The position numbers were made by a program, and so were the translations under genes. Shown here in pieces: positions 1 through 64,000 of a DNA stretch of 64,000 nucleotides. This DNA is from Thermodesulfobium narugense DSM 14796. GTDB lineage: Bacteria; Thermodesulfobiota; Thermodesulfobiia; Thermodesulfobiales; Thermodesulfobiaceae. A model generated the notes under the pieces. It made no database searches. It saw only the letters and a list, made by a program, of their open reading frames with translations, and was not told the origin of the DNA. The stretch lies in contig NC_015499.1 of the NCBI RefSeq assembly GCF_000212395.1, positions 399,501 through 463,500 of the forward strand, in the 5' to 3' direction. Each line of letters begins with the position of its first letter. Positions within the stretch are counted from its first letter, which is position 1.

Positions 1-402
1 TTTGCATTAGTGTATCATATTATTAAAGAGCAAGGTCTTGATTTATTAAACGAAGATATTTTAATTGTAATAAACTACGTTTCCATAAATTATGGTCCAG
101 AAAGAACACAAGATTTAATATCAGAGATAGGAGGCGAAGAAGAGTTGATAACCTTAACTAAGAAGTGGAAGATGGAAGGAAAAGAAGAAGGCAGGATGGA
201 AGGAAAGTTGGAAGGTAAGATGGAAGGCATGCTGCTTGATGCTCAGGATATGGTATTAAACGCTATTGAGGCAAAATTTGATGCTATTTCGCCTGAAATA
301 GAGAAGAAAGTTAAAAGTATCTCAGATAGAGAGAGACTGAAAAATATAATGAAAGCAATATTTAAGATTAACAGCATAAGCGAGCTTGAGGATTTGCTAT
401 AG
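1..402 (+). CDS. C-terminal part of an Rpn-family (PD-(D/E)XK) nuclease/putative transposase, 5' end outside window
   Basis: The frame is open from base 1, so the gene enters from the left. The visible 130 or so residues match the tail of Rpn/YhgA-like recombination-promoting nucleases. They show a short helical stretch, then Glu/Gly/Lys repeats (KMEGKEEGRMEGKLEGKMEG), then a helical end resembling the family C-terminus. The nuclease core is not in the window, so activity cannot be judged. A decayed relative with the same tail lies at 31440-31958 on the minus strand, suggesting the family has several copies in this genome. The assignment rests on the repeat-rich tail only. Confidence 0.6.
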   Translation, partial: FALVYHIIKEQGLDLLNEDILIVINYVSINYGPERTQDLISEIGGEEELITLTKKWKMEGKEEGRMEGKLEGKMEGMLLDAQDMVLNAIEAKFDAISPEIEKKVKSISDRERLKNIMKAIFKINSISELEDLL

Positions 403-540
403 GGTTTGGTAAAAGTATAAGATCGCGCTCCAAAATTATAAAAGTTTTATCAACCCATGTTCTTGAAATGCTTAATTTTTCATCGTAATTTTGATAAAAT
501 GAGCTATTAATTAACTTAGGCAGCTATTTAGGAGAAAAGA

Positions 541-966
541 GTGGAAAAACTTAACAGAATAGATAAAGTTGGCAAGGTTGCTATTGAGGAGTCTATAAGA
601 AACCTGCTTTTAAAGCGTGAGGAGATTTCGTTTGCCTATCTTCATGGTTCTTTTGTTAAAGAAGATTACTTTCACGATATAGACATAGCAGTTTATCTGG
701 AAAATGTACCACCTTCTATCTTAGAGTATGAGCTTCAATTAGAAGCAGAGTTAGCTCTATCTATTGGTAAATATATATTTGACGTAAGGGTTTTAAATAG
801 TGCGCCGCTTTCTTTTAAATACAATGTAATAAAAAATGGCGTTATCCTTTTGGCAAAAGATGATGATAAACGATGTGATTTTCAGGAAACAACTATCACT
901 AATTACTGTGATTTTTTACCATATAGAAAAGCGTATATGAAGGAAAATATTGGCATTGAAATTTGA
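541..966 (+). CDS. mntA: MntA-like nucleotidyltransferase antitoxin (type VII toxin-antitoxin)
   Basis: This is a minimal nucleotidyltransferase of 141 residues. The signature is HGSF followed, after a short spacer, by DIDIAVYL (residues about 35-52), which is the GSx(8-10)DxD metal and nucleotide-binding motif of this fold. In the MntA-HepT family the antitoxin adds AMP to a tyrosine of the toxin and neutralises it. The start is GTG at 541 after AGGAGAAAAGA. The 3' end overlaps the downstream HepT gene by 17 bases, which implies coupled translation and supports the pairing. The spacer in the motif is two residues shorter than the commonly quoted ten. Confidence 0.85.
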   Translation: MEKLNRIDKVGKVAIEESIRNLLLKREEISFAYLHGSFVKEDYFHDIDIAVYLENVPPSILEYELQLEAELALSIGKYIFDVRVLNSAPLSFKYNVIKNGVILLAKDDDKRCDFQETTITNYCDFLPYRKAYMKENIGIEI

Positions 967-1378
967 TCGGGATAAGGTAAATAAGATAGCCTCAGAGATC
1001 TTGCTCTCTCTTGGATTACTTGAGGATCTAAGGAAGCTTGCTAAAGAGGATTTTATTTCAGATCCGCACAAAATTAGTAGTGCTAAATACAGTTTTATAG
1101 TAGCGATTGAAGGTATAATAGATCTTTGTAACCATGTAATTGCAAAAAATAGCTATAGAACGCCTGAGGATTATGCTGACACTTTCAGAGTCCTGGCTCA
1201 AGTGAAAATGATTGATGAGGACTGGGCCAATAGATTGGTTCAAATGGCGCGCTTTAGAAATAGGTTGGTTCATATCTATTGGGAAGTTGATAATGACGAA
1301 CTATATAGAATAATGCATAGCCACCTGCAAGATATAAGAGATTTTCTTAAGAAATTCGGGGAAATATTAAGAAAGTAG
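950..1378 (+). CDS. hepT: HepT-like (DUF86) ribonuclease toxin
   Basis: This is an all-helical DUF86/HepT protein of 142 residues. Near the C-terminus it carries RNRLVHIYW, a match to the Rx4HxY active-site motif of HEPN ribonucleases; the tyrosine is the residue AMPylated by MntA in characterised pairs. The start is TTG at 950, with AGGA five bases upstream inside the antitoxin gene. The family cleaves RNA, often tRNA, when not neutralised. Together with the gene before it, this is a complete type VII toxin-antitoxin module. Its position beside an Rpn nuclease and a broken nucleotidyltransferase suggests a hotspot for such small modules. Confidence 0.87.
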   Translation: MALKFDRDKVNKIASEILLSLGLLEDLRKLAKEDFISDPHKISSAKYSFIVAIEGIIDLCNHVIAKNSYRTPEDYADTFRVLAQVKMIDEDWANRLVQMARFRNRLVHIYWEVDNDELYRIMHSHLQDIRDFLKKFGEILRK

Positions 1379-1385
1379 GTAATAA

Positions 1386-1496
1386 ATGGATAGAAATTTC
1401 ATTATTAATACTTTAAAATCAAATAAAGGCTATATTAAAAGCACTTTTCCTATTAAAGATATGGCATTATTTGGTTCTTATAAAACCTTTTTTTAA
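1386..1496 (+). pseudogene. Truncated MntA/Pol-beta-type nucleotidyltransferase remnant
   Basis: A 36-codon reading frame begins with ATG just after hepT. It encodes a typical nucleotidyltransferase N-terminus that runs into ALFGSYK and then stops in a T-rich tract. The GSY is the first half of the GSx(n)DxD motif; the DxD half and the rest of the domain are missing. It therefore looks like the 5' end of a second minimal nucleotidyltransferase gene cut off by deletion. It is too short to be catalytic. Confidence 0.6.
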
Positions 1497-1559
1497 TCTT
1501 ATTTTAATTTTCTATGATAAAATTAATGTTCGTTGATTTTCACAAACTAAGGAGATATC

Positions 1560-2336
1560 TTGATCAAGAAAATTATTGAAATATATCGCTATAGAGAGAT
1601 GCTGAGAAACCTGATATCCAAAGAGCTTCAAGTAAGATATAAAAATTCAGTTTTAGGATTCTTCTGGACGTTCTTAAACCCTCTCTTGATGCTGGTTGTA
1701 TATTCATTTGTCTTTTCTACCATTATGAAATCTGATATAAAGGACTTTAGCGTGTTTTTGTTTATTGGACTTCTTGCGTGGAACTACATTGCAGGTTCGG
1801 TGATTCAGGGGACAGGGTGCTTGGTGGCGAACTCATCCTTACTTAAAAAGGTCTATTTTCCAAGGGAGGTAATCCCTCTTTCCATAGTCTTTGCAAATAT
1901 GATTAACTATATTCTGAGCATGATAATACTCCTGGTAGCCCTTCTTATTTCAGGAATTGGCATTCATCACTATATACTCCTTTATCCTGTAATATTACTT
2001 GTTCAGACAATATTTCTGATCCCACTTGTGCTTATCCTTAGCGTGGTAAACGTATACTTTAGAGATCTGGAGCATACAGTAAACGTGCTTATAAACCTGT
2101 GGTTTTTTACTACTCCAATAGTCTATCCTATAAGCATAGTGCCTGAACACCTAAGAATATTTTTCTACCTAAATCCTGCTACTCACATAGTAGAGGCATA
2201 TCTTGCGATAATGTACTACAAGACGTTCCCAAATCTTCCAGCGCTTTTCTGGATGTTTGTCGGCAGCCTTATATTCTTTTGGTTTGGTCTATTTGTCTTT
2301 GATAGACTTCAAAGAAGGGTGGCTGAGGAGGTATAG
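1560..2336 (+). CDS. wzm: Polysaccharide ABC exporter permease (Wzm-like)
   Basis: This ABC-2 type permease of 258 residues has about six predicted membrane helices. Its soluble N-terminus includes RYKNSVLGFFWTFLNPLL, a segment typical of O-antigen, teichoic acid and capsule exporters. The start is TTG at 1560 behind AAGGAGATATC. The stop is directly followed by the ATP-binding partner, so the two are cotranscribed and form one transporter in the inner membrane. The glycosyltransferases and sugar-nucleotide enzymes downstream indicate that it exports an undecaprenyl-linked surface polysaccharide. The exact polymer cannot be told from sequence. Confidence 0.9.
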   Translation: MIKKIIEIYRYREMLRNLISKELQVRYKNSVLGFFWTFLNPLLMLVVYSFVFSTIMKSDIKDFSVFLFIGLLAWNYIAGSVIQGTGCLVANSSLLKKVYFPREVIPLSIVFANMINYILSMIILLVALLISGIGIHHYILLYPVILLVQTIFLIPLVLILSVVNVYFRDLEHTVNVLINLWFFTTPIVYPISIVPEHLRIFFYLNPATHIVEAYLAIMYYKTFPNLPALFWMFVGSLIFFWFGLFVFDRLQRRVAEEV

Positions 2337-3074
2337 ATGCAAGAATATGCAGTAGAGGTTAGAGGGCTGTACAAGGAATTCAGGTTATATCACGACAGGG
2401 CAATGTCAATGAAGGAAAGGATAGTCAACTGGGGCAGACACAAGTACGAGAAATTTTGGGCTCTGAAAGATATAAACATAAACGTAAAAAAGGGCGAATC
2501 CCTTGGGATTGTGGGTAGAAACGGTTCTGGAAAGAGCACACTTTTAAAGGTAATAAGCGGCATATACTATCCTACAAAGGGAGAGGTAAAGGTAAACGGA
2601 AAGCTGACCACTCTTTTGGAGTTGGGCGCTGGATTTCACCCTGACTTTACGGGTAGAGAAAACATATACTTCAATGCATCTATATTTGGCTTCACCAGAC
2701 AAGAGATAAACGAAAAGTTAGATGATATTATAGCCTTTTCTGAGCTGGGAGAATTTATAGACAATCCTGTGAGAAATTACTCTTCTGGCATGTATATGAG
2801 ACTGGCCTTTTCTGTGGCAATTCATATAGAACCAGAGATACTCTTGCTCGATGAGGTCTTAGCTGTAGGAGACAGCGCATTTCAGGAAAAGTGCATGTCA
2901 AAGATAAAGTCGTTTAGGGAAAAAGGGGTTACTATGATCTTCGTCTCACATGCGTCTATGCAGGTAGAAAAACTTTGCGACAAGGCAGTGTGGCTAAAAG
3001 ATGGTGAAGTAGAGAAGTACGGCGATGCAAAAGAGGTTGTCAAGGCTTATGAGAGGTGGATTCAAACAAGGTAA
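2337..3074 (+). CDS. wzt: Polysaccharide ABC exporter ATPase (Wzt-like, no C-terminal sugar-binding domain)
   Basis: This 245-residue nucleotide-binding subunit has Walker A GRNGSGKST (about residues 59-67), the ABC signature NYSSGMYMRLA, Walker B ILLLDEVLAVGD and a following switch His in VSHA. It begins with ATG directly after the permease stop. Wzt proteins that read the polymer end carry an extra C-terminal carbohydrate-binding domain of about 150 residues. This one stops right after the ATPase core, so it resembles exporters that do not need a terminal cap. Confidence 0.92.
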   Translation: MQEYAVEVRGLYKEFRLYHDRAMSMKERIVNWGRHKYEKFWALKDININVKKGESLGIVGRNGSGKSTLLKVISGIYYPTKGEVKVNGKLTTLLELGAGFHPDFTGRENIYFNASIFGFTRQEINEKLDDIIAFSELGEFIDNPVRNYSSGMYMRLAFSVAIHIEPEILLLDEVLAVGDSAFQEKCMSKIKSFREKGVTMIFVSHASMQVEKLCDKAVWLKDGEVEKYGDAKEVVKAYERWIQTR

Positions 3075-3142
3075 AAAGACTTGTAATTTTATTGATAATA
3101 TATTACTATCAATAAACAATAATTTAAAAAAAGAGGGCTTTT

Positions 3143-4111
3143 ATTCTGATTGATATCTTGATGTCAACTTATAATGGAGAAAAATATTTAAGAGAGCAGA
3201 TAGACTCTATCTTGAATCAAACGTATACAGACTGGCGGCTAATAATACGAGACGACGGATCAACTGATAAAACTCTTCAAATAATAGAAGAATATGTAAA
3301 AAAATTTAGTGAAAAAATAAATCTTATCAAAGATAACAAAAAACATCTTGGCCCTCAAATGAGCTACTTTGAACTGCTAAATCACTCAAGTGCTGAATAT
3401 ATAATGTTCTGTGATCAGGACGACTTTTGGCTGCCTTATAAGATAGAGACGACTTTGACAAAGATGAAAGATTTAGAAAGGATCTATCCTAATAAGCCAG
3501 TGCTTGTTCACTCAGGTCTAAAGGTAGTAGATGAGAATCTAAGAGTGATATCTGACTCTTTCTGGAAATATCAAAAACTAAACCCAAATCTAAAAAGCTT
3601 GTGCAATCTCCTAATACAAAACAACGTTACAGGATGTACTATTATGATAAATAAGAAATTGAAGAATTTCTTGAAGGTTTTTCCACAAAATATGATAATG
3701 CATGATTGGTGGATTGCTCTGGTGGCATCGGCATTTGGAACTATCGGCCACATTGATGAGCCGCTTGTTCTGTATAGGCAGCATGACCGCAATGACACTG
3801 GCGCAAAGAAATACTCAGTCAAACATTTTTTGGGCAGGGTCGTGAAATTTAGAGATTCTGTAGAATCGAATAAAAAGATTATCAATCAAGGCAAAGATTT
3901 CTACTCTATTTATAAGAATCTTCTTTCAAAGGAACAACAGGAAGTTGTTTATAATTTTGTTACCCTATTTGAATCGGGAAGACATGAAAGAGTATATAAG
4001 ATATTTAAGCACAGATTTTTCAAATATGGCATTATAAGAAATTGTGGCTTTGTCTGTGTAATGTTAATTCCAAGTAATAAGAAACAGATTTTGAATAAAC
4101 TAAATAAATAG
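3143..4111 (+). CDS. Family 2 glycosyltransferase, probably initiated at ATT
   Basis: The GT-A fold glycosyltransferase begins with IDILMSTYNGEKYLREQID, carries RDDGSTD, and has the DxD-like motif CDQDDFW. It resembles rhamnosyltransferase-type GT2 enzymes acting in the cytoplasm on lipid-linked glycans. The first conventional start (TTG at 3158) would cut the first beta strand and lies 20 bases after the AGAGGG at 3132-3137. ATT at 3143 lies five bases after that site and restores the complete family N-terminus as MLIDILMSTYNG, so I place the start there. Acceptor and donor sugar cannot be deduced. Confidence 0.8.
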   Translation: MLIDILMSTYNGEKYLREQIDSILNQTYTDWRLIIRDDGSTDKTLQIIEEYVKKFSEKINLIKDNKKHLGPQMSYFELLNHSSAEYIMFCDQDDFWLPYKIETTLTKMKDLERIYPNKPVLVHSGLKVVDENLRVISDSFWKYQKLNPNLKSLCNLLIQNNVTGCTIMINKKLKNFLKVFPQNMIMHDWWIALVASAFGTIGHIDEPLVLYRQHDRNDTGAKKYSVKHFLGRVVKFRDSVESNKKIINQGKDFYSIYKNLLSKEQQEVVYNFVTLFESGRHERVYKIFKHRFFKYGIIRNCGFVCVMLIPSNKKQILNKLNK

Positions 4112-4139
4112 TTTTGATAAACTTTTGAGGTGATGTGCT

Positions 4140-4706
4140 TTGCCATTTGAATTTATAAAGACTGATATTCCAGAAGTGATGATAGTAAAGCCTAAGGTAT
4201 TTGGCGATGAGAGAGGATTTTTCTTAGAAACTTATAAAAGAGAAGACTTTGTAAAAGCTGGAATATATAAAGAATTTGTCCAGGATAACCATTCTAAGTC
4301 AGTAAAGGGAGTTTTAAGAGGTCTTCACTATCAGCTAAATCCCAAGGCTCAAGGAAAGCTGGTAAGGTGTATAAAGGGTAAGATATTTGACGTAGCAGTG
4401 GATATTAGAAAAAACAGCCCAACGTTTCTAAAATATGTATCAGTAGAGCTTTCAGAAGAAAATAAATTTATGCTTTGGGTGCCTGAGGGATTTGCACATG
4501 GATTCTTAACCCTATCAGATGAAGCAGAGATCATGTACAAGGTATCTGGCAGCACATACTCACCAGAACATGACAGATCGTTAAGATGGAATGATCCTGA
4601 GATTGGTATAAATTGGCCATTGGAGGGTGAGCCAATTCTTTCAAAGAAGGACAAAGATGCACCACTTCTAAAGAATGCAGATATTAATTTTGTGTATGAA
4701 ATTTAG
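4140..4706 (+). CDS. rfbC: dTDP-4-dehydrorhamnose 3,5-epimerase
   Basis: This 188-residue cupin matches RmlC/RfbC over its length. Recognisable blocks are PKVFGDERGFFLETY, QDNHSKSVKGVLRGLHYQ (with the catalytic His), FDVAVDIRKNSPTF and VPEGFAHGF. The enzyme converts dTDP-4-keto-6-deoxyglucose to dTDP-4-keto-rhamnose in dTDP-L-rhamnose synthesis. RfbA, B and D are not in this window and must be encoded elsewhere. The start is TTG at 4140, six to seven bases after GAGGTGA. It suggests rhamnose or a related deoxysugar in the exported polymer. Confidence 0.95.
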   Translation: MPFEFIKTDIPEVMIVKPKVFGDERGFFLETYKREDFVKAGIYKEFVQDNHSKSVKGVLRGLHYQLNPKAQGKLVRCIKGKIFDVAVDIRKNSPTFLKYVSVELSEENKFMLWVPEGFAHGFLTLSDEAEIMYKVSGSTYSPEHDRSLRWNDPEIGINWPLEGEPILSKKDKDAPLLKNADINFVYEI

Positions 4707-4774
4707 AAGTTAATACATAGAGATTTCTTAAATTTTTGTTATAATTAGCAAAAAATTTTGATAGGAGATGGGCT

Positions 4775-7672
4775 GTGGAGCTTGGAAACGCAAAAGAAAA
4801 CAGACTTTTTGTGTATGAAGGCGATAAAAAATACTTTATTTCAGCAAACGACATAAACCCAGAAGCTGAAAACAGTTCCCAATCATACATCGTAAAAGCT
4901 ATAACAGATAGTTCTACGGTGCTTGATGTGGGATGCTCTTATGGGTATGTTGGAGAATGGCTTAATAAGAATAAAGATTGTCAGGTTTATGGCATAGATA
5001 TAAATAGGCAGGCTTTAGATTATGTAAGAGAAAGAGGATATTATAAAGATTTATATTGCTTGGACCTTGACTATCCCCAAAATACAAAAGAAGAATTTGA
5101 TAGATTTGAAAATCTGAAAGAAATATTTGATTTTATTATATGTGCTGATGTTATAGAACACCTAAAGAATCCGACAATTGCGCTGGAATTTGTTTCTTCT
5201 AAGCTTAAATTTGGCGGACAAATTTTAGTAAGCATTCCGAACGTTGCTCATATGGACATCATCTTAAACTTGTTGGAAGGAAAGTTTAACTATTCAGAGT
5301 TTGGCATACTTGATAACACTCATTTGAGATTTTTTACAAAGAGATCTTTTGCCGAGTGGGTAAAAAATGCCAATGAGTATTATAAGAGTCAGGGTTTTAA
5401 ATTTGATCTGAAACACACTGGATCTACTACTTACTTATCAGAATATCAAAAAAATATTATAAATCAAAATCCAGAAATATACAGCGAAATATTAAAGTCA
5501 AATCCTGAGCTTGAAATGCTTCAACACATCTTTGTTTTGACAAAAATCAATGCGTCTTCAAATTCATATAACTTAAATGAACTTTTGGATGATGTTCAAT
5601 ATAAAAATCCCATTTCTGAAATATCAAATCAGCTTAAAGAACAAAAAGATGAAATAGAAAAGTTAAATATTGAGATAAATACCCTTAAATCAGATTTAGC
5701 AGATAAAGAGTCATCCCTGCAGACTGCTGAGATTGAAAAAACTAACTTAAACAGTCAGCTTTCTGAGATCCGCAGATCGCGTGGATACAGGGCACTGTTG
5801 AAGTATTACAAATTTAGAGATGCTCTTTTACCAGCAAATACAAGAAGAAGAAAGATTGTAAAGTTTTTGGCAAAAGATTTTATATATTTGATGAAAAAGT
5901 CTGTAAATTATATAAAAGTTTATGGTTTAAAAGGATTTTTTAGAAAAATTGTGAATAAATTATCTAACAAAGAACAAACTCTTTATCAAAATTGGATAGA
6001 AAGAAATGAACCAACTAAAGAAGAGTTGATTGCGCAAAAGTCTATAAAATTTGATTATGAACCTAAGATAAGCATCATTGTTCCTACTTGGAATACGCCA
6101 AAGCGATTTCTGATTGAAATGTTAAACTCAGTATTAGACCAGACGTATTCAAACTGGGAATTGTGTATTGCAGATGGAGCAAGCAAAGAAAAGCATGTAA
6201 AAGAAATATTAGATCAATACGCTAAAAAGGATAGCAGAATCAAAGTAAAGTATTTATCAGAAAACAAGGGCATTGCAGGTAACTCAAACGAAGCAATAAG
6301 CCTTGCAACAGGAGACTATATTGCGCTTTTAGACCACGATGGCACTTTAGCTCCTTTTGCACTATTTGAGGTAGTAAAAGCTATAAATGAAAATAAAGAT
6401 GCAGATTTCATATATTCTGATGAAGACAAGATTTCAGAAGACGGCAAAGAGCGTTTTGATGCTCACTTCAAGCCTGATTTTGCTCCAGATACTTTAAGAA
6501 GTTATAACTATATATGCCACTTAAGCGTAATAAAAAAAGAGATTTTAGATTTGGTAGGATATTTTAGAGACGGTTTTGACGGCTCTCAAGACTACGACCT
6601 TATATTAAGATGCACAGAAAAGACTAAAAAGATAATTCATATACCGAAAATACTATACCACTGGAGAGTAAGTCAAAATTCAGTTGCAGGAAACTCTAAT
6701 GCTAAACTATATGCCTATGAATCAGCAAAAAAAGCTCTAAAAGAGCATTTGGAAAGAGTCAATATAAAAGGCAATGTTATTGATGGAAAATTTTTAGGTT
6801 CCTATAAGATTAATTACAAAATATTAGGCAATCCAAAAATCTCCATTATCATTCCTAATAAAGATCATAAAGAAGAACTTGAAAGATGTATTAGCTCTAT
6901 CTTTAGTAAATCCACATACAAAAACTACGAGATTATCATAGTAGAAAATCACAGCAAAGAGAAAGAAATTTTTGAATACTACGAATATTTAAGAGATAAT
7001 TATAATAATGTTGTTTTGCTTGAATACAAAGATGAATTTAACTATTCTGCTGTAAATAACTTTGCGGTAAAGTATACAAGAGGAGATATACTGCTTTTTT
7101 TAAATAACGATACAGAAATTATAAATGAAAACTGGTTGGAGGAGATGCTGCAATACGCCCAAAGAAAAGATGTAGGCGCCGTAGGTGCAAAACTCTATTA
7201 TCCAGATAATACAATTCAACACGGAGGTGTTATTGTGGGTGTTGGTGGAATAGCAGGACATGCCCACAGGTTTTTTCCAAAAGATTCTCCTGGATACTTT
7301 GGAAGATTGTCAATTGTGCAAAATTTTTCAGCAGTAACTGGTGCATGTTTAATGATGAGAAAAGATGTTTTTGTCGAAGTTGGCGGATTTGACGATGAAT
7401 ATCCATTAGCGGTAAGTGATGTGGATATATGCCTAAAAGTAAGAAAAAAAGGCTACTTAGTTGTCTGGACTCCGTATGCAGAACTATATCATTACGAATC
7501 AAAAACACGAGGCTATGAGGATACTCCTGAGAAACAGGAGAGGTTTAAAAGAGAAATAAACTTGTTCAAAAGCAAGTGGGGAGATATTCTGGAAAAGGGC
7601 GATCCATATTACAATCCAAATTTAACTTTAGATAGAGAAGATTTTTCTTACGCAGAGGTTTCACGTGTTTAA
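4775..7672 (+). CDS. Methyltransferase-coiled coil-double GT2 fusion protein
   Basis: This 965-residue cytoplasmic fusion has four parts. Residues 1 to about 230 form a class I SAM methyltransferase (VLDVGCSYGYVGEW, then CADVIEHL). A Lys/Glu-rich coiled coil spans about 275-330, followed by a basic linker with NYIKVYGLKGFFRK. GT2 domain one starts near residue 430 (ISIIVPTWNTP, LLDHDG). GT2 domain two starts near 690 (ISIIIPNKDHKEEL, LFLNNDTEI), with a C-terminal SDVDICLKV block. Such fusions usually control chain extension or methyl capping of a polysaccharide. The start is GTG at 4775 after AGGAGATGG, with a TATAAT hexamer at 4740-4745. Its last 15 codons reappear as a relic at 10380-10424. 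Confidence 0.88.
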   Translation: MELGNAKENRLFVYEGDKKYFISANDINPEAENSSQSYIVKAITDSSTVLDVGCSYGYVGEWLNKNKDCQVYGIDINRQALDYVRERGYYKDLYCLDLDYPQNTKEEFDRFENLKEIFDFIICADVIEHLKNPTIALEFVSSKLKFGGQILVSIPNVAHMDIILNLLEGKFNYSEFGILDNTHLRFFTKRSFAEWVKNANEYYKSQGFKFDLKHTGSTTYLSEYQKNIINQNPEIYSEILKSNPELEMLQHIFVLTKINASSNSYNLNELLDDVQYKNPISEISNQLKEQKDEIEKLNIEINTLKSDLADKESSLQTAEIEKTNLNSQLSEIRRSRGYRALLKYYKFRDALLPANTRRRKIVKFLAKDFIYLMKKSVNYIKVYGLKGFFRKIVNKLSNKEQTLYQNWIERNEPTKEELIAQKSIKFDYEPKISIIVPTWNTPKRFLIEMLNSVLDQTYSNWELCIADGASKEKHVKEILDQYAKKDSRIKVKYLSENKGIAGNSNEAISLATGDYIALLDHDGTLAPFALFEVVKAINENKDADFIYSDEDKISEDGKERFDAHFKPDFAPDTLRSYNYICHLSVIKKEILDLVGYFRDGFDGSQDYDLILRCTEKTKKIIHIPKILYHWRVSQNSVAGNSNAKLYAYESAKKALKEHLERVNIKGNVIDGKFLGSYKINYKILGNPKISIIIPNKDHKEELERCISSIFSKSTYKNYEIIIVENHSKEKEIFEYYEYLRDNYNNVVLLEYKDEFNYSAVNNFAVKYTRGDILLFLNNDTEIINENWLEEMLQYAQRKDVGAVGAKLYYPDNTIQHGGVIVGVGGIAGHAHRFFPKDSPGYFGRLSIVQNFSAVTGACLMMRKDVFVEVGGFDDEYPLAVSDVDICLKVRKKGYLVVWTPYAELYHYESKTRGYEDTPEKQERFKREINLFKSKWGDILEKGDPYYNPNLTLDREDFSYAEVSRV

Positions 7673-7778
7673 TTTATTTAAGAAAATTTTTAATAAATTT
7701 TATTATTCTAAACAATCAGATCTTTTGAATTCTCGTCGTGGAAATGGTTTAACCTTGGTTAATTATATTAGGGGATAG
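7665..7778 (+). pseudogene. Relic N-terminus of a glycosyltransferase gene
   Basis: A 37-codon frame starts at GTG 7665, eight bases after AGAGG, and overlaps the stop of the large fusion gene. Its product begins MFNLFKKIFNKFYYSK and ends LTLVNYIRG. The end resembles the NYI(R/K)xYGLK linker found inside both neighbouring glycosyltransferases. It stops six bases before the ATG of the next gene. I read it as the truncated beginning of a lost glycosyltransferase, although translation of the short peptide is possible. Confidence 0.5.
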
Positions 7779-7783
7779 GCTAT

Positions 7784-10387
7784 ATGTTTAATATTTTCAA
7801 ATTACTTAAGTTATATAAAAGAAGACATACTATAAAGAAGAGCGGCTTATTTGATGAAATATATTATCTAAAATCATATCCAGATGTAAGAGCTGCTGAT
7901 ATAGATCCGATAGAGCACTATATATTATTCGGTGCAAAGGAAAGAAGAAATCCTAATATATATTTTCAGACTGGTTTTTATTTAGACAAATACCCCGATA
8001 TGGTTCAAAGCGGTATAAATCCACTTCTGCATTATATTTTATTTGGTGCAAAAGAAGGAAGATGGCCCAATCCTGAGTTTGATTCGGAGTATTACTTATT
8101 AGCAAATCCAGACGTTAAAAAGGCAAGATTAAATCCACTTCTGCACTACATATTGTTTGGTCAGAAGGAAGGAAGAAAAACAAAAGGCGATAACGTGGAA
8201 AGATCTATTTTAATTCATAATGAACCTGCAAAGCCCATAACTTTACTTAGATTAATTAATAGAGCTAACGTCAAAAAGGGTATAAATTACATAAGAATGT
8301 ATGGATTAAAAGAATTTTCTAGAAAAGTAAAGGAAAAACTTTTGTCACGTGAAAGTTTAGAAACAGATAAGTTAGAAAAGGAAAATTGCCTCTATTTATC
8401 TGAAGTTATGGAATTATTATTGCCAGAACCCTTTGTTCCCAAAATAAGTATTACTAAACCAATAGATATTTTAATACCTATTTACAATGGAAGAGAATTC
8501 TTAGATTCTTTATTTGCAAGTATTGTAAAAAATACTTTTGTTCCTTATAGACTTCTAATAGCAAATGATAAAAGTACAGATCCCAGTATATCCAAATATT
8601 TACCAGATTTCAAAAATAGTTGTTCAAATATAGATATTACTATCGTTGAGAATGAAGATAATTTAGGTTTTGTAAAGACGGTCAATAAACTTGCTAAACT
8701 TACGAAAAATCACTTTGTTATTTTAAATACTGATACAGAAGTTCCTCCACATTGGTTGGAGAGGCTTATATTTTCTCTAATTACGAAGGATAATGTTGCA
8801 AGTGTAACTCCATTTACTAATGCAGGAACAATATGTAGCTTTCCAGAATTTTGTATTGACAATTCCTTATTTGAAGATATGGATGTTGCCACTTTAGATT
8901 CATACTTTCAATATGTAAATTTTGAAAAAAATTATGTTGAAATTCCGACAGCAGTTGGATTTTGTATGGCTATAAATAAAAAGGTGTATGACAAAATAGG
9001 ATTGTTTGATGAAAATTTTGGTAAGGGATATGGCGAAGAAAATGATTGGTCTATGAGAGCGGCAAAATTAGGCTATAAAAATATTATTGTGCCAAATCTA
9101 TTTGTGTATCATAAACATGGCGGATCTTTTCCAAGCGAAGAAAAAAAGAGACTAATGGAAAATAATGCGGTGTTATTAAAAAATAAACATCCAGATTATT
9201 TCTTTTTAGTTGAAGATTTTATTAAGAAAGATCCTTTAAAATTTTTAAGGACTATTTTAAAACTTAAAATATTATCTACTATATACAAGCCTGTAATGAT
9301 ATTGGATCACGCTTTAGGTGGAGGAGCTAATGAATATACTAATTCATTAGTAGCAGATAAACCTTTAGCTATTATAATAAGATACGATTTGAAAGTTAAT
9401 AAATATTTTATTGAACTTTGTGGGCAGAAAATAGAAAAGTCGCTATTTAGATTAAAAGATATAACAGAAATTAACCATATAATAAAATTTTTTAATGTTG
9501 AAGAAATTATAATTAATGAACTTGTTTCTTATCCAAAGGTTTTAGATTTATTAGCGTTTTTAATAGAAATCAAGGAGAAGAATAAGGATATTAAATATAC
9601 TTTTATGTTGCATGATTTTTTCTGTATTTGCCCAATGTATAATCTTTTAAATTATGAAGTTAAATATTGCAATGTGCCAGTGGATCTAAATCAGTGTGCC
9701 AAATGTTTAAAACTAAATCCTCTAATTGAAGAACAAGTTGCTTTTGTAAAGAATGACTACCCAAATTTAACAATTTCATTATGGAGAAAACAATTTAGTA
9801 ATTTATTAGACTACTCATCCAAAATAATTTGCTTTTCTCAAAAATCAAAAAAAATACTGCAAAAAGTTTATCCAAATCTGTCTGATGGTAAATTTGAAAT
9901 AAAGCATCATATTGTTGATTGGGTGCGCCCAGTAGTGGTTAATAACACATCAGAAACAATAAATATTGCTACTATAGGTCATATGACTATCCACAAAGGT
10001 GCTCATATTGTTTCATCGCTTGCAACCTATGTAGATTATCACAATATAAATATAAAAATTCATATTTTTGGAGATATATTTGAACCATATGAAAGTTTTA
10101 ACTATATTAAAACTGTTATCAAGCATGGAAGATATAAGAAAGAAGATTTACCAAAATTAATGGAAGAAAATGAAATCGATATAATTTTTATTCCTTCTAT
10201 TTGGCCAGAAACGTTTTCTTTCACAACTGAAGAGGCGATAAAAATGGAACTACCTTTAGCTGTATTTGATCTGGGGGCTCCTGCAGAAAGAGTTAAAATT
10301 TACGATAAAGGTATTATTCTACAAAAACAGGATCCAGAATATATTATTAGTACTTTATTTAATTACTTTAATAAAAAATTTGGATAG
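7784..10387 (+). CDS. Large glycosyltransferase with three N-terminal repeats, GT2 core and GT4-like C-terminus
   Basis: This 867-residue protein has three copies of a roughly 40-residue repeat at residues 20-140. Each copy follows the pattern YYL..YPDV....NPL.HYILFG.KEGR. Next comes the NYIRMYGLKEFSRK linker (about 165-185). The GT2 domain follows (about 225-460) with DILIPIYNG, NDKSTD, LNTDTEVPPHWLERL and EENDWSMRA. The C-terminal part (about 500-860) ends in IFGDIFEPYESF, IFIPSIWPETFSFTTEEAI and looks like a GT4-type Rossmann half. It is probably a polymer-elongating enzyme in the cytoplasm. The ATG at 7784 lies after GGGGATAGG. Its own stop lies inside a relic of another gene tail. Confidence 0.85.
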   Translation: MFNIFKLLKLYKRRHTIKKSGLFDEIYYLKSYPDVRAADIDPIEHYILFGAKERRNPNIYFQTGFYLDKYPDMVQSGINPLLHYILFGAKEGRWPNPEFDSEYYLLANPDVKKARLNPLLHYILFGQKEGRKTKGDNVERSILIHNEPAKPITLLRLINRANVKKGINYIRMYGLKEFSRKVKEKLLSRESLETDKLEKENCLYLSEVMELLLPEPFVPKISITKPIDILIPIYNGREFLDSLFASIVKNTFVPYRLLIANDKSTDPSISKYLPDFKNSCSNIDITIVENEDNLGFVKTVNKLAKLTKNHFVILNTDTEVPPHWLERLIFSLITKDNVASVTPFTNAGTICSFPEFCIDNSLFEDMDVATLDSYFQYVNFEKNYVEIPTAVGFCMAINKKVYDKIGLFDENFGKGYGEENDWSMRAAKLGYKNIIVPNLFVYHKHGGSFPSEEKKRLMENNAVLLKNKHPDYFFLVEDFIKKDPLKFLRTILKLKILSTIYKPVMILDHALGGGANEYTNSLVADKPLAIIIRYDLKVNKYFIELCGQKIEKSLFRLKDITEINHIIKFFNVEEIIINELVSYPKVLDLLAFLIEIKEKNKDIKYTFMLHDFFCICPMYNLLNYEVKYCNVPVDLNQCAKCLKLNPLIEEQVAFVKNDYPNLTISLWRKQFSNLLDYSSKIICFSQKSKKILQKVYPNLSDGKFEIKHHIVDWVRPVVVNNTSETINIATIGHMTIHKGAHIVSSLATYVDYHNINIKIHIFGDIFEPYESFNYIKTVIKHGRYKKEDLPKLMEENEIDIIFIPSIWPETFSFTTEEAIKMELPLAVFDLGAPAERVKIYDKGIILQKQDPEYIISTLFNYFNKKFG

Positions 10388-10470
10388 AAAGAACTTTTCT
10401 TACGCAGAGGTTTCGTATGTTTAAGTTTGTTAAAAAATTTATTAATAATTATTCTTTTTTAAACCATTAA
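10380..10470 (+). pseudogene. Relic: 3' tail of a lost double-GT2 gene followed by a truncated 5' end
   Basis: Read in the frame starting at TTG 10380, this stretch encodes LDRKNFSYAEVSYV and a stop (10422-10424). That is nearly the same as LDREDFSYAEVSRV at the end of the 965-residue fusion gene. The frame is different from that of the 867-residue gene, whose stop at 10385-10387 lies inside it. A new ATG at 10417 then gives MFKFVKKFINNYSFLNH before a stop at 10468-10470, parallel to the relic at 7665. The two places share the block TTTTCTTACGCAGAGGTTTC, so this is a recombination scar rather than a gene. Confidence 0.65.
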
Positions 10471-10574
10471 CGCTGAGCCTTCACCGTGATTATAAATTAA
10501 CTATAGTTAATTTACATATAATTACTTATTATTGCTTTGAAATCTATTTTGTTTAGAAAGGATAGAGAAAAAAA

Positions 10575-12305
10575 TTGAACCTTAACACATTGAAAAATAA
10601 TATAGCTCTTCAAATATTAAGATTCAAAAATACTCCGAAAAAAATTCCATATATTTTTATGACACTGCCAATAATATTTTATTTATGGATAATTTTAAGA
10701 TTCACTATTAATATGCCATATTGGGATGACTACGATTCTGTTTTAAATTGGATAAATAGGTTTGTGACGCATCAAAACAATTGCAACTACCTCATTTCAA
10801 TGTTGTTTGAACAACACAACGAGCATAGAATACTTTTTGATAGAATCTTTATACTATTCGATTATTATGTTTTTGGTTCAATTAATTTTATATTTTTAAA
10901 CTATATAGGATATCTTGGATTGTTCGCACTATTTGGTTTAATGCTCTGGATTAGCGTGAAAAAGGGTTTGTCAGGAGTATATTTGATACCTATACCCTTT
11001 TTGATTTTTGCGCTATGCCAAAATGAATTAATTTCTTTTGCAATGGCATCTATGCAACAATATTGGCAATTTTTCTTTTGTTTACTTGCAATCATATTAA
11101 TTACTAAAAGTGAAGATATAAAAACCAGTTATTTGTCATTAAGTCTCCTATTCTCTATCATAGCCTCTTTTACTGGCGCTGGCGGCTTGATAGTTTTTCC
11201 TGCAATTTTAATCTATCTAATAATTTACAAAAAGGGGCTTAAAAATATAATTATATGGCTATCTTTTTCATCATTAATATTTATTTTCTATTTTATTATT
11301 TTACAATATCATCAAACAGCAATAAGCATAGCAAGCCATCAATTTGTTATTGAACATCCATTGGAATATATAGAGTATATCTTTTGTTTTCTTGGTGGTA
11401 TTGCAGGTCTTAAGATTAGCTCATTTATTTGTGGTGCATTATTATTTGTTTCTCTAATTTTACTAAGTTTAAAATATAATAAAAACACTACTACAATTTT
11501 GGTTTTTTTCTTCATTGTGTCAACTGCTGCTGCAGGATTGAGCAGAATTAGTTTGGGAGTGGTTGAGGCAATATCTTCTAGATATACTATTTATTCTATT
11601 AGTTTATTAGTTATTTGTTATATATTTTTTGTGAGTCAGTTGAAATCTACATTTTTTAGAAAAATATTTTTTATATTTTCACTTACAGTATCTTTAGCAT
11701 TTTTTTTGTACTGGATTCCTAAGGGCATTGCTCCATTAAGAAATAAAGAAGTCTTATTAAGTTCAAGCCTTGTATATCCATCAGAACAAAGAGCAGTAAA
11801 AATACTAGAAACATCAGCTAAATTAGGCACTTTTATGCCTATTGCTCAAATATATAAATTTTTGCCTTCCTATTATGCCTTTGCTATTAGTCTTAATCAA
11901 CCAACATCCTATACGATAGAATCTATTAAATTAAATGATAATAAGTCTTTATATAACTTAGCACAAAACCCTACACAGCCTACTGAGATAACCATAACCA
12001 AAAACGATAAGGATAACATTATCCAAATATCTGGCTGGGCAGTAGACAGCATTGAAAAAAATGCAGATAGAGGAGTTATTGCAGTAATAGATAGTAAATA
12101 TTTTTATCCATTGGGAAATGGAATTCAAAGACCTGATGTAAGTAAATTTTTTAATAATACAAATTATGAATATTCAGGATTCAATGGCTCAATACCATTG
12201 AGTGATTTGAGCTATGGAAAACACATTTTAACATTAAGAATAGTAAACTATAATGAAACTGGTTACTATGAATCTAAGCCAATAGAATTAAATATTGAAA
12301 AGTAA
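10575..12305 (+). CDS. Polytopic membrane protein with C-terminal beta-sandwich domain (possible GT-C glycosyltransferase)
   Basis: This 576-residue protein has an N-terminal membrane region with roughly ten hydrophobic segments up to about residue 390. A soluble C-terminal domain of about 100 residues contains ISGWAVD, a hydrophobic-Gly pattern and SGFNGSIPL. The same C-terminal type is seen on other bacterial surface-glycan membrane enzymes. The first loop carries PYWDDYDS, an acidic pair where GT-C enzymes place their catalytic Asp, so a lipid-phosphate-sugar-dependent transferase is plausible but unproven. The start is TTG at 10575 behind GAAAGGATAGAG. The adjacent GtrA homologue supports a role in decorating surface glycan. 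Confidence 0.65.
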   Translation: MNLNTLKNNIALQILRFKNTPKKIPYIFMTLPIIFYLWIILRFTINMPYWDDYDSVLNWINRFVTHQNNCNYLISMLFEQHNEHRILFDRIFILFDYYVFGSINFIFLNYIGYLGLFALFGLMLWISVKKGLSGVYLIPIPFLIFALCQNELISFAMASMQQYWQFFFCLLAIILITKSEDIKTSYLSLSLLFSIIASFTGAGGLIVFPAILIYLIIYKKGLKNIIIWLSFSSLIFIFYFIILQYHQTAISIASHQFVIEHPLEYIEYIFCFLGGIAGLKISSFICGALLFVSLILLSLKYNKNTTTILVFFFIVSTAAAGLSRISLGVVEAISSRYTIYSISLLVICYIFFVSQLKSTFFRKIFFIFSLTVSLAFFLYWIPKGIAPLRNKEVLLSSSLVYPSEQRAVKILETSAKLGTFMPIAQIYKFLPSYYAFAISLNQPTSYTIESIKLNDNKSLYNLAQNPTQPTEITITKNDKDNIIQISGWAVDSIEKNADRGVIAVIDSKYFYPLGNGIQRPDVSKFFNNTNYEYSGFNGSIPLSDLSYGKHILTLRIVNYNETGYYESKPIELNIEK

Positions 12306-12369
12306 TGTAAAATAATTATGAATTGTGTTATCTCTTTTTAGTTTGTGATCTAATCAACTGGAGGCTCAT

Positions 12370-12810
12370 ATTAAAGACTTAGAATTGAATGCTGATAAAA
12401 CTTTTCTCTCGCATAAAGAAAGAGTAATCAGGTTTATCCTGATAGGCTTAATCTCTGCTGCTTTCAACTTTCTTCTGATATATATCTTTATAGATCTCTT
12501 CAAGATGAACTCTACTTTTTTAAAAAACGCTTCAAACTTTATTGCCTTGGTTTTGAGCATATTGTTTGCATTCTTCCTGCACAGGGCCTGGACCTGGGGA
12601 GACTGCGCTTTTGAAAAAGGCTACAAGCTTTTCAAACAATTAATTCTTTTCTACTCTTCCAACACATTTGCAATTGTCATCAGAACTGTTTCTTTTGCCT
12701 TCTTTGACTACTTTTTTAAATTAAACTATATATTAAACGTTGCAATTGGAATCGGAATAGCTTCACTGTTAAATTATGTAGTCTACGACAAGGCAATCTT
12801 TAAGAGATAA
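12370..12810 (+). CDS. GtrA-family membrane protein, possible ATT start
   Basis: This small four-helix membrane protein matches the GtrA family, with RFILIGLISAAFNFLLIY at the start and LNYVVYDKAIFKR at the end. GtrA proteins are thought to flip undecaprenyl-phosphate-linked sugars. The first conventional start is TTG at 12385, but the only good ribosome site, GGAGG at 12360-12364, is 20 bases away from it. ATT at 12370 is in frame and five bases from that site, so I start the gene there; the TTG remains possible. The neighbouring polytopic protein and the DPM1-like transferase further on would be natural partners. Confidence 0.82.
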   Translation: MKDLELNADKTFLSHKERVIRFILIGLISAAFNFLLIYIFIDLFKMNSTFLKNASNFIALVLSILFAFFLHRAWTWGDCAFEKGYKLFKQLILFYSSNTFAIVIRTVSFAFFDYFFKLNYILNVAIGIGIASLLNYVVYDKAIFKR

Positions 12811-12839
12811 ATCTTACTTAACTAAATTTGGAGGTTAAA

Positions 12840-14021
12840 TTGAGCTTTAAGTATGACGTATGTATAGTTGGCGGTTTAGGTCATGTGGGACTACCACTTG
12901 GTCTATCCTTTGCAAACAAAAATCTAAAAACTATCCTGTATGACATAAATAAGGATGCAATAGAACTGGTAAAGAATAAAGTAATGCCCTTTATGGAACA
13001 GGGCGCTGAAGAGATGCTAAAAAATACTCTTGATAAAACCCTTTTCGTTACTGACGAAAGAGATGTAATTAAGGATTCAAAGTTCATCGTCATAGTAATA
13101 GGAACCCCAGTAGATGAGCACCTGTCCCCTAACTTTGTCTTATTTAGAGACTTTCTATCACGATTTATAAATCTATTTTCAGATGACCAGCATATAATCT
13201 TGAGAAGCACGGTATATCCTGGCACTACTGAAAAGATTGTTGATTACCTTAGAAGAAACAATCTGAAGACAAGGGTATCCTTTTGTCCTGAAAGAATTGC
13301 CCAGGGCTATGCTATAGCTGAAATATCTAATCTTCCTCAGATAATCTCATCTGATGACGAAGAATCTTTTTCTGAAGCTGAAAAGCTATTTAAGACTATT
13401 ACGTCAGAAGTAATAAGGCTCTCCTTTATGGAAGCAGAATTAGCAAAGCTCTTTACAAACGTCTACAGGTATATAAAGTTCTCTATTGCAAATCAGTTCT
13501 ATCAGATTGCCCTTCAAAACAATCTTGACTTTTACAAGATATATGACGCTATTGTATATAACTATCCCAGAGCAAAGGACTTTCCTAAGGCAGGCTTTAC
13601 AGCAGGGCCATGTCTTTTCAAGGATACAATGCAGCTTGCTGCCTTTAGCAAAAACAACTTCTTCTTAGGTCATGCTGCTATGCTTGTAAATGAAGGGCTG
13701 CCTTACTTTCTTGTTGAGCAGCTAAAGCAAAGAGTATCTCTTGATAACAAAGTAGTAGGCATTCTTGGCATGGCATTTAAGCCAGATTGCGATGACAAGA
13801 GAGAGTCTCTTGCGTACAAGTTAAAACACATCTTAGAATTTGAAAACTGCACGCTCTTTTGCTCAGACCCATACATAAAAGATCCTAGGTTTTTGCCTGA
13901 AGATGAACTAATAGAGAAATGCGACATCATATTCATAGGCTGTCCACACAGCAGATACTCTAGCCTAAATATACCTAGTGAAAAGATATTAATTGATCCA
14001 TGGCGCAGCAAACAAAAATAA
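12840..14021 (+). CDS. Nucleotide-sugar dehydrogenase (UDP-glucose/UDP-ManNAc dehydrogenase family)
   Basis: This 393-residue NAD-dependent enzyme shows the Rossmann motif VGGLGHVGLPLG, then STVYPGTT, FCPERIAQGYA and AKLFTNVYRYIKFS. The catalytic cysteine lies in AGPCLFKD, and the C-terminal domain begins ILGMAFKPDCDDKRES. The family oxidises the C6 hydroxyl of a UDP-sugar to a uronic acid in two steps. Donor specificity (glucose or N-acetylmannosamine) cannot be settled here. The start is TTG at 12840, five bases after GGAGG at 12830-12834; an upstream TTG at 12828 overlaps that site and is unlikely. It provides an acidic sugar for the polymer. Confidence 0.88.
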   Translation: MSFKYDVCIVGGLGHVGLPLGLSFANKNLKTILYDINKDAIELVKNKVMPFMEQGAEEMLKNTLDKTLFVTDERDVIKDSKFIVIVIGTPVDEHLSPNFVLFRDFLSRFINLFSDDQHIILRSTVYPGTTEKIVDYLRRNNLKTRVSFCPERIAQGYAIAEISNLPQIISSDDEESFSEAEKLFKTITSEVIRLSFMEAELAKLFTNVYRYIKFSIANQFYQIALQNNLDFYKIYDAIVYNYPRAKDFPKAGFTAGPCLFKDTMQLAAFSKNNFFLGHAAMLVNEGLPYFLVEQLKQRVSLDNKVVGILGMAFKPDCDDKRESLAYKLKHILEFENCTLFCSDPYIKDPRFLPEDELIEKCDIIFIGCPHSRYSSLNIPSEKILIDPWRSKQK

Positions 14022-14065
14022 TTCCTGTTAAAATTAATAAAAAATTAACTAAAAAAATAAATTAA

Positions 14066-14087
14066 AAGCTTTAAATCTTTAAAGCTT
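14066..14087 (+). promoter_or_regulatory. Perfect AT-rich palindrome between dehydrogenase and epimerase genes
   Basis: AAGCTTTAAA is followed after two bases by its exact reverse complement TTTAAAGCTT. The unit AAAGCTTTAAATC is also repeated in tandem here. There is no T-tract, so a terminator is unlikely. It may be an operator or an RNA hairpin, or nothing more than AT-rich sequence. Confidence 0.35.
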
Positions 14088-14111
14088 TAAATCAAAGAGG
14101 AGGCTAATTTA

Positions 14112-15134
14112 ATGAAGATACTTGTAACTGGTTCTGCTGGTTTTGTAGGAGGATACCTTGTAGAAGAGCTCTTGAACAACGGTCATGAGGTAGTAGGAAT
14201 AGACAACTTTTCTAAGTACGGCGAGTTGTCAAAAAGCTATGATAACAATCCTAATTATAGGTTTGTGCAAGGAGACGTAAAGGACACTGAGCTCTTAAAG
14301 GATCTAATCTCTGACTGCGATCAAGTAGTAGCAGGAGCTGCCATGATAGGCGGCATATCATATTTTCACAAGTTTGCATACGATCTCTTGGCTGAAAACG
14401 AAAGAATAATAGCATCTACCTTTGACGCTGCAATCTGGGCATTTAGGAACAAGAAGTTAAAGAAGATAAACGTTCTTTCATCCTCTATGGTATTTGAAAA
14501 CACGTCAATCTTTCCTACTCCTGAAGGAGAAGAGAGAAGATGCCCCCCTCCATCCTCTACCTACGGCTTTCAAAAGCTTGCCTGCGAATACTTTGCTCAG
14601 GGTGCATGGGAGCAATACAGATTGCCATATACCATCATCAGGCCATTTAACTGTATTGGAATAGGGGAAAGAAGAGCCCTTTCTGATGAGAGCATTATGT
14701 CTGGCAACGTAAAGCTTGCTATGAGCCACGTAGTGCCAGATCTGGTTCAAAAGGTCCTAAAGGGTCAAGATCCTCTTCACATACTGGGTTCTGGCAACCA
14801 ACTAAGACATTATACCTATGGAGGAGACCTTGCAAGGGGCATTAGATACTGTATTGAAAACGAAAATGCTATAAACGAGGACTTTAACATATCTACCTCC
14901 AAAGCTCATACTGTCCTTGAACTAGCTCAGATTATCTGGAAAAAGGTTTACGGCGACTCAAAGCCTTTCAGATACGTATCTGACGAACCCTTCCCATACG
15001 ACGTTCAAAAGAGATCCCCTGACGTATCCAAAGCAAAGAGACTTCTAAACTTTGAGGCAAAAGTTACTTTAGAAGATGCATTAGACGAGATAATCCCATG
15101 GATAAAAAAACAAATTGAGCTAGGTAAGATTTAA
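14112..15134 (+). CDS. NAD-dependent epimerase/dehydratase (extended SDR)
   Basis: This is an extended short-chain dehydrogenase of 340 residues. It has the nucleotide motif TGSAGFVGG near the N-terminus, the catalytic YxxxK as STYGFQKL, and IIRPFNCIG in the substrate region. Members of this family act on nucleotide sugars as epimerases, dehydratases or decarboxylases. Following a UDP-sugar dehydrogenase, a UDP-uronate epimerase is a reasonable guess. The ATG at 14112 follows AGAGGAGG. The stop is directly followed by the next gene start, so the two are translationally linked. Confidence 0.85.
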   Translation: MKILVTGSAGFVGGYLVEELLNNGHEVVGIDNFSKYGELSKSYDNNPNYRFVQGDVKDTELLKDLISDCDQVVAGAAMIGGISYFHKFAYDLLAENERIIASTFDAAIWAFRNKKLKKINVLSSSMVFENTSIFPTPEGEERRCPPPSSTYGFQKLACEYFAQGAWEQYRLPYTIIRPFNCIGIGERRALSDESIMSGNVKLAMSHVVPDLVQKVLKGQDPLHILGSGNQLRHYTYGGDLARGIRYCIENENAINEDFNISTSKAHTVLELAQIIWKKVYGDSKPFRYVSDEPFPYDVQKRSPDVSKAKRLLNFEAKVTLEDALDEIIPWIKKQIELGKI

Positions 15135-15845
15135 TTGAACCGTGAAACAACTTTAGCAATTGTAATTCCTGTCTACAACGAAGGAAATAACATCCTAAAA
15201 ACCTTAAGAGAAATAAATGGCAAGATAAGGTCCTACAACAAAATCTACATAATATATGACTTTGATGAAGATACCACTTTAAAGGCACTAGAAAGCGTTA
15301 GCTTAAATGATTACAAAGTATCTCTCTTGAAAAATAAATATGGCAAAGGTGCTCTAAATGCTATAAAGACAGGCATAGAGGAATCTACTGAAGATGCGGT
15401 GCTTGTAGTGATGGCTGATCTATCTGATGACCTATCTGTAGCAGACAGGATGTTTGACTTGATAAAAGATGGATACGATGTGGTCTGTGGTTCAAGGTAT
15501 ATGAAGGGCGGTGCTCAATTTGGCGGACCAAAGCTTAAAGGCCTTCTTTCCAGATTGGCAGGCATCAGCCTTCACTACCTTACAGGCATACCTACCCACG
15601 ACGTAACAAATAGCTTCAAGATGTACAGTAGGAACGCTCTAAAAAAGATAAATATAGAGAGTACTGGCGGCTTTGAGATAGGCATGGAGATAACTGTGAA
15701 GACATTCCTAAGCGGTGGCAAAATAACTGAAGTACCTTCTACCTGGAAAGACAGGTCTGAGGGCAAATCTAACTTTAAGCTTTTTAGATGGCTTCCAAAA
15801 TATATTAAGTGGTATTTATATGCAGTACTTAAGAGATATTTTTAA
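15135..15845 (+). CDS. DPM1-like family 2 glycosyltransferase
   Basis: This 236-residue GT2 enzyme opens with LAIVIPVYNEGNNI, has MADLSDDLS as its metal-binding DxD region, and carries VCGSRYMKGG and THDVTNSFKMY. These are features of dolichol/undecaprenyl-phosphate mannose synthase-like transferases. It lacks the long C-terminal membrane region found in some members. It probably charges a polyprenyl phosphate with a sugar on the cytoplasmic face, which fits the GtrA flippase homologue and the polytopic protein upstream. The start is TTG at 15135, immediately after the stop of the epimerase gene. Confidence 0.88.
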   Translation: MNRETTLAIVIPVYNEGNNILKTLREINGKIRSYNKIYIIYDFDEDTTLKALESVSLNDYKVSLLKNKYGKGALNAIKTGIEESTEDAVLVVMADLSDDLSVADRMFDLIKDGYDVVCGSRYMKGGAQFGGPKLKGLLSRLAGISLHYLTGIPTHDVTNSFKMYSRNALKKINIESTGGFEIGMEITVKTFLSGGKITEVPSTWKDRSEGKSNFKLFRWLPKYIKWYLYAVLKRYF

Positions 15846-15946
15846 GAAATATTGAATAGATCTTATTAGCTTTTATTTCTTTAGAAGACAGCAATTTTTT
15901 ACAATTTATAGAAAATTTTGTTCGTTAAAAGAACCAACCCGCTTTA

Positions 15947-15976
15947 TTGACAAAAAGAGTATATTCTAACTACAAT
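15947..15976 (+). promoter_or_regulatory. Putative promoter of the AAA-TOPRIM operon
   Basis: TTGACA at 15947-15952 and TACAAT at 15971-15976 are separated by 18 bases, upstream of the ATPase gene. This marks the junction between the polysaccharide cluster and the accessory island. Confidence 0.5.
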
Positions 15977-16017
15977 TACAATAGACTTGTTTATAACAAA
16001 ATAGGATGTGTGAGATT

Positions 16018-17142
16018 ATGATTGAGAATATCGAATTTGAAAATTTTAAGTGTTTTGAAAGGTTTAGCGTAGAAAAGTTACAAAGAGTCAATCTTATTGG
16101 CGGCAAAAATAATATTGGAAAGACGGCTTTTTTAGAAGGAATTGAGCTTTTGGCTAAGCCAAAGTCTGGTTTTGGTATGTGTATTGTTACATCTGAAATC
16201 CTTCGAAGAAGGCAGCTAAAACCAGGCTTTATGCCACAAACACAGTCCCATATCAATGAACTTGACTTCGATTTATTTAATAGTTTAGGCAAAGAAATTA
16301 TTATTAAAGGTGATATATCTGAAATTAAGATAAAATTTATCCCTGCTGGTGAAGTGATAGAATCTCAGACCATCCAATCTTTTCTTCCAAATACTTTTAA
16401 TTTTAATCCACTTGCTCCCCAAATTTTCCAAGTACTTCCTTCAAACCAACCAAAAACAGCTTCAGTTCAATCTGTAGAATTTTCATATAATAATGAAACC
16501 CTTGCTGTACCACTGCAAAATATTATTAATATTAATAACAATAATCTACTTGTAATTATTCGAGATTCAAAACATACTTTACCTAATGTTAATTTTATTT
16601 CATCGTGTTCTACTGATGAAACGCTGTTAACAGAATTTTATGGAAAAGTAACCGAATTAGACAAAGAAGAAGAAATCGATCGCCTTATAAACGAATTTGA
16701 TGAAAATATCTTAAAATTAAAAGCTATTTATGGTATAAATAGTGCTACTTTTAAGTTAAAACTCAAAAATAATAACTCTTTAATTCCTCTTTCATCCTTT
16801 GGTGAGGGTATCAATCGCTATATAGCGATTCTTTGTGCAATATGGGCAAGTCAGGATGGATATCTTCTTATAGATGAGTTTGAAAACGGCATTCATTATA
16901 CCAATTATCAAAGATTATGGAGAATCATATTTGAAACATCTAAGAAGGCAAATTGTCAGATTTTCGCTACCACACATTCAAAAGAGTGTATCGAAGCTTT
17001 TAACGAAGCAAATCAAGAAAATGAAGGGGTTTATCTGGAACTTTATCGCGTTCAGAAGAAAAATAGTATTTCTGTTATGAAACGCGATTATGATCAGCTT
17101 AGATATTCTTTAACTCATGGCAGCGAAATCCGCGGTGAGTAA
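16018..17142 (+). CDS. AAA ATPase (AAA_15/OLD-like SMC-type), putative defence protein
   Basis: This ABC/SMC-like ATPase has the usual N-terminus MIENIEFENFKCF, Walker A GGKNNIGKTAF, a signature-like SSFGEGINRYIAIL, Walker B GYLLIDEFENGIH and a switch block ATTHSKECI. These features match the AAA_15/AAA_21 group found in OLD-type nucleases, PARIS AriA and related anti-phage systems. The start is taken at ATG 16018, where family homology begins; ATG 16006 would add four residues. The downstream gene overlaps it by 26 bases and encodes a TOPRIM-like partner. Together they look like an OLD enzyme split over two polypeptides. Confidence 0.85.
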   Translation: MIENIEFENFKCFERFSVEKLQRVNLIGGKNNIGKTAFLEGIELLAKPKSGFGMCIVTSEILRRRQLKPGFMPQTQSHINELDFDLFNSLGKEIIIKGDISEIKIKFIPAGEVIESQTIQSFLPNTFNFNPLAPQIFQVLPSNQPKTASVQSVEFSYNNETLAVPLQNIININNNNLLVIIRDSKHTLPNVNFISSCSTDETLLTEFYGKVTELDKEEEIDRLINEFDENILKLKAIYGINSATFKLKLKNNNSLIPLSSFGEGINRYIAILCAIWASQDGYLLIDEFENGIHYTNYQRLWRIIFETSKKANCQIFATTHSKECIEAFNEANQENEGVYLELYRVQKKNSISVMKRDYDQLRYSLTHGSEIRGE

Positions 17143-17800
17143 AAATCTTCTTATTGTAGAAAGCAAAAACGATCAGTATTTTATCGAAGGACTGATTAAA
17201 TATTTAAAACTTAATAATATTGAGTTAGGTACTCCAATATGTAATATTGAAGATTACGAGTGTTTGGGTGGTTTAGGCAATCTTTCCAGACGATTAAGAG
17301 ATTTAAAAAAGGAGATCGAGTCTAAAGGATTGGAAAAAATAGGTATACTTATAGATGCTGATGATGAAGGAATTGAAAATCGCATTGAGCTTATTAATGG
17401 TGCAATAAAGGAAATATGTTCTGATGTTTCTTTTACTCGAATAAATGAGCCTAAACATAGTCAAGAACTTGATATCGATTTTATTTGTTATATTACTAAT
17501 GTTAATGGATATGGTGAACTTGAGACGCTTCTTAAAGCAATTAAATCTAAAGATTCAACTTTTGCAGATTGCTTAAAATCTTGGCGAAAATGTGCTAAAA
17601 AATTTGGAAGAGAGATTAAAGATAAAGAGTTCGATAAATTTTGGTTTAATATTTATTGCCGATATGATTGTTGTGCCGAAGAAGAAAGGAAACAGGCAGG
17701 TAAGAATTGTAATACTGAAACTTCACTGAAAAAAGATATTTGGGATTTTGAGCATTCTCTATTGGATGGTTTAAAGGAATTTTTAAGATTGCTCGCATAG
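17117..17800 (+). CDS. DUF3226/TOPRIM-like partner of the AAA ATPase
   Basis: This 227-residue protein opens with NLLIVESKNDQYFI, where the Glu matches the first TOPRIM acid. It has IGILIDADDEGIENR as the DxD block and a conserved Asp/His/Trp-rich C-terminal half (KSWRKCAKKFGREI, IYCRYDCCAEEE). This is the DUF3226/OLD-like TOPRIM group, expected to bind metal and cut or nick nucleic acid. It overlaps the ATPase gene by 26 bases; a GTG at 17135 is an alternative start. Partnership with the ATPase suggests an anti-phage effector, but no target can be inferred. Confidence 0.75.
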   Translation: MAAKSAVSKNLLIVESKNDQYFIEGLIKYLKLNNIELGTPICNIEDYECLGGLGNLSRRLRDLKKEIESKGLEKIGILIDADDEGIENRIELINGAIKEICSDVSFTRINEPKHSQELDIDFICYITNVNGYGELETLLKAIKSKDSTFADCLKSWRKCAKKFGREIKDKEFDKFWFNIYCRYDCCAEEERKQAGKNCNTETSLKKDIWDFEHSLLDGLKEFLRLLA

Positions 17801-17857
17801 TCAGGATATAATATACAATGATATTAAAAAATAATCTAAGAAATGGGAGGTTTTGAA

Positions 17858-18064
17858 ATGATCAAAGTTGGGGATTGTTATATTCCTCGTGATAGGTTAA
17901 AGAATATTGCTTATTTAAGAAGAAGTGAGAAAGATAAAAAGGTAAGTGTTGCATTTTCAGATTCAAATTTGTCTGAAAAGTTTCAATCTTTATCTTGTAA
18001 TGGTGTAAGTGATGAGGAACTTGAAAATTTATTAAAAGAGATAGACGAAGGAAGCAAAGTATAA
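17858..18064 (+). CDS. Small hypothetical protein, third gene of the AAA-TOPRIM cluster
   Basis: This is a 68-residue acidic protein with no recognised family. It begins MIKVGDCYIPRDRLKNIAYL and ends in an acidic helix (SDEELENLLKEIDEG). The start is ATG at 17858 with GGGAGG at 17845-17850, a strong ribosome site. It sits 57 bases after the TOPRIM gene on the same strand with no obvious terminator between, so it may be a third component or an unrelated cargo gene. Confidence 0.6.
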   Translation: MIKVGDCYIPRDRLKNIAYLRRSEKDKKVSVAFSDSNLSEKFQSLSCNGVSDEELENLLKEIDEGSKV

Positions 18065-18145
18065 AATATTTTGTAAAAGATTTAAATTTATAAAGAAATT
18101 AAGCACTTAAATTTAAATTTTCAAAATGTATTTATTACTGAGAAA

Positions 18146-18298
18146 ATGAATCATTATAAAGTCATATTGGAACCTCAAGAAGAGAGTGGGTATACTGCAT
18201 TTGTTCCAGCTCTTCCTGGGTATATTTCTGAGGGCGATACTTATAAAGAAGCGCTTGAGAATAAAGAGGATCTTAACAGCTCCAACAAATCTACTTAA
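18146..18298 (+). pseudogene. Truncated hicB antitoxin copy
   Basis: ATG 18146 opens a frame starting MNHYKVILEPQEESGYTAFV. It closely matches, at DNA and protein level, the first 45 or so residues of the intact HicB at 21852-22082. After EALENKE the match is lost and the frame ends. The DNA-binding C-terminal half is missing. It lies just left of the decayed transposon, so the pair of hicB copies brackets the mobile elements. Confidence 0.75.
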
Positions 18299-18340
18299 TT
18301 ATCAAAAATAATCAATTTTTTCTTGATTTTTTAGTACTCG

Positions 18341-18400
18341 TGTTGCCTCATTTAAAAACCTAAAGGAAGTTGTATTCGTTGCCTCACTTAAAATTCTAAA
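18341..18400. repeat. Left inverted end of the decayed transposon
   Basis: It contains GTTGCCTCATTTAAAAACC and, 32 bases on, GTTGCCTCACTTAAAATTC. Reverse complementing the right end at 21528-21585 gives the same two-unit order, with mismatches mainly in the outer unit. Confidence 0.65.
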
Positions 18401-19403
18401 CATAACCATAACATATTTTATCTTTGTTTTTGCTAATTTTTTTAATAGAGTTTCTTACCTCTTCCTTTATGGATATATCTTCTAGTAATTTTTTTTGAAG
18501 TTTTACTATTTCTCTTTGAAGTTCAGCTGGATTTAATTTTGTATACTGTTCTATTAGCTTTTCTTTATCTATTTTTCTACACCAGGATTTTCTAATATTC
18601 TTTGATAAGGAGTTCTTGCTTTATCGTATTTTTTTGTAACTTTACTTCCAATTCTTTCTTTTGAGATTTGTTTCATTACAGGACTGAAAAAAGTTTATAT
18701 ATAGCCTTAGGCTTTCATAAAGCCTTTTTAAAGTTATTAGCTCAACTTCTCTATCATATCTAAAATAACCAACATATTTTCTTACTACAGAGTAGTTTTT
18801 CTGTTCAACATAGCAATTATCGTTTTTTCTATATTTTCTTGACCTTGTGAACGTTATATTATTTTCAACACAATAACGATGAAGTTGATGATTTATAAAC
18901 TCTGCTCCATTATCAGAATCAATTCCAAAGAGTTTAAAAGGCAAGCGTTTCTTTATTTCATCTATTGATTCAAAAACCCACCTTTGAGCTTTATTTCTTA
19001 AAGCATCTATTTCTATCCAACCGGTGCAAATGTCAACTGCAGCTAGAGTTTGGATAAATTCTCCTCTTAGATCTCCTCCTTCATGACCTACAAGGTCTAT
19101 TTCTAAATATCCAGGTATACTTTCGTCCCATTCTGAAAATGTCCTTATAGGAATCTGGCTTTTAAGAAGGCTGCCTGGTTTTGTATATGTCTTTCCCTTT
19201 GGTTTATTCATTCTTTTGTATTCTGAAAGTATTCTGTCTATAGTAGATGCGCTTATCTTAAAGAGTTTTTCTTCTACATCCCTTTCAATTTGTATTTCTT
19301 TAAACTCTTTAAGTTTATATATTATTTCAGGAAGAACAGGTTTTAACCTTTTGCCACATGGACAATCTAAAACGTTCCATACCTTAATTAACGCCTTTTT
19401 TAC
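18396..19403 (-). pseudogene. 3' part of the ISNCY-like integrase-core transposase, frameshifted
   Basis: This minus-strand coding remnant contains most of an rve/DDE catalytic domain: LEIDLVGHEGGDLRGEF, GIDSDNGAEFI and RSRKYRKNDNCYVEQKNYSV. The family continues with FFQPVMK, but here a frame change in the A-tract near 18685 moves PVMKQISKERIGSK into another frame. A stop at 18569-18571 and a second shift follow, after which LNPAELQREIVKLQ is still readable until 18396. The 5' end is cut by the IS21 insertion at 19403/19404. It cannot make a full-length enzyme. Confidence 0.8.
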
Positions 19404-19456
19404 TGTCAAGTGCAATCCTAAAATGCACCATTACGCGGCTCAAAACTGCACCACTT

Positions 19457-20233
19457 TTAGCTGTTAATTTCCTGTGAACTAAAGTCAATTAATCCTGCCT
19501 TTCTCTTCTGTCTTAGTCTATAACTATCTCCCTTGATGTTTATGATATAACTGTGATGAATAAGTCTATCTAGTATAGCTGTAGTTAAGCCTTCATCATT
19601 GTTGAAAATCTCTTTCCATCTGATAAAAGAAAGATTTGTGGTTATTAATATAGAGCCCGTCTCATATTTCTTGTTAACTATCTGAAACAGTAGGTTTGAT
19701 TGTTTCTCATTGAGCTTAAAGTATCCAAACTCATCAATAATAAGCAGCCCTGTAAAATTTATAGACTTCTTTATGTATTGCTCCAGTCTATTTTGAGATA
19801 GTGCAGTATCTATTTGTATAATCAAATCAGCCATTGTTACGAACTTTGTCTTTATCCTCTTCTGTGTAGCAGCATAACCTATAGCTACAGCAAGATGAGT
19901 TTTTCCTACACCAGGAGGCCCAATAAGGAGAATGTTTTTTGTCTCATCAATAAACCTCATTGATAGAACTTCATTTATCAGTGTTTTATCAACTGATGAA
20001 GATGAAAAATCAAAGGTGTCTATAGTTTTTATCTTTGGAAAACCTGCAAACTTCAGCATAGTCTGTTTTGCTCTTTGATTTCTTGCTTCATATTCAGCTT
20101 CAAGCAGAAGACAAAGGAATTCAGCAAAGGATAAACTCTCTTTAGCTGCTTTATCTGCAAGAAAACTATAGTTTTCTAATATGCCCTTTAATTTTAGATT
20201 TATGCAGTATTCTTCTATCCTTGAATTAAGCAT
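19457..20233 (-). CDS. istB: IS21-family transposition helper ATPase IstB
   Basis: This 258-residue AAA+ protein has Walker A GPPGVGKTHLA (about residues 105-115) and Walker B GLLIIDEFGY. The N-terminal helical domain (LNSRIEEYCINLKLKGI) matches IstB/DnaC-like ATPases. It assembles on target DNA and directs IstA there. It overlaps istA by eight bases, the normal IS21 arrangement, which gives translational coupling. All motifs look intact. Confidence 0.95.
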   Translation of the reverse strand: MLNSRIEEYCINLKLKGILENYSFLADKAAKESLSFAEFLCLLLEAEYEARNQRAKQTMLKFAGFPKIKTIDTFDFSSSSVDKTLINEVLSMRFIDETKNILLIGPPGVGKTHLAVAIGYAATQKRIKTKFVTMADLIIQIDTALSQNRLEQYIKKSINFTGLLIIDEFGYFKLNEKQSNLLFQIVNKKYETGSILITTNLSFIRWKEIFNNDEGLTTAILDRLIHHSYIINIKGDSYRLRQKRKAGLIDFSSQEINS

Positions 20234-21299
20234 AGTTGTCTTCTCCTATTAAGAGCTTTTCATACTCAGAAAGGTTTGTGTAGTAAGGATGAAAGCTTTT
20301 GTCCATGTAAACTTCTTTCTTACTGTTTTTATTACTATCTTTAATATTATTTTTATTACTATCTTTTTCACTTACAAATAGATTATTTGGTACTTTACTT
20401 AAATAACTTAGTTCCTCTTTTAACATATCAAAGGGTTTTTTGTTTGTTGTTGCATGAATCCTGTTATTTGCACTGGTAAGCCAGGAAAATATATAGGCAT
20501 TTAAGAGATCTGGTGTTATATCTATTGGCGTATTCTTTAGCTTTGCCTTCAATGGTTTATAAAAGTTATTTTTTAGATATAGATTGAATCTTTCAACCTT
20601 TCCCTTGGTTTTAGCTCTGTAGGGCTTACATAGTTTTGGTATAAATAGACCTTTGGAAAAATCAAGAAATTTGTTGTTAAAGCCATGTTCATTTTGCCCA
20701 TATTTATCTCTTTGAATTACTACAGATTTTAGGTTATCATAGAGTATAGTCTTTGGTATCCCGCCAAAGTAGTCAAACGCTTTTATGTGGCAGGATTGGA
20801 ATATGTCCTGCCACATGTTGTCTGTAAAGTAAACAAAAGCTGCTCTTGAATAGGATAAAACCATAACAAAAGCATAGATTGGCTTCTTTCCACTTCTAAC
20901 AGTTGTCCAGTCAACTTGAGCTTGAAAGCCTTTATCTGTTTCGAACCTGATAATTTCCTCATTTTCTTTTTTATTTAGCTTTAGTTTGTCATAAACTGAT
21001 TTTGTGTATTCCTGAAGTATTCTTAGACTTCCTTCATATCCTATATCCTTAATTTCATTCAAAAGCACTGTAGATGGAATTCTGTCTGGATGAGCCTGAC
21101 TTATCCTTTTGTTTATGTAGTCTTTGAATTTATCAAGTTTTGAAGGATAAGTCCTTTTGCTGTAGGGTTCTAGATCCTTCTCCTTTAATCTCTTTGAGAC
21201 AGTCCGTCTATTAATGCCCAACATATGGGCAATCTTTCTTATGGAAACTCCCTGTGCATACAGTGTGTGAATCAAAACAAACTCCTCCTTGCTAATCAT
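20226..21299 (-). CDS. istA: IS21-family transposase IstA
   Basis: This 357-residue transposase has an N-terminal helix-turn-helix (VSIRKIAHMLGINRRTVSKRL) and an rve/DDE core: first Asp in AQVDWTT, second in ILYDNLKS, Glu in GKVERFNLYL. It cuts and joins the element ends. The length is within but at the low side of the family range, and the C-terminus includes a Lys/Asn/Ser-rich stretch (DSNKNNIKDSNKNSKKE). The reading frame is open and paired with an intact istB, so the copy could be active. Confidence 0.93.
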   Translation of the reverse strand: MISKEEFVLIHTLYAQGVSIRKIAHMLGINRRTVSKRLKEKDLEPYSKRTYPSKLDKFKDYINKRISQAHPDRIPSTVLLNEIKDIGYEGSLRILQEYTKSVYDKLKLNKKENEEIIRFETDKGFQAQVDWTTVRSGKKPIYAFVMVLSYSRAAFVYFTDNMWQDIFQSCHIKAFDYFGGIPKTILYDNLKSVVIQRDKYGQNEHGFNNKFLDFSKGLFIPKLCKPYRAKTKGKVERFNLYLKNNFYKPLKAKLKNTPIDITPDLLNAYIFSWLTSANNRIHATTNKKPFDMLKEELSYLSKVPNNLFVSEKDSNKNNIKDSNKNSKKEVYMDKSFHPYYTNLSEYEKLLIGEDNYA

Positions 21300-21399
21300 T
21301 TAGCTCTCCCTTATATGAATTTGAGAGAGCATAACACACAAATTCTACTGGTGCACTTTTACTGTGCGTTGGTGGTGCAGTTTAGCACGGCGGATGACA

Positions 21400-21474
21400 T
21401 TTCTTGCTTGCTTTTTTATATCTTTTTGCAATTTCACTCACCACTGATTTTCTTTCCTTCATCGTTAACCCCAT
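21400..21474 (-). pseudogene. 5' fragment of the interrupted ISNCY-like transposase
   Basis: On the minus strand, GGAGG precedes ATG at 21474, which opens MGLTMKERKSVVSEIAKRY and runs 25 codons to KASKK exactly at the IS21 boundary. This is the typical N-terminus of the transposase family whose catalytic part lies at 18396-19403. Confidence 0.7.
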
Positions 21475-21527
21475 TTCTAGCCTCCAGAGTTATAGTAACT
21501 ACTATTCTAAGAGACTTTTTGTTTTCA

Positions 21528-21585
21528 TTTAGATTTTTTATTTGAGGCAACGATTGTATTTCGTTTAGATTTTTGATGAAGCAAT
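21528..21585. repeat. Right inverted end of the decayed transposon
   Basis: The reverse complement reads ATTGCTTCATCAAAAATC..., then CGTTGCCTCAAATAAAAAAT, paralleling the two-unit left end. Confidence 0.6.
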
Positions 21586-21692
21586 TCGTATTATTTACAA
21601 AATGGATCTGTGGACTTATAATGAACAAAACATGTGTTTAAAAAAGTAGTAAAATTGAGAGTTTTTTATCTAAAGTAAGGTTAAAGGAAGTT

Positions 21693-21720
21693 TTATTTGC
21701 TTGTGTGGAAAAGCAAATAA
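21693..21720. promoter_or_regulatory. Perfect 10-bp inverted repeat upstream of hicBA
   Basis: TTATTTGCTT, an eight-base loop, then AAGCAAATAA. It is not followed by a T-tract. It could be an operator for the HicB DNA-binding protein or an attenuator. The rest of 21586-21851 shows no gene. Confidence 0.35.
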
Positions 21721-21851
21721 AGTGTCTGAGTTTATATATTCGATTATGCTCTGTAAGCAGGGGGTAAATGCAATTGGCAGAGCTATTATTTATATGTACG
21801 AAAAGCCTTTGCTTTAACTTAGAAAGGTTTGTTCGTAAAAGGAGGAGAAAG

Positions 21852-22082
21852 GTGTATAATATTGAGAAGGTGAATCATTATAATGTTATATTGGAACCTC
21901 AAGAAGAGGGTGGGTATACTGTAGTTGTTCCAGCTCTTCCTGGGTGCATTTCTGAGGGAGAGACTATTGAAGAAGCGATTGAGAATATAAAGGAAGCAAT
22001 AGAGCTTTATCTTGAGAGTCTTCAAGAAGATGGGCTCCCAATTCCTGAAGATAAAAGTATAGTAAAGGAAGTGGTTGTCTGA
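21852..22082 (+). CDS. hicB: HicB antitoxin
   Basis: This 76-residue HicB-fold antitoxin contains HYNVILEPQEEGGYTVVVP, ALPGCISEGETIEEAIEN and a terminal segment ending DKSIVKEVVV. The start is GTG at 21852, with AGGAGG about seven bases upstream; a longer frame from 21768 has no ribosome site. HicB forms a degraded RNase H-like fold and blocks HicA. Here the antitoxin precedes the toxin, the reverse of the classical hicAB order. A truncated duplicate is at 18146. Confidence 0.88.
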   Translation: MYNIEKVNHYNVILEPQEEGGYTVVVPALPGCISEGETIEEAIENIKEAIELYLESLQEDGLPIPEDKSIVKEVVV

Positions 22083-22288
22083 AAAAGTTACCAAATCTTA
22101 GGAGCGATGAGGTTATAAAAGTACTTCTGAAATCTGGTTTTGTGGAACAAAGGCAAAAGGGGAGTCATAAGATTTTTAAAAGGGGTGAATTGCGAGTAAC
22201 CGTGCCGGTTCATTCAAAAGTGCTGAAAAAAGGAACATTAAGTAGCATTATTAAGCAATCAGGGCTTAGAGTAGAGGAATTTTTTTAA
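22079..22288 (+). CDS. hicA: HicA mRNA interferase toxin, CTG start
   Basis: This is a 69-residue dsRBD-like toxin. LPNLRSDEVIKVLLKSGF is the first helix region and RQKGSHKIFKRG contains the catalytic His. VTVPVHSKVLKKGTLSSII and GLRVEEF complete the fold. No ATG, GTG or TTG is in frame before homology starts. CTG at 22079 overlaps the antitoxin stop as CTGA and lies about seven bases after GGAAG, so it is the probable start. This explains why standard start rules overlook the gene. HicA cleaves mRNA in ribosome-associated fashion. Confidence 0.85.
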   Translation: MKKLPNLRSDEVIKVLLKSGFVEQRQKGSHKIFKRGELRVTVPVHSKVLKKGTLSSIIKQSGLRVEEFF

Positions 22289-22300
22289 GCCTCTCTGATT
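22257..22300. terminator. Possible bidirectional terminator after hicA
   Basis: AATCAGGGCTTA (22257-22268) pairs with the complement in TAAGCCTCTCTGATT (22286-22300), leaving a three-base bulge. A T-run lies in the loop rather than after the stem. It sits between convergent hicA and the gene ending at 22315. Confidence 0.35.
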
Positions 22301-22314
22301 TAGTAAAATGTATT

Positions 22315-22725
22315 TTAATGTCCTGTAGATTTTTTTCTCCTTCGAGTAGCAGTACCGATTTCTAACGATATCCAGAAATCTTTTCTACTTATCTTTTTAA
22401 ATAAATTAATGTTTCCTTCGTAATATTCATCTTCCATTAAATAAAATTTATCAATATCTTCCTGTGTATCAGGTTTTATATATATCCAGATATATTTATC
22501 ATCAATTTCAGGATCTTTGTAAATATTTATATAAATTTCTTTATCAGTACCATAATATTTCTCGATTGTGTCAAATGCGCTTTTAAATAATTTTATTGTT
22601 GCTGAGGCATCTCCTTTAGAATTAAGCAGGTAATCAATAATCTCTTGTCTTGTTTCTTCTATGTTTGCGTTTGGAAATTTATTTTTTATATTATTAATTT
22701 CATTAGAGATGATATTATTTTTCAT
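22315..22725 (-). CDS. Hypothetical protein, 136 residues
   Basis: I do not recognise this protein. It is rich in Lys, Asp, Glu and Ile. The N-terminal half is helical (NEINNIKNKFPNANIEET). A central beta-rich stretch (YINIYKDPEIDDKYIWIYIK) is followed by a basic end (TATRRRKKSTGH). There is no signal peptide or membrane helix. It follows the export operon on the same strand after a 68-base gap and could be its last gene or independent. Confidence 0.55.
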   Translation of the reverse strand: MKNNIISNEINNIKNKFPNANIEETRQEIIDYLLNSKGDASATIKLFKSAFDTIEKYYGTDKEIYINIYKDPEIDDKYIWIYIKPDTQEDIDKFYLMEDEYYEGNINLFKKISRKDFWISLEIGTATRRRKKSTGH

Positions 22726-22793
22726 TTAAGACTTGTCCTTTTGCCTACTTTTTTTTATGATTATAACAATTTTTAAAAATTAAGGATAATAAT

Positions 22794-24449
22794 TTACTCC
22801 ACGCTAATACTCCCACTTATCACTCCTGCATTGAAATTTATACTGACATTTGATACCTCTCCATTTATTGGCGATTTTATCTCAAGCCTTGATATGTGCT
22901 TGTTGTTATTTTCAATCTGTGCGCTTAATTTTGCCTGTTCGGACTGAATGCTTGAAATCTCAAGCTCTTCGTTTGCCTTTAGATATGCTATATCACTTTC
23001 TATATTCTTTACTGCCTGTTCAGAGATTAAGCCTTCAGAATAAAGCTTTTTGTTTAACTCAAGTTCTTTATATTTGCTATCAAGCTTTTCCTTGTAGCTT
23101 GCTTGTATCTTTGAGATAGAGCCTTCAAGCTTGGAGTAATCTATGTTATTCTTTTGGTTTTCTAAATTTAAAGCGTCCTGTTCTTTTGATGATATTACTA
23201 ATACATCGCCTTTTTTAACCTTCTGGCCTACTTTTACTTTTATATCTGAAATATCCATTGCGTTAAAGCTTATTTTAAATTTATTTAAATCTTCTGTTTT
23301 AGTATCTTCTTTATTATATTTTTTATCATTGTAGTTGTTTTCCTCTGCGTTTGCTACATTTTCATTATTCTTTTTTATCTTTTTCTCATATCTTATTACA
23401 AGCTTTCCTGTTGTTATGTGAGTATTCTTTAGCCTGTCCAAGTCTTCAATCCTTGCAAATTGTAACTCTAAACACTTCTGAGCTAACTTTATCGGGTTGT
23501 ATTCTGTAGGATTTGATGCTATATGATAGTTTTCATCGTCTGTATAAAGGTTTCCTGTTATGAATACACTTGTATCAGGGTCTTTTATTGTGCTATCTAG
23601 TTCAGATACTATTTTGTGTAAATTCGTCCTGTAAACGCTTATATTCTTGCTTGTTATCAATATATTATCCCCTGTCTTCTCTTCCATTGAAAACGGCTGT
23701 ATGTTATCAGTTAAGCCTTTACCTATGCTATAAAGATATCCTGTCTCTGGGTCTTCTACTACTACAGAATTGGCGCCAAGCCATCCAATAGCCTTAAAAT
23801 TCTTTTCTATTTTTTCGTGTGTAACGTTGTGTATGCCTTTTACGTAAACGATTGTTTCTTTTTCTGATGCTTCATATTTCACGTCTGACAATGCGCCAAT
23901 AGGGTTCTGGATGATTGAGTGGATTATTTTTTTGTAGCTGTCTGTTGGAAGACATATTACAAAAAGCAATATAAAAACTCCTGCAAGTATTCTCTCTGGC
24001 TTACTATCCTTGATGAAGCCTCTAAATACCGCATCTTTTTTCGTAATAAGTGAAAACCTGATAAATGCTGGATAAAGTAGCCTTACGCCTGTCACAGAAA
24101 AGCTCTCCAGTATCAGATGAGAAATATATCCTATCTCTAAACTGAGTAGGTATGTAGTGTTTAATTTGAATATAAAAAATACAAGATTTAATATTACTGA
24201 GTAGATTAGATAACACAATACTGAGTTTGTAAAATCTATCACTTCGTTTCGACTAATATTAAGTCTATTAAATACTTTAAAACTTGAGCATTTTCTTATT
24301 TTGAAAAATATTTCTGGTATTATACATATTAGGTTTCCTAATACTGCAAATAAGTAAAAAAATATGTCTATCTTTACGTCGTATGGTAATAGTACTCTTA
24401 CAATCTGTATAAATAATAGTGAAAAGGCTATATGAGAGTAAATACTCAT
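22794..24449 (-). CDS. YdjM-like membrane domain fused to HlyD-type adaptor hairpin
   Basis: Residues 1 to about 185 form a polytopic domain with SHIAFSLL near the start and GYISHLILESFSVTGVRLLYP, typical of YdjM/DUF457-like inner-membrane proteins. A periplasmic-type region of about 200 residues follows with no recognised family. The last 150 residues form a membrane-fusion hairpin: a half lipoyl domain (VKVGQKVKKGDVLVI), a long coiled coil, and the return half lipoyl (RLEIKSPINGEVSNVSINF). The usual adaptor beta-barrel after it is absent. The gene overlaps the TolC-like gene by four bases. I infer an inner-membrane anchored periplasmic adaptor with a novel anchor. Confidence 0.72.
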   Translation of the reverse strand: MSIYSHIAFSLLFIQIVRVLLPYDVKIDIFFYLFAVLGNLICIIPEIFFKIRKCSSFKVFNRLNISRNEVIDFTNSVLCYLIYSVILNLVFFIFKLNTTYLLSLEIGYISHLILESFSVTGVRLLYPAFIRFSLITKKDAVFRGFIKDSKPERILAGVFILLFVICLPTDSYKKIIHSIIQNPIGALSDVKYEASEKETIVYVKGIHNVTHEKIEKNFKAIGWLGANSVVVEDPETGYLYSIGKGLTDNIQPFSMEEKTGDNILITSKNISVYRTNLHKIVSELDSTIKDPDTSVFITGNLYTDDENYHIASNPTEYNPIKLAQKCLELQFARIEDLDRLKNTHITTGKLVIRYEKKIKKNNENVANAEENNYNDKKYNKEDTKTEDLNKFKISFNAMDISDIKVKVGQKVKKGDVLVISSKEQDALNLENQKNNIDYSKLEGSISKIQASYKEKLDSKYKELELNKKLYSEGLISEQAVKNIESDIAYLKANEELEISSIQSEQAKLSAQIENNNKHISRLEIKSPINGEVSNVSINFNAGVISGSISVE

Positions 24450-25051
24450 AAAATCATCTCCATTTCTTTTATTTTCTTGTCCTCTTCTGCCTGTTCAATC
24501 CTGCTTCTTATATCAAGTAGTTCTGTATTTACTCTTTCTAATTCGTCTCTTGTAATAAGCCCTGCATCGTATCTATTTTGGATAATTTTCGCCTGTGTCT
24601 CTTTTAGCTTTAGCTGTGCGTTTAGATTTTCGATTAAGTTCTTTAGCCTTTTTATTTCTGCTAACTTTGTGTTATATTCAATAGTCAATTTCTTTTTTAT
24701 ATCAGTCAGATTTGCCTCTTTTTGCTTTAGTTCTATCCTTGCTAATTCAATCTTTTCTCTGTATGTAAAAGTATTTAAAAATATATCCGTTAAATTTCCT
24801 GATACTGATATGCCTGTAGTAACGTAACCTTTTGCTGGGTCATATCCTGAGTGATAATGTATTTCTGGTTCCGATGCCTTCTTTAACTCTTTTATCTGTA
24901 TTGCAAGGTTTATCTTAGCTTTCTCATATTCATTTTTTGCTGTGATGTACTGATTGTTCTTGTTTATATAGTCCTCAAGCGTCACAATCTCATTTGCAAA
25001 GGCTGTATGGGAGGCTAAAAATAAAAACAATATAACTAAGATTAACTTCAT
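24446..25051 (-). CDS. Half-size TolC/outer-membrane-efflux-like protein
   Basis: This 201-residue exported protein has a signal peptide (MKLILVILFLFLASHTAFA) followed by alternating helical and short beta segments. The phrase IIQNRYDAGLITRDELERVN is characteristic of the helical hairpin of TolC-type factors (RYxAGLIT...). TolC proteins carry two such repeats in over 400 residues; this one carries one, so six copies rather than three could build a channel. It overlaps both neighbours by four bases (ATGA-type junctions), so stoichiometry is probably coupled. Confidence 0.7.
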   Translation of the reverse strand: MKLILVILFLFLASHTAFANEIVTLEDYINKNNQYITAKNEYEKAKINLAIQIKELKKASEPEIHYHSGYDPAKGYVTTGISVSGNLTDIFLNTFTYREKIELARIELKQKEANLTDIKKKLTIEYNTKLAEIKRLKNLIENLNAQLKLKETQAKIIQNRYDAGLITRDELERVNTELLDIRSRIEQAEEDKKIKEMEMIL

Positions 25052-26130
25052 ATAGTTACTCCTAAAAATATTTTATTGTTTTGTATATTTGCGGTTAAAA
25101 AGCCTGATTGTCCTGATATCTTAAATATCCTTACTCCTGCCTTAACCGTAAAGCTTTTTTCTTCATAAGAAATACCTAAAAGCTTTCTATCATCGTTGAT
25201 TGAAAGATAAATATTAGGTTCTATGTGTCTATTTTGCCTTGTGATATTCGTATAAAAGCTTACAGTTGTGTTATTTCCTTTATCATCTTCTAAATCCTTC
25301 TCTATTGTTACTGATATAGTGCTGTTTCCTGTGGTCTGATAAGCAAGTGAAAAAGAGTTGTTAAAATCTGCTATGTCAAAATATCTGTCTAACATGAAGT
25401 TTGAATATAGCTTGTTTGACTTCACAATCGTGTGTCTAATATTAAAATCAAATATCTTTTTGTAGCTTGATAGCTGGTATGTAGGATAGCCTTTGTTGAA
25501 GTTAGCGTATATATCAGATTTGATAGTCTTAAAAAAAACGCTCTGACTTATTAACATTGTCTTCTTTTGTGTAATCTCTGAATTTACTGTTGAGAAATAG
25601 CTTTCAAGCTTAAATCTTTTGTGTTCAAACTTGTTATATATGCTGCTTCCTGTGATAGCTTTCGTTCGCTTGTCAAATTCTGTTCCAAGTGATGTCTGTA
25701 GTTCTCCTGTAACGTATCTGGTTCCAAAGATAACATTCTCTCTCTTTCTCTCTTTGTCTGTGCTGTCTATATAAAAGTAGTGTATTCCGTCCTCTTCTGA
25801 ATTGTCAGCAATTGCATAATAATATCTTGTCAGATACTTTGCCTTTGGCTTAGTGAATAATGTTCTCTTTTCTTCTTCTGGATATTCGTATACTCTACCT
25901 GTGAAATACTCAAAGCCTTTCTCTTTCTCTCTAAATGACAAGCCTTGTGCGCTTCTCGTGTAGTGTCCTGCCTGTATGTAGCTGTCTCCTATTGTATAAC
26001 TCATAAAATCATCTTCAGCGCTAATATTTACTTTATTTTTATTTATTTCTAAATTATTTATATCAGCATAAGATATATTATTTAGGGATAAAAGTATAAA
26101 AATTAAAAAAGTTATTAACAACTTATCCAC
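25048..26130 (-). CDS. Exported beta-rich, probable outer-membrane protein
   Basis: This 360-residue protein has a signal peptide ending near SYADI. The rest is dominated by short alternating polar/aromatic strands (YLTRYYYAIADN, FNIRHTIVK, TISVTIEKDLED) and ends in a strand with terminal Ile (IFLGVTI), as in beta-barrels. No family recognised. The GTG start at 26130 lies within an array of DnaA-box-like repeats, because the box complement GTGGATAA supplies the start and second codon. It may form the outer-membrane pore or a surface partner of the half-TolC protein downstream. Confidence 0.6.
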   Translation of the reverse strand: MDKLLITFLIFILLSLNNISYADINNLEINKNKVNISAEDDFMSYTIGDSYIQAGHYTRSAQGLSFREKEKGFEYFTGRVYEYPEEEKRTLFTKPKAKYLTRYYYAIADNSEEDGIHYFYIDSTDKERKRENVIFGTRYVTGELQTSLGTEFDKRTKAITGSSIYNKFEHKRFKLESYFSTVNSEITQKKTMLISQSVFFKTIKSDIYANFNKGYPTYQLSSYKKIFDFNIRHTIVKSNKLYSNFMLDRYFDIADFNNSFSLAYQTTGNSTISVTIEKDLEDDKGNNTTVSFYTNITRQNRHIEPNIYLSINDDRKLLGISYEEKSFTVKAGVRIFKISGQSGFLTANIQNNKIFLGVTI

Positions 26131-26153
26131 AACTTATCAACAAATTATCCACA
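26112..26153 (+). repeat. Four DnaA-box-like 9-mers at exact 11-bp spacing (array 1)
   Basis: TTATTAACA (26112), TTATCCACA (26123), TTATCAACA (26134) and TTATCCACA (26145) follow one another on the + strand every 11 bases. Two equal the strong E. coli DnaA box. The array fills the gap between two minus-strand genes and covers the GTG start of the downstream one. Confidence 0.75.
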
Positions 26154-26156
26154 ATT

Positions 26157-26894
26157 TTAGATGATTTTTCTGAAATACTGATAGTAGATAAATCTAAACA
26201 AGAAAAACATTGCGCCCATACATCCAGCAAATATATACGTGTCTTCGTCGTTTAATCCAAGTGCTATAAATCTAAGCATTATAAAAATAAATCCAAATCC
26301 TAAAAGTATAGGAATGATTGATATATAAGTAGCGCCGTCGTATCTTAATGAGTGTAGCGGCTCGCCCTCAGACAATCGCCTTGCTAACTCTTCAGCGCCG
26401 TTTATGTCGCCGCAGGCAAGCGTGTATATGTGTCTTGCCACGTCAGATGAAATCTTATACTTTTTTGAAATGTATTCTATTATTCTATTCTTTCGGCTTG
26501 TCAGCTTTATCTCTTTCCCGTGCTTAAAAAAGGTAGGGATAATCTTCCCAGTAGGAAGGGTTGTGCAACAAACATAAACATCATTTTTATCAAGCATTGC
26601 TTGAATGAATATTGCAAAGCTATCTGTCAGTTTTTCTGCGTGATTTATGTAAAATGTATAATTTAGACTTTTTAGCTCTTCTGCCATATCGTATATGTTT
26701 AAACCTTTTATCTCTATGTTTAAATTTTTCAATACCTGTCTTATACAAGTGCTTGGTGGTGTAGGATTATCAATATATACTCCTGTTTTATTTTTCATTA
26801 ACTTTTTAATATATCTTTCCCCTAACCCTGTTTTATCTATAATGAAATAGAATGTCCCCAAGATATTTTCTCCCTTCTTAATGTTAAAAGCCAC
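26157..26894 (-). CDS. Membrane protein with degenerate AAA-like domain
   Basis: In this 245-residue protein, residues 1 to about 180 resemble an ExeA/TniB-like AAA domain. The P-loop position reads DKTGLGERYI without the Lys-Thr, and the Walker B position reads YTFYINHAEKL without the acidic pair. A winged-helix-like part (RIIEYISKKYKISSDVARHIY) follows, then two hydrophobic helices near the C-terminus (IIPILLGFGFIFIMLRF and FAGCMGAMFFLFRFIYY). ATP hydrolysis seems unlikely. It may be a cytoplasmic scaffold or assembly factor anchored in the inner membrane. It stands 31 bases after the secreted-protein gene. Confidence 0.6.
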   Translation of the reverse strand: MAFNIKKGENILGTFYFIIDKTGLGERYIKKLMKNKTGVYIDNPTPPSTCIRQVLKNLNIEIKGLNIYDMAEELKSLNYTFYINHAEKLTDSFAIFIQAMLDKNDVYVCCTTLPTGKIIPTFFKHGKEIKLTSRKNRIIEYISKKYKISSDVARHIYTLACGDINGAEELARRLSEGEPLHSLRYDGATYISIIPILLGFGFIFIMLRFIALGLNDEDTYIFAGCMGAMFFLFRFIYYQYFRKII

Positions 26895-26925
26895 TACTGC
26901 GCAGTAGTGGCCTATGCATTTCTCC

Positions 26926-27837
26926 CTATTTAGAGATTAAGTTTATTGTCTGAAGAGCTAATGTAGTATTGGCATTAGGGATTATGGTCTCTCTTACAGT
27001 CTGATATCCTGATTTGCTAACTCTTATAGGTACCTGTAAGATGCCATTAGCTGGTACTACTAAGCTAAACTCTCCATTGGCATTGGTTACAGTCTCAGGG
27101 TAATTCGTTTCTCTTAATGGAGCTGTAACCTTTGCATTAGCTACTGGGTTACCTATTGCGTCTAATACCTGTCCTGTGATTGTTGCTGTGGTAGTAGGTA
27201 GTACGTCTACAGTCACGTTCTCATTTGCGATATTTGTAGTGTCTTTTGTTACACTAAACTGTCCTGTGGCTGATGTATTCTTTATACCGTGTCCTAACAC
27301 TCTGACATAGTAGGTATAGGTAGATGTATCACTTGGCTTAATAGCCTTTAGCGTATAAGTTCCGTCTTGTGCTGTAGTTGCCTTATCTACTACATATTTG
27401 GACATTGTAGAGCTTCCAAAGCGTGGGTCTTCCTTCATTAGTTGGACTTCCAAGCCTCCTATCCCTGTCCCTAAGCTGTCAGTTACTTTACCAGTAACGT
27501 TAACCGTTCCTCCTGCTGAAGGTATAGCCTTTATAGATACGTTTTTGTTTTTGGTAGTGATAGATACGGATTTGTCAATTCCAACATATCCAGTCTCTTT
27601 AACCTCGATTTTATAAGTGCCTGAATTAACTCCTGTAAATAGAAACCTTCCTGCGCTGTCAGCGGTTACCTCCTGAAGAACATTTCCGTTACTATCCTTC
27701 AGGTCTACAGTTGCGCCTGATAGTGTCGCGGCTGTCTCACTGTCTACAATCTTTCCTTTGATGTCCATTGCATTTGCTGAAGTTGCAATAATTAACAAGC
27801 TTGAGCCAATCATTAAACCTCTTAATACTTTGTTCAT
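26926..27837 (-). CDS. Secreted protein with three CarboxypepD_reg/Ig-like domains
   Basis: A signal peptide (MNKVLRGLMIGSSLLIIATSANA) is followed by three beta-sandwich domains at about residues 24-100, 112-205 and 215-300. Each has the pattern GxVxDxxGxxLxGAxVxL...TxxxGxFxLxxxxxGxYxIxV of carboxypeptidase regulatory-like domains. There are no cysteines and no cell-wall anchor motif. It is the first gene of the minus-strand operon and is probably the exported or surface-displayed substrate, or an adhesin/pilin-like subunit. GGAGG lies just upstream of the ATG. The 251 bases upstream hold only AT-rich promoter-like sequence. Confidence 0.75.
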   Translation of the reverse strand: MNKVLRGLMIGSSLLIIATSANAMDIKGKIVDSETAATLSGATVDLKDSNGNVLQEVTADSAGRFLFTGVNSGTYKIEVKETGYVGIDKSVSITTKNKNVSIKAIPSAGGTVNVTGKVTDSLGTGIGGLEVQLMKEDPRFGSSTMSKYVVDKATTAQDGTYTLKAIKPSDTSTYTYYVRVLGHGIKNTSATGQFSVTKDTTNIANENVTVDVLPTTTATITGQVLDAIGNPVANAKVTAPLRETNYPETVTNANGEFSLVVPANGILQVPIRVSKSGYQTVRETIIPNANTTLALQTINLISK

Positions 27838-28088
27838 TTCTCCCTCCTGTTGTTTTTTTAAGTAAAGCCAAAATCTAATTAGTTACAAGCAAATTGCATC
27901 ACCCCTTTTTGATTAATTGTCAAAATAATAAACCAAAAATGATTTTTAGTCAATAGATATTTTGTCAATATGAAATAAGCTAAAGAAGATAAAAATAAAG
28001 TAAATATGAAAATTTATAAGGAATAAATTACACTTTTAAAAAGAGGAAAAAAAGATTTTTTATCTAACTTTAGAAATAAGTAGGATTT

Positions 28089-30647
28089 TTAAGAATTTAG
28101 AACCTTGAGAAGTTCACTCTTTGGCATTGGCTTGTAGAACAAAAATCCCTGATAGTAATCACAACCCATTGACTTTAGCGTTTCAAACTGTTCTACAGTT
28201 TCTACGCCTTCTGCAATGGTTTTTATATTTAGAGACTTTGACAGGGCAATAATTGCATTTGTAACGTTTTTTGTATCTTTATCGCTTAAGTTTCTTACAA
28301 ACGATATGTCTATTTTTACGAAGTTTACTTTTAACTTTGATAGATAAGAGAGGCTTGAATATCCTGTTCCAAAGTCATCTATGCTAAAAAATACATTAAA
28401 TTTCCTTAAGTTTTCTATAAGATTTCTTACGTATTCAAAGTTTTCTAAAAAGGATCTTTCTATAATTTCTATGTTTAATATGTTGTGAGAAATATCTATG
28501 TTTATCTTGCTTTTTGCCTTTCTCTGGGTTAGTTTTGAGATGAGTCTCTGGGCTAAGTCTTTTCTGAATAGGCTTTTGATAGAAAGATTTACAGAGACTG
28601 GAAAGCTAAGTCCTAGTTCACTTATATCGTCTAAAACATTGTCGATTATTAAATCTTCAGCATCTACAATATATTGGCCTTCTTCTAACTCTTCTATGAA
28701 TTCAGATGGCAAAAGAATTTTATTGCCCTTTTTCCAACGCATCAGAGCTTCCATCCCGACTATATTTTTGTCTTTATCTACGTATGGCTGGTAGTAGATA
28801 ATAAATTCTTTATTTGAAACTGCCTGTTCTAACTCAGACCTTAGTTTTAGCTTTCTTATGGTATCTTGTTCTATATCTTTTTTGAAAAAACCAATTTGAT
28901 TTTTTCCTTTTCTCTTTGCATCTGATAGCGCAATGTGAGCTCTTTTTAGGATTTCAGATGAATTGTTTGCATCTTTTGATATAAATTCTATTGCTAGATT
29001 GAATTCAAGAGAAATATGAATATTGTTTATGTTATAAGGTTTGGTGAGTTCCTCTAAAATTTTTTTGGAGAGTTCAAGAGCATATTCTTTAAACCTTAGT
29101 GGTCCAAAAAGTACTCCAAATTTTTCTGATTCAAGCCTTGCTACTACATCGTTTTTTTCAGTTATTTCTTTTAGTCTGGATGCTATCAGACTGAGCATTT
29201 TATTTCCCGTGTCAAAACCAAAGGCTTCATTTATCTTTTTAAACCCAATTGGATTAATTAATATTAGTGCCCCAATTTGATTTTCATTTTGGGCTTTCTG
29301 ACAAAATTTTTCTACCTCTTTAATAAAATAGTTATTATTTGGCAAATTTGTGATGGGATCGAAATAAAGTGCTCTTTCAAGACTTTTTAGGAGTTCATCT
29401 TCTTTTTCTAATATCTTGCCAACAGCTATGTAGTTGGTAATCTTATCTTTTTTAAAATAAGGCATAATATTTACCAAAAAGTCCTTTGTAGAATTATCCT
29501 TGAGTTTGTAGTTTATTATTCCGGAGTAATTTCCTTCTAAAGAAAGTTTTTCCTGAATAACTCTTTTAATGTCTTCTTTACTTTCAAGATAGCAAAAGTG
29601 AATAATATTTTTTCCAATAATTTCCTCTCTTAAGTACCCAGAAATTTCCAGGGCTCTATCGTTTGCGTATATTATGTTAAAGTTTTCATCTAGTATACAT
29701 ATGAATTCAAAGCTTTTGTTTATTGCAGAGAGAATAAGTTTGTGCCACTTTTCGCTTTCTATTTTTTCAAGAGCAAATGACATATCGAGCTTTATCTCTT
29801 CTAATAGGTGTAGGTGATCCTTATCGAATGTATTTGGAATAACGTCGTGTAAAAGCAAGATATATTCAACTTTGCCCTTTTTCAATATTGGTATTGAACA
29901 GGCTGAAGAAATATTGAATTTGTCGAAGAAGTCGTGCCAGTAGTGAGTAGATTCAAGCTTTGATATCCGAGGGATAGTGCTTACTTCTTTTGTGTGATAA
30001 GCTCTTGAAACTGTACCTACGCCATAAGGAGTATCCGGATCTGCGCCAATTTTTAAGGCTTTTAGCGCATCCTCCAACTCTTTTGTCTTAGCTTTTGTAT
30101 AAAGTTGACTAAACAGTTTGTTCTCATCTATATATCCTATGGCACAATCTAAGTAACCAACCTCATCAATAGCTATTTCGCAAATCTTTTCGAGAAGCTC
30201 TTCTTCATCTTCAATTCTTATTATTAACTGATTTATTTGGCTTAAAGTCAGGAATAACTTTTCAAATGATTTTTCTTTCGTCCTATCAAGGACCATGATC
30301 AAGCCAGAATATTCGTTCTTATAAACTATTGTGTGGGCAAAGAGAGAGACGGGAACTAGAGCTTTGGTTTTGGACTTTAGGTAGTGTTCTGTATATTCAG
30401 CTTTAAAGATTTCCCCTTGAACTCTTCTTTTTATGTGGGATTTGACTTCTTCAATATCTGAAGCTACCATTTCTATAGCACTTTTCCCGATTAACTCAGC
30501 TTTGCTGCCATATTCTAAAATTTGCGCCATTTTTTCGTTTGCAAAGACAATTTTTGCATCTAGCCCCTGATAGATATATACTCCAAAAACAGATGAATTT
30601 ATAAGTGATTGAAACGCTTGTGAATTAAACAAGACCTTGTTCTCCAT
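28089..30647 (-). CDS. PAS-GAF-PAS-GGDEF(degenerate)-EAL cyclic-di-GMP phosphodiesterase
   Basis: This 852-residue cytoplasmic sensor has PAS (about 8-115), GAF (about 145-290), PAS (about 300-415), GGDEF (about 425-585) and EAL (about 600-850) domains. The GGDEF signature is replaced by LESEKF, so cyclase activity is unlikely. The EAL domain keeps MEAL, NLSIKSLF, DDFGTGYSS, KIDISFV, AEGVET and QGFLFYKP, so it should hydrolyse c-di-GMP. There is no membrane helix. The two PAS domains and the GAF domain suggest control by a small ligand or redox signal. It may regulate the neighbouring export system or surface polysaccharide, but nothing in the sequence proves this. Confidence 0.92.
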   Translation of the reverse strand: MENKVLFNSQAFQSLINSSVFGVYIYQGLDAKIVFANEKMAQILEYGSKAELIGKSAIEMVASDIEEVKSHIKRRVQGEIFKAEYTEHYLKSKTKALVPVSLFAHTIVYKNEYSGLIMVLDRTKEKSFEKLFLTLSQINQLIIRIEDEEELLEKICEIAIDEVGYLDCAIGYIDENKLFSQLYTKAKTKELEDALKALKIGADPDTPYGVGTVSRAYHTKEVSTIPRISKLESTHYWHDFFDKFNISSACSIPILKKGKVEYILLLHDVIPNTFDKDHLHLLEEIKLDMSFALEKIESEKWHKLILSAINKSFEFICILDENFNIIYANDRALEISGYLREEIIGKNIIHFCYLESKEDIKRVIQEKLSLEGNYSGIINYKLKDNSTKDFLVNIMPYFKKDKITNYIAVGKILEKEDELLKSLERALYFDPITNLPNNNYFIKEVEKFCQKAQNENQIGALILINPIGFKKINEAFGFDTGNKMLSLIASRLKEITEKNDVVARLESEKFGVLFGPLRFKEYALELSKKILEELTKPYNINNIHISLEFNLAIEFISKDANNSSEILKRAHIALSDAKRKGKNQIGFFKKDIEQDTIRKLKLRSELEQAVSNKEFIIYYQPYVDKDKNIVGMEALMRWKKGNKILLPSEFIEELEEGQYIVDAEDLIIDNVLDDISELGLSFPVSVNLSIKSLFRKDLAQRLISKLTQRKAKSKINIDISHNILNIEIIERSFLENFEYVRNLIENLRKFNVFFSIDDFGTGYSSLSYLSKLKVNFVKIDISFVRNLSDKDTKNVTNAIIALSKSLNIKTIAEGVETVEQFETLKSMGCDYYQGFLFYKPMPKSELLKVLNS

Positions 30648-30860
30648 CAGACACTTTTTACACCATATTAATTTTTAAGTTGTCAGACATCTATTTTCAC
30701 CGTTTAAAAAATTACTTTATTTTAACATGTTACACTTCTAGATAAGTCTATACTACTAAATAATAATAACATAAGAAATTTTTGTTTAAGAAGCCATTTT
30801 TATTTCATATATATTTTCACATGCTATTTTTAAAGAGGATGAAAAATAAAATTAATAAAA

Positions 30861-30902
30861 TTATCCACAAGATATACACAAGTTATCAACAAGTTATCAA
30901 CA
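30861..30902 (+). repeat. Four DnaA-box-like 9-mers at exact 11-bp spacing (array 2)
   Basis: TTATCCACA (30861), ATATACACA (30872), TTATCAACA (30883) and TTATCAACA (30894) repeat every 11 bases on the + strand, in the same orientation as array 1. The array lies in the AT-rich gap 30648-30955, upstream of the phosphodiesterase gene. I see no gene in this gap. Confidence 0.75.
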
Positions 30903-30955
30903 ACATTTGTTAATTGCGAATTTGTCTGAAGCTGAAACCAAGAAGATTTGATTGC

Positions 30956-31363
30956 TTATATCTCAATAGATTTTAGCAGTTCATCTTTTTTCTTATATAC
31001 ATCTCCCAAATATGACTCTTCGTGTGGAAGTTCGAATTTTAGAAGGTCATCCTCGGTCAAATCTTTTTCAAATATATATTTACCATTTTTGAAGTCGTAA
31101 TAGCACAGACTGGTTTTGCTCTTCAAAACTATATCTCTCATAGTGCCTTTGCCTAATATATAATCTCGTATTACTGTATGACTTTCACAGAGAAACCACT
31201 TTTCGCTTTCTTCATCGTCACTACACCAAATTAAAGAGAAATTTGCAGTTTTGTCTATCATTACTCGTGGTCCATAGTACCAGACCAAGATTTCAAAATT
31301 ATTTTCTAAAAGGATATTTCCTTCTTTGTCTTCTATTTTTATTTTATAGTCAAACACGAACAT
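30956..31363 (-). CDS. Hypothetical protein, 135 residues
   Basis: I do not recognise the family. It is a soluble, acidic, beta-rich protein with FDYKIKIEDKEGNILLENNF at the start, several aromatic residues (WYYGPR, IWCSDDEESEKWF) and a helical C-terminus (YKKKDELLKSIEI). There is no signal peptide. It is transcribed on the minus strand, toward the phosphodiesterase gene, with array 2 between. It may be an immunity-type or regulatory protein, but nothing supports one over another. Confidence 0.5.
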   Translation of the reverse strand: MFVFDYKIKIEDKEGNILLENNFEILVWYYGPRVMIDKTANFSLIWCSDDEESEKWFLCESHTVIRDYILGKGTMRDIVLKSKTSLCYYDFKNGKYIFEKDLTEDDLLKFELPHEESYLGDVYKKKDELLKSIEI

Positions 31364-31439
31364 ACCTCTTTTTAATAAGTTTATTTAAGTAAAATCAAAA
31401 TTAAACTTAGACGAACTTTTTAAGATTTCTTTAATTTAA

Positions 31440-31958
31440 AACATATCCCTTATTTCATCTAAGCTTTGAACCTTGATAGTGGCTTTAAATATTCTTCTTA
31501 ATTTTTCTTTATCCTTTGTATTTTTCACTAAGAGTTTTATATCTCTTGGAACCTTCTCAAATTTGGTTTCGATGACATCTAAGAGCAAATCTTAAGCTTC
31601 AATAATCATGCCCTCTATTTTAGCTTTCTGTATACCTTTCTCTATGCCTTCCAATAATCCATCTTCTCTCCCTTTTTCCATCCACTTCTTAACTACAGTT
31701 TTGCCATCTTATTACCTCCTACAGTTGAATCTAATATATAGTTTTTATTTCCTCTTCTTCTAGGTCATTTACAGTTGTAATATACATCAAGTATATCAAA
31801 AACTTGTCTAAATCTAAATCTTTTACGATATAGAGTATCTCAGAATATTTATTTAAGTCTTTGCCTAAAAATATGAATTTAAACAGCAATAATGCGCTTA
31901 GAAGATATTTGTTATTTATGTTAAGGCGAAATCTCTCTTCTTCTAGTGTAGGCTGTTT
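31440..31958 (-). pseudogene. Decayed Rpn-family nuclease/transposase C-terminal part
   Basis: The complement reads RFRLNINNKYLLSALLLFKF, then YSEILYIVKDLDLDKFLIYL, a stop after EEEEIKTIY, a frame change, and MEKGREDGLLEGIEKGIQKA. A second stop falls in EGMIIEA*DLL, then DVIETKFEKVPRDIK to RDMF. The tail matches that of the gene at 1-402. The nuclease core is absent, and at least one frameshift and one internal stop are present. Confidence 0.75.
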
Positions 31959-31979
31959 AAATCAAAAAATTTATAAATT

Positions 31980-32075
31980 GTCTGACAATTAGTAAAATTG
32001 CCTAAATTAAGCAAATATTTTTATTATGTCAGAAGTGCTTGACAAGTCTGACAATTACTTGTATTATTGTCAGAC
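31980..32075 (+). promoter_or_regulatory. Calvin-operon promoter with three operator-like repeats
   Basis: TTGACA at 32039-32044 and TATTAT at 32062-32067 are spaced by 17 bases, a near-consensus sigma-70 promoter. GTCTGACAATTA occurs at 31980 and 32046, and its inverted form TTATTGTCAGAC ends at 32075. The second copy fills the spacer and the third covers the -10 and probable start point. This geometry fits a repressor, or a LysR-type regulator with an upstream recognition site. No regulator gene lies beside the operon. Confidence 0.7.
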
Positions 32076-32090
32076 ATACTTATGAAAGGA

Positions 32091-32188
32091 GGTTGACAAT
32101 GGCAGGTGAGATTAGTTTTTTCTTCTCGGGTTTAGATGCACTTTTGTTCTGTGAGCTTAATCTCAGGTTGGGTGACATTGTCAACCTG
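32091..32188 (+). promoter_or_regulatory. Leader RNA with two mutually exclusive hairpins
   Basis: GGTTGACAAT (32091-32100), which joins the leader ribosome site to its start codon, is the exact reverse complement of ATTGTCAACC (32177-32186). The latter overlaps CAACCTG (32182-32188), which pairs perfectly with CAGGTTG (32164-32170). Only one of these stems can form, so the leader could switch. No T-tract follows, so translational rather than termination control is more likely. Confidence 0.45.
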
Positions 32189-32242
32189 GGCTCTTCTCTT
32201 AAAAAATTTTTGGAGGTGAAAAGGTTATGCAAATTTTTCTAG
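32099..32242 (+). CDS. 47-residue leader peptide overlapping the transaldolase start
   Basis: ATG 32099 is preceded at a six-base spacing by AAAGGAGG (32086-32092), one of the best ribosome sites in the window. The product begins [20 protein letters not shown] and ends in a basic stretch [10 protein letters not shown]. The stop is at 32240-32242, 16 bases inside the transaldolase gene, so translation of the two could be coupled. I recognise no family; it may be a regulatory leader or a small protein. The reading frame is short, but the ribosome site and position in the operon support translation. Confidence 0.5.
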
Positions 32243-32880
32243 ATACTGCAAAAATTGATGAAATTAGAAAATTGGCCCCTACAGGTGTGGTAGACGGCGT
32301 AACCACAAATCCATCACTTTTAGCAAAGGCGGGTTGCAAAGATATTAAAGGAGCAATAAAGGAGATCTGCTCTCTGGTAAAGGAACCTGTTAGTGTAGAG
32401 GTTATAGGAACTATGGCAGATCAGATGATAAAAGAGGCAAGAGAGTATTCATCCTGGAAGCTAAACACTGCTATAAAAATCCCAATGACAGAAGAAGGCT
32501 TGAAAGCTGTAAGCGTTTTGTCAAAAGAAGGGATTAAAACTAACGTGACGCTTATCTTCTCAACCAGTCAAGGACTTCTTGCTGCTAAAGCTGGAGCTAC
32601 CTTTGTGAGCCCATTTGTTGGCAGGTTGGACGACATATCCCACAACGGTCTGGAAGTGGTAAGGGATTTGGCTCATATATTTAAGATTTATGGAATAAAT
32701 ACTAGAATTATTGCAGCTAGCATTAGACACCCTATTCACGTAGTGGAGTCTGCAAAAGCTGGTGCTCACATAGCAACTGTTCCCACAAAGGTTTTGGAGT
32801 CAATGTTCAGACATCCATTGACTGATATCGGCATTGAAAAGTTCTTAAGCGATTGGAAGGGGCTTCAGGAATCGAAGTAA
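32227..32880 (+). CDS. tal: Transaldolase (short TalC/MipB type)
   Basis: This 217-residue TIM-barrel enzyme of the MipB/TalC family has Asp6 in FLDTA, TTNPSLL, and the Schiff-base Lys84 in AIKIP. Two positions separate transaldolases from fructose-6-phosphate aldolases in this family. Here they are Glu58 (in VEVIG, not Gln) and Phe130 (in SPFVGR, not Tyr), both as in transaldolase. It would move dihydroxyacetone from fructose 6-phosphate to erythrose 4-phosphate, yielding sedoheptulose 7-phosphate and glyceraldehyde 3-phosphate. The ATG at 32227 follows GGAGGTG. As first enzyme gene of the Calvin operon it can replace sedoheptulose-bisphosphate aldolase and phosphatase. Confidence 0.93.
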
Positions 32881-32916
32881 TTTAGATAAACAAAAAAATA
32901 ATAATGAGGTGAAAAT

Positions 32917-34206
32917 ATGAGCGCTAAATTAAATATTAAATATACGAATTTTTTGGATTTAAGTTATGTTCCTAAGAAAAATGATGTTCTGGCTGCATTT
33001 TACGTTGAGCCTGCGTCAGGGACGGATATAAAGGAAGCTGCTGGAGCTGTGGCATCTGAATCATCTATAGGCACCTGGACAGATCTTGCTACTATGAAGC
33101 AAAGTATCTGGGACGAACTTCGTGCAAGAGTTTATTCTATAGAGGGCAACATAGTAAGGATTGCATATCCAGATGTGCTCTTTGAAGCGGCAAATCTTCC
33201 TCAGTTTCTAAGTAGCGTTGCAGGAAACGTATTTGGCATGAAAGCGGTAGAGAATTTGAGGCTGTTAGACATCGTCCTTACACAAAAATTTTTAGACGAA
33301 TTAAAAGGTCCAGCTTTTGGAGTAGACGGTGTAAGAGAGGTGCTTGGCGTAAAGGACAGACCATTGGTTGGTACTATTGTTAAGCCAAAATTGGGTCTTG
33401 ACCCGAAAGAGCAGGCAAAGGTAGTATATGAATCTCTTGTTGGGGGATTGGATTTGGTAAAGGATGATGAAAACTTAACACATCAAGATTTCTCTAATTT
33501 TGACGAGAGAGTAAAATACTCACTCGATGCAGTTAGACGTGCAGAAGAGGAAACTGGAGAGAAAAAGGCATATTTGCCAAACGTCACTGCACCTACTGAA
33601 GAGATGTTAAGAAGGACTGCTCTGGTTAAAAAAGAGGGCGGAAAGTATGCGATGGTAGACGTAATAACTACGGGTTTTGCAGGGGTTCAGAGCCTCAGAA
33701 ATGCAAACTCTGGATTGATACTACATGCTCACAGGGCTATGTATGCAAGCTTTGCAAGGAGCAAAAAGCACGGTATTCACATGTTGGTTCTTTCAAAACT
33801 TTTGAGGTTTTCTGGAGTGGATCAGCTTCATATTGGCACTGTGGTAGGGAAGATGGAAGGGGATAGAGACGACGTATTAGTATGCCATGAGGCATTGGGT
33901 TCTAGCGATGAAATGAAGGTAAAAACGTATTTGCCTCATCAAGAATGGGGAAATATGAAGAGCGTCTTTTCTGTGGCATCTGGCGGACTTCATCCAGGGC
34001 ACACAGCGGATCTTTTTAAAATATTTGGAAAAAATGCTGTCTTCCAATATGGGGGAGGAGTTCACGGGCATCCAGAAGGAACCAGAATGGGCGCAAGGGC
34101 TGTAAGAGACTCTGTTGAATGCGCTGTAAAAGGCATATCCTTAAAAGAGGGTGCAAAGAGCAGCAAGGCGCTTGAGTTAGCACTATCAAAATGGGGAGGT
34201 GCTTAA
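32917..34206 (+). CDS. rbcL: Ribulose-1,5-bisphosphate carboxylase, form III
   Basis: In this 429-residue large subunit the catalytic residues appear intact: Lys156 and Lys158 in TIVKPKLG, the carbamylated Lys182 with Asp184 and Glu185 in VKDDEN, His272 in LHAHRAM, His305 in QLHIGT and loop-6 Lys312 in GKMEGD. The phosphate-site blocks SGGLHPGH and GGGVHGHPEG follow. The short length, sequence style and absence of a small-subunit gene point to form III rather than form I or II. Carboxylation of ribulose 1,5-bisphosphate gives two 3-phosphoglycerate. The PRK gene begins one base after its stop, which places this form III enzyme in a Calvin cycle rather than nucleotide salvage. Confidence 0.95.
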   Translation: MSAKLNIKYTNFLDLSYVPKKNDVLAAFYVEPASGTDIKEAAGAVASESSIGTWTDLATMKQSIWDELRARVYSIEGNIVRIAYPDVLFEAANLPQFLSSVAGNVFGMKAVENLRLLDIVLTQKFLDELKGPAFGVDGVREVLGVKDRPLVGTIVKPKLGLDPKEQAKVVYESLVGGLDLVKDDENLTHQDFSNFDERVKYSLDAVRRAEEETGEKKAYLPNVTAPTEEMLRRTALVKKEGGKYAMVDVITTGFAGVQSLRNANSGLILHAHRAMYASFARSKKHGIHMLVLSKLLRFSGVDQLHIGTVVGKMEGDRDDVLVCHEALGSSDEMKVKTYLPHQEWGNMKSVFSVASGGLHPGHTADLFKIFGKNAVFQYGGGVHGHPEGTRMGARAVRDSVECAVKGISLKEGAKSSKALELALSKWGGA

Positions 34207-34207
34207 G

Positions 34208-35104
34208 ATGAGCGTTGATCCTGTGTTTATAGGTATAGCTGGAGATAGCGGTGCTGGAAAGAGCACCTTTGTAAAAGATATAGCTACTCTTTTGGGTAAA
34301 GATAAAGTAAGAACCATTTCCTTTGATGATTATCACTCTCTTGATAGAGTAGAGAGAAAGGCGGTAGGAATTACTCCTCTTCATCCCAGGGCAAATAATC
34401 TTGGGCTTGCAATTGAGCATCTTTTTCTGCTAAAGCAGGGCAAAAAGGTCTTAAAGCCCGTTTACGATCACTCTACAGGAAGCTTTGGGGATCCTGAGTG
34501 GGTAGTTCCTGTACCCTATATAATATGCGAGGGACTGCACCCATTTTTCTTTAGATCTCTTGCAGAACTATATGATATGAAAGTTTATTACGACACAGAA
34601 ATGGATTTGAAATTTAACTGGAAGGTAAAAAGGGATACAGCAGAAAGAGGATATACAATAGAGCAGGTAGCAAAGGAGATAAGGCTAAGACAAAGAGATA
34701 TCAGGAATTTTGTAGAGCCACAATGTGCCCTTGCAGATATAATAATCAAATTAAAGATTTCAAAAAATAGTTCTTCTGCAATTGGGGTGGACTGGAAAGA
34801 GCCAGTTGATGACCCGTGGCTAAAAAAGTATCTGAAATCGTGCAACTTTGATAATTGGAAGTGCTTCAACGAGTGGTATGCCGGCAGAAAGATGAACGTT
34901 TTTGGAATACACAGTGATTTGACACAGGAAGAACTAAAAGAATTAAGTTCCATATTTTCTATCAGCCAGGACGTTCTTTCTAAAGTTAAGGAAAAGGAAG
35001 TAGTACCATATCGAACTATGTTGGTTTTGTTTGCTACTAGAATCAAACAAATTAGGGCATCCAAGGACAAAGAGGAGAAGGTGGTGTTCAAAGATGCCGT
35101 TTAG
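34208..35104 (+). CDS. prk: Phosphoribulokinase
   Basis: This 298-residue P-loop kinase has GIAGDSGAGKST (Lys18), SFDDYHSLDR, HPRANNLGL and CEGLHPFF, all typical of the PRK/uridine-kinase fold and of PRK itself. It phosphorylates ribulose 5-phosphate to ribulose 1,5-bisphosphate using ATP. The start is ATG 34208 after GGGGAGG in the RuBisCO gene end; GTG 34199 overlaps that site and is unlikely. The next gene begins inside its last codons. No pair of regulatory cysteines like that of plant PRK is evident. Confidence 0.94.
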   Translation: MSVDPVFIGIAGDSGAGKSTFVKDIATLLGKDKVRTISFDDYHSLDRVERKAVGITPLHPRANNLGLAIEHLFLLKQGKKVLKPVYDHSTGSFGDPEWVVPVPYIICEGLHPFFFRSLAELYDMKVYYDTEMDLKFNWKVKRDTAERGYTIEQVAKEIRLRQRDIRNFVEPQCALADIIIKLKISKNSSSAIGVDWKEPVDDPWLKKYLKSCNFDNWKCFNEWYAGRKMNVFGIHSDLTQEELKELSSIFSISQDVLSKVKEKEVVPYRTMLVLFATRIKQIRASKDKEEKVVFKDAV

Positions 35105-35975
35105 CAGGATTGTATATAAGCCTGAATATGATGAACTTGAGAAAAAGGCCGTAATTATCAGAAAAAATGTAGTAAAGATGATTGGCAAGGCTGGTTCAGG
35201 TCATCCTGGAGGATCTCTTTCATGCGTTGATATATTAACTGCTTTGTATTTCAGGATTTTGAGAATTAGTCCAAAATATCCAAAAGATCCTGAAAGGGAT
35301 AGATTTGTTCTGTCAAAGGGCCATGCTGCTCCAGCCTTGTATGCTACCCTTGCTGAAACTGGATTTATTCCATACGAATGGTTAGATAACTTAAGGGTAT
35401 TGGGATCTCCTCTTCAGGGGCATCCTGATATGAAAAAAGTCCCAGGAGTAGAGATGTCTACTGGCTCTTTGGGACAAGGATTGAGCGTAGGGGTAGGGAT
35501 GGCTCTTTCTGCAAAGATTTTGGAAAGTGGATATAGGGTTTTTGTGCTCCTTGGAGATGGCGAGTGTCAGGAAGGCCAGGTTTGGGAGGCTGCTATGTCA
35601 GCCTCTCACTTTAAGCTTACGAATATTGTGGCAATTGTAGACAGAAATAGATTACAAATTGATGGCTGCACAGAGGACGTTATGGGAGTTGATCCCCTGG
35701 GGGCAAAGTGGAAGGCTTTTGGGTGGACTGTGATAGAGGTAGATGGTCATGACTTTTTAGAGTTGATACCTGCTCTTGAAGCTATATCATACACCTCAAA
35801 GCCTACCGCTATAATTGCCAATACTGTAAAGGGTAAGGGAGTGTGTTTTATGGAAAATAACCCAGATTGGCACGGGAAAGCTCCGAAGCCAGATCAATTG
35901 GAAGAGGCTTTGAAGGGTTTTGAAGAAGTTGAGTTTATGGAATCTGAGGAAGTAGAGATGGATTCCAAAAACTAA
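35094..35975 (+). CDS. tktA: Transketolase, N-terminal (ThDP-binding) subunit
   Basis: In this 293-residue protein GKAGSGHPGGSLSCVDI, SKGHAAPALYA, GSLGQGLSVGVGMA and the ThDP motif GDGECQEGQVWEAAM with DRNRLQIDG are all present. It covers the first third of a conventional transketolase, with the rest encoded by the following gene, as in archaea and several thermophilic bacteria. The ATG at 35094 overlaps the PRK stop by 11 bases and follows GAGGAGAAGG. With its partner it transfers two-carbon units between sugar phosphates. Confidence 0.95.
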   Translation: MPFSRIVYKPEYDELEKKAVIIRKNVVKMIGKAGSGHPGGSLSCVDILTALYFRILRISPKYPKDPERDRFVLSKGHAAPALYATLAETGFIPYEWLDNLRVLGSPLQGHPDMKKVPGVEMSTGSLGQGLSVGVGMALSAKILESGYRVFVLLGDGECQEGQVWEAAMSASHFKLTNIVAIVDRNRLQIDGCTEDVMGVDPLGAKWKAFGWTVIEVDGHDFLELIPALEAISYTSKPTAIIANTVKGKGVCFMENNPDWHGKAPKPDQLEEALKGFEEVEFMESEEVEMDSKN

Positions 35976-36006
35976 CAAATTAAGAAAATGAAAGGAGATG
36001 TTCTGT

Positions 36007-37059
36007 GTGGCCATTGTATATGATAGGGAGATTGCTACAAGAGAGGCTTACGGTAAAGCTCTGGTAGAGCTTGGCAGGCAAAATAACAACGTGGTAGTCC
36101 TTGACGCTGATTTGGCCAAGTCTACCCAGACTATAAAGTTTGCAAAGGAATTTCCAGATAGATTTTTTGACGTAGGGATTGCAGAGGCAAATATGATAGG
36201 GATAGGGGCTGGATTAGCTGCCTGTGGAATGATAGCTTTTTGTTCTTCCTTTGCAATATTTGCTACACAAAGAGTACTAAATCAAATCTTTCAATCTGTA
36301 GCATATCCTAATCTAAATGTAAAAATTGCTGCAAGCCATGCAGGAATCAGCGTTGGAGAGGATGGAGCTACACATCAGTCAATTGATGATATTTCAATTA
36401 TGAGATCTATTCCAAATATGACAATTATTGTACCTGCTGATGCGCATGAGGCCTATGAAGCTACCTTTGCAGCTGCAAACTTTGAGGGGCCTGTGTATCT
36501 AAGGCTTAGCAGGATGGCAACGCCAGTGGTTACTCCTCCAGGCAAGCCTTTTGAAATTGGAAGAGCTATAGTCCTAAGAGAGGGGAAAGATATCACTATA
36601 GCTGCTTGTGGAATAATGGTTTATGAGGCTCTTGGCGCTGCTGAGAGACTTTCTGGACTTGGCGTAGAAGCTGAGGTAATAAATTTTAATACGATTAAAC
36701 CCTTTGACAGAGAGACCCTTGTGGAATCTTTAATAAAAACAAGAGCAGTTTTGAGCGTTGAGGAACACAGCATTATAGGCGGTTTAGGTAGTGCAGTTGC
36801 AGAATGTGTAGCAGAAGAGTTTCCTGTAGCTATGGCAAGAGTGGGGATAAGAGACCAATTTGGACAATCTGGCAAAAGCTTGGATCTTTTAAAACACTAT
36901 CAGCTTACTTCAGAGGATATAGCAAAAGAAGCTTTGAAACTTTTGGAAACTAAAAGAAAGGCAAACGAGATATATGAGATTTCAGCTTCGACGAAAGGCA
37001 ATTTTGAATCCTTAAGTCCAGGAGCTGAGGGAGGGATGTTAGATGAAAGTAGCAATTAA
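36007..37059 (+). CDS. tktB: Transketolase, C-terminal (pyrimidine-binding) subunit
   Basis: This 350-residue protein has TREAYGKALVELG, DADLAKSTQT, FFDVGIAEANMIGIGAGLA (with the glutamate that activates ThDP), GVSxGEDGATHQ-type block ISVGEDGATHQSIDD and the C-terminal domain EEHSIIGGLGSAVAE. The start is GTG 36007, nine bases after AAAGGAG at 35991-35997; ATG 35998 abuts that site. It forms the heterotetrameric transketolase with the preceding product. The C-terminus has about 40 residues more than needed (ISASTKGNFESLSPGAEGG), overlapping the gap gene by 17 bases. Confidence 0.94.
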   Translation: MAIVYDREIATREAYGKALVELGRQNNNVVVLDADLAKSTQTIKFAKEFPDRFFDVGIAEANMIGIGAGLAACGMIAFCSSFAIFATQRVLNQIFQSVAYPNLNVKIAASHAGISVGEDGATHQSIDDISIMRSIPNMTIIVPADAHEAYEATFAAANFEGPVYLRLSRMATPVVTPPGKPFEIGRAIVLREGKDITIAACGIMVYEALGAAERLSGLGVEAEVINFNTIKPFDRETLVESLIKTRAVLSVEEHSIIGGLGSAVAECVAEEFPVAMARVGIRDQFGQSGKSLDLLKHYQLTSEDIAKEALKLLETKRKANEIYEISASTKGNFESLSPGAEGGMLDESSN

Positions 37060-38044
37060 CGGTTTTGGTAGAATTGGGCGTTTGGTTGCCAGGATCTCAA
37101 GTGATTATGACGATATTGACATTGTTGCAATAAACAGTTCGAGAAATACTGCTATGCTTGCCAACTTGTTAAAACACGATTCTGTATACAGGACATTTGA
37201 TAAAGAAGTAGGTTATGATAGCGATTCGCTTTATATAAATGGCAAAAGAATTCTTGTTTTCGAGGAAAGATCTGATATTTCCAAACTTCCATGGAAGGAT
37301 CTAAATGTTGATATAGTAGTAGAGTCTACTGGGAAGTTTACAAAGAGAGAGGACGCATACAAGCACGTAATAGCGGGTTGCAAAAAGGTTCTCATCAGTG
37401 CACCAAGCAAAGATGCTGATTGCATGGTTGTCTACGGAGTAAATCATAAAGACATTTCGCCTTCATTTGAAGTAATATCTGCTGCTTCTTGTACAACCAA
37501 TTGTCTTGCACCAGTGTGCAAGGTTTTAAACGATGAATTTGGAATTGAAAAGGGAGTTATGACTACAGTTCACGCATACACGTCAGACCAAAGGCTACTT
37601 GACGGCACGCACAAGAAAGATCCAAGGAGGGCTAGAGCTGCAGCTATAAATATGGTTCCTACTTCTACAGGGGCTGCAAGGGCTATTGGAAAGATATTTC
37701 CCGAGCTTGAAGGAAAGCTTGATGGAATATCTCTAAGGGTACCAGTTCCTACGGCTTCTATAGTCGATCTATCCGTAAATCTCAAAAAGAATCCAGATGT
37801 TGAGGATATAAGGCAAGCTTTTAAAAATTATTCAGAGGGGCTAATGAAGGGCATTTTATATTATTCACAAGAGCCTCTGGTTTCAAGTGATATTATAGGC
37901 AGCAAGTATTCGTCTATTGTGGATGGACTTTTGATATCAAAGGTTCAGGATATTTATAAGGTATTTTCATGGTATGACAACGAGTTTGGTTATGCTAATA
38001 GGATTGTAGATTTGATTAAGTTTTTGTCGGGGGGAGGGGACTGA
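37043..38044 (+). CDS. gap: Glyceraldehyde-3-phosphate dehydrogenase, probably able to use NADP
   Basis: This 333-residue phosphorylating GAPDH has INGFGRIGRL, the catalytic Cys150 in SAASCTTNC, His177 in TVHAYT, and NMVPTSTGAA. In NAD-specific enzymes an Asp near residue 32 binds the adenosine ribose and a Leu-Pro pair sits near 187-188. Here these read INSS (Ser32-Ser33) and DGTH, as in GapB and chloroplast-type enzymes that accept NADPH. In the Calvin direction it reduces 1,3-bisphosphoglycerate. The ATG at 37043 lies inside the preceding gene, and the pgk start follows its stop by one base. Confidence 0.95.
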   Translation: MKVAINGFGRIGRLVARISSDYDDIDIVAINSSRNTAMLANLLKHDSVYRTFDKEVGYDSDSLYINGKRILVFEERSDISKLPWKDLNVDIVVESTGKFTKREDAYKHVIAGCKKVLISAPSKDADCMVVYGVNHKDISPSFEVISAASCTTNCLAPVCKVLNDEFGIEKGVMTTVHAYTSDQRLLDGTHKKDPRRARAAAINMVPTSTGAARAIGKIFPELEGKLDGISLRVPVPTASIVDLSVNLKKNPDVEDIRQAFKNYSEGLMKGILYYSQEPLVSSDIIGSKYSSIVDGLLISKVQDIYKVFSWYDNEFGYANRIVDLIKFLSGGGD

Positions 38045-38045
38045 T

Positions 38046-39251
38046 GTGAGATTGTTTGATAGGGCCTCTTTACTTGATTATCCGATATACAAGCTTCAGG
38101 GCAAAAGGGTATTTGTAAGAGCGGATCTAAACGATCCAGCTGACTCAGAGGGAAACCTAACAGGCGACATGAGGCTCAGGGCAGTAGCTCCCACATTGGC
38201 ATATTTGTGTGCTGCGAGGGCTAAGGTAATTTTGGCTTCTCACTTTGGGAGGCCAAAGAACAAAGAAGCAAACTTTTCTTTGAAGGGAGTAAGAAAAAGA
38301 CTCTCCGAAATGCTTAGGTTTGACATAAATTTTATCCCAGAATGTAATGGGAAAGAGTTGGAAGAATTTGTTCTAAACGAATTGAAGGACGGTGAGATTT
38401 TACTCATTGAAAATCTTAGGTTTTGTCCTGGAGAGACAAAAAATGACATGCAATATGCGAGATTTTTAGCTTCTTTAGGAGATGTCTTTGTCCAGGAGGC
38501 ATTTGGGGCATGTCATAGGGAACACGCTTCAATAGCTTCTTTACCCAAACTCTTGCCTTCCTTTGCGGGATTTTTACTTGAAAAGGAGGTTGTTGCCTTG
38601 AGCAAGATCTTAAAAAGCCCAGAAAGACCTTTTCTTCTAATTTTAGGTGGGAAAAAGGTTTCTGATAAGATAAAGCTGATAAACAATATGATAGAGAAAG
38701 TTGACTCTATATGTATAGGTGGCGGCATGGCCTTTGCCTTTTTGAGGGCAAATGGATACGATGTAGGCAAGTCCTTTGTAGAAGAATCAATAGATGACAT
38801 AGCGCGCCAAATACTTTATAAAGCTGGTGAAATGGGGAAGAAGATAATTTTGCCAGTGGACGTCTTGGTAGCAAAAGATATAATAAGTGGCAGTGAGTGT
38901 AAACTTGTTGATGCTCACAGGATTCCTGCAGATTGGTATGGGGTTGATATTGGTCCCAAGACTTTAGAACTTTTCAAAGAGGAGATACTGAAGGCAAAGA
39001 CTATTTTGTGGAACGGACCGATGGGAGTGTTTGAGATTCCTGAATTCTCATGGGGTTCAAGGGCTCTTGCTTTAGCGGTGGCTCTAAGCGATGCAGTGAG
39101 CGTTTGTGGTGGCGGCGACACGTCTGACGTATTGAGGTTAACTAACATGGTAAACTACTTTTCTCATGTTTCTACTGGTGGTGGAGCAGCATTGAAATTT
39201 TTGGAAGGAGAGAATTTGCCTGGAATTGACGCCCTTCCTAAGGTAATGTAA
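38046..39251 (+). CDS. pgk: Phosphoglycerate kinase
   Basis: This 401-residue monomeric kinase has VRADLNDPAD (substrate Asp and Arg/Asn region), SHFGRPKN, LIENLRFCPGETKN, EAFGACHREHAS, the ATP lobe LGGKKVSDKI, and the terminal GGGDTSD and STGGGAALKFL motifs. It converts 3-phosphoglycerate to 1,3-bisphosphoglycerate. The start is GTG 38046, overlapping nothing but only one base after the gap stop. AHRE replaces the more common AHRAHAS by one residue. All active-site blocks look intact. Confidence 0.96.
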   Translation: MRLFDRASLLDYPIYKLQGKRVFVRADLNDPADSEGNLTGDMRLRAVAPTLAYLCAARAKVILASHFGRPKNKEANFSLKGVRKRLSEMLRFDINFIPECNGKELEEFVLNELKDGEILLIENLRFCPGETKNDMQYARFLASLGDVFVQEAFGACHREHASIASLPKLLPSFAGFLLEKEVVALSKILKSPERPFLLILGGKKVSDKIKLINNMIEKVDSICIGGGMAFAFLRANGYDVGKSFVEESIDDIARQILYKAGEMGKKIILPVDVLVAKDIISGSECKLVDAHRIPADWYGVDIGPKTLELFKEEILKAKTILWNGPMGVFEIPEFSWGSRALALAVALSDAVSVCGGGDTSDVLRLTNMVNYFSHVSTGGGAALKFLEGENLPGIDALPKVM

Positions 39252-39294
39252 GGTATTTATCTGTAAAAAATATTTTGGAAAGAGGGTAGATTCT

Positions 39295-40266
39295 ATGAAG
39301 ATAGATAAGGGAATAGATTTGAGCAGGTTTATACTCGAGGAGGAAAAGAGATATCCTAAAGCCTCAGGAACGCTATCAAGAATACTTATTTCAATAGAAA
39401 ATGCAACTAAGATAATTTCTTCTCATATTAGAAAGGCTGGTCTTGTAGACGTTCTTGGCAAGGTAGGCAGAATAAACGTACAGGGAGAGGAAGTTCAAAA
39501 ACTTGATGAACTGGCGAATAACTGGCTGGTTGAACATCTTGCTTCTACCGGCGACTTCTTTGCTGTTGTGTCAGAAGAGATGGAGAAAGCATTTTTTCCA
39601 GATGAGGGCAAAGATGGAAGATATGTAATATGCCTTGATCCTTTGGACGGCTCTTCTAATGTAGACGTGAATATAAGCGTGGGAACGATATTTTCTATCT
39701 ATAAAAGGATATCTGACGATGATGCCTCATTTCTTCAAGAGGGAAAAAAGCAGGTGGCAGCAGGCTATGTAATTTACGGTTCGTCAACAATGCTGGTGTA
39801 CTCAACGGGAAATGGAGTAAACGGTTTTACTCTCGATCCTGGTGTTGGATCATTTATTTTGTCACATCCAAATATAAAGATACCAGAAAAGGGCAAAATT
39901 TATGCTTTCAACGAGTCTAATTACAAAAAGTGGTCTGATAACGTAAAAAAATATGTTGATACTGTAAAGGATAGAGGATATACGTTAAGGTATGTAGCAT
40001 CAATGATAGCTGACGTTCACAGAACCCTTTTGAAAGGTGGAATATTTGCCTATCCAGCTGATAACGTGAATAAAAATGGAAAAATTAGACTTCTTTATGA
40101 GGCAAACCCTTTGGGATTTTTGGTAACTCAGGCTGGAGGAATTGCAACTAACGGTAAAGTAAGTATTCTTGACGTAAAGCCAGAATCCCTTCACCAGAGG
40201 ACACCCATCTTTATGGGTAGCAGAGTGGATATGGAGGAGTTTCTTGCTATAACTAAAGAGGGATAA
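39295..40266 (+). CDS. fbp: Fructose-1,6-bisphosphatase, class I
   Basis: This 323-residue class I FBPase has SEEMEKAF (metal Glu), LDPLDGSSNVDVNISVGTIF (the metal and phosphate motif), YAFNESNYKKW and LRYVASMIADVHRTLLKGGIF. It dephosphorylates fructose 1,6-bisphosphate. It is the only phosphatase in the operon, and there is no separate sedoheptulose-bisphosphatase gene. The start is ATG 39295 after AAAGAGGG. No aldolase gene is beside it, so FBP aldolase must be encoded elsewhere. Confidence 0.95.
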   Translation: MKIDKGIDLSRFILEEEKRYPKASGTLSRILISIENATKIISSHIRKAGLVDVLGKVGRINVQGEEVQKLDELANNWLVEHLASTGDFFAVVSEEMEKAFFPDEGKDGRYVICLDPLDGSSNVDVNISVGTIFSIYKRISDDDASFLQEGKKQVAAGYVIYGSSTMLVYSTGNGVNGFTLDPGVGSFILSHPNIKIPEKGKIYAFNESNYKKWSDNVKKYVDTVKDRGYTLRYVASMIADVHRTLLKGGIFAYPADNVNKNGKIRLLYEANPLGFLVTQAGGIATNGKVSILDVKPESLHQRTPIFMGSRVDMEEFLAITKEG

Positions 40267-40330
40267 AAAAATTAAATCTTAATATTTTTTGATATTATTT
40301 ATATATAAACTTTTATTTAAGGAGATCGAT

Positions 40331-40774
40331 ATGAAGATTTCTATCGCGACTGATCACGGTGCCTTTGAACTAAAAAATAAAATTAAAGATTATTTGGAAT
40401 CTATTGGACATGAAGTTACTGATTTTGGTTGCTTTAGTAACGAAAGCGTAGACTATCCGCCAATTATAGCTAAGGCTGCAAGAGCAGTATCAACGGGAAA
40501 GTGTGAAAGGGGCATAGTGCTTTGTGGTTCTGGAATAGGGGCGTCTATTGTCGCAAACAAGATCAAGGGCATTAGATGCGCTCTGGTTTATGCTCCCGAG
40601 CTAGCTAAACTTTCAAGAGAACATAACAATGCAAATATGATAGCTCTTGGTGGCAGGTTTACTGATTTTGATACTGCAAAGGAGCTTGTGGATATATTCT
40701 TGACTACTGAATTTCAAGGCGGAAGACACCTTAGAAGAGTTGAGCAGATTATGGATTTAGAAAAATTTTTATGA
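40331..40774 (+). CDS. rpiB: Ribose-5-phosphate isomerase B
   Basis: This 147-residue enzyme shows ATDHGAFELKNKI, Cys65 in LCGSGIGASI (general base) and SREHNNANMIALGGR. It interconverts ribose 5-phosphate and ribulose 5-phosphate in the regeneration phase. The start is ATG 40331 with AAGGAGAT eight bases upstream; longer frames from 40289 lack a site. A 65-base gap follows fbp, the largest in the distal operon, and rpe starts 15 bases after its stop. Confidence 0.95.
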   Translation: MKISIATDHGAFELKNKIKDYLESIGHEVTDFGCFSNESVDYPPIIAKAARAVSTGKCERGIVLCGSGIGASIVANKIKGIRCALVYAPELAKLSREHNNANMIALGGRFTDFDTAKELVDIFLTTEFQGGRHLRRVEQIMDLEKFL

Positions 40775-40789
40775 TTTTTGGAGGCGGTT

Positions 40790-41416
40790 ATGTTAATATC
40801 TGGGTCTATTCTATCAGCTGATTTTTTGAATTTTGAAAGGAATATAAGGGAATTAGAGCCATATGCTGATGCCTGGCATGTGGACGTTATGGATGGGCAC
40901 TATGTGCCCAATATATCTTTTGGCCCCCAATTTGCAGCCTATTTGGCTAAATGTTCGAAACTGCCCGTATCTGTTCACCTGATGGTAAAAGAGCCAGAAA
41001 AGTTTGTAAGTCTGGTTCCAAAAACTGTAAGAGAAGTAACCTTTCATCAAGAGGCTACCGTTGCACCTGTAAGATTTTGTGCAATGCTGAGGGAAATGAA
41101 CTTCTTGCCTGGGATTAGTATTGGACCGGGAGTACACGAGAGCTCTATACTTGAAGTATTGCCTTTTGTACATCATGTTTTGTTTATGAGCGTTGAACCA
41201 GGATTCGGTGGACAGTCATTTATTGAACCAGTTTTTGAGAAAATAAAGAGGTTGGTTAAACTTTGTCCTGATAGAAATTTTGAGATTTGGGTTGATGGTG
41301 GAGTGGATATGTTTTGGGGAGAGAAGCTAAAAGAGATTGGCACAGACCTGGTGGTTATGGGCAGCGCATTTTTCAAGGCTAAAGACCCTGGAGAGTTTGG
41401 GAAGCTTAGAGGATAG
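40790..41416 (+). CDS. rpe: Ribulose-phosphate 3-epimerase
   Basis: This 208-residue TIM barrel has SGSILSADFLNFERN, DAWHVDVMDGHYVPNISFG, LPVSVHLMV, FMSVEPGFGGQSF and WVDGGVD, with the metal-binding His and Asp residues in place. It interconverts ribulose 5-phosphate and xylulose 5-phosphate. The start is ATG 40790, five bases after GGAGGCGG; an upstream TTG at 40778 overlaps that site. It is the last gene of the Calvin operon. Confidence 0.94.
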   Translation: MLISGSILSADFLNFERNIRELEPYADAWHVDVMDGHYVPNISFGPQFAAYLAKCSKLPVSVHLMVKEPEKFVSLVPKTVREVTFHQEATVAPVRFCAMLREMNFLPGISIGPGVHESSILEVLPFVHHVLFMSVEPGFGGQSFIEPVFEKIKRLVKLCPDRNFEIWVDGGVDMFWGEKLKEIGTDLVVMGSAFFKAKDPGEFGKLRG

Positions 41417-41448
41417 GTTATATAGATTATGTAGCAATAATGATAGTG

Positions 41449-41572
41449 TATAATGTAGAGATTAGATTTCTACATCAGGAGTATGAACTTGGAAATATTT
41501 TTAATATCGCTCTTTATAGGCTTAATAATTGGTGTAGCGCTATACTTTATTAGAAATAGAAAAAGATCTTAG
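41449..41572 (+). CDS. Possible 29-residue single-helix membrane peptide with promoter hexamer
   Basis: A TATAAT hexamer (41449-41454) precedes ATG 41483, which opens a 29-codon frame: a hydrophobic helix (IFLISLFIGLIIGVALYF) and a basic end (IRNRKRS). The coding part is 41483-41572. The AGGAG at 41477-41481 is only one base from the ATG, so translation may be weak. It would be an N-out or N-in small membrane peptide with no family assigned. Its stop overlaps the end of the convergent gene by four bases. Confidence 0.4.
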
Positions 41573-43140
41573 TTGAAAGTTTGATCTTTCAGATCGAAAA
41601 CTTCTTCTTCTTTTTCTATTGGGTGATTGATCAAAACGTCCAGCGCCCTTAATGCACATCCGCTATGAATTGGATTTTTATCTGCTGATCCCATTAGTTT
41701 TCTGGCATACTCTTCAAGAAAGTATTCGTATTTTATTTCTTCCGGGAAGTTTCTTAAGAGCTCCATCATGCTCATGAAGATGTACGGTCCAGGTGCTGAA
41801 AGGGGCATATCGAGCAAATATTCTATTTGATCGTATAAGCCGCTTTCACTTTCTACTTCAAAGAAACCACCTTTACCTCTATTCCAGAACCTATTTAGAG
41901 CGATATCTATTACCTTTTTGGATGATTCAAGATATCTTTCTTCTTTCGTTATCTCAAATAGCCTTAATAAGCTGTAACCAAAATATGCGTAATCGGATAG
42001 TATGCCAGGTTTGGTCTTTGACCTCATTAGATGAGCGTTTTGCAGCCTGTTGTCAAGAAGCATGTTAGCAGTTTTTACAGCGCTTTCTAAGAAATATTTG
42101 TCTGATGTGGCAAGATAACTTTCACAAAAGGCTTCTATTACAAGGGAGTTTACGTCAGTATAAATTGATCTGTCTACGAATTTTTTGCCCTTTATTTTAG
42201 CGTTGGACGTGTAAAATCCGCCCTCTTCAGATTCGTTTGCAGAGAAATATTTTTTGAATTGATTTATCGTGTCCTTTAAATCAGAAACTACAAAAGTTCT
42301 AAAAGCTCTAGAATAAAGTCGTAGTAGTTCTGCGTTGTCTGCGGTAGTCTTCTCTTCTCTTACGCACTGCCATGCCTCATCTGCAGAACATCTATAGAAT
42401 CCGCCTTCTTCTTTGTCGTGAATTTTGCCCTTTGCCATGCTTCTTAAAACGAGCAAAACAGCTTTTTTAATCTCTTCCTTTGTATCTGTTTCTTTTTCAT
42501 TGACGTATTGATTAACCATTACCTCAAAAAGGGATGGAAAATAGAACTTCTGATCAAGAGCCAAGCTGCCAGAGACATCATCCCAGTTTTCAAGGACTTC
42601 CATTACAGAGAAGTGTATTATGTTGTTGTCAATGCCCATCGGCTCCGTGTGAAAGTGCTTTTGGATTAATTCTTCGTTGTTTTTAGAGAGCTCCTCAATC
42701 TTTTCTCTTGCTTCCTTGAACATCCCCAACACTCTTTCAAGGATATCTTTGAATCCTATTTCTTCGTTTGTTTTTCTGTATACAAAACCGTAGAATGCTC
42801 TTGCATCAGGAGTAAGGAATGCAATCAATGGCCATCCAGAGTCTTTCATGATTACCGATATGCTTTCTTGATATCGCCTGTCAACCTCAGGGTGTTCGTC
42901 CCGATCTAAAAGTACAGAAACGAAGTTCTTGTTCAAAAAGTCAGCTATTTGTGGATCCGAAAATACTTCATCGGTTATTTCATGACACTCCTGGCACCAC
43001 AGAGAACATGAAACCAGAAAAATTGGTTTATCCTCACTTTTCGCCCTGTTTAGAGACTCTTTTGACCACGGATACCAGTCGATAGGATCGTCTTTATGTA
43101 ATTTCAAGAATTCGCTATCTGTATTGCTGAGTTTGTTCAT
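41569..43140 (-). CDS. Thioredoxin-fold DUF255/YyaL-like protein
   Basis: This 523-residue protein has an N-terminal thioredoxin-like domain (about residues 1-140) with PIDWYPWSKESLNRAK, LVSCSLWCQECHEITDEVF and DRDEHPEVDRRY. A helical alpha/alpha-barrel glycosidase-like region follows. This is the YyaL/SPATA20 family, whose role is unclear. The usual motif is GYSTCHWCHVM; here it is CSLWCQECHE, so a CxxC remains. It is about 130 residues shorter than typical members, mostly in the helical part. The start at 43140 has GGAGG upstream. Context offers no function. Confidence 0.8.
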   Translation of the reverse strand: MNKLSNTDSEFLKLHKDDPIDWYPWSKESLNRAKSEDKPIFLVSCSLWCQECHEITDEVFSDPQIADFLNKNFVSVLLDRDEHPEVDRRYQESISVIMKDSGWPLIAFLTPDARAFYGFVYRKTNEEIGFKDILERVLGMFKEAREKIEELSKNNEELIQKHFHTEPMGIDNNIIHFSVMEVLENWDDVSGSLALDQKFYFPSLFEVMVNQYVNEKETDTKEEIKKAVLLVLRSMAKGKIHDKEEGGFYRCSADEAWQCVREEKTTADNAELLRLYSRAFRTFVVSDLKDTINQFKKYFSANESEEGGFYTSNAKIKGKKFVDRSIYTDVNSLVIEAFCESYLATSDKYFLESAVKTANMLLDNRLQNAHLMRSKTKPGILSDYAYFGYSLLRLFEITKEERYLESSKKVIDIALNRFWNRGKGGFFEVESESGLYDQIEYLLDMPLSAPGPYIFMSMMELLRNFPEEIKYEYFLEEYARKLMGSADKNPIHSGCALRALDVLINHPIEKEEEVFDLKDQTFN

Positions 43141-43268
43141 TAAATTAGACCTCCAATTGTATGGAAAAAAGTTTTTAACAAGATTACATTATACATTATT
43201 AGCAAACTTTTTTATTACGTTGGACAAATAAAGTCAAAATTATGTCAAAAGACAGTTTAATGTAAATT

Positions 43269-43562
43269 TTATCTTGTTTTTTCTATGTACTTCATAATGT
43301 TTTGGAGTTCTACGATCTTTTCGTCTACGTCTTTACTATTTACTGCATTTCTCACACATCTGTCAATGTGTTTGTTTAAGACAGATGTGTTAGCTTTCTT
43401 TAGTATAGCTATAATTGCCAGAATCTGGTTTGATATATCTATGCAATATCTTTCATCTTCAATCATATTTATTACGCCGTCAATGTGTCCTCTGGCAGTT
43501 TTTAATAATTTTAGAGCATCTTTATGAAAGGGTTCTTTTTTGTTAGTATTCGACTTTTTCAA
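43269..43562 (-). CDS. csoR: CsoR-family copper-sensing repressor
   Basis: This 97-residue all-helical DUF156 repressor has Cys40 (ERYCIDI), His65 and Cys69 (KHIDRCV), the Cys-His-Cys set that binds Cu(I) in CsoR. It sits at the end of the copper operon and overlaps copZ by 20 bases. Apo-CsoR binds a GC-rich palindrome and copper releases it. A matching palindrome stands in front of copA (46494-46512), so the operon is probably autoregulated. Confidence 0.92.
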   Translation of the reverse strand: MKKSNTNKKEPFHKDALKLLKTARGHIDGVINMIEDERYCIDISNQILAIIAILKKANTSVLNKHIDRCVRNAVNSKDVDEKIVELQNIMKYIEKTR

Positions 43563-43758
43563 CCTTATATGCCGTGTCCTCTAAAGATTTTTCCAGCACT
43601 TCTTTGCTAATGTTCTTGCTACTTTTAACGTTGACAATTCCTGTTGTCAAATCTACTTCAACCTTTTCGACGCCATCTATTTGAGAAAATAGTCTTTCAA
43701 CTGTCATTTTGCAATGCATACAAGTCATTCCTGAAACGTAAACCTTCATTTTTTTCAC
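43543..43758 (-). CDS. copZ: Copper chaperone CopZ (HMA domain)
   Basis: This 71-residue single heavy-metal-associated domain carries GMTCMHC (Cys13, Cys16) near the start and the family's VDLTTGIVNVKSS strand. It hands Cu(I) to the P-type ATPase in the cytoplasm. It lies between glutaredoxin and csoR, one base after the former. Confidence 0.93.
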   Translation of the reverse strand: MKKMKVYVSGMTCMHCKMTVERLFSQIDGVEKVEVDLTTGIVNVKSSKNISKEVLEKSLEDTAYKVEKVEY

Positions 43759-43759
43759 C

Positions 43760-44005
43760 TCAAGACTTTTTAAATATTTTTTCTAAGTTAGGTTTTTGGT
43801 CTTTGAAAGTTCCGTAAAAAAATTTATCATCTATAACGGTAATTGGAGCAATTCTAACGCCAAACTTTTTGTAGGCTTCATCGGCATTTGAATTAGCTGT
43901 AATGTCGATCTCAGTATATTGTATATTATTTTTTTTAAGCCAGTTTTTAACGGCTGCACAGTCTGGACATCCAGGCGATGTGTAGATAATAACTTTATCT
44001 GTCAT
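43760..44005 (-). CDS. Glutaredoxin-like protein
   Basis: This 81-residue thioredoxin fold has the active site SPGCPDCAAVKNWL and a cis-proline in APITVIDD. It resembles the YruB/NrdH-like small glutaredoxins. In the copper operon it may keep CopZ or CopA cysteines reduced or help load copper. The gene is directly followed by copZ. Confidence 0.9.
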   Translation of the reverse strand: MTDKVIIYTSPGCPDCAAVKNWLKKNNIQYTEIDITANSNADEAYKKFGVRIAPITVIDDKFFYGTFKDQKPNLEKIFKKS

Positions 44006-44035
44006 TTTTTTACTCCTTTAAATTTATTTGTTAAC

Positions 44036-44236
44036 CTACTTATCTAAGACTATGAATTTTCCATACATGCCTTGCTGAGCATGTCCTGGCACCTGACAAA
44101 CATAATAATATGTTCCGGGTGTATTTGCACTAAATTCTGTAGATCCAGTTGCCAAAAGTCTATTTTGTTTGTCTTCATAAGGCAAAGGTCTGATTGCAGA
44201 ATACTGGAAGGCTAAAGATATATTCATCATTACCAT
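44036..44236 (-). pseudogene. Truncated cupredoxin (sulfocyanin-like) remnant
   Basis: The 66 readable residues form the second half of a cupredoxin: PGTYYYVCQVPGHAQQGMYG has the Cys, His and Met copper ligands. The first half, with its signal peptide, is missing, and the reading frame continues upstream into the end of copA without a ribosome site. Where homologues have a His ligand (HSV), this sequence reads YSAIRPLPYEDKQ. With one ligand and the export signal absent, it is unlikely to be a working copper protein. It could be a sequence error in part, so the call is cautious. Confidence 0.6.
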
Positions 44237-44264
44237 ATATGGATATGGAGGTGGAGGACATATT

Positions 44265-46475
44265 TTATATCTTAAAATTTCTAAGCCTAATAGAGTTTGT
44301 GACTACAAAAACAGAACTTGTAGCCATTGCTGCTTCAGCTATCACAGGATGAAGCATTCCAAGCGCAGCAAAGGGAATAGCAATAATGTTGTAGAAAAAA
44401 GCCCAAAATAGATTTTGCTTAATCTTTTTGAACGTTGCTATAGAAAGCTTTATAGATTTAGCTACGTTTGTGAGATCATCCGTCATTAATGTGATATTGC
44501 TCGCTTCTTTGGCTATGTCAGTTCCAGTTCCTATAGATATTCCTACATCGGATTGTTTTAAAGAGGGCGCGTCATTTATTCCGTCTCCAACCATTGCCAC
44601 TACGTATCCCATTTCTTGAAGTCTTTTGATGTGCATTATTTTGTCTTGAGGTAGAAGGTTTGCAAAATATTCGTCAATTTCAACTTGACTTGCAACGTAG
44701 CGTGCAGTTTCTTCGTTGTCACCTGTGAGCATTATTGTTTTAATTCCCATTTTTTTGATTTGGTCAATCGCTTCCTTTGCGTTTGGCTTTATCTTGAAAG
44801 ACAAAGCTATAATTCCAAGCAAACCTCTTTCCTCTTCGTATGCTATTGCCAGAGTCTTTCCTTTAAATTTTGATTTTTCAATATCTTTTATCCCGGTGGC
44901 ATCTTCAATAAATTTTGGACTTCCTACGATGATCTTCTTGTTATCTAAGTAGCCTTCTACTCCTAAGCCCGGAATTACCTTTACGCTTTGAAAGTCTATT
45001 TTTGAAATATTATTGTCTTTTGCAAATTTATTAATTGCAATGCCTATAGGATGTTCGCTATAACTCTCAAGTGAAGCTACAATTTTTATAAATTCTTCTT
45101 TATCTATATTTGATACTATGTCAGTTACGTATAGCTCTTTGTCTGTAATTGTCCCTGTTTTGTCAAAGACTACCACGTCTATATCCTTTGCCCTTTCGAG
45201 TGCCTCACCAGATCTAATTAATATCCCTTTAGATGCTCCAAGACCCAATCCTACCATTAGCGCTGTTGGGGTAGCAAGTCCTAATGCACAGGGGCAGGCT
45301 ATTACAAGAGTTGCGACTGAAGCGTATATGGCAGCTGAAATTGTGTTTAGATTTGGGTTTATCCAGGGCAGAAAATCCTTTGCCCAGAAATTTAATTTGT
45401 GTAAATCTGATGGGAACAAGAACCAGACTATGAAAGTTAAAATTGCAATAATTATTATAGAGGGAACGAAAATTGAGATAACTCTGTCAGCAAATGCCTG
45501 TACGGGAACTTTGGTGCTCTGGGCGTCTTCTACTAATTTTGAAATTTTTGACAAAACAGTATTTTCTCCAATCTGGGTAACTTTGATTTTTATTGTGCCA
45601 AGTTGGTTTATGGTACCTCCAATTACTGTATCGTTGATTGATTTTGGAACTGGAAGGCTTTCTCCAGTGATCATTGACTCGTCTACTGATGTGGTACCTT
45701 CAATTATTACCGAATCTGTAGGAATTTGCTCAGATGGTTTTACCAAAAGAATATCTGAGACTTTCACAAAATCTATGTCTATTATTTCTATAGAACCGTC
45801 TTCTTTTACTAGGTTAGCTTTCTTTGGGCTAAGATTGAGGAGTTTTTTTATCTCTTCAGATGCCCTTCCCTTTGCTTTGCTTTCTAAATATTGGCCTATA
45901 AGATAAAAGCCGGTAATCATAGCTCCTACTCCAGAATAGTCGGCTATTTTTTGCCCAAACAAATTTAATATCCCAGTCAAATACGATGAAGTTACTCCGA
46001 AAAATATTAAAACGTCCATATTGGTGTTTTTGTGAATCAATGCCTTTATTGCACTTTTTATAGGGTCTATTCCTATTATGAAGATTACTGGGAAGGATAA
46101 AATTAGATTTATGAGAGTGTGATATTTGAATTCAATGTTGAAAAACATGTGCACAAACATAATAAAGCTTAGAGGGATTGTGATAGCCCAGGCATAAATC
46201 ATCTTTTGCTTAGCTTTTTTTACCTTTTCCAAAAATTCATCTGAGTCGTCTTTTTTACTGCTTTTTTCATATAAAGCTTTATATCCAGCTTTTTCTACAG
46301 CTTCAAAGGCATCCTTTTCGCTAAAATCTTTCGGGTTAAAGGTTATCAAAGCTTTTTCGCTGGCAAGGTTTACTACTGCGTTTTCTACTCCTTTGACCTT
46401 TTTTAGAGCTTTTTCTACGTTCATAGCACACGAGGCGCAACTCATGCCCTCTATTTTCAAGATTAACTTCTCCAT
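44265..46475 (-). CDS. copA: Copper-exporting P1B-type ATPase
   Basis: This 736-residue enzyme has one N-terminal HMA domain (GMSCASC, Cys13 and Cys16), eight membrane helices, TGES in the actuator domain, the CPC metal motif in ACPCALGLATP, the phosphorylation site DKTGT, SEHPIG and GDGINDAPSL. It pumps Cu(I) out of the cytoplasm using ATP. It is the first gene of the minus-strand copper operon, with GGAGG before the ATG and a CsoR operator upstream. Confidence 0.96.
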   Translation of the reverse strand: MEKLILKIEGMSCASCAMNVEKALKKVKGVENAVVNLASEKALITFNPKDFSEKDAFEAVEKAGYKALYEKSSKKDDSDEFLEKVKKAKQKMIYAWAITIPLSFIMFVHMFFNIEFKYHTLINLILSFPVIFIIGIDPIKSAIKALIHKNTNMDVLIFFGVTSSYLTGILNLFGQKIADYSGVGAMITGFYLIGQYLESKAKGRASEEIKKLLNLSPKKANLVKEDGSIEIIDIDFVKVSDILLVKPSEQIPTDSVIIEGTTSVDESMITGESLPVPKSINDTVIGGTINQLGTIKIKVTQIGENTVLSKISKLVEDAQSTKVPVQAFADRVISIFVPSIIIIAILTFIVWFLFPSDLHKLNFWAKDFLPWINPNLNTISAAIYASVATLVIACPCALGLATPTALMVGLGLGASKGILIRSGEALERAKDIDVVVFDKTGTITDKELYVTDIVSNIDKEEFIKIVASLESYSEHPIGIAINKFAKDNNISKIDFQSVKVIPGLGVEGYLDNKKIIVGSPKFIEDATGIKDIEKSKFKGKTLAIAYEEERGLLGIIALSFKIKPNAKEAIDQIKKMGIKTIMLTGDNEETARYVASQVEIDEYFANLLPQDKIMHIKRLQEMGYVVAMVGDGINDAPSLKQSDVGISIGTGTDIAKEASNITLMTDDLTNVAKSIKLSIATFKKIKQNLFWAFFYNIIAIPFAALGMLHPVIAEAAMATSSVFVVTNSIRLRNFKI

Positions 46476-46493
46476 CTGTTTTAAACCTCCTAT

Positions 46494-46512
46494 CCCACCC
46501 CATAGGGGGTGG
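46494..46512. promoter_or_regulatory. csoR operator: CsoR operator in front of copA
   Basis: CCACCCCATAGGGGGTGG is a near-perfect GC-rich palindrome in an AT-rich region and matches the known CsoR operator style. It lies about ten bases downstream of the copA -10 box, covering the probable transcription start. Confidence 0.8.
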
Positions 46513-46523
46513 ATATATTTCCT

Positions 46524-46551
46524 ATTATAATACTGTATTATTCTTTGTCAA
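46524..46551 (-). promoter_or_regulatory. copA operon promoter
   Basis: On the minus strand, TTGACA (46546-46551) and TATAAT (46524-46529) are both consensus and separated by 16 bases, directly upstream of the CsoR operator. Confidence 0.75.
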
Positions 46552-46685
46552 ACTTTTTAAAAATTATCCACAAAAATTTAGGAAGATTGGAATTTAAGAA
46601 AAAAACGAAAATGAGCGTGTTAAAATATGTTTTAAAATAATTTTGGAGGGGATAAAATAGGTTTGCCATTATAGGAAGTGATATT

Positions 46686-47360
46686 ATGTTAGATATAAAG
46701 ATTGAGAAAATAATACGCTCGAAAAGAAAGACAATCGCTCTGCTGATTACAGATGATGCAACATTAATAGTGAAGGCGCCTTTTGGAATAGATGAAAAGA
46801 GAATTTGGGAGGTTATTAGAAAACACTCAAATTGGATTGAGAAAAAAAGAAAGGAGATAGAGTCAAGAGATCCTAAAGCGTCAAAAAAAGAATTTGTGAA
46901 TGGGGAAGGATTTTTGTATCTTGGCAAGTATTACAAGCTGTATATAGTTGATAATCAGGAGGTTCCCCTTAGGTTTGAAAATGCTTTTTATCTTACAAGA
47001 AATTATTTAAATAAGGCAAAAGAGGTTTTTATAGAGTGGTACAAAAGGGAAGCTTTTAAGAAGATATCTGAAAGAGTTGAGTGGTATGCGAGAAAAAGCA
47101 ATTTAAAATATAATAAGATAAATATTACAAACGCACAAAAAAGGTGGGGGTCTTGTTCTTCAAATGGAAACTTAAACTTTTCTTATAGACTTATAATGGC
47201 ACCAATCTCTGTAATAGACTACGTTGTTGTACATGAACTTGTACACTTAGAAGAGAAAAATCATGAAAAGAATTTTTGGGTAAAGGTAAAGACGTTAATG
47301 CCAGATTATAAAAGACATGCTGATTTACTTAAAAGTATTGGTTATTTGTTGAATTTATAA
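46686..47360 (+). CDS. YgjP/DUF45-type zinc metallopeptidase
   Basis: This 224-residue protein of the DUF45 (WLM/SprT-like) group has the zinc motif VVHELVHLEEKNH (HExxH with a downstream His), preceded by QKRWGSCSSNGNLNFSYRL, the family signature. It is cytoplasmic, without signal peptide. Members may be peptidases or UTP pyrophosphatases; the function is unsettled. It has its own start at ATG 46686 and no close operon partners. A single TTATCCACA occurs upstream at 46564-46572. Confidence 0.85.
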   Translation: MLDIKIEKIIRSKRKTIALLITDDATLIVKAPFGIDEKRIWEVIRKHSNWIEKKRKEIESRDPKASKKEFVNGEGFLYLGKYYKLYIVDNQEVPLRFENAFYLTRNYLNKAKEVFIEWYKREAFKKISERVEWYARKSNLKYNKINITNAQKRWGSCSSNGNLNFSYRLIMAPISVIDYVVVHELVHLEEKNHEKNFWVKVKTLMPDYKRHADLLKSIGYLLNL

Positions 47361-47426
47361 ACGATACGGGCGCTTTTTTAAACTGTAAGTTATAATAAAA
47401 TTGTTTAATCATATATGGGAGGTATT

Positions 47427-47648
47427 ATGGCTGAAATAAAGTATGAAATCCTGGAAACATTGGGTACCATTTCTGAAAGCTCGAAGGGATGGAAAAAGGA
47501 TCTAAAGTTGGTCAGATGGAACGATAAAGCTGCTAAGTATGATATTAGAGAGTGGTCGCCTAATTACGATAGAATGAGCAAAGGATTGACTTTTACTAAA
47601 GAAGAGTTAATCTCTTTGAGAGATATTTTAAATACTCTTGAACTTTAG
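47427..47648 (+). CDS. YdbC/PC4-like single-stranded DNA-binding protein
   Basis: This 73-residue protein resembles the bacterial PC4/YdbC family: ETLGTISESSKGWKKDL, LVRWNDKAAKYDIREWSP and LTFTKEELISLRDIL. PC4-fold proteins bind single-stranded DNA as dimers and may act in transcription or repair. The start is ATG 47427 after GGGAGG; ATG 47415 overlaps that site. It is a single gene. Confidence 0.85.
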   Translation: MAEIKYEILETLGTISESSKGWKKDLKLVRWNDKAAKYDIREWSPNYDRMSKGLTFTKEELISLRDILNTLEL

Positions 47649-47750
47649 ATAAGAGTTATATTCTATATGAAAAGTTTTGATTTCTAAATTGGATTTTAAG
47701 ATTTTTCGCTTTTTGTAGCGAATTATTGTTAATTATTTCTTGAGTTAATT

Positions 47751-49148
47751 ATGATCTCTTCAAAGAATATAGTTTTGTTGTGTTGTTTGTGTGTAGCTAG
47801 TTTTATGGTAAGCCTTGATGTTAGTATAGTAAACATCTCTTACCCCTATTTGAGCAGAGTCTTTAATGTTACGATTGAAAATGTATCAAATTTGGCAATA
47901 TTTTATCTTTTGTCGCTTTGCTCAATGCTTATTATTTTTGGTAAGATTTCAGATTCTGTAGGGGCATCAAGGGTATTTTTGACTGGCTCTCTTCTCTTTT
48001 CTTTAACCTCTCTTTTTTGTGCTATTTCAGGAAACTTTTATATCATGTTGATAGGAAGATTTTTGCAGGGGATAGCTTCTAGCATGATTTCTGCAACTAC
48101 AGGGGCCCTGATTTTGCAGCGTTTGCCTAAAGAGTTTATAGGAAGGTCTTTTGCAGCAGTTACTGGGCTTGGTGGGATAGGATTTGCATTTGGTTCTCCA
48201 ATTGGGTCGTTTTTGGTGGAAAAGTTTGGTTGGCACTCTATTTTTTTGATAAACGTGCCAATAGGTATTTTAGTTTTTATTTTTGGGGTTGTTTCTCTAT
48301 CAAAGGCATATGAAACAAGGCTGAAAAGTAAAATTGATTTTTTTGGCTCTCTTTTGATCTTTTCAACAATCTCTTTGTTTATCGTTATATTAAGTCTATG
48401 TAGAGTTATTGCTGAGAAAAACTTGATTCTTTTATTATGGATTCTCTGGTTTCTGCTTTTCTTCTTCTTTTTATACCATGAAAAGAATAACAAAAATGCG
48501 ACTATAGATTTTTCGATATTTAGAAATAAAAACATAATTTTTGCGCTTCTTTCAAGTTTTCTAATTGTTTGCTTGTTTGATGGTTTTAACTTTGTAATAC
48601 CCTTTTTTGCTATTGGCGCAATGGGTTTTAGTCAAGAATTGACAGGCTTTTCAATCGGCGTTGGAAGTACAATAACTATCTTAGCGTCTCCATTGATTGG
48701 ATTTTTGTCCGATAGGTTTGGGCACAGAAATATGTGTATTCTTTCTTCATTGAACGTATTTTTATCGAGCATATTGTTCTTTTTCATTCAAAATTTTGCA
48801 TCTATTTTTTATTTCGTGATTGCTATTGTGCTTGCTGGCGTTGGACTGGTTGGCTTCTTTGTTGCAAGTCCGTCTCTTATTTTAGGACAGGTAAAAAAAA
48901 CAGAGAGTGGTTTTGTCTCCTCCTTCATTCAAGTGGTTCAAAATCTTGGAGCTATAATTGGCATATATATTTTTAGTAATTTTTATGGGAAAATAGATAT
49001 ATATGAATCAAAGAAGCTTTTAGAAAAGGGTTTTCACGATGCGTGTTCTTTTGGGATATTCTTAAGCCTTATTTCAATAATCTTTTCTTTTTTTGCTTTT
49101 GAAAAAGTGAAGAGAGGAGCTTTGAGTGCCGAGCGTAAAGATAAATAA
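47751..49148 (+). CDS. MFS drug/metabolite transporter (DHA2, 14-helix type)
   Basis: This 465-residue transporter has motif D1-like SLDVSIVNISYP in helix 1, FGKISDSVGASRVFLTG as motif A, GRFLQGIASSMISATTGALI as motif B, and motif C-type GSPIGSFL. About 14 helices are predicted. It is a proton-driven exporter of unknown substrate. It overlaps the next gene by 23 bases, which hints at coupled expression with the hydrolase. Confidence 0.9.
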   Translation: MISSKNIVLLCCLCVASFMVSLDVSIVNISYPYLSRVFNVTIENVSNLAIFYLLSLCSMLIIFGKISDSVGASRVFLTGSLLFSLTSLFCAISGNFYIMLIGRFLQGIASSMISATTGALILQRLPKEFIGRSFAAVTGLGGIGFAFGSPIGSFLVEKFGWHSIFLINVPIGILVFIFGVVSLSKAYETRLKSKIDFFGSLLIFSTISLFIVILSLCRVIAEKNLILLLWILWFLLFFFFLYHEKNNKNATIDFSIFRNKNIIFALLSSFLIVCLFDGFNFVIPFFAIGAMGFSQELTGFSIGVGSTITILASPLIGFLSDRFGHRNMCILSSLNVFLSSILFFFIQNFASIFYFVIAIVLAGVGLVGFFVASPSLILGQVKKTESGFVSSFIQVVQNLGAIIGIYIFSNFYGKIDIYESKKLLEKGFHDACSFGIFLSLISIIFSFFAFEKVKRGALSAERKDK

Positions 49149-49866
49149 CCTTGAGACGTACTATGAGATATTTGGAATGGGAAGCGAGTGTCTAATTTTG
49201 CACGGTGGCAGCGAAAATATTGGTACTATGTATCACCTAGCAAATAGGCTCGTTGAAAAAAATTATAAGGTATTTTTGCCAGAAAGAAGGGGACATGGCA
49301 GAAGTGAAGATACAAGTGATGAATTTTCTTATGAGCAATTTGCATCAGACACATATCAGTTTATAAAAACCTTTAAGTTGGATGGATGTTTTGCAGTAGG
49401 ATATAGCGATGGAGCAATAATTCTTTTACTTTTGGCAATAAAATATCCAAAGCTTTTCAAGAAGATTGCTCTTTTGGGAGGACAATATCACTATGATGGT
49501 CTGGAGCCATATTTTATAAAAGCCTTAAAGTCAGATAACGTTTTAAAACTTTTTGAAAAGGAAAGAATCGAGTACGAAAGGATAAATAAATACCGCATAA
49601 GCTTCGAAAAATTTTTAAATAAAATAATCTTGTTGTGGCTTACATCTCCAAAAATTGATTACTCAGATCTTGAAAAGATAACTACTCCCACTTTGATAAT
49701 CAGTGCTGATAGAGACCTCATAAAGCTTGAACACACTATTTCTATGTTCAAAGGGATTAAAAGTTCACATCTTGCAATTATACCCGATGCTAATCATAAC
49801 TTTCCAATTTCCAGGCCTAATTTTACTGCAAATTTGATTTTGAACTTTTTTAACACAAAGCCATGA
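49126..49866 (+). CDS. Alpha/beta hydrolase
   Basis: This 246-residue hydrolase has ILHGGSENIG (oxyanion region), the nucleophile elbow GYSDGA with Ser, a probable acid in SADRDLI and the His in DANHNFP. It resembles small esterase or C-C hydrolase members. The GTG start at 49126 lies within the transporter gene, and the stop overlaps the polymerase start by four bases, so the three genes form one transcript. The substrate is unknown. Confidence 0.88.
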   Translation: MPSVKINNLETYYEIFGMGSECLILHGGSENIGTMYHLANRLVEKNYKVFLPERRGHGRSEDTSDEFSYEQFASDTYQFIKTFKLDGCFAVGYSDGAIILLLLAIKYPKLFKKIALLGGQYHYDGLEPYFIKALKSDNVLKLFEKERIEYERINKYRISFEKFLNKIILLWLTSPKIDYSDLEKITTPTLIISADRDLIKLEHTISMFKGIKSSHLAIIPDANHNFPISRPNFTANLILNFFNTKP

Positions 49867-52166
49867 AAATTAAAGTGTGCCCTTTTCAGATTCTCGTATC
49901 AAAGGAAAACAAAAAACCCTCAATACGTATAAATTGCTTAGATGAAAATGGCGAAAGGATAAAATTGTTTGATGATAGCTTCAAGCCAAGCTTTTACGTT
50001 CTTGTTGAGGGAAACAGTGAAAGGATAGAATCTGTTATTAGCTCTTCTCTTGGTGAGGGGATTAAGGAGTTTAAAGTAGAAAACAAGATATATTTAGGTG
50101 AAGATAAGAGATTTTATAGGATATATTTTGATTTCAATGAAGACAAGGACGTTCAGAGCGCAAAGTTTTTTAAAAAATTTAGGGAGTTTACCTTGTTTCA
50201 TCACGATTTGAGGCCAACAGTTCAGTATATTTTGGAAAAGAACATTACTTTTTGCTCTTTCAATGAGGTAGAAGTAGATAAATCTTCTGATGCATATAGG
50301 GTAGAAGGTAATTTTTCCTTCTTTAGCTATGATTATCCTGATTTTAGGTCTATGTCCTTTTACTTTTTGACGGATAGTAAGGTGCTAAATCCTGATCCTG
50401 AGATCAACAAAATTATTTATATATCCATATTTTCCAATGAAGGGCCAATAACCTTTGAGGGGGACGAAAAGGATATCTTTGAGGGATTTTTGACATTTGT
50501 CAAACGCTACAAGCCAAGCATTATATACACTTTTAACGTTGGTCAGGATGATTTTGACTTCATGACGAAAAGGGCAAAAAACTTAGGACTTAATCTAAAA
50601 TTTGAAGATAGCACACCTACTAAGGGTCAGTTCGGTTTTATTCAAATAGACTCTATAGTAATATTCGATCTCTTTCAATATGCCCAAACTTTATATGATC
50701 TTAAACAAAAAGAACTAAAAAAGGTTTTAGAATTTTTGAATATTGCTTCCCAAAAAGACTACATTCTGGATCAAATCGAGCTGGTAAAGGCTATTGAAGT
50801 TTTAGATGCTGAAAGGTTATCAAGACATTGTAAATATTCTGCAAAATCCATCTTTGATCTTGGGGAGTTAACCCATCAGTTGTATTTTTCTCTATCTCAA
50901 ATTACGTTTATGCCACTTGATGTTGTGATATTTGCCCCTACTGGGTTTAGGGTTGAAGGGCTCTTTATGAAAAAGAGTTATTTGCAAAATATGATCGTAT
51001 TGCCGAAAAAACGGCACCTTAGCGATTCTTATGAAGGAGGAATAGTTCTAAGGACATCTCCTGGGGTGTATAAAGATGTAGTAGTACTAGACTTCAAGAG
51101 CATGCTTCCATCCATCATGATAAGATACAACATTTCATTTGATACGTTTGTCGAAGAAGGCTGTGATGAAGAGTGTTTTAAGTCCCCTAAGAATGCATAT
51201 AAGTTTAGAAAGAGTCCGGACGGATTCTATAAAAAAATCCTTCAGGAACTAATTTTCGAAAGGGATAGAATAAAAAAGAGTATGGATAATTTTCCAAAGT
51301 CTTCGAAAGAGTATATCTTTCTAAACGCTAAGCAAAAGACTTTGAAGATAATCACAAATGCTTGTTACGGATATGCAGGATGGCAAAGTGCCAGGTGGTT
51401 TAAGAAAGAGATTGCCGAGGCTACTTCTGAGTGGGGCAGAAAGACTTTAATAGACGCAATTGACCTGGCTACAAGTCTGGGTCTTGAGATTATATATGGC
51501 GACACGGACAGCCTTTTTGTAAAGGAAAGCGAAAATATTAGTAAATTTCTTTCTGAGCTAAAACTAAAAGGCGAGATTATTAAAGTTGACGAAGTCTTTA
51601 GGTCAATTGTTTTTACAGAGGCAAAGAAGAAATATGCAGGAATCAACGATTCTGGAGAGCTTGTTTTGGTCGGCTTTGAGGGAGTTCACGGCGACGTTCC
51701 AGAAATTGTTAGGATTGTACAAGAAAGAATTTTGAGATCTATTTTGAATTTTGAAGGTTTTGATGCTGCTATAGAAATTTTACAAGGCGAGATAGAAAAG
51801 TTGAGAAAAAATGAATATCCTCTATTATCTTTTGTAATTTATAAGGCTGTTAATAAAAATATAAGCTCATATGAGGTAAAGGCCCCCCATGTTGAGGCTG
51901 CTAAAAAGTATATCCAGATGGGATTTAAGCTAAGATCGGATAACATTATAGGATACGTAATTACAAAGGGCACTGGAGCGATTAACTCAAGGGCTTTGCC
52001 TTATATTTATTTGAGAGTTGAGGATGTGGATATTGATTATTATATAAAAAATTTGCTTGTTCCCTCTGTTTCAAGAATTCTGTATAGCGTTTTTGGCAAG
52101 AAAGTTGTCTTCAAAAATGACAAATTAATTGTAGAAGGCGACAAAAAAGATTATCTTTTTAATTAG
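49863..52166 (+). CDS. polB: Family B DNA polymerase with degenerate exonuclease domain
   Basis: This 767-residue polymerase has motif A VLDFKSMLPSIM (Asp410), motif B KIITNACYGYAGW, and motif C IIYGDTDSLFV. KKKYAG follows, so the polymerase core looks active. In the exonuclease domain the ExoI position (FRSMSFYFLTDS, near 161-172) lacks the FDIE acids. ExoII keeps a FNVGQDDFD pattern, and ExoIII reads YSAKSIFD where Y...D is expected. Proofreading is therefore probably lost. The ATG at 49863 overlaps the hydrolase stop. This archaeal-like polymerase in a bacterium may serve in repair or translesion synthesis. Confidence 0.88.
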   Translation: MKIKVCPFQILVSKENKKPSIRINCLDENGERIKLFDDSFKPSFYVLVEGNSERIESVISSSLGEGIKEFKVENKIYLGEDKRFYRIYFDFNEDKDVQSAKFFKKFREFTLFHHDLRPTVQYILEKNITFCSFNEVEVDKSSDAYRVEGNFSFFSYDYPDFRSMSFYFLTDSKVLNPDPEINKIIYISIFSNEGPITFEGDEKDIFEGFLTFVKRYKPSIIYTFNVGQDDFDFMTKRAKNLGLNLKFEDSTPTKGQFGFIQIDSIVIFDLFQYAQTLYDLKQKELKKVLEFLNIASQKDYILDQIELVKAIEVLDAERLSRHCKYSAKSIFDLGELTHQLYFSLSQITFMPLDVVIFAPTGFRVEGLFMKKSYLQNMIVLPKKRHLSDSYEGGIVLRTSPGVYKDVVVLDFKSMLPSIMIRYNISFDTFVEEGCDEECFKSPKNAYKFRKSPDGFYKKILQELIFERDRIKKSMDNFPKSSKEYIFLNAKQKTLKIITNACYGYAGWQSARWFKKEIAEATSEWGRKTLIDAIDLATSLGLEIIYGDTDSLFVKESENISKFLSELKLKGEIIKVDEVFRSIVFTEAKKKYAGINDSGELVLVGFEGVHGDVPEIVRIVQERILRSILNFEGFDAAIEILQGEIEKLRKNEYPLLSFVIYKAVNKNISSYEVKAPHVEAAKKYIQMGFKLRSDNIIGYVITKGTGAINSRALPYIYLRVEDVDIDYYIKNLLVPSVSRILYSVFGKKVVFKNDKLIVEGDKKDYLFN

Positions 52167-52225
52167 TAATTTAGCTATAATTAAATTTACTTGGAATTAA
52201 AAATTTTAAGAGGTGGTTAGAGTAA

Positions 52226-52573
52226 ATGTATATAAAGATGTTGAAATCTAAGATTCATAGGGCAAGGGTAACCGATACAAATCTTAACTATGAGGGAAGC
52301 ATAAGCATAGACAAAGCTTTACTTGATGAGTCAGGCATAGTGCCAGGTCAGGCGGTAAGCATATTTAACCTTAATAATGGGAAGCGTTTTGAAACCTATG
52401 TTATTGAGGGCGAAAGGAATTCTGGAAAGATAAGTCTGAACGGTGCTGCGGCAAGGCTTGCTGAACCAGGCGATTTGGTTATTATCGTGGCATACTGCTG
52501 GATTGATGAAAAGGAACTAAAAGATTTTGTTACAAAGATTGTTCACGTGGATGAAAAAAATAAAATAGTATGA
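52226..52573 (+). CDS. panD: Aspartate 1-decarboxylase proenzyme
   Basis: This 115-residue PanD has the family N-terminus [25 protein letters not shown], shown here in part, with the Gly-Ser autocleavage site in YEGSISID that generates the pyruvoyl cofactor. [17 protein letters not shown] is also conserved. It makes beta-alanine for pantothenate and CoA. The start could be ATG 52226 or ATG 52238, the latter giving the usual N-terminus. The stop overlaps the next gene by four bases. Confidence 0.95.
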
Positions 52574-53280
52574 GCGAGATAGATCAGCAGGAATTAAGAA
52601 AATACATAAGAAAAAACTCGCTATTAATAGCGATTGTATCAGTATTTTTTACTGTTATTCTATTTTTGTCTGATTATTTAGATCAGGGGCCAATGTTTAA
52701 ACTGATAATATTGTCCCTTTCAATACTTGCTATAATTTTAATTCTTTCTAGAGCTTATAAGAATAGAAACATGAGCTTTATTTCAGACAACCTCAGAACA
52801 AAGCCTTATAGGATTACTGAAGAACTTGGTAAAGAATTAGAAACGATACCAGAAAATTCTTTGGTATATACTCATTTTCCAGGAAAATATGGCGATATAT
52901 TATATTTACTGGTAATTTTAGGTTCTGGCATTTATATTATAAACGTGTGCTACACTAAAGGCTCTTTTTCGATAAAGAACAATGAATTTTTTTTGGACAA
53001 CGCTAAACCAAAAAGAGATATATTGACAATGAGTTTGAAAAACAAAGTTTGGTTGGAAGAAGAAATTAGAAAGAATCTAAAAGTTGATGTAAACGTTTTT
53101 TCGCTGATTGTTTTTGTTAACTCGGATATTAATGGCGTTTTTGAGTTAAATAATGTATATTTGATGAACAGGGAAAGCTTGGCAAACTTTTTGAAAGCTA
53201 AAAGGGATTTTCAAATAAACATAAAAGATATTTCAAAGTTATTGAGGAAGATTGTAGAAAAATATAGCCTGAAGGAGTAG
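52570..53280 (+). CDS. Membrane-anchored NERD-like protein, catalytic residues replaced
   Basis: This 236-residue protein has two hydrophobic helices near the start ([16 protein letters not shown] and [15 protein letters not shown]), then a domain like the nuclease-related NERD fold. [14 protein letters not shown] corresponds to G-V-IEVKNWKG, and [18 protein letters not shown] to the later block. In active NERD domains the Glu and Lys of EVK are catalytic; here they are Asn and Cys. It may bind DNA or a partner without cutting. It lies in an operon-like run with panD and a V4R protein. Confidence 0.55.
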
Positions 53281-53286
53281 ATAAAC

Positions 53287-53826
53287 ATGAAAAGCGATGA
53301 AAATGTTGAACAGAGCATAATTGATAAAATTGGCAATGTCGACGCTGGGAGACCAAATCTTGGACTTTTGATGCCTGTATTTATGTATAGGTTTTTCTTT
53401 ATTTCTATTCAGGAGAAACTAAAGGAGAGATTTGGGCAAAGCGAAGCTGATAGGATTTTGTTCGATGCAGGATTTTTGGCTGGAAATGAATTTTGTGAAA
53501 CATTTATTTCTAGCGAAGGTGACGTAAAAAAGTTTTTAGTATCTTTGCAGACAGCTTTCAAGGAACAAAGGCTTGGGGTATTGCAATTAGAGGATATGGA
53601 TTTGAATTCTTTGTACTTTGAGATAAGTATTTTAGAAGATGTTTATTGTTCTGGAGTTGAACATTCTGATCGCTTTGTTTGCAGCATGTGCGAGGGGTTT
53701 TTGGCTGGGATATTTAGTTTTTATTTCAAAAGAATTTTTGAGGCCAAAGAATTAGAGGCGTGGACTGGAACTAATCCAAAAAGTACTTTTGAGTTGAAAC
53801 CAAAGAAACTGAAAAAAACTTCTTAA
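53287..53826 (+). CDS. V4R/DUF2507-like domain protein
   Basis: In this 179-residue protein the pattern AGFLAGNEFCETF, LQLEDMDLNSLYFEIS, then EGFLAGIFSFYFKRIFEAKELEAW is typical of the V4R (4-vinyl reductase) / DUF2507 fold, which binds small ligands and is related to haem-NO domains. The usual cysteines near the end (C...G...C.F) are replaced. It ends on the first base of the RNase HIII start. Role unknown, possibly ligand sensing. Confidence 0.65.
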   Translation: MKSDENVEQSIIDKIGNVDAGRPNLGLLMPVFMYRFFFISIQEKLKERFGQSEADRILFDAGFLAGNEFCETFISSEGDVKKFLVSLQTAFKEQRLGVLQLEDMDLNSLYFEISILEDVYCSGVEHSDRFVCSMCEGFLAGIFSFYFKRIFEAKELEAWTGTNPKSTFELKPKKLKKTS

Positions 53827-54734
53827 TGCTTGATATAGAACTTGAGAGGATAATAGAAAAGCTTAAACTCTGTGGCTTTTTGATTAAAGATACCAAAACA
53901 ATCCAGTACGGAGTTCAGTTAAAAGTTCTGTTTGGAGAAGAAGAGGCAGTGGTAAGGTTTTATGGGAGCAAGAAAGCTGGCTTAAAACTGGATACGTCTT
54001 TAATAAAAAGCGATGAATTAAGAAATAAAGTTAAATCTTGTTTTGGGAATGTGGTCAGACAAAGTTTAATATTTCAAAAATTGGACGATAAGTTTGACTT
54101 TTATATCGGATCTGATGAAAGCGGAAAAGGGGATTACTTTGGGCCACTGGTTGTTGCTGGGGTAGAAATGACAGGTGACAATCTGAGATCTTTAGAAAGT
54201 AGCGGCATTAAAGATAGTAAAGCATTAAATGAGGAGAGGATTTTTTGTCTTGAATCTGAAATTATTAACTCTAAAGTTTTATATAAAAGAATAACTTTGT
54301 TGCCCGAGAAATATAATAACATGTACGAATTTTACAAATCTAAAAATGCAAATTTGAATGATATTCTTGCAAGGCTTCATTTTGAAACAATAAGTTATTT
54401 TCTGGATGAAAAGAGTAGTTTTAAAGTGGTGGTGGATAAATTTTCTGTCAATAGCGGGTTAGAAAAGAAATTTTTAAAATATAAGAACGTAAAATTTTTT
54501 GAGGTAGTGAGGGCTGAAAGCGAATTTTTGTTTGTGGCTGCCGCCTCAATTTTGGCTCGTGCAGAGTTTTTGAGACAGATGAAAAGACTTTCTGATGAAG
54601 TGGGGGTCAAACTAAAAAGGGGGAGCGTAAACGTTAAAGATATTGCGCAAAAAATTGTTGAACAATATGGTTTAAATGGCTTGAAAAAGGTTGCAAAATT
54701 ACATTTTAAGATTACAAGGGAACTAAAACTTTGA
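53826..54734 (+). CDS. rnhC: Ribonuclease HIII
   Basis: This 302-residue enzyme has an N-terminal TBP-like substrate-binding domain (about 1-90) and a catalytic domain with GSDESGKGDYFGPLVVAG (Asp-Glu pair), SSGIKDSKALNEERI (Asp), LARLHFETISYFL and AAASILARAEFLR. It removes RNA from RNA-DNA hybrids. The N-terminal domain separates HIII from HII. It overlaps the next gene by four bases. Confidence 0.93.
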   Translation: MLDIELERIIEKLKLCGFLIKDTKTIQYGVQLKVLFGEEEAVVRFYGSKKAGLKLDTSLIKSDELRNKVKSCFGNVVRQSLIFQKLDDKFDFYIGSDESGKGDYFGPLVVAGVEMTGDNLRSLESSGIKDSKALNEERIFCLESEIINSKVLYKRITLLPEKYNNMYEFYKSKNANLNDILARLHFETISYFLDEKSSFKVVVDKFSVNSGLEKKFLKYKNVKFFEVVRAESEFLFVAAASILARAEFLRQMKRLSDEVGVKLKRGSVNVKDIAQKIVEQYGLNGLKKVAKLHFKITRELKL

Positions 54735-55516
54735 AAACCGTTGAATTAAACGTACTAGCAAGTTCTAGTAGTGGCAATTCTACTTTATTAAGAATGGGTG
54801 GTTATACTTTTTTGATAGATATAGGGGTTAACTGCTCTTATCTTAAAAGGTCCTTAGAAAGTTTACATCTTAGAGTTGAAGATATTGACGCAGTATTTAT
54901 TACCCACGAGCATGCTGATCACGTAAGAGGGTTGGAAGTTTTTGCCAGAAATTATTGTAATATTCCTGTTTTTATTAGAGAAAAGTGCTTTAATGAAGTT
55001 TTAAAAAGAGTTGAAAGCAGGAATTGTTTTCAAATATTGACTGACGAGGTAAAGTTTGACAATGTAAAAGTTTCCTTCTTTTCAACGCCTCACGACGCAA
55101 TAGACCCAATTGGCTATGAGTTTTCTTGCAGGGATTTTTGCTTTTCTTATATTACCGATCTTGGTGAAGTTACGTCTGACGTAAAGTGTGCAATTGATAA
55201 ATCTGATCTTTTAGTTCTTGAGTCAAACCATGATATTGAAATGTTGAAAAACGGATCCTATCCTTATTATCTGAAAAAAAGAATTCTTTCTTCAAACGGA
55301 CACTTGTCCAATAAGGATGCAGCACTTGCACTTTTGAATTCTAAGATAAAAAAGAGAAATATCGTGCTTGCTCACTTGAGCGAAAAGAACAACTCTCTTG
55401 AAATTTTGAAAAAGACTTATAGAGAAATTTTGGGAAAGACAAAATTACCCTTTAGAATTAAGATTGCAAGGCCAAGAGATATAGTTGGATTAAAGGTCAA
55501 CTTGCCGCCCTATTAG
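54731..55516 (+). CDS. MBL-fold metallohydrolase (YycJ/WalJ-like)
   Basis: This 261-residue beta-lactamase-fold protein has ASSSSGNST at the start and the metal motif [12 protein letters not shown]. The order SSSSGNS, then THEHADH is that of YycJ/WalJ, a predicted 5'-exonuclease-like phosphodiesterase. A later His in [10 protein letters not shown] matches the family. The start is TTG 54731, overlapping rnhC. A role in nucleic-acid processing fits the neighbouring RNase HIII and polymerase. Confidence 0.88.
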
Positions 55517-55827
55517 CTTATTTCTCTATTTTTTTCATAGGCACTTAGGTCTAAAAAGCCATGTCCTGATAATAGAAATACAATGTTTTTTTCCTTTTTC
55601 TCCTCTTTTGCTTTGATAGCTTCATCTATAGCTTTTTTTATTGCATGAGCAGATTCGGGGGCAGGAGTTATCCCTTCTGTTTTGGCAAAGATCTTTGCGG
55701 CCTCAAATATGCTTCTTTGATCGTAGTGACACGCTTCAATTATTTTGTTTTTGTAAAGATTGCTGATTATTGGAGCCATTCCATGATATCTTAATCCTCC
55801 TGCATGAATTGGAAGAGGAACAAAATA
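55513..55827 (-). pseudogene. 3' fragment of trpB2 (tryptophan synthase beta-like)
   Basis: The minus-strand frame gives [19 protein letters not shown], then [20 protein letters not shown] text ([16 protein letters not shown]) and [14 protein letters not shown], the C-terminal quarter of a TrpB2 subunit. Upstream an in-frame stop (55828-55830) ends the match, and the catalytic Lys and PLP sites are missing. It is a leftover after deletion. It ends four bases into the convergent MBL gene. Confidence 0.82.
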
Positions 55828-56021
55828 TTAAACTATTACCTATTATACCTTATCAGCATTTAACTTTTGTCTTGAAGATAACTTTATAAATTAACTCTAT
55901 GTTGATTAAAAGTAATATAACATTCCATGATAAAATTAGCAAATTACAATTTTAAATTGCTTTTAGTTTAATTTTATTGATATTTTGAATTTTATATTAT
56001 AATAAATTTTAATAAATTATT

Positions 56022-56519
56022 ATGAAGGCTATAAAAAAGTTTAGATATAGATTTATGGGAGAACTTAATGATAGGGGTGTTTTGATGGATGATGAAAATA
56101 TGAGAGTAGAGTGGACCCCTGATTTTGAAACAGGCATAGAAATTATTGATGCCCAGCACAAAAAGCTTTTTGAAAACATAAATGAATTATTAGATTCATG
56201 TGAGAAGGGTGAGGCAAAAGAGGGAGTAATTAAGATATTTAACTTTTTAGAGAAATACGTAATATTTCACTTTGGCACAGAGGAAGATCTTATGATTAAG
56301 TATAGGTATCCAAACTACTACCAACACAGGATGCTTCACGATAGGTTTATTATTGATATGAATGGTCTCAAGAGGGAATTTTTGAAAAATGGTATAAGCG
56401 ATAGCTTTCTTTTATTAATAAAGCATTTTGTTATTGATTGGTTAAAGTATCATATAGGCGGTGAAGATAAGAGGTTGGGGATTTATTTGATGAGATTTCC
56501 AGAAATTGTACACAGTTAA
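56022..56519 (+). CDS. Bacteriohemerythrin
   Basis: This 165-residue protein has the four-helix iron-binding pattern: WTPDFETGIEIIDAQHKKLF, HFGTEEDLM, YYQHRMLHDRF and WLKYHIGGEDKRLG, giving the His/Glu/Asp set for a di-iron oxygen site. It binds or senses O2. The ATG at 56022 has no ribosome site; ATG 56085 follows GGGG by seven bases and may be the true start, giving 144 residues. It lies 16 bases before a GGDEF-like gene, so an oxygen-signal pair is possible. Confidence 0.88.
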   Translation: MKAIKKFRYRFMGELNDRGVLMDDENMRVEWTPDFETGIEIIDAQHKKLFENINELLDSCEKGEAKEGVIKIFNFLEKYVIFHFGTEEDLMIKYRYPNYYQHRMLHDRFIIDMNGLKREFLKNGISDSFLLLIKHFVIDWLKYHIGGEDKRLGIYLMRFPEIVHS

Positions 56520-56534
56520 TTTACGTGATTAGTT

Positions 56535-57815
56535 ATGTTGCTACCTTTAAAAGTTTTATATATTGATTTAACTAAAACTTTTAATGTTCAGATATCTAAT
56601 TTGGTTGCAAACAACGTTGAGACTCTTGAAACGTGCACAAAATCTCAAGATATTTTCATAAAAATAGGTGAATTTAGACCAGATCTGGTAATATTTAGGT
56701 CGAAAAATAATTCAGAAATTCCGATTATTGTAAATAAAATTAAAAAGGATTTTCCTGATATCTTTTTGTTATTGCTTCTTGGAAGAGGAATTAATTTAAA
56801 ATTTAGCACTAATATTAGCTTTTACTATGTGGATGAAAACTTCAATCAACTAACCTTTTTGGACTTTTTCTTTAACCTTGCCAAAGAAATTAATCAACAG
56901 AAGATGATAGTCTCTGATCTAAAATTCTATAAAGAAATCTCTTTTAATATCCAAAATTTTGTTTTTGTCTGTCAATTTGATGAAATTGTTTTTATGAATA
57001 AAAATCTCCTAAATTATATTGGTCTTTCAAGTTTAAGTGAATTTAACGAAAAAAATCTCGATATATATGACTTTTTCTATCCTGAGGAAAAAAGTTTATA
57101 TAAAGGCGAGGGGTTGAAGGAATGGCTTGTAAGTATTAGAAATAGGGGCAATAAGAAAAATGAAAACGTTGTTTTTTTGAAAAATAGCGTTTTGTTAAAA
57201 GAATTTTCTATTGAACCCTTTTGGTTGGATTATTCAGAGATAAAAGATGGCGAAATAGTAGTTATTTCTTTGTTCAGAATGTCAAACTTGGATAAATATA
57301 GGAACTTTAAAATTATTAAAAGAGTGAGAAACCCTATCACCAACCTGTACGACAAAAAGGTCTTCCTTGAAGAATTAAAGAAGGAAACTCAAAGATCAAT
57401 AAGATATAAGAGACCTCTTAGTTTAATTTTCTTGTCTAACGACAATTACAATAGCATTTACTCTAAATTTGGCAAAGAAATAGCCCACAGAGTCTTGAGA
57501 GAGTTTTGCAACAGGATTAACGATTCGATAAGAAGTCTTGACTTGTTTTGTAGTTATTCGAAAAATAAGTTTACTATACTTTGCCCTGAAACAGATGTCT
57601 TTGGTGCACTGTTCGTTGCTAAGAGAATTAGAACTATGATAACATCTGAAACCTTTTCGCATGGGGAAAATCTTGAATGCACCCTTGGCGTAACTCAATA
57701 TCAACCACAAGAAGATATTGATATATTTGTACAAAGAGCAATAGAAGCGTGGAATAAATCCAAACAAAGCGGCGGAAAGAACATAGAAACAATACTGGTA
57801 CCAATTAATTACTAA
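56535..57815 (+). CDS. Response-regulator-like protein with degenerate GGDEF domain
   Basis: In this 426-residue protein the N-terminus (VLYIDLTKTFNVQISNLV, DLVIFRSKN) resembles a receiver fold without the phosphorylatable Asp. A PAS-like middle (FVFVCQFDEIVFMNKNLLNYI) follows, then a GGDEF-family domain (IRYKRPLSLIFLSND, LGVTQYQ, EAWNKSKQSGGKN). The active-site loop reads YSKNKF instead of GGDEF, so it should not make c-di-GMP; it may bind GTP or c-di-GMP as a regulator. The pairing with bacteriohemerythrin suggests oxygen-linked control. Confidence 0.75.
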   Translation: MLLPLKVLYIDLTKTFNVQISNLVANNVETLETCTKSQDIFIKIGEFRPDLVIFRSKNNSEIPIIVNKIKKDFPDIFLLLLLGRGINLKFSTNISFYYVDENFNQLTFLDFFFNLAKEINQQKMIVSDLKFYKEISFNIQNFVFVCQFDEIVFMNKNLLNYIGLSSLSEFNEKNLDIYDFFYPEEKSLYKGEGLKEWLVSIRNRGNKKNENVVFLKNSVLLKEFSIEPFWLDYSEIKDGEIVVISLFRMSNLDKYRNFKIIKRVRNPITNLYDKKVFLEELKKETQRSIRYKRPLSLIFLSNDNYNSIYSKFGKEIAHRVLREFCNRINDSIRSLDLFCSYSKNKFTILCPETDVFGALFVAKRIRTMITSETFSHGENLECTLGVTQYQPQEDIDIFVQRAIEAWNKSKQSGGKNIETILVPINY

Positions 57816-57852
57816 ATTGCTCTAAGGCGCTTTATGAACACCTTAGAGCAAT
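57816..57852. terminator. Perfect 12-bp hairpin between convergent genes
   Basis: ATTGCTCTAAGG and CCTTAGAGCAAT are exact complements around a 13-base loop. It lies between the ends of the GGDEF-like gene and rubrerythrin. There is no strong T-tract, but position and length make a bidirectional terminator likely. Confidence 0.6.
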
Positions 57853-57863
57853 ATGGGAAAATA

Positions 57864-58436
57864 TTAATAGGGTTCTGAAAAGAGTTCGAAATAAGCTTGT
57901 GGGTGTAAGCAGCTTGGACAAGTTTGTGGTGCTTCGATTCCTTCGTGAAGATAGCCGCAATTTCTACATTTCCAAACAGTTTTTACTGTTTTCTTGAAGA
58001 CTTCATTGTTTTGAACGTTTGTGTAGAGTTTTCTATATCTTCTTTCATGGGCTGCCTCAACTTTGGCTATATTCCTAAATAACGTAGCTATTTCAGGGAA
58101 ACCTTCCTTTTCTGCAACTTCTGCTGCCTGAGGATATAATACTGTATGTTCTAGGTGTTCTCCTTCTGCTGCGGCTTTGAGGTTCTCTAGTGTAGTGCCT
58201 ATTACACCAGCTGGGTAAGAAGCTGTAATTTCAACATCGCCGCCCTCAAGGAAGCTAAAAAATCTCTTGGCGTGCTCTTTCTCATTTTCTGCAGTTTCCA
58301 AAAAAATTGCAGCAATTTGCTCGTACCCTTCCTTTTTCGCCTGTGAAGCAAAAAAAGTATACCTTGTTCTTGCCTGGGATTCGCCTGCAAACGAAGCAAG
58401 AAGATTTTTTTCTGTTTTGGTGCCCTTTACACTCAT
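57864..58436 (-). CDS. rbr: Rubrerythrin
   Basis: This 190-residue protein has a di-iron four-helix domain (GESQARTRYTFFA, ETAENEKEHAKRF, EVEAAHERRY-like VEAAHERRYRKL) and a C-terminal rubredoxin-type iron site (CRNCGYLHEG, CPSCLHPQ). It reduces hydrogen peroxide in anaerobes. The start is at 58436 after AGGAGG. The rubredoxin gene lies 12 bases upstream on the same strand as electron donor. Confidence 0.96.
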   Translation of the reverse strand: MSVKGTKTEKNLLASFAGESQARTRYTFFASQAKKEGYEQIAAIFLETAENEKEHAKRFFSFLEGGDVEITASYPAGVIGTTLENLKAAAEGEHLEHTVLYPQAAEVAEKEGFPEIATLFRNIAKVEAAHERRYRKLYTNVQNNEVFKKTVKTVWKCRNCGYLHEGIEAPQTCPSCLHPQAYFELFSEPY

Positions 58437-58448
58437 CTAGTTTACCTC

Positions 58449-58610
58449 CTAGTCCTGTTTTTTAAAATCAGACTTTGAAGCTCCACATACAGGGCATTGC
58501 CAGTCATCAGGTATTTGTTCGAAAGGAGTGTTTGGTGCTATTCCACCATCTGGGTCTCCAACGGCTGGATCGTATACATAACCACAAATTGTGCAAACAT
58601 ATTTATCCAT
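58449..58610 (-). CDS. rub: Rubredoxin
   Basis: This 53-residue protein has [20 protein letters not shown] and [14 protein letters not shown], supplying all four iron-binding cysteines. The ATG is at 58610 (minus) with AGGAGG upstream and the stop at 58449-58451. It passes electrons to rubrerythrin, whose gene follows at once. The short length makes it easy to miss. Confidence 0.95.
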
Positions 58611-58627
58611 TCTAGTGTCCTCCTATA

Positions 58628-58643
58628 AATAATATCTATTATT
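58628..58643. promoter_or_regulatory. AT-rich palindrome upstream of the rubredoxin-rubrerythrin genes
   Basis: AATAATATCTATTATT is a perfect 7+7 palindrome, similar in style to PerR/Fur-type boxes. A peroxide-responsive operator is plausible. Confidence 0.35.
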
Positions 58644-58684
58644 ATATTATATTTTTTAGCATTTTTTATCGCTAAAGGTTCTAA

Positions 58685-58707
58685 ATCTTGATAAATAAAA
58701 CTTATTA
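58685..58707 (+). repeat. Direct repeat copy 1 flanking the propeller/Cys-rich gene pair
   Basis: The 23-base sequence starting ATCTTGATAA is repeated at 61027-61049 with two mismatches. The copies bracket the two minus-strand secreted-protein genes. Confidence 0.5.
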
Positions 58708-58750
58708 GAAAATTAAATTTTAATAATTTTTTATTTAAGCATAATTATGT

Positions 58751-60283
58751 TCACTTTCCAATATTTTCTGGGAAAGTATGATGAATTGCTATTGGAAGAT
58801 GAGGATTAAGACCAGAAGTTGGGTTTTCACTTGATTTTGTTTGTGCATTATTTGCTAATTTATAAAATTCTGTTACAGTATTTGTTCCACTTATTACCCA
58901 TATGTTATTATATTTGTCGATGACTAAAGGACCTGGGAATTTTCCAAGTAAATATACGTGCATTTCTGATTCACTTATTTCTTCTAGGACTCCTTCACCC
59001 TCTTTTTTGTTTCCAGAAATCCATATATTGTCTTTATTATCTATTGCTATTCCTGTAGGTTGGATATTCAATTTGTAACTTTGAGGCAAGATTTCACAAT
59101 TTGCGTTTATGTGTCTTAACATAATGCTATTATCTAAAAGCTTGCCTGTAGTAATCCACGCTGTATTATTAGCTGTAGTAATCTTATTTACGCAACATTG
59201 AGAGCATTCTTTTATGTGTCCATTTGGATAAAGTAGTATTAAGGGCCCATAACTTGAAGCAACCCATAGATTGTTGGACTTATCCATTATTATTTGATAT
59301 GCGCCGTAACTTGCTTGATAGGTTTTTGTTATGTTTCCATTCTCATTAAGTTTAAAAATTTTCCCATCTTTCCAGTCATCTACCCAAACGTTATTTTGCG
59401 GATCTATAAAGATGTAATTCAGACCATCTGCTATTTTGTAAGTACCAATTATTTTCCCCTCTTGAGTAAGCTTTATTATACTGTCTTCAACAATAACAAA
59501 GACATTGCCATAACTATCTACTGCAATATTTGTTGGGCTACCTTTTAGATTAAAAAGATCTACCTCTCCATCTTGATTAATTTTTGCAATATTTTGACTT
59601 TGATAATTTGAAACCCAAATATTTCCAAAATTATCTGTAGCTATTGCATCTGGGGTTTGCCCTACATAAATTGTTCGCTTTTTATTAGTATCCATAGGAT
59701 TAGCAGATCCTGATTGAGAATAGGGATTTGTTTTATAGACCTGGATTTGACCGGCTGAATTAATTGTAATCTTTGAAATAGCGCTTTGTGAATTACATGT
59801 TTGTAACACAGTTTTTGGCAAAATTGTGCTGTTTCCTTTTTCTATTTCTATCCAATGGCTGCTAAAGGCACCACATTGGCCCACAGGATTAGGATTTCCC
59901 GTCATTGCACCAACAGTGATGTTATATGTGAAGTCCCTAATTTTGCAAGATAAATTTATAGTTTTTGTTGAGGTTACGAACCCTCTGCTGTCTTTTATTA
60001 AAAGCTCATCTGGTCCTCCTAGATTTTTATAACCGGCTTGTTGAAGCGATTCTATGGTGCTAATTTTTTTGTCTTGTTCATTTTGGGTATAGAAATATAA
60101 ATTTTTAAATTCAAGTTCACCATTTGGATTACATTTGTAAAAAAGATAGGTATTCGAATCATCAGAAATTTTGGAACTATTGGACAAAGTTTTAGAGGGT
60201 TTAAAATTGATTACAAAGATTATAGAGATAATAATTACAAAGCTAACTGCAATGATTAATATCTTTGACCAATATTTTTTCAT
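58751..60283 (-). CDS. Membrane-anchored Vgb/NHL-like beta-propeller protein
   Basis: This 510-residue protein has an N-terminal signal anchor (ILIIAVSFVIIISIIFVINF) followed by an N-terminal cysteine-containing region. From about residue 190 come repeated blades of the type DxxGNIWVSNY..NIxKIxQDGxxxxF, as in virginiamycin B lyase and NHL propellers. It is expected in the periplasm or outside. The catalytic His and Glu of Vgb lyase are not evident. It follows a small Cys-rich secreted gene on the same strand, so the two may act together in binding at the cell surface. Confidence 0.75.
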   Translation of the reverse strand: MKKYWSKILIIAVSFVIIISIIFVINFKPSKTLSNSSKISDDSNTYLFYKCNPNGELEFKNLYFYTQNEQDKKISTIESLQQAGYKNLGGPDELLIKDSRGFVTSTKTINLSCKIRDFTYNITVGAMTGNPNPVGQCGAFSSHWIEIEKGNSTILPKTVLQTCNSQSAISKITINSAGQIQVYKTNPYSQSGSANPMDTNKKRTIYVGQTPDAIATDNFGNIWVSNYQSQNIAKINQDGEVDLFNLKGSPTNIAVDSYGNVFVIVEDSIIKLTQEGKIIGTYKIADGLNYIFIDPQNNVWVDDWKDGKIFKLNENGNITKTYQASYGAYQIIMDKSNNLWVASSYGPLILLYPNGHIKECSQCCVNKITTANNTAWITTGKLLDNSIMLRHINANCEILPQSYKLNIQPTGIAIDNKDNIWISGNKKEGEGVLEEISESEMHVYLLGKFPGPLVIDKYNNIWVISGTNTVTEFYKLANNAQTKSSENPTSGLNPHLPIAIHHTFPENIGK

Positions 60284-60290
60284 TTTGTTT

Positions 60291-60719
60291 TTATTCCATA
60301 ATCCATGTCTGATATGTGCATTGTGGACCCTGAAGGCCGTTGTGTACTAGTAATTTGCCTGGATATTCGTTTTCAGCCCTAAAAACATTAATAAATTCTC
60401 CGTTAAGACAGGAGCCAGGAGCGTGAAGTTGACATTGACCTACAAGTTGGGCATCTCTAAAGCCTTCCACTGTTACATTTTGAATGTGTTGAAGAGGTAT
60501 GTCCTGCCCCTTCCAAGTACAAGTTGCAACTGGTTCATTTATACATCCAAAGCATTCTCCTGTAAGTTGCACACTATTAAAACCATTGGCGGCAATATTT
60601 TGAAAAATTTGATATCCTATCAAAGAGTCTTGCAAGAAACAGTTTTGGGCTTGAGCAAGGTTATAGCTAAAAAGTGTGAAAACTAAAATTATTAATGAAG
60701 ATATTAACGTGCGTCTCAT
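60291..60719 (-). CDS. Secreted Cys-rich protein with internal duplication
   Basis: This 142-residue protein has a signal peptide ending ..NLAQA and eight cysteines in the mature part. Two copies of a segment are visible: IFQNIAANGFNSVQLTGEC and HIQNVTVEGFRDAQLVGQC. No known family recognised. The gap to the propeller gene is seven bases, so they are cotranscribed. The cysteines suggest disulfides or metal binding outside the cytoplasm. Confidence 0.65.
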   Translation of the reverse strand: MRRTLISSLIILVFTLFSYNLAQAQNCFLQDSLIGYQIFQNIAANGFNSVQLTGECFGCINEPVATCTWKGQDIPLQHIQNVTVEGFRDAQLVGQCQLHAPGSCLNGEFINVFRAENEYPGKLLVHNGLQGPQCTYQTWIME

Positions 60720-61026
60720 TGTCCTCCTCCTTCAATAGTTTTTCTTTCACATAAATAACTTTTAATAGCTTATGTTTTTTATAACGTTAACTAACTTATT
60801 ATCGCCCCCTTTCTTTGCATATTTAATGAATACTAAAAAATCTCTAACTTTGAAAAACAATTTGAAATCCGTAGTTGGTATACCGAAGAATATTTATTTT
60901 TTATTGAATCTTTAGACTAAAAGTGGGTTTGAGAGTGGAAGAGTTTAGTAAATGTGTGGTAAGGAAATAAAATATTTAATTAAATTCTATCATTTTTTTA
61001 AATTTTGTTTAGATATAAATTAATTT

Positions 61027-61049
61027 ATCTTGATAAGTAAAATTTATTA
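61027..61049 (+). repeat. Direct repeat copy 2
   Basis: ATCTTGATAAGTAAAATTTA and three more bases match 58685-58707 with two changes. Confidence 0.5.
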
Positions 61050-61050
61050 T

Positions 61051-61079
61051 TTGATAAAGATTATCTTTTTCTTTATAAT
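61051..61079 (+). promoter_or_regulatory. Promoter of the geranylgeranyl-reductase-like gene
   Basis: TTGATA (61051-61056) and TATAAT (61074-61079) with a 17-base spacer, about 47 bases before the ATG. Confidence 0.65.
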
Positions 61080-61125
61080 TAATTCTTAATTCTCTTGACC
61101 TTATCTTATATAATAATAAATTTAT

Positions 61126-62226
61126 ATGAACAATAGAATATTAGAATTTGATGTAATTATTTGTGGTGCAGGGCCTGCTGGATCTACAGCGGCCTTTTTG
61201 TTGGCAAAAAAAGGTTTAAGAGTAGCATTGATTGATAAAGAAGTTTTTCCTAGAGATAAGCTTTGCGGGGGATTATTAACAAAAAAATCTTATAACTTAA
61301 TTGATTCAATATTTGGAATTAATTTTTTACGACAAGAAACTGAATTTTTTTCCAATAGATTCGAGGTTTATTATGGGAGAACAAAAATAATATCATCATT
61401 TTCAAAAAAGTTATTTCTCTATGTCGATAGAAAAAAATTTGATTTTGCAATTTTAAAGAAGGCAATAGAATCTGGAGCTTATTTTTTTGAAAAAACTAAG
61501 GTTGTAGATATAGATGTAAACAATTTGTTGGTATTTACAAATAACAATACTTTTAAGGGGAGATATATTGTTGCTGCTGACGGTGTGAATAGCATTATAA
61601 GAAGCTCTTTGGTAAAAAATGAAATTATAGATATCCGTGAGTATAAAGATAATTTGACTCTTGCTATGGAATTTTATGATTATAAATTTACAACTGATCG
61701 GGCTTCTTTATATTTTGGATTTACAAAATTTGGCTATGGATGGATTTTTCCTAATAAAGAAAGAACTATTGTTGGAATGGGAGCGCTAATAAGCAAAAAC
61801 AATGGTTTGATAAAAAAGCAGTTCAATAATTTTTTAAACTCAATTGGATATAAAGAGCCAACAAAAGTTTTTTCTCATCTAATACCTACAGGTTGGATTC
61901 CGAATAGAGTTGGTTTCAATAATATTTTGTTAGTAGGTGATGCGGGTGGTTTTGTAGATCCTATAACAGGTGAGGGCATATATTATGCTGTTAGAACTGG
62001 CCAAGTGGCAACTGATGCAATTTTAATTTCTGAGAAAAATAAGCTTTTTGCTGAAATTAACTATGAACGGTTTTTAGATAAGATGCTTAAAGATTTGAGG
62101 AATAGAAAAAGGTATAGAAACATTGTTTTTGGCACAAAGTTTAGGCTTTTTATAAAAATCTTTCTTTTAGTTCAGTTGATCGTGTTTAGAGACAAAATAC
62201 TTGATTTTATTCACGAGCCCTCTTAA
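61126..62226 (+). CDS. Geranylgeranyl reductase-family flavoprotein
   Basis: This 366-residue FAD protein has VIICGAGPAGSTAAFLLAKKG (FAD-binding), DKLCGGLLT, the YxWxFP-type block YGWIFP and LVGDAGGFVDPITGEGIYYA. These match the geranylgeranyl reductase/GGR family. Members saturate isoprenoid chains of lipids, quinones or chlorophyll; in this organism a membrane lipid or menaquinone is the likely substrate. There is a basic, hydrophobic C-terminal helix (FRLFIKIFLLVQLIVF) that may touch the membrane. It overlaps the convergent gene end by 20 bases. Confidence 0.88.
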   Translation: MNNRILEFDVIICGAGPAGSTAAFLLAKKGLRVALIDKEVFPRDKLCGGLLTKKSYNLIDSIFGINFLRQETEFFSNRFEVYYGRTKIISSFSKKLFLYVDRKKFDFAILKKAIESGAYFFEKTKVVDIDVNNLLVFTNNNTFKGRYIVAADGVNSIIRSSLVKNEIIDIREYKDNLTLAMEFYDYKFTTDRASLYFGFTKFGYGWIFPNKERTIVGMGALISKNNGLIKKQFNNFLNSIGYKEPTKVFSHLIPTGWIPNRVGFNNILLVGDAGGFVDPITGEGIYYAVRTGQVATDAILISEKNKLFAEINYERFLDKMLKDLRNRKRYRNIVFGTKFRLFIKIFLLVQLIVFRDKILDFIHEPS

Positions 62227-63001
62227 GAAACTGGTTAGGATCATCAATTTTGAAGACAATTAAGAAAAGTATTACTACCAAAATTGCAAGGGTTAATATT
62301 AGGCTTACTGTAAATGATCCAAAACCAAGTCCACCAAATCTTATAGGTTTATCGGCCCAATCAGCAAATGAGGCTCCAAGAGGTCTGGTCATTATATATG
62401 CAATCCAAAATGCAGCTATTTCATTAAAATCAAACATGAAATATGCAATTATTGGAATGGAGAACATTACTGTAAAAAGCAACCCTGATTCAAAATATCC
62501 AAGATTGAGAGTAAAGGCAGTCATATCTCCGGCTGCTGTTCCAAGGGCAAATGTTATAACAATGGTCGCCCAATAAAATGCTTCTCGTCGTGAGGTATAT
62601 ATGCTGTGTATAGAAAGAGTTTTTTCTTTGGATTTCCAGGCTGCTAAAGTTAGAATTAGTGTTATGAGAAAAAATAGAGTAGAAAAACTGTATGGGACAC
62701 CCAAAACTACATGTATTACGTCGGCTATTTGAGTTCCAAATATGCTAACCATTATTACTGCGAACCAATAGTAATGCGCATAATATCTATTGCTTTTCAT
62801 TTGTAGCCATATTGAACCAACGAAGATTAAACTGCATGCAATTACTGCTAAATATGGATTTGTATGAAAAACCAAATAATCTGAAGTGGCTTCTCCCATA
62901 GCAGTAGAGAGAAGTTTTGCAACCCAAAAGTAAATTGTTATTTTTGGTACTTTCAAGAGGTTGCTTTCATTAAAAAATATATTTTTTAGATCTTTTTCCA
63001 T
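62207..63001 (-). CDS. COG4705-type polytopic membrane protein
   Basis: This 264-residue protein has about eight helices arranged as two related halves. KITIYFWVAKLLSTAMGEATSDYL resembles EAFYWATIVITFALGTAAGDM, and YIMTRPLGASFADW follows. This is the COG4705/DUF347-like family of unknown function, sometimes linked to manganese. No partner gene is evident. The start is at 63001. Confidence 0.82.
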   Translation of the reverse strand: MEKDLKNIFFNESNLLKVPKITIYFWVAKLLSTAMGEATSDYLVFHTNPYLAVIACSLIFVGSIWLQMKSNRYYAHYYWFAVIMVSIFGTQIADVIHVVLGVPYSFSTLFFLITLILTLAAWKSKEKTLSIHSIYTSRREAFYWATIVITFALGTAAGDMTAFTLNLGYFESGLLFTVMFSIPIIAYFMFDFNEIAAFWIAYIMTRPLGASFADWADKPIRFGGLGFGSFTVSLILTLAILVVILFLIVFKIDDPNQFLKRARE

Positions 63002-63199
63002 TTGTCAGCAAAAAACTTTAAAAGAGTTTGAATTTATTTTTATGACTTAATGATAGCTAAAAAAAATTAGGATAAATTTAAGGTTTTTTTAGAATATTAT
63101 TATACTTTACTTTGAGTTAACTCCAAGTGATATATTTTTTCTTAAAATATTTAGAATGAATTATGAAATAAATCTTAACGCAAAAAAGGAGGTTTGATT

Positions 63200-64000
63200 A
63201 TGTACAATTTTGTATTTCAGAACACAACAAAAGTTTACTTTGGACCAAATCAGCTTTCTCACTTAGGCGAGGAGTTAAAACAATTTGGTAAAAGAGTGCT
63301 TCTTACATATGGAGGAGGTACGATTAAGAAGATTGGCCTTTATGATAAGGTTATGGATGAGCTAAAAAAGGCTGATCTTACAGTGTTTGAGTTGTCTGGT
63401 ATTGAGCCAAACCCCAGACATACAACTGTCAACAAAGGCAGAGATATATGCAAAAAGGAAAAGATTGATGTACTGCTTGCTGTTGGTGGTGGTTCTACAA
63501 TAGACTGCACTAAGTTAATTGCAGCTGCAACTTTTTATGATGGAGATAGTTGGGATCTTGTAACCCACAAAGCGCCAGTTACAAAAGCTTTGCCAGTATG
63601 TACAATATTAACCCTAGCTGCTACAGGGTCTGAAATGAATTCGGGAGCTGTTATTAGTAATATACAAACCAATGAGAAATATGGCCTTATTCATCCATTG
63701 CTTCAACCAAAGGTTTCTTTTCTTGACCCTACAAATACGTATTCTGTAAGCGCATACCAAACTGCTTGCGGTAGTGCTGATATTTTGTCTCATGTTTTTG
63801 ATGTGTTTTATTTTAATAAAGCAGAAAAGATGGATATGGTAGAGCGAGTTATGGAAGACGTTATAAAAACTGTTATTAAATATGCTCCAATTGCAATAAA
63901 AGAGCCTACTAACTATCAGGCAAGAGCAAACCTAATGTGGGCATCAAGTTGGGCTTTGAATGGATTTTTGCAAACAGGCGGCGAATTTCATGCTCCCTGT
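63200..64000 (+). CDS. Iron-containing alcohol dehydrogenase (YqhD/BDH-like), 3' end outside window
   Basis: The first 267 residues are visible: NFVFQNTTKVYFG, LLTYGGGTIKKIG, LLAVGGGSTIDCTKLIA (NADP-binding GGGS), TILTLAATGSEMN, then DILSHVFDVFYF and GEFHAPC with metal ligands. The pattern matches NADPH-dependent butanol dehydrogenase/YqhD-type enzymes. It acts on aldehydes or alcohols. The start is ATG 63200, seven bases after AAGGAGG. The last part of the iron-binding domain lies beyond the window. Confidence 0.93.
   Translation, partial: MYNFVFQNTTKVYFGPNQLSHLGEELKQFGKRVLLTYGGGTIKKIGLYDKVMDELKKADLTVFELSGIEPNPRHTTVNKGRDICKKEKIDVLLAVGGGSTIDCTKLIAAATFYDGDSWDLVTHKAPVTKALPVCTILTLAATGSEMNSGAVISNIQTNEKYGLIHPLLQPKVSFLDPTNTYSVSAYQTACGSADILSHVFDVFYFNKAEKMDMVERVMEDVIKTVIKYAPIAIKEPTNYQARANLMWASSWALNGFLQTGGEFHAPC

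Follow-up and report, generated by a model that had tools for sequence, protein, structure and literature searches.

Many plasmids lack recognised transfer genes, and the route by which they spread is an open question. Type I secretion and tripartite efflux combine a pump, an adaptor with a hairpin between lipoyl halves and a duct of the TolC family (in type I secretion, a trimer of two-repeat protomers); type IV secretion and conjugation involve VirB parts, a relaxase and a coupling-protein (TrwB/VirD4-like) ATPase. Proteins of the tyrosine-recombinase type are able to serve as relaxases, as TcpM and MobK show (PMC12857230, PMC8152469). Here we analysed five genes (g1 to g5) in a window of 64,000 nucleotides (the whole stretch of DNA under analysis) from the hot-spring bacterium Thermodesulfobium narugense, which an earlier note had read as an envelope operon whose combination of parts fits no named secretion system. 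Profile searches found no known system matching all five proteins, and that part of the claim stands; the core of the operon (g2, g4 and g5), however, has widespread relatives on plasmids.

The operon and its proteins

All five ORFs were confirmed on the minus strand where the first reading had placed them (Table 1), and the ORFs, their coordinates and the profile searches bear out an envelope operon in the order g1 to g5, including the overlap among its last three genes, which is exactly 4 bases at g3/g4 and again at g4/g5. The operon is chromosomal and not on a plasmid: it lies inside a 1.9 Mb contig (the genome of the host is 1.9 Mb), with the same upstream GGDEF-EAL neighbour in G001. Two other Thermodesulfobium genomes have the identical gene order at 72–89% identity, so the arrangement is not due to chance. 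Across the three species dN/dS is 0.09–0.19 for each of the five genes, i.e. strong purifying selection, and g1 is the most conserved of them (0.09–0.11). No ABC or RND pump gene was found in the operon, as had been noted before, or beside any relative inspected in the gene-neighbourhood comparison. An Rfam scan of the locus gave no match. An IS21-like element and HicB are found near the 3' end of the operon, and G002 contains a decayed g5 remnant.

Table 1. Features of the operon and its surroundings (positions in the window)
Feature	Position	Strand	Description
PAS-GAF-GGDEF-EAL (c-di-GMP) protein	28089..30647	-	Directly upstream of g1; same order in G001
g1 (303 aa)	27837-26926	-	Sec-exported; three CarboxypepD_reg/TTR-like Ig domains
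Perfect inverted repeat GCCACTACTGC/GCAGTAGTGGC + TTTT	26886..26911	-	Between g1 and g2; weak terminator/attenuator-like
g2 (ORF, 245 aa)	26894-26157; 26157..26861 from likelier start	-	Membrane AAA protein
g3	26130-25048	-	Signal peptide, beta-rich, genus-specific
g4 (201 aa)	25051-24446	-	One complete TolC (OEP) repeat
g5	24449-22794	-	YdjM-like TM domain, periplasmic domain, lipoyl half, alpha-hairpin, lipoyl half
g5 residues 170-357	23379..23942	-	Unnamed periplasmic domain defining the plasmid family (hhalign, HMM)

The earlier descriptions of g1, g2, g4 and g5 held up. The Ig-like (transthyretin-like) stretches of g1 match CarboxypepD_reg in Pfam at E 1e-28 behind a Sec signal, and direct search found no relatives of g1 outside Thermodesulfobium in a 60-genome sample; that g1 is the substrate or a surface structure is still the best guess. 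The hairpin that follows g1 has an identical counterpart in G003, and G001 has a hairpin of different sequence at this place; that of T. narugense was not called by a consensus terminator scan, which requires 5 T. g2 matched no Pfam family; its translation more likely begins at the TTG at 26861, which follows AGAAGGGAGA, because the G003 and G001 genes begin there. In the three Thermodesulfobium species its Walker A has become GLGER in place of the GxGK[ST] of aligned relatives, and its Walker B NH in place of DD/DE, so that the residues of an active AAA ATPase (the Walker A lysine and the Walker B acidic residues) are missing, and its two C-terminal TM segments bear the family signature R[YF]xxxGL. 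As for g3, which had been called a probable outer-membrane protein, the signal peptide and the richness in beta structure stand and a barrel was not confirmed: the single-sequence AF2 model has a pLDDT of 35, and amphipathic strands are not in excess over shuffled sequences. An outer-membrane barrel is possible. g3 has no Pfam family, and direct search found no relatives outside Thermodesulfobium.

The half-size TolC-like protein g4 matches OEP at E 3.5e-16 over a single repeat, which runs through a helix, a two-strand beta-hairpin, a long helix, the tip (YDAGLIT) and a further helix; its predicted model (pLDDT 87) has OprM/TolC as best PDB matches in Foldseek (prob 1.00). g5, read before as a YdjM-HlyD fusion, matches YdjM (E 1.8e-8) and RND_mfp/lipoyl (E 8e-7) in Pfam. 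The metal-binding residues of YdjM, PDxD and HRxxxHS, are lost from g5 in all three Thermodesulfobium species, so that neither enzyme part of the operon (g2 and the YdjM domain of g5) has its catalytic motifs. The C-terminus of g5 (...ISGSxSVE) is the same in the three species, which led us to reject the idea that the nearby IS element had truncated g5.

Relatives on plasmids

Relatives were reached through a scan with PF04307 that collected long YdjM frames. In direct searches, g2, g3 and g5 had no similar proteins outside Thermodesulfobium; the sole outside match was an ordinary adaptor. Other long YdjM frames of the scan (e.g. L032-L041) were judged unlike g5 by eye and set aside. The module (with g2, g5 and, weakly, g4 matched) is found on plasmids of Thermus (pL4C), Nitrosococcus (pNHAL01) and Allochromatium (pALVIN01), the latter two being the Gammaproteobacteria examples, of cyanobacteria (e.g. 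Synechocystis pSYSX), Bacteroidota, Fusobacteriota and Desulfobulbia, and of one archaeon. On each of the 25 plasmids that the AAA protein retrieved, the AAA gene has the YdjM gene close by, and in several phyla the pair is accompanied by a half-size TolC, a feature of most diderm members. All three parts are present on Thermus pL4C: AAA-TM, half TolC and, resembling g5, a YdjM-adaptor fusion of 544 aa. In 16 fetched loci, nearly all from Bacteroidota, the AAA-TM is fused to a tyrosine recombinase (also in Haliscomenobacter and Flavobacterium plasmids), and on cyanobacterial plasmids a TrwB/HerA-like DNA-pump ATPase adjoins the AAA/YdjM pair. Nucleases are also seen near the module on plasmids. 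The Walker and YdjM metal-binding residues are intact in every relative aligned.

Sequence comparison shows homology of g2 to the membrane AAA proteins of these plasmids, and of g5, over its first two thirds, to their YdjM plus periplasmic-domain proteins. Against the plasmid families, hhalign gave E 2.6e-13 for g2 (which carries their C-terminal double-TM signature R[YF]..GLG...Y..GG), 2.9e-22 for g5 residues 1-354 and 2.1e-17 for the g5 periplasmic domain alone; HMMs built without any Thermodesulfobium protein recovered g2 at E 1.1e-17, g5 at 4.7e-36 and its periplasmic domain at 2.6e-29 among 323 ORFs and shuffled decoys. For g4 the match to the plasmid half-TolCs is weak (hhalign E 3.7e-5, HMM E 0.015), and fold, size and position are the main grounds on which it may be counted as their homolog. 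At the sequence level nothing in the plasmid module corresponds to g1 or g3, the two genus-specific genes added in Thermodesulfobium; in Thermococcus (a CarboxypepD_reg stretch) and Thiospirochaeta (BACON domains) the module again has exported Ig-like proteins as neighbours.

The module is apparently undescribed: no description was found in the open-access literature. Defence-system libraries gave no match for g2 or g5; the plasmid AAA protein weakly matches Mads8, and the TrwB-like ATPase matches Mads8, DndH and HerA ATPases, which amounts to a match with the P-loop superfamily. Matches in PHROGs were only weak and fell to hydrolase and unknown families; in a phage collection the AAA protein had no match and the YdjM protein only two, both short and to the YdjM domain. 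A phage origin was rejected, there being no relative in viral contigs.

Proposed origin and role of the operon

We give a probability of about one half to the reading that the operon descends from the plasmid envelope-spanning module, was domesticated on the chromosome and is now a motor-less conduit handling the Ig-like g1. The homology behind this descent is well supported, and the function is what we infer. The loss of catalytic residues, together with the retention of every gene by selection, suggests that the channel was reused for a job at the surface. The YdjM helices of g5 would anchor the adaptor in the inner membrane, probably as a hexamer, and its hairpins would dock on g4; as g4 corresponds to exactly one half of a TolC protomer, the 12-stranded channel would take about six copies of it. 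At the base of the conduit, g2 may serve as a membrane scaffold that performs no hydrolysis, and g3 may be an exported accessory of the channel. g1 would be exported by Sec and then carried to, or held at, the cell surface by the conduit (as an adhesin or surface-layer component), and is probably made in excess, given the hairpin after its gene. The neighbouring PAS-GAF-GGDEF-EAL protein is a possible regulator of the operon, as suggested by adjacency. Built in this way, the machine would act without an NTP-driven pump of its own.

It is rather unlikely that g5 and g4 belong, as adaptor and duct, to a conventional tripartite exporter with an ABC, RND or MFS pump encoded at another site in the genome, even though RND_mfp/HlyD models match the last 150 residues of g5 and both tips (LYSEGLIS in the g5 hairpin, YDAGLIT in g4) look canonical: g5 stops right behind its second lipoyl half with no C-terminal beta-barrel/membrane-proximal return such as classical adaptors have, at the inner membrane it has a YdjM domain in place of a single helix, and pump genes are missing from the operon and from the surroundings of the relatives inspected. 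Against the motor-less conduit it can be said that a pump from another locus could work in trans: several adaptors and full-size TolCs are encoded elsewhere in the T. narugense genome. We consider it unlikely that the operon serves no transport and makes either a static tether between the inner and outer membranes or a scaffold of the S-layer or envelope. The two dead enzyme parts, adaptor and TolC hairpins able to bridge the periplasm and a strongly conserved multi-domain beta protein (g1) would all suit such a structure, but the full beta-hairpin and channel tip motif are conserved in g4, and the plasmid relatives look like active machines.

It seems quite improbable that the operon still serves to move DNA across the envelope, as the plasmid module putatively does, with its motor supplied elsewhere. 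The recombinase fusions, the cyanobacterial TrwB/HerA-like ATPase and the nearby nucleases speak for DNA transfer on the plasmids; in Thermodesulfobium, however, the Walker A/B and YdjM metal residues are lost, the operon has no recombinase or nuclease gene and keeps its chromosomal neighbour in G001, and no TrwB-like protein (TrwB_AAD_bind, PF10412) was found in the three genomes (G000, G001 and G003), as compared to 7 of 14 controls. A functionless, decaying plasmid remnant would agree with the lost catalytic residues, the g5 remnant in G002 and the IS21-like element and HicB close by, but five intact ORFs in three species under the dN/dS values given above leave it hardly any probability, and decay of the operon was rejected.

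More tentatively, and doubtful as it may be, the plasmid module itself could be an undescribed class of DNA-translocating machine for plasmids typed as non-mobilizable, in which DNA would be fed by a tyrosine recombinase (in many cases joined to the membrane AAA protein) or by a TrwB/HerA-like pump into an adaptor anchored through YdjM and a TolC-type channel of half-size subunits, with no VirB parts; the Thermodesulfobium operon would then be its domesticated, motor-less descendant turned surface-protein exporter. A conserved trans-envelope module on such plasmids, recombinase-fused or beside a DNA-pump ATPase, makes the question of their spread testable, and the Thermodesulfobium operon would illustrate what remains once such a machine loses its motor and selection still keeps it.

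Comparison with known systems

The E. coli-type short YdjM proteins (PF04307, 150–225 aa) correspond to the N-terminal domain of g5; unlike g5 they keep the catalytic residues, and as a rule they do not adjoin an AAA-TM. With type IV secretion and conjugation the module shares, in cyanobacterial plasmids, a TrwB_AAD_bind/HerA-like ATPase, and in others a tyrosine recombinase; no VirB part or relaxase was recognised near it, its duct is TolC-like, and the three Thermodesulfobium genomes have no TrwB-like coupling-protein ATPase. The operon has in common with type I secretion and tripartite efflux the adaptor hairpin with lipoyl halves and the TolC-family duct, and differs from them in having no pump, an adaptor fused to YdjM and a Sec signal on its substrate candidate g1. 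As compared to a type I adaptor, g5 has the lipoyl part and the hairpin, no C-terminal beta-barrel part, and YdjM replacing the one TM helix; g4 has one repeat (201 aa) where the TolC protomer has two, and a half-size TolC beside an adaptor is a plausible model of the single-repeat channel that was duplicated into TolC. The closest system is the plasmid module of AAA-TM, YdjM ('metal-dependent hydrolase') and half-TolC, which has the homologous membrane AAA and YdjM-periplasmic-domain proteins; its members sit with recombinases, nucleases or a TrwB/HerA ATPase, without g1 and g3, and keep the Walker A and YdjM PDxD...HRxxxHS motifs, both of which the Thermodesulfobium operon has lost. On the Thermus plasmid, where a pump is likewise absent, the C-terminal part of the YdjM protein is a lipoyl-hairpin-lipoyl adaptor, as in g5.

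Operon order and conservation in Thermodesulfobium

The T. narugense DSM 14796 genome is a single contig of 1,898,865 bp, and its GTDB phylum (Thermodesulfobiota) comprises one genus, with four genomes in our comparison. On the minus strand the order is a PAS-GAF-GGDEF-EAL gene, g1 (Ig-like), a hairpin, g2 (AAA-like), g3 (beta-rich, exported), g4 (half-size TolC), g5 (a fusion of YdjM, the PF04307 family, with an adaptor), a HicB-like gene and an IS21-like element. The ORFs, overlaps and domain assignments that the earlier note proposed for the five genes were borne out by ORF check and profile searches. All five genes are syntenic in two other Thermodesulfobium genomes, G003 (locus L014) and G001 (L015), with identities of 72–89%, and dN/dS is 0.09–0.19 for all five genes in all species pairs, which shows that g1–g5 are functional; the 3' flank with istA/istB and HicB is different in both of these genomes. 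In the fourth genome, G002 (a draft), g5 is represented only by a decayed C-terminal piece with frame breaks, and g1, g2 and g3 were not found; this species has probably lost the system. The g1/g2 hairpin is found in 3/3 species; we infer that it may be an attenuator allowing excess g1 production, and it is kept despite a different sequence in G001, as an attenuator would predict. Control of the operon by the neighboring GGDEF-EAL protein, possibly via c-di-GMP, appears unlikely.

Homology to a plasmid module

Using g2, g3 and g5 as queries, we found no similar proteins outside the genus, and g1 gave none outside the genus in a 60-genome sample. Relatives were reached by a scan for long PF04307 frames, which led to genome G078 (a membrane AAA gene, then a gene for YdjM plus an additional periplasmic domain, then a tyrosine recombinase). 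Its YdjM protein pointed to a Nitrosococcus plasmid, which in turn yielded 105 plasmid records (ordinary short YdjM genes are counted too). Profile–profile matches to the plasmid families were obtained for g5 (2.9e-22), its periplasmic domain alone (2.1e-17) and g2 (2.6e-13), which settles their homology to the plasmid proteins. Control HMMs built from plasmid and G078 proteins only, searched against 323 ORFs plus an equal number of shuffled decoys, singled out g5 (E 4.7e-36; next best 0.049) and g2 (E 1.1e-17; next best 8e-5, other real P-loop proteins). Thermus plasmid pL4C encodes a membrane AAA protein (AAA-TM), a 236-aa single-repeat TolC (OEP match 1.7e-9), a small protein resembling a lipoprotein, and a fusion of YdjM with an adaptor (544 aa) whose alignment with g5 extends through the lipoyl motif (hhalign 2.4e-9). 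We put the probability that g2 and g5 descend from this plasmid module at about 95%. Comparison of g4 with the half-TolC profile from plasmids gives no more than a suggestive match; single-sequence AF2 modeling of g4 (pLDDT 87) yields one TolC repeat, with OprM and TolC as top PDB matches (Foldseek E 0.01–0.1, probability 0.9–1.0).

Distribution and versions of the plasmid module

With the Allochromatium AAA-TM as tblastn query, 25 plasmid records were retrieved; coordinates and annotations show a co-oriented YdjM gene no more than about 3 kb away in 25/25 (these plasmids are related to one another and are not 25 independent cases), and all 25 are typed non-mobilizable. Among 80 genome loci, a co-oriented AAA-TM no more than 3 kb away accompanies 32 of 41 long YdjM genes (at least 330 aa) vs 3 of 34 short YdjM genes (Fisher p 1e-9, not corrected for phylogeny; the groups differ in phylum, the short being mostly Bacillota), and a contig end truncates at least two of these three short genes (L120, L124). 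AAA-TM is rare outside plasmids, since only 5 of 386 sampled genomes (3 genera) carry its signature.

Half-TolC, AAA and YdjM occur together in Nitrosococcus, Allochromatium, Methylobacter, Fusobacteriota and Desulfocapsa (the last with a tyrosine recombinase immediately upstream). Flavobacterium has half-TolC, a recombinase::AAA fusion and a YdjM-hairpin protein; such fusions are also found in Haliscomenobacter and 16 further loci, and phage-integrase core motifs (HxLRH, LGH, Y) appear intact by eye in those of L062 and L073. The cyanobacterial version combines AAA, YdjM, a TrwB/HerA-like ATPase, a lipoyl-hairpin adaptor, a TolC-like protein and sometimes a nuclease. The module of the archaeon Thermococcus barophilus has no TolC, and this archaeon has no outer membrane. 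In our reading the plasmid module is a machine that spans the envelope and is linked to plasmid DNA, and we hypothesize that it transports DNA. A YdjM match in a staphylococcal phage is odd, and that record is possibly mislabelled or a mixed assembly.

Coordinates of features in the window, in other loci (L) and in a phage record
Feature	Location	Remarks
PAS-GAF-GGDEF-EAL gene	28089-30647	upstream of operon; conserved in G001
IS21-like istA/istB pair and HicB-like antitoxin	19457-22082	3' side of operon
Decayed g5 piece	L016:5168-5509	G002
Single-chain tyrosine recombinase-membrane AAA fusions	L108-L110, L112-L118, L120-L122, L124, L128, L152	adjoining long YdjM gene
Same type of fusion	L062:135-1640	adjoining long YdjM gene
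Same type of fusion	L073:6278-7852	adjoining long YdjM gene
GIY-YIG-like nuclease insert within TrwB/HerA-like ATPase	L063:9049-10509	Stanieria; annotated
Same type of insert	L072:3729-5147	genome G194; by eye
AAA-TM/YdjM pair, then NEW3/CarboxypepD_reg Ig-like protein	L074:6998-8850	T. barophilus plasmid pTBMP1
YdjM match	OR844994.1:145530-145850	Staphylococcus phage SA 1306 Kay (phages collection)

Probable domestication and comparison with known systems

H6, PDxD and HR...HS are retained in 16/16 aligned YdjM relatives, and Walker A GK[ST] in 13/13 aligned AAA relatives. In three Thermodesulfobium species, g5 has lost PDxD and the HRxxxH stretch is deleted, and g2 has lost the Walker lysine, with NH replacing the Walker B acids; no TrwB_AAD_bind protein was found in the three genomes. 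The genus-specific g1 and g3 are additions to the module. Domestication of the plasmid module is the simplest account: the conduit would have been retained, the enzymes turned into scaffolds, and the operon would have taken on a different job, most probably the handling of g1 at the surface. We consider it probable that g4 and g5 form a physical conduit; that g4 is a hexamer has even odds, and g3 is a putative outer-membrane protein with an equal chance of being otherwise. More tentatively, g1 may be the substrate or a surface partner.

No description matching the plasmid module was found in the open-access literature, and an earlier one in subscription papers or preprints is possible. A 2025 review of type IV secretion mentions neither TolC nor HlyD and confirms tyrosine-recombinase-like relaxases (PMC12857230), of which MobK is a further one (PMC8152469). 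By their defining features, the operon falls outside both type I and type IV secretion.
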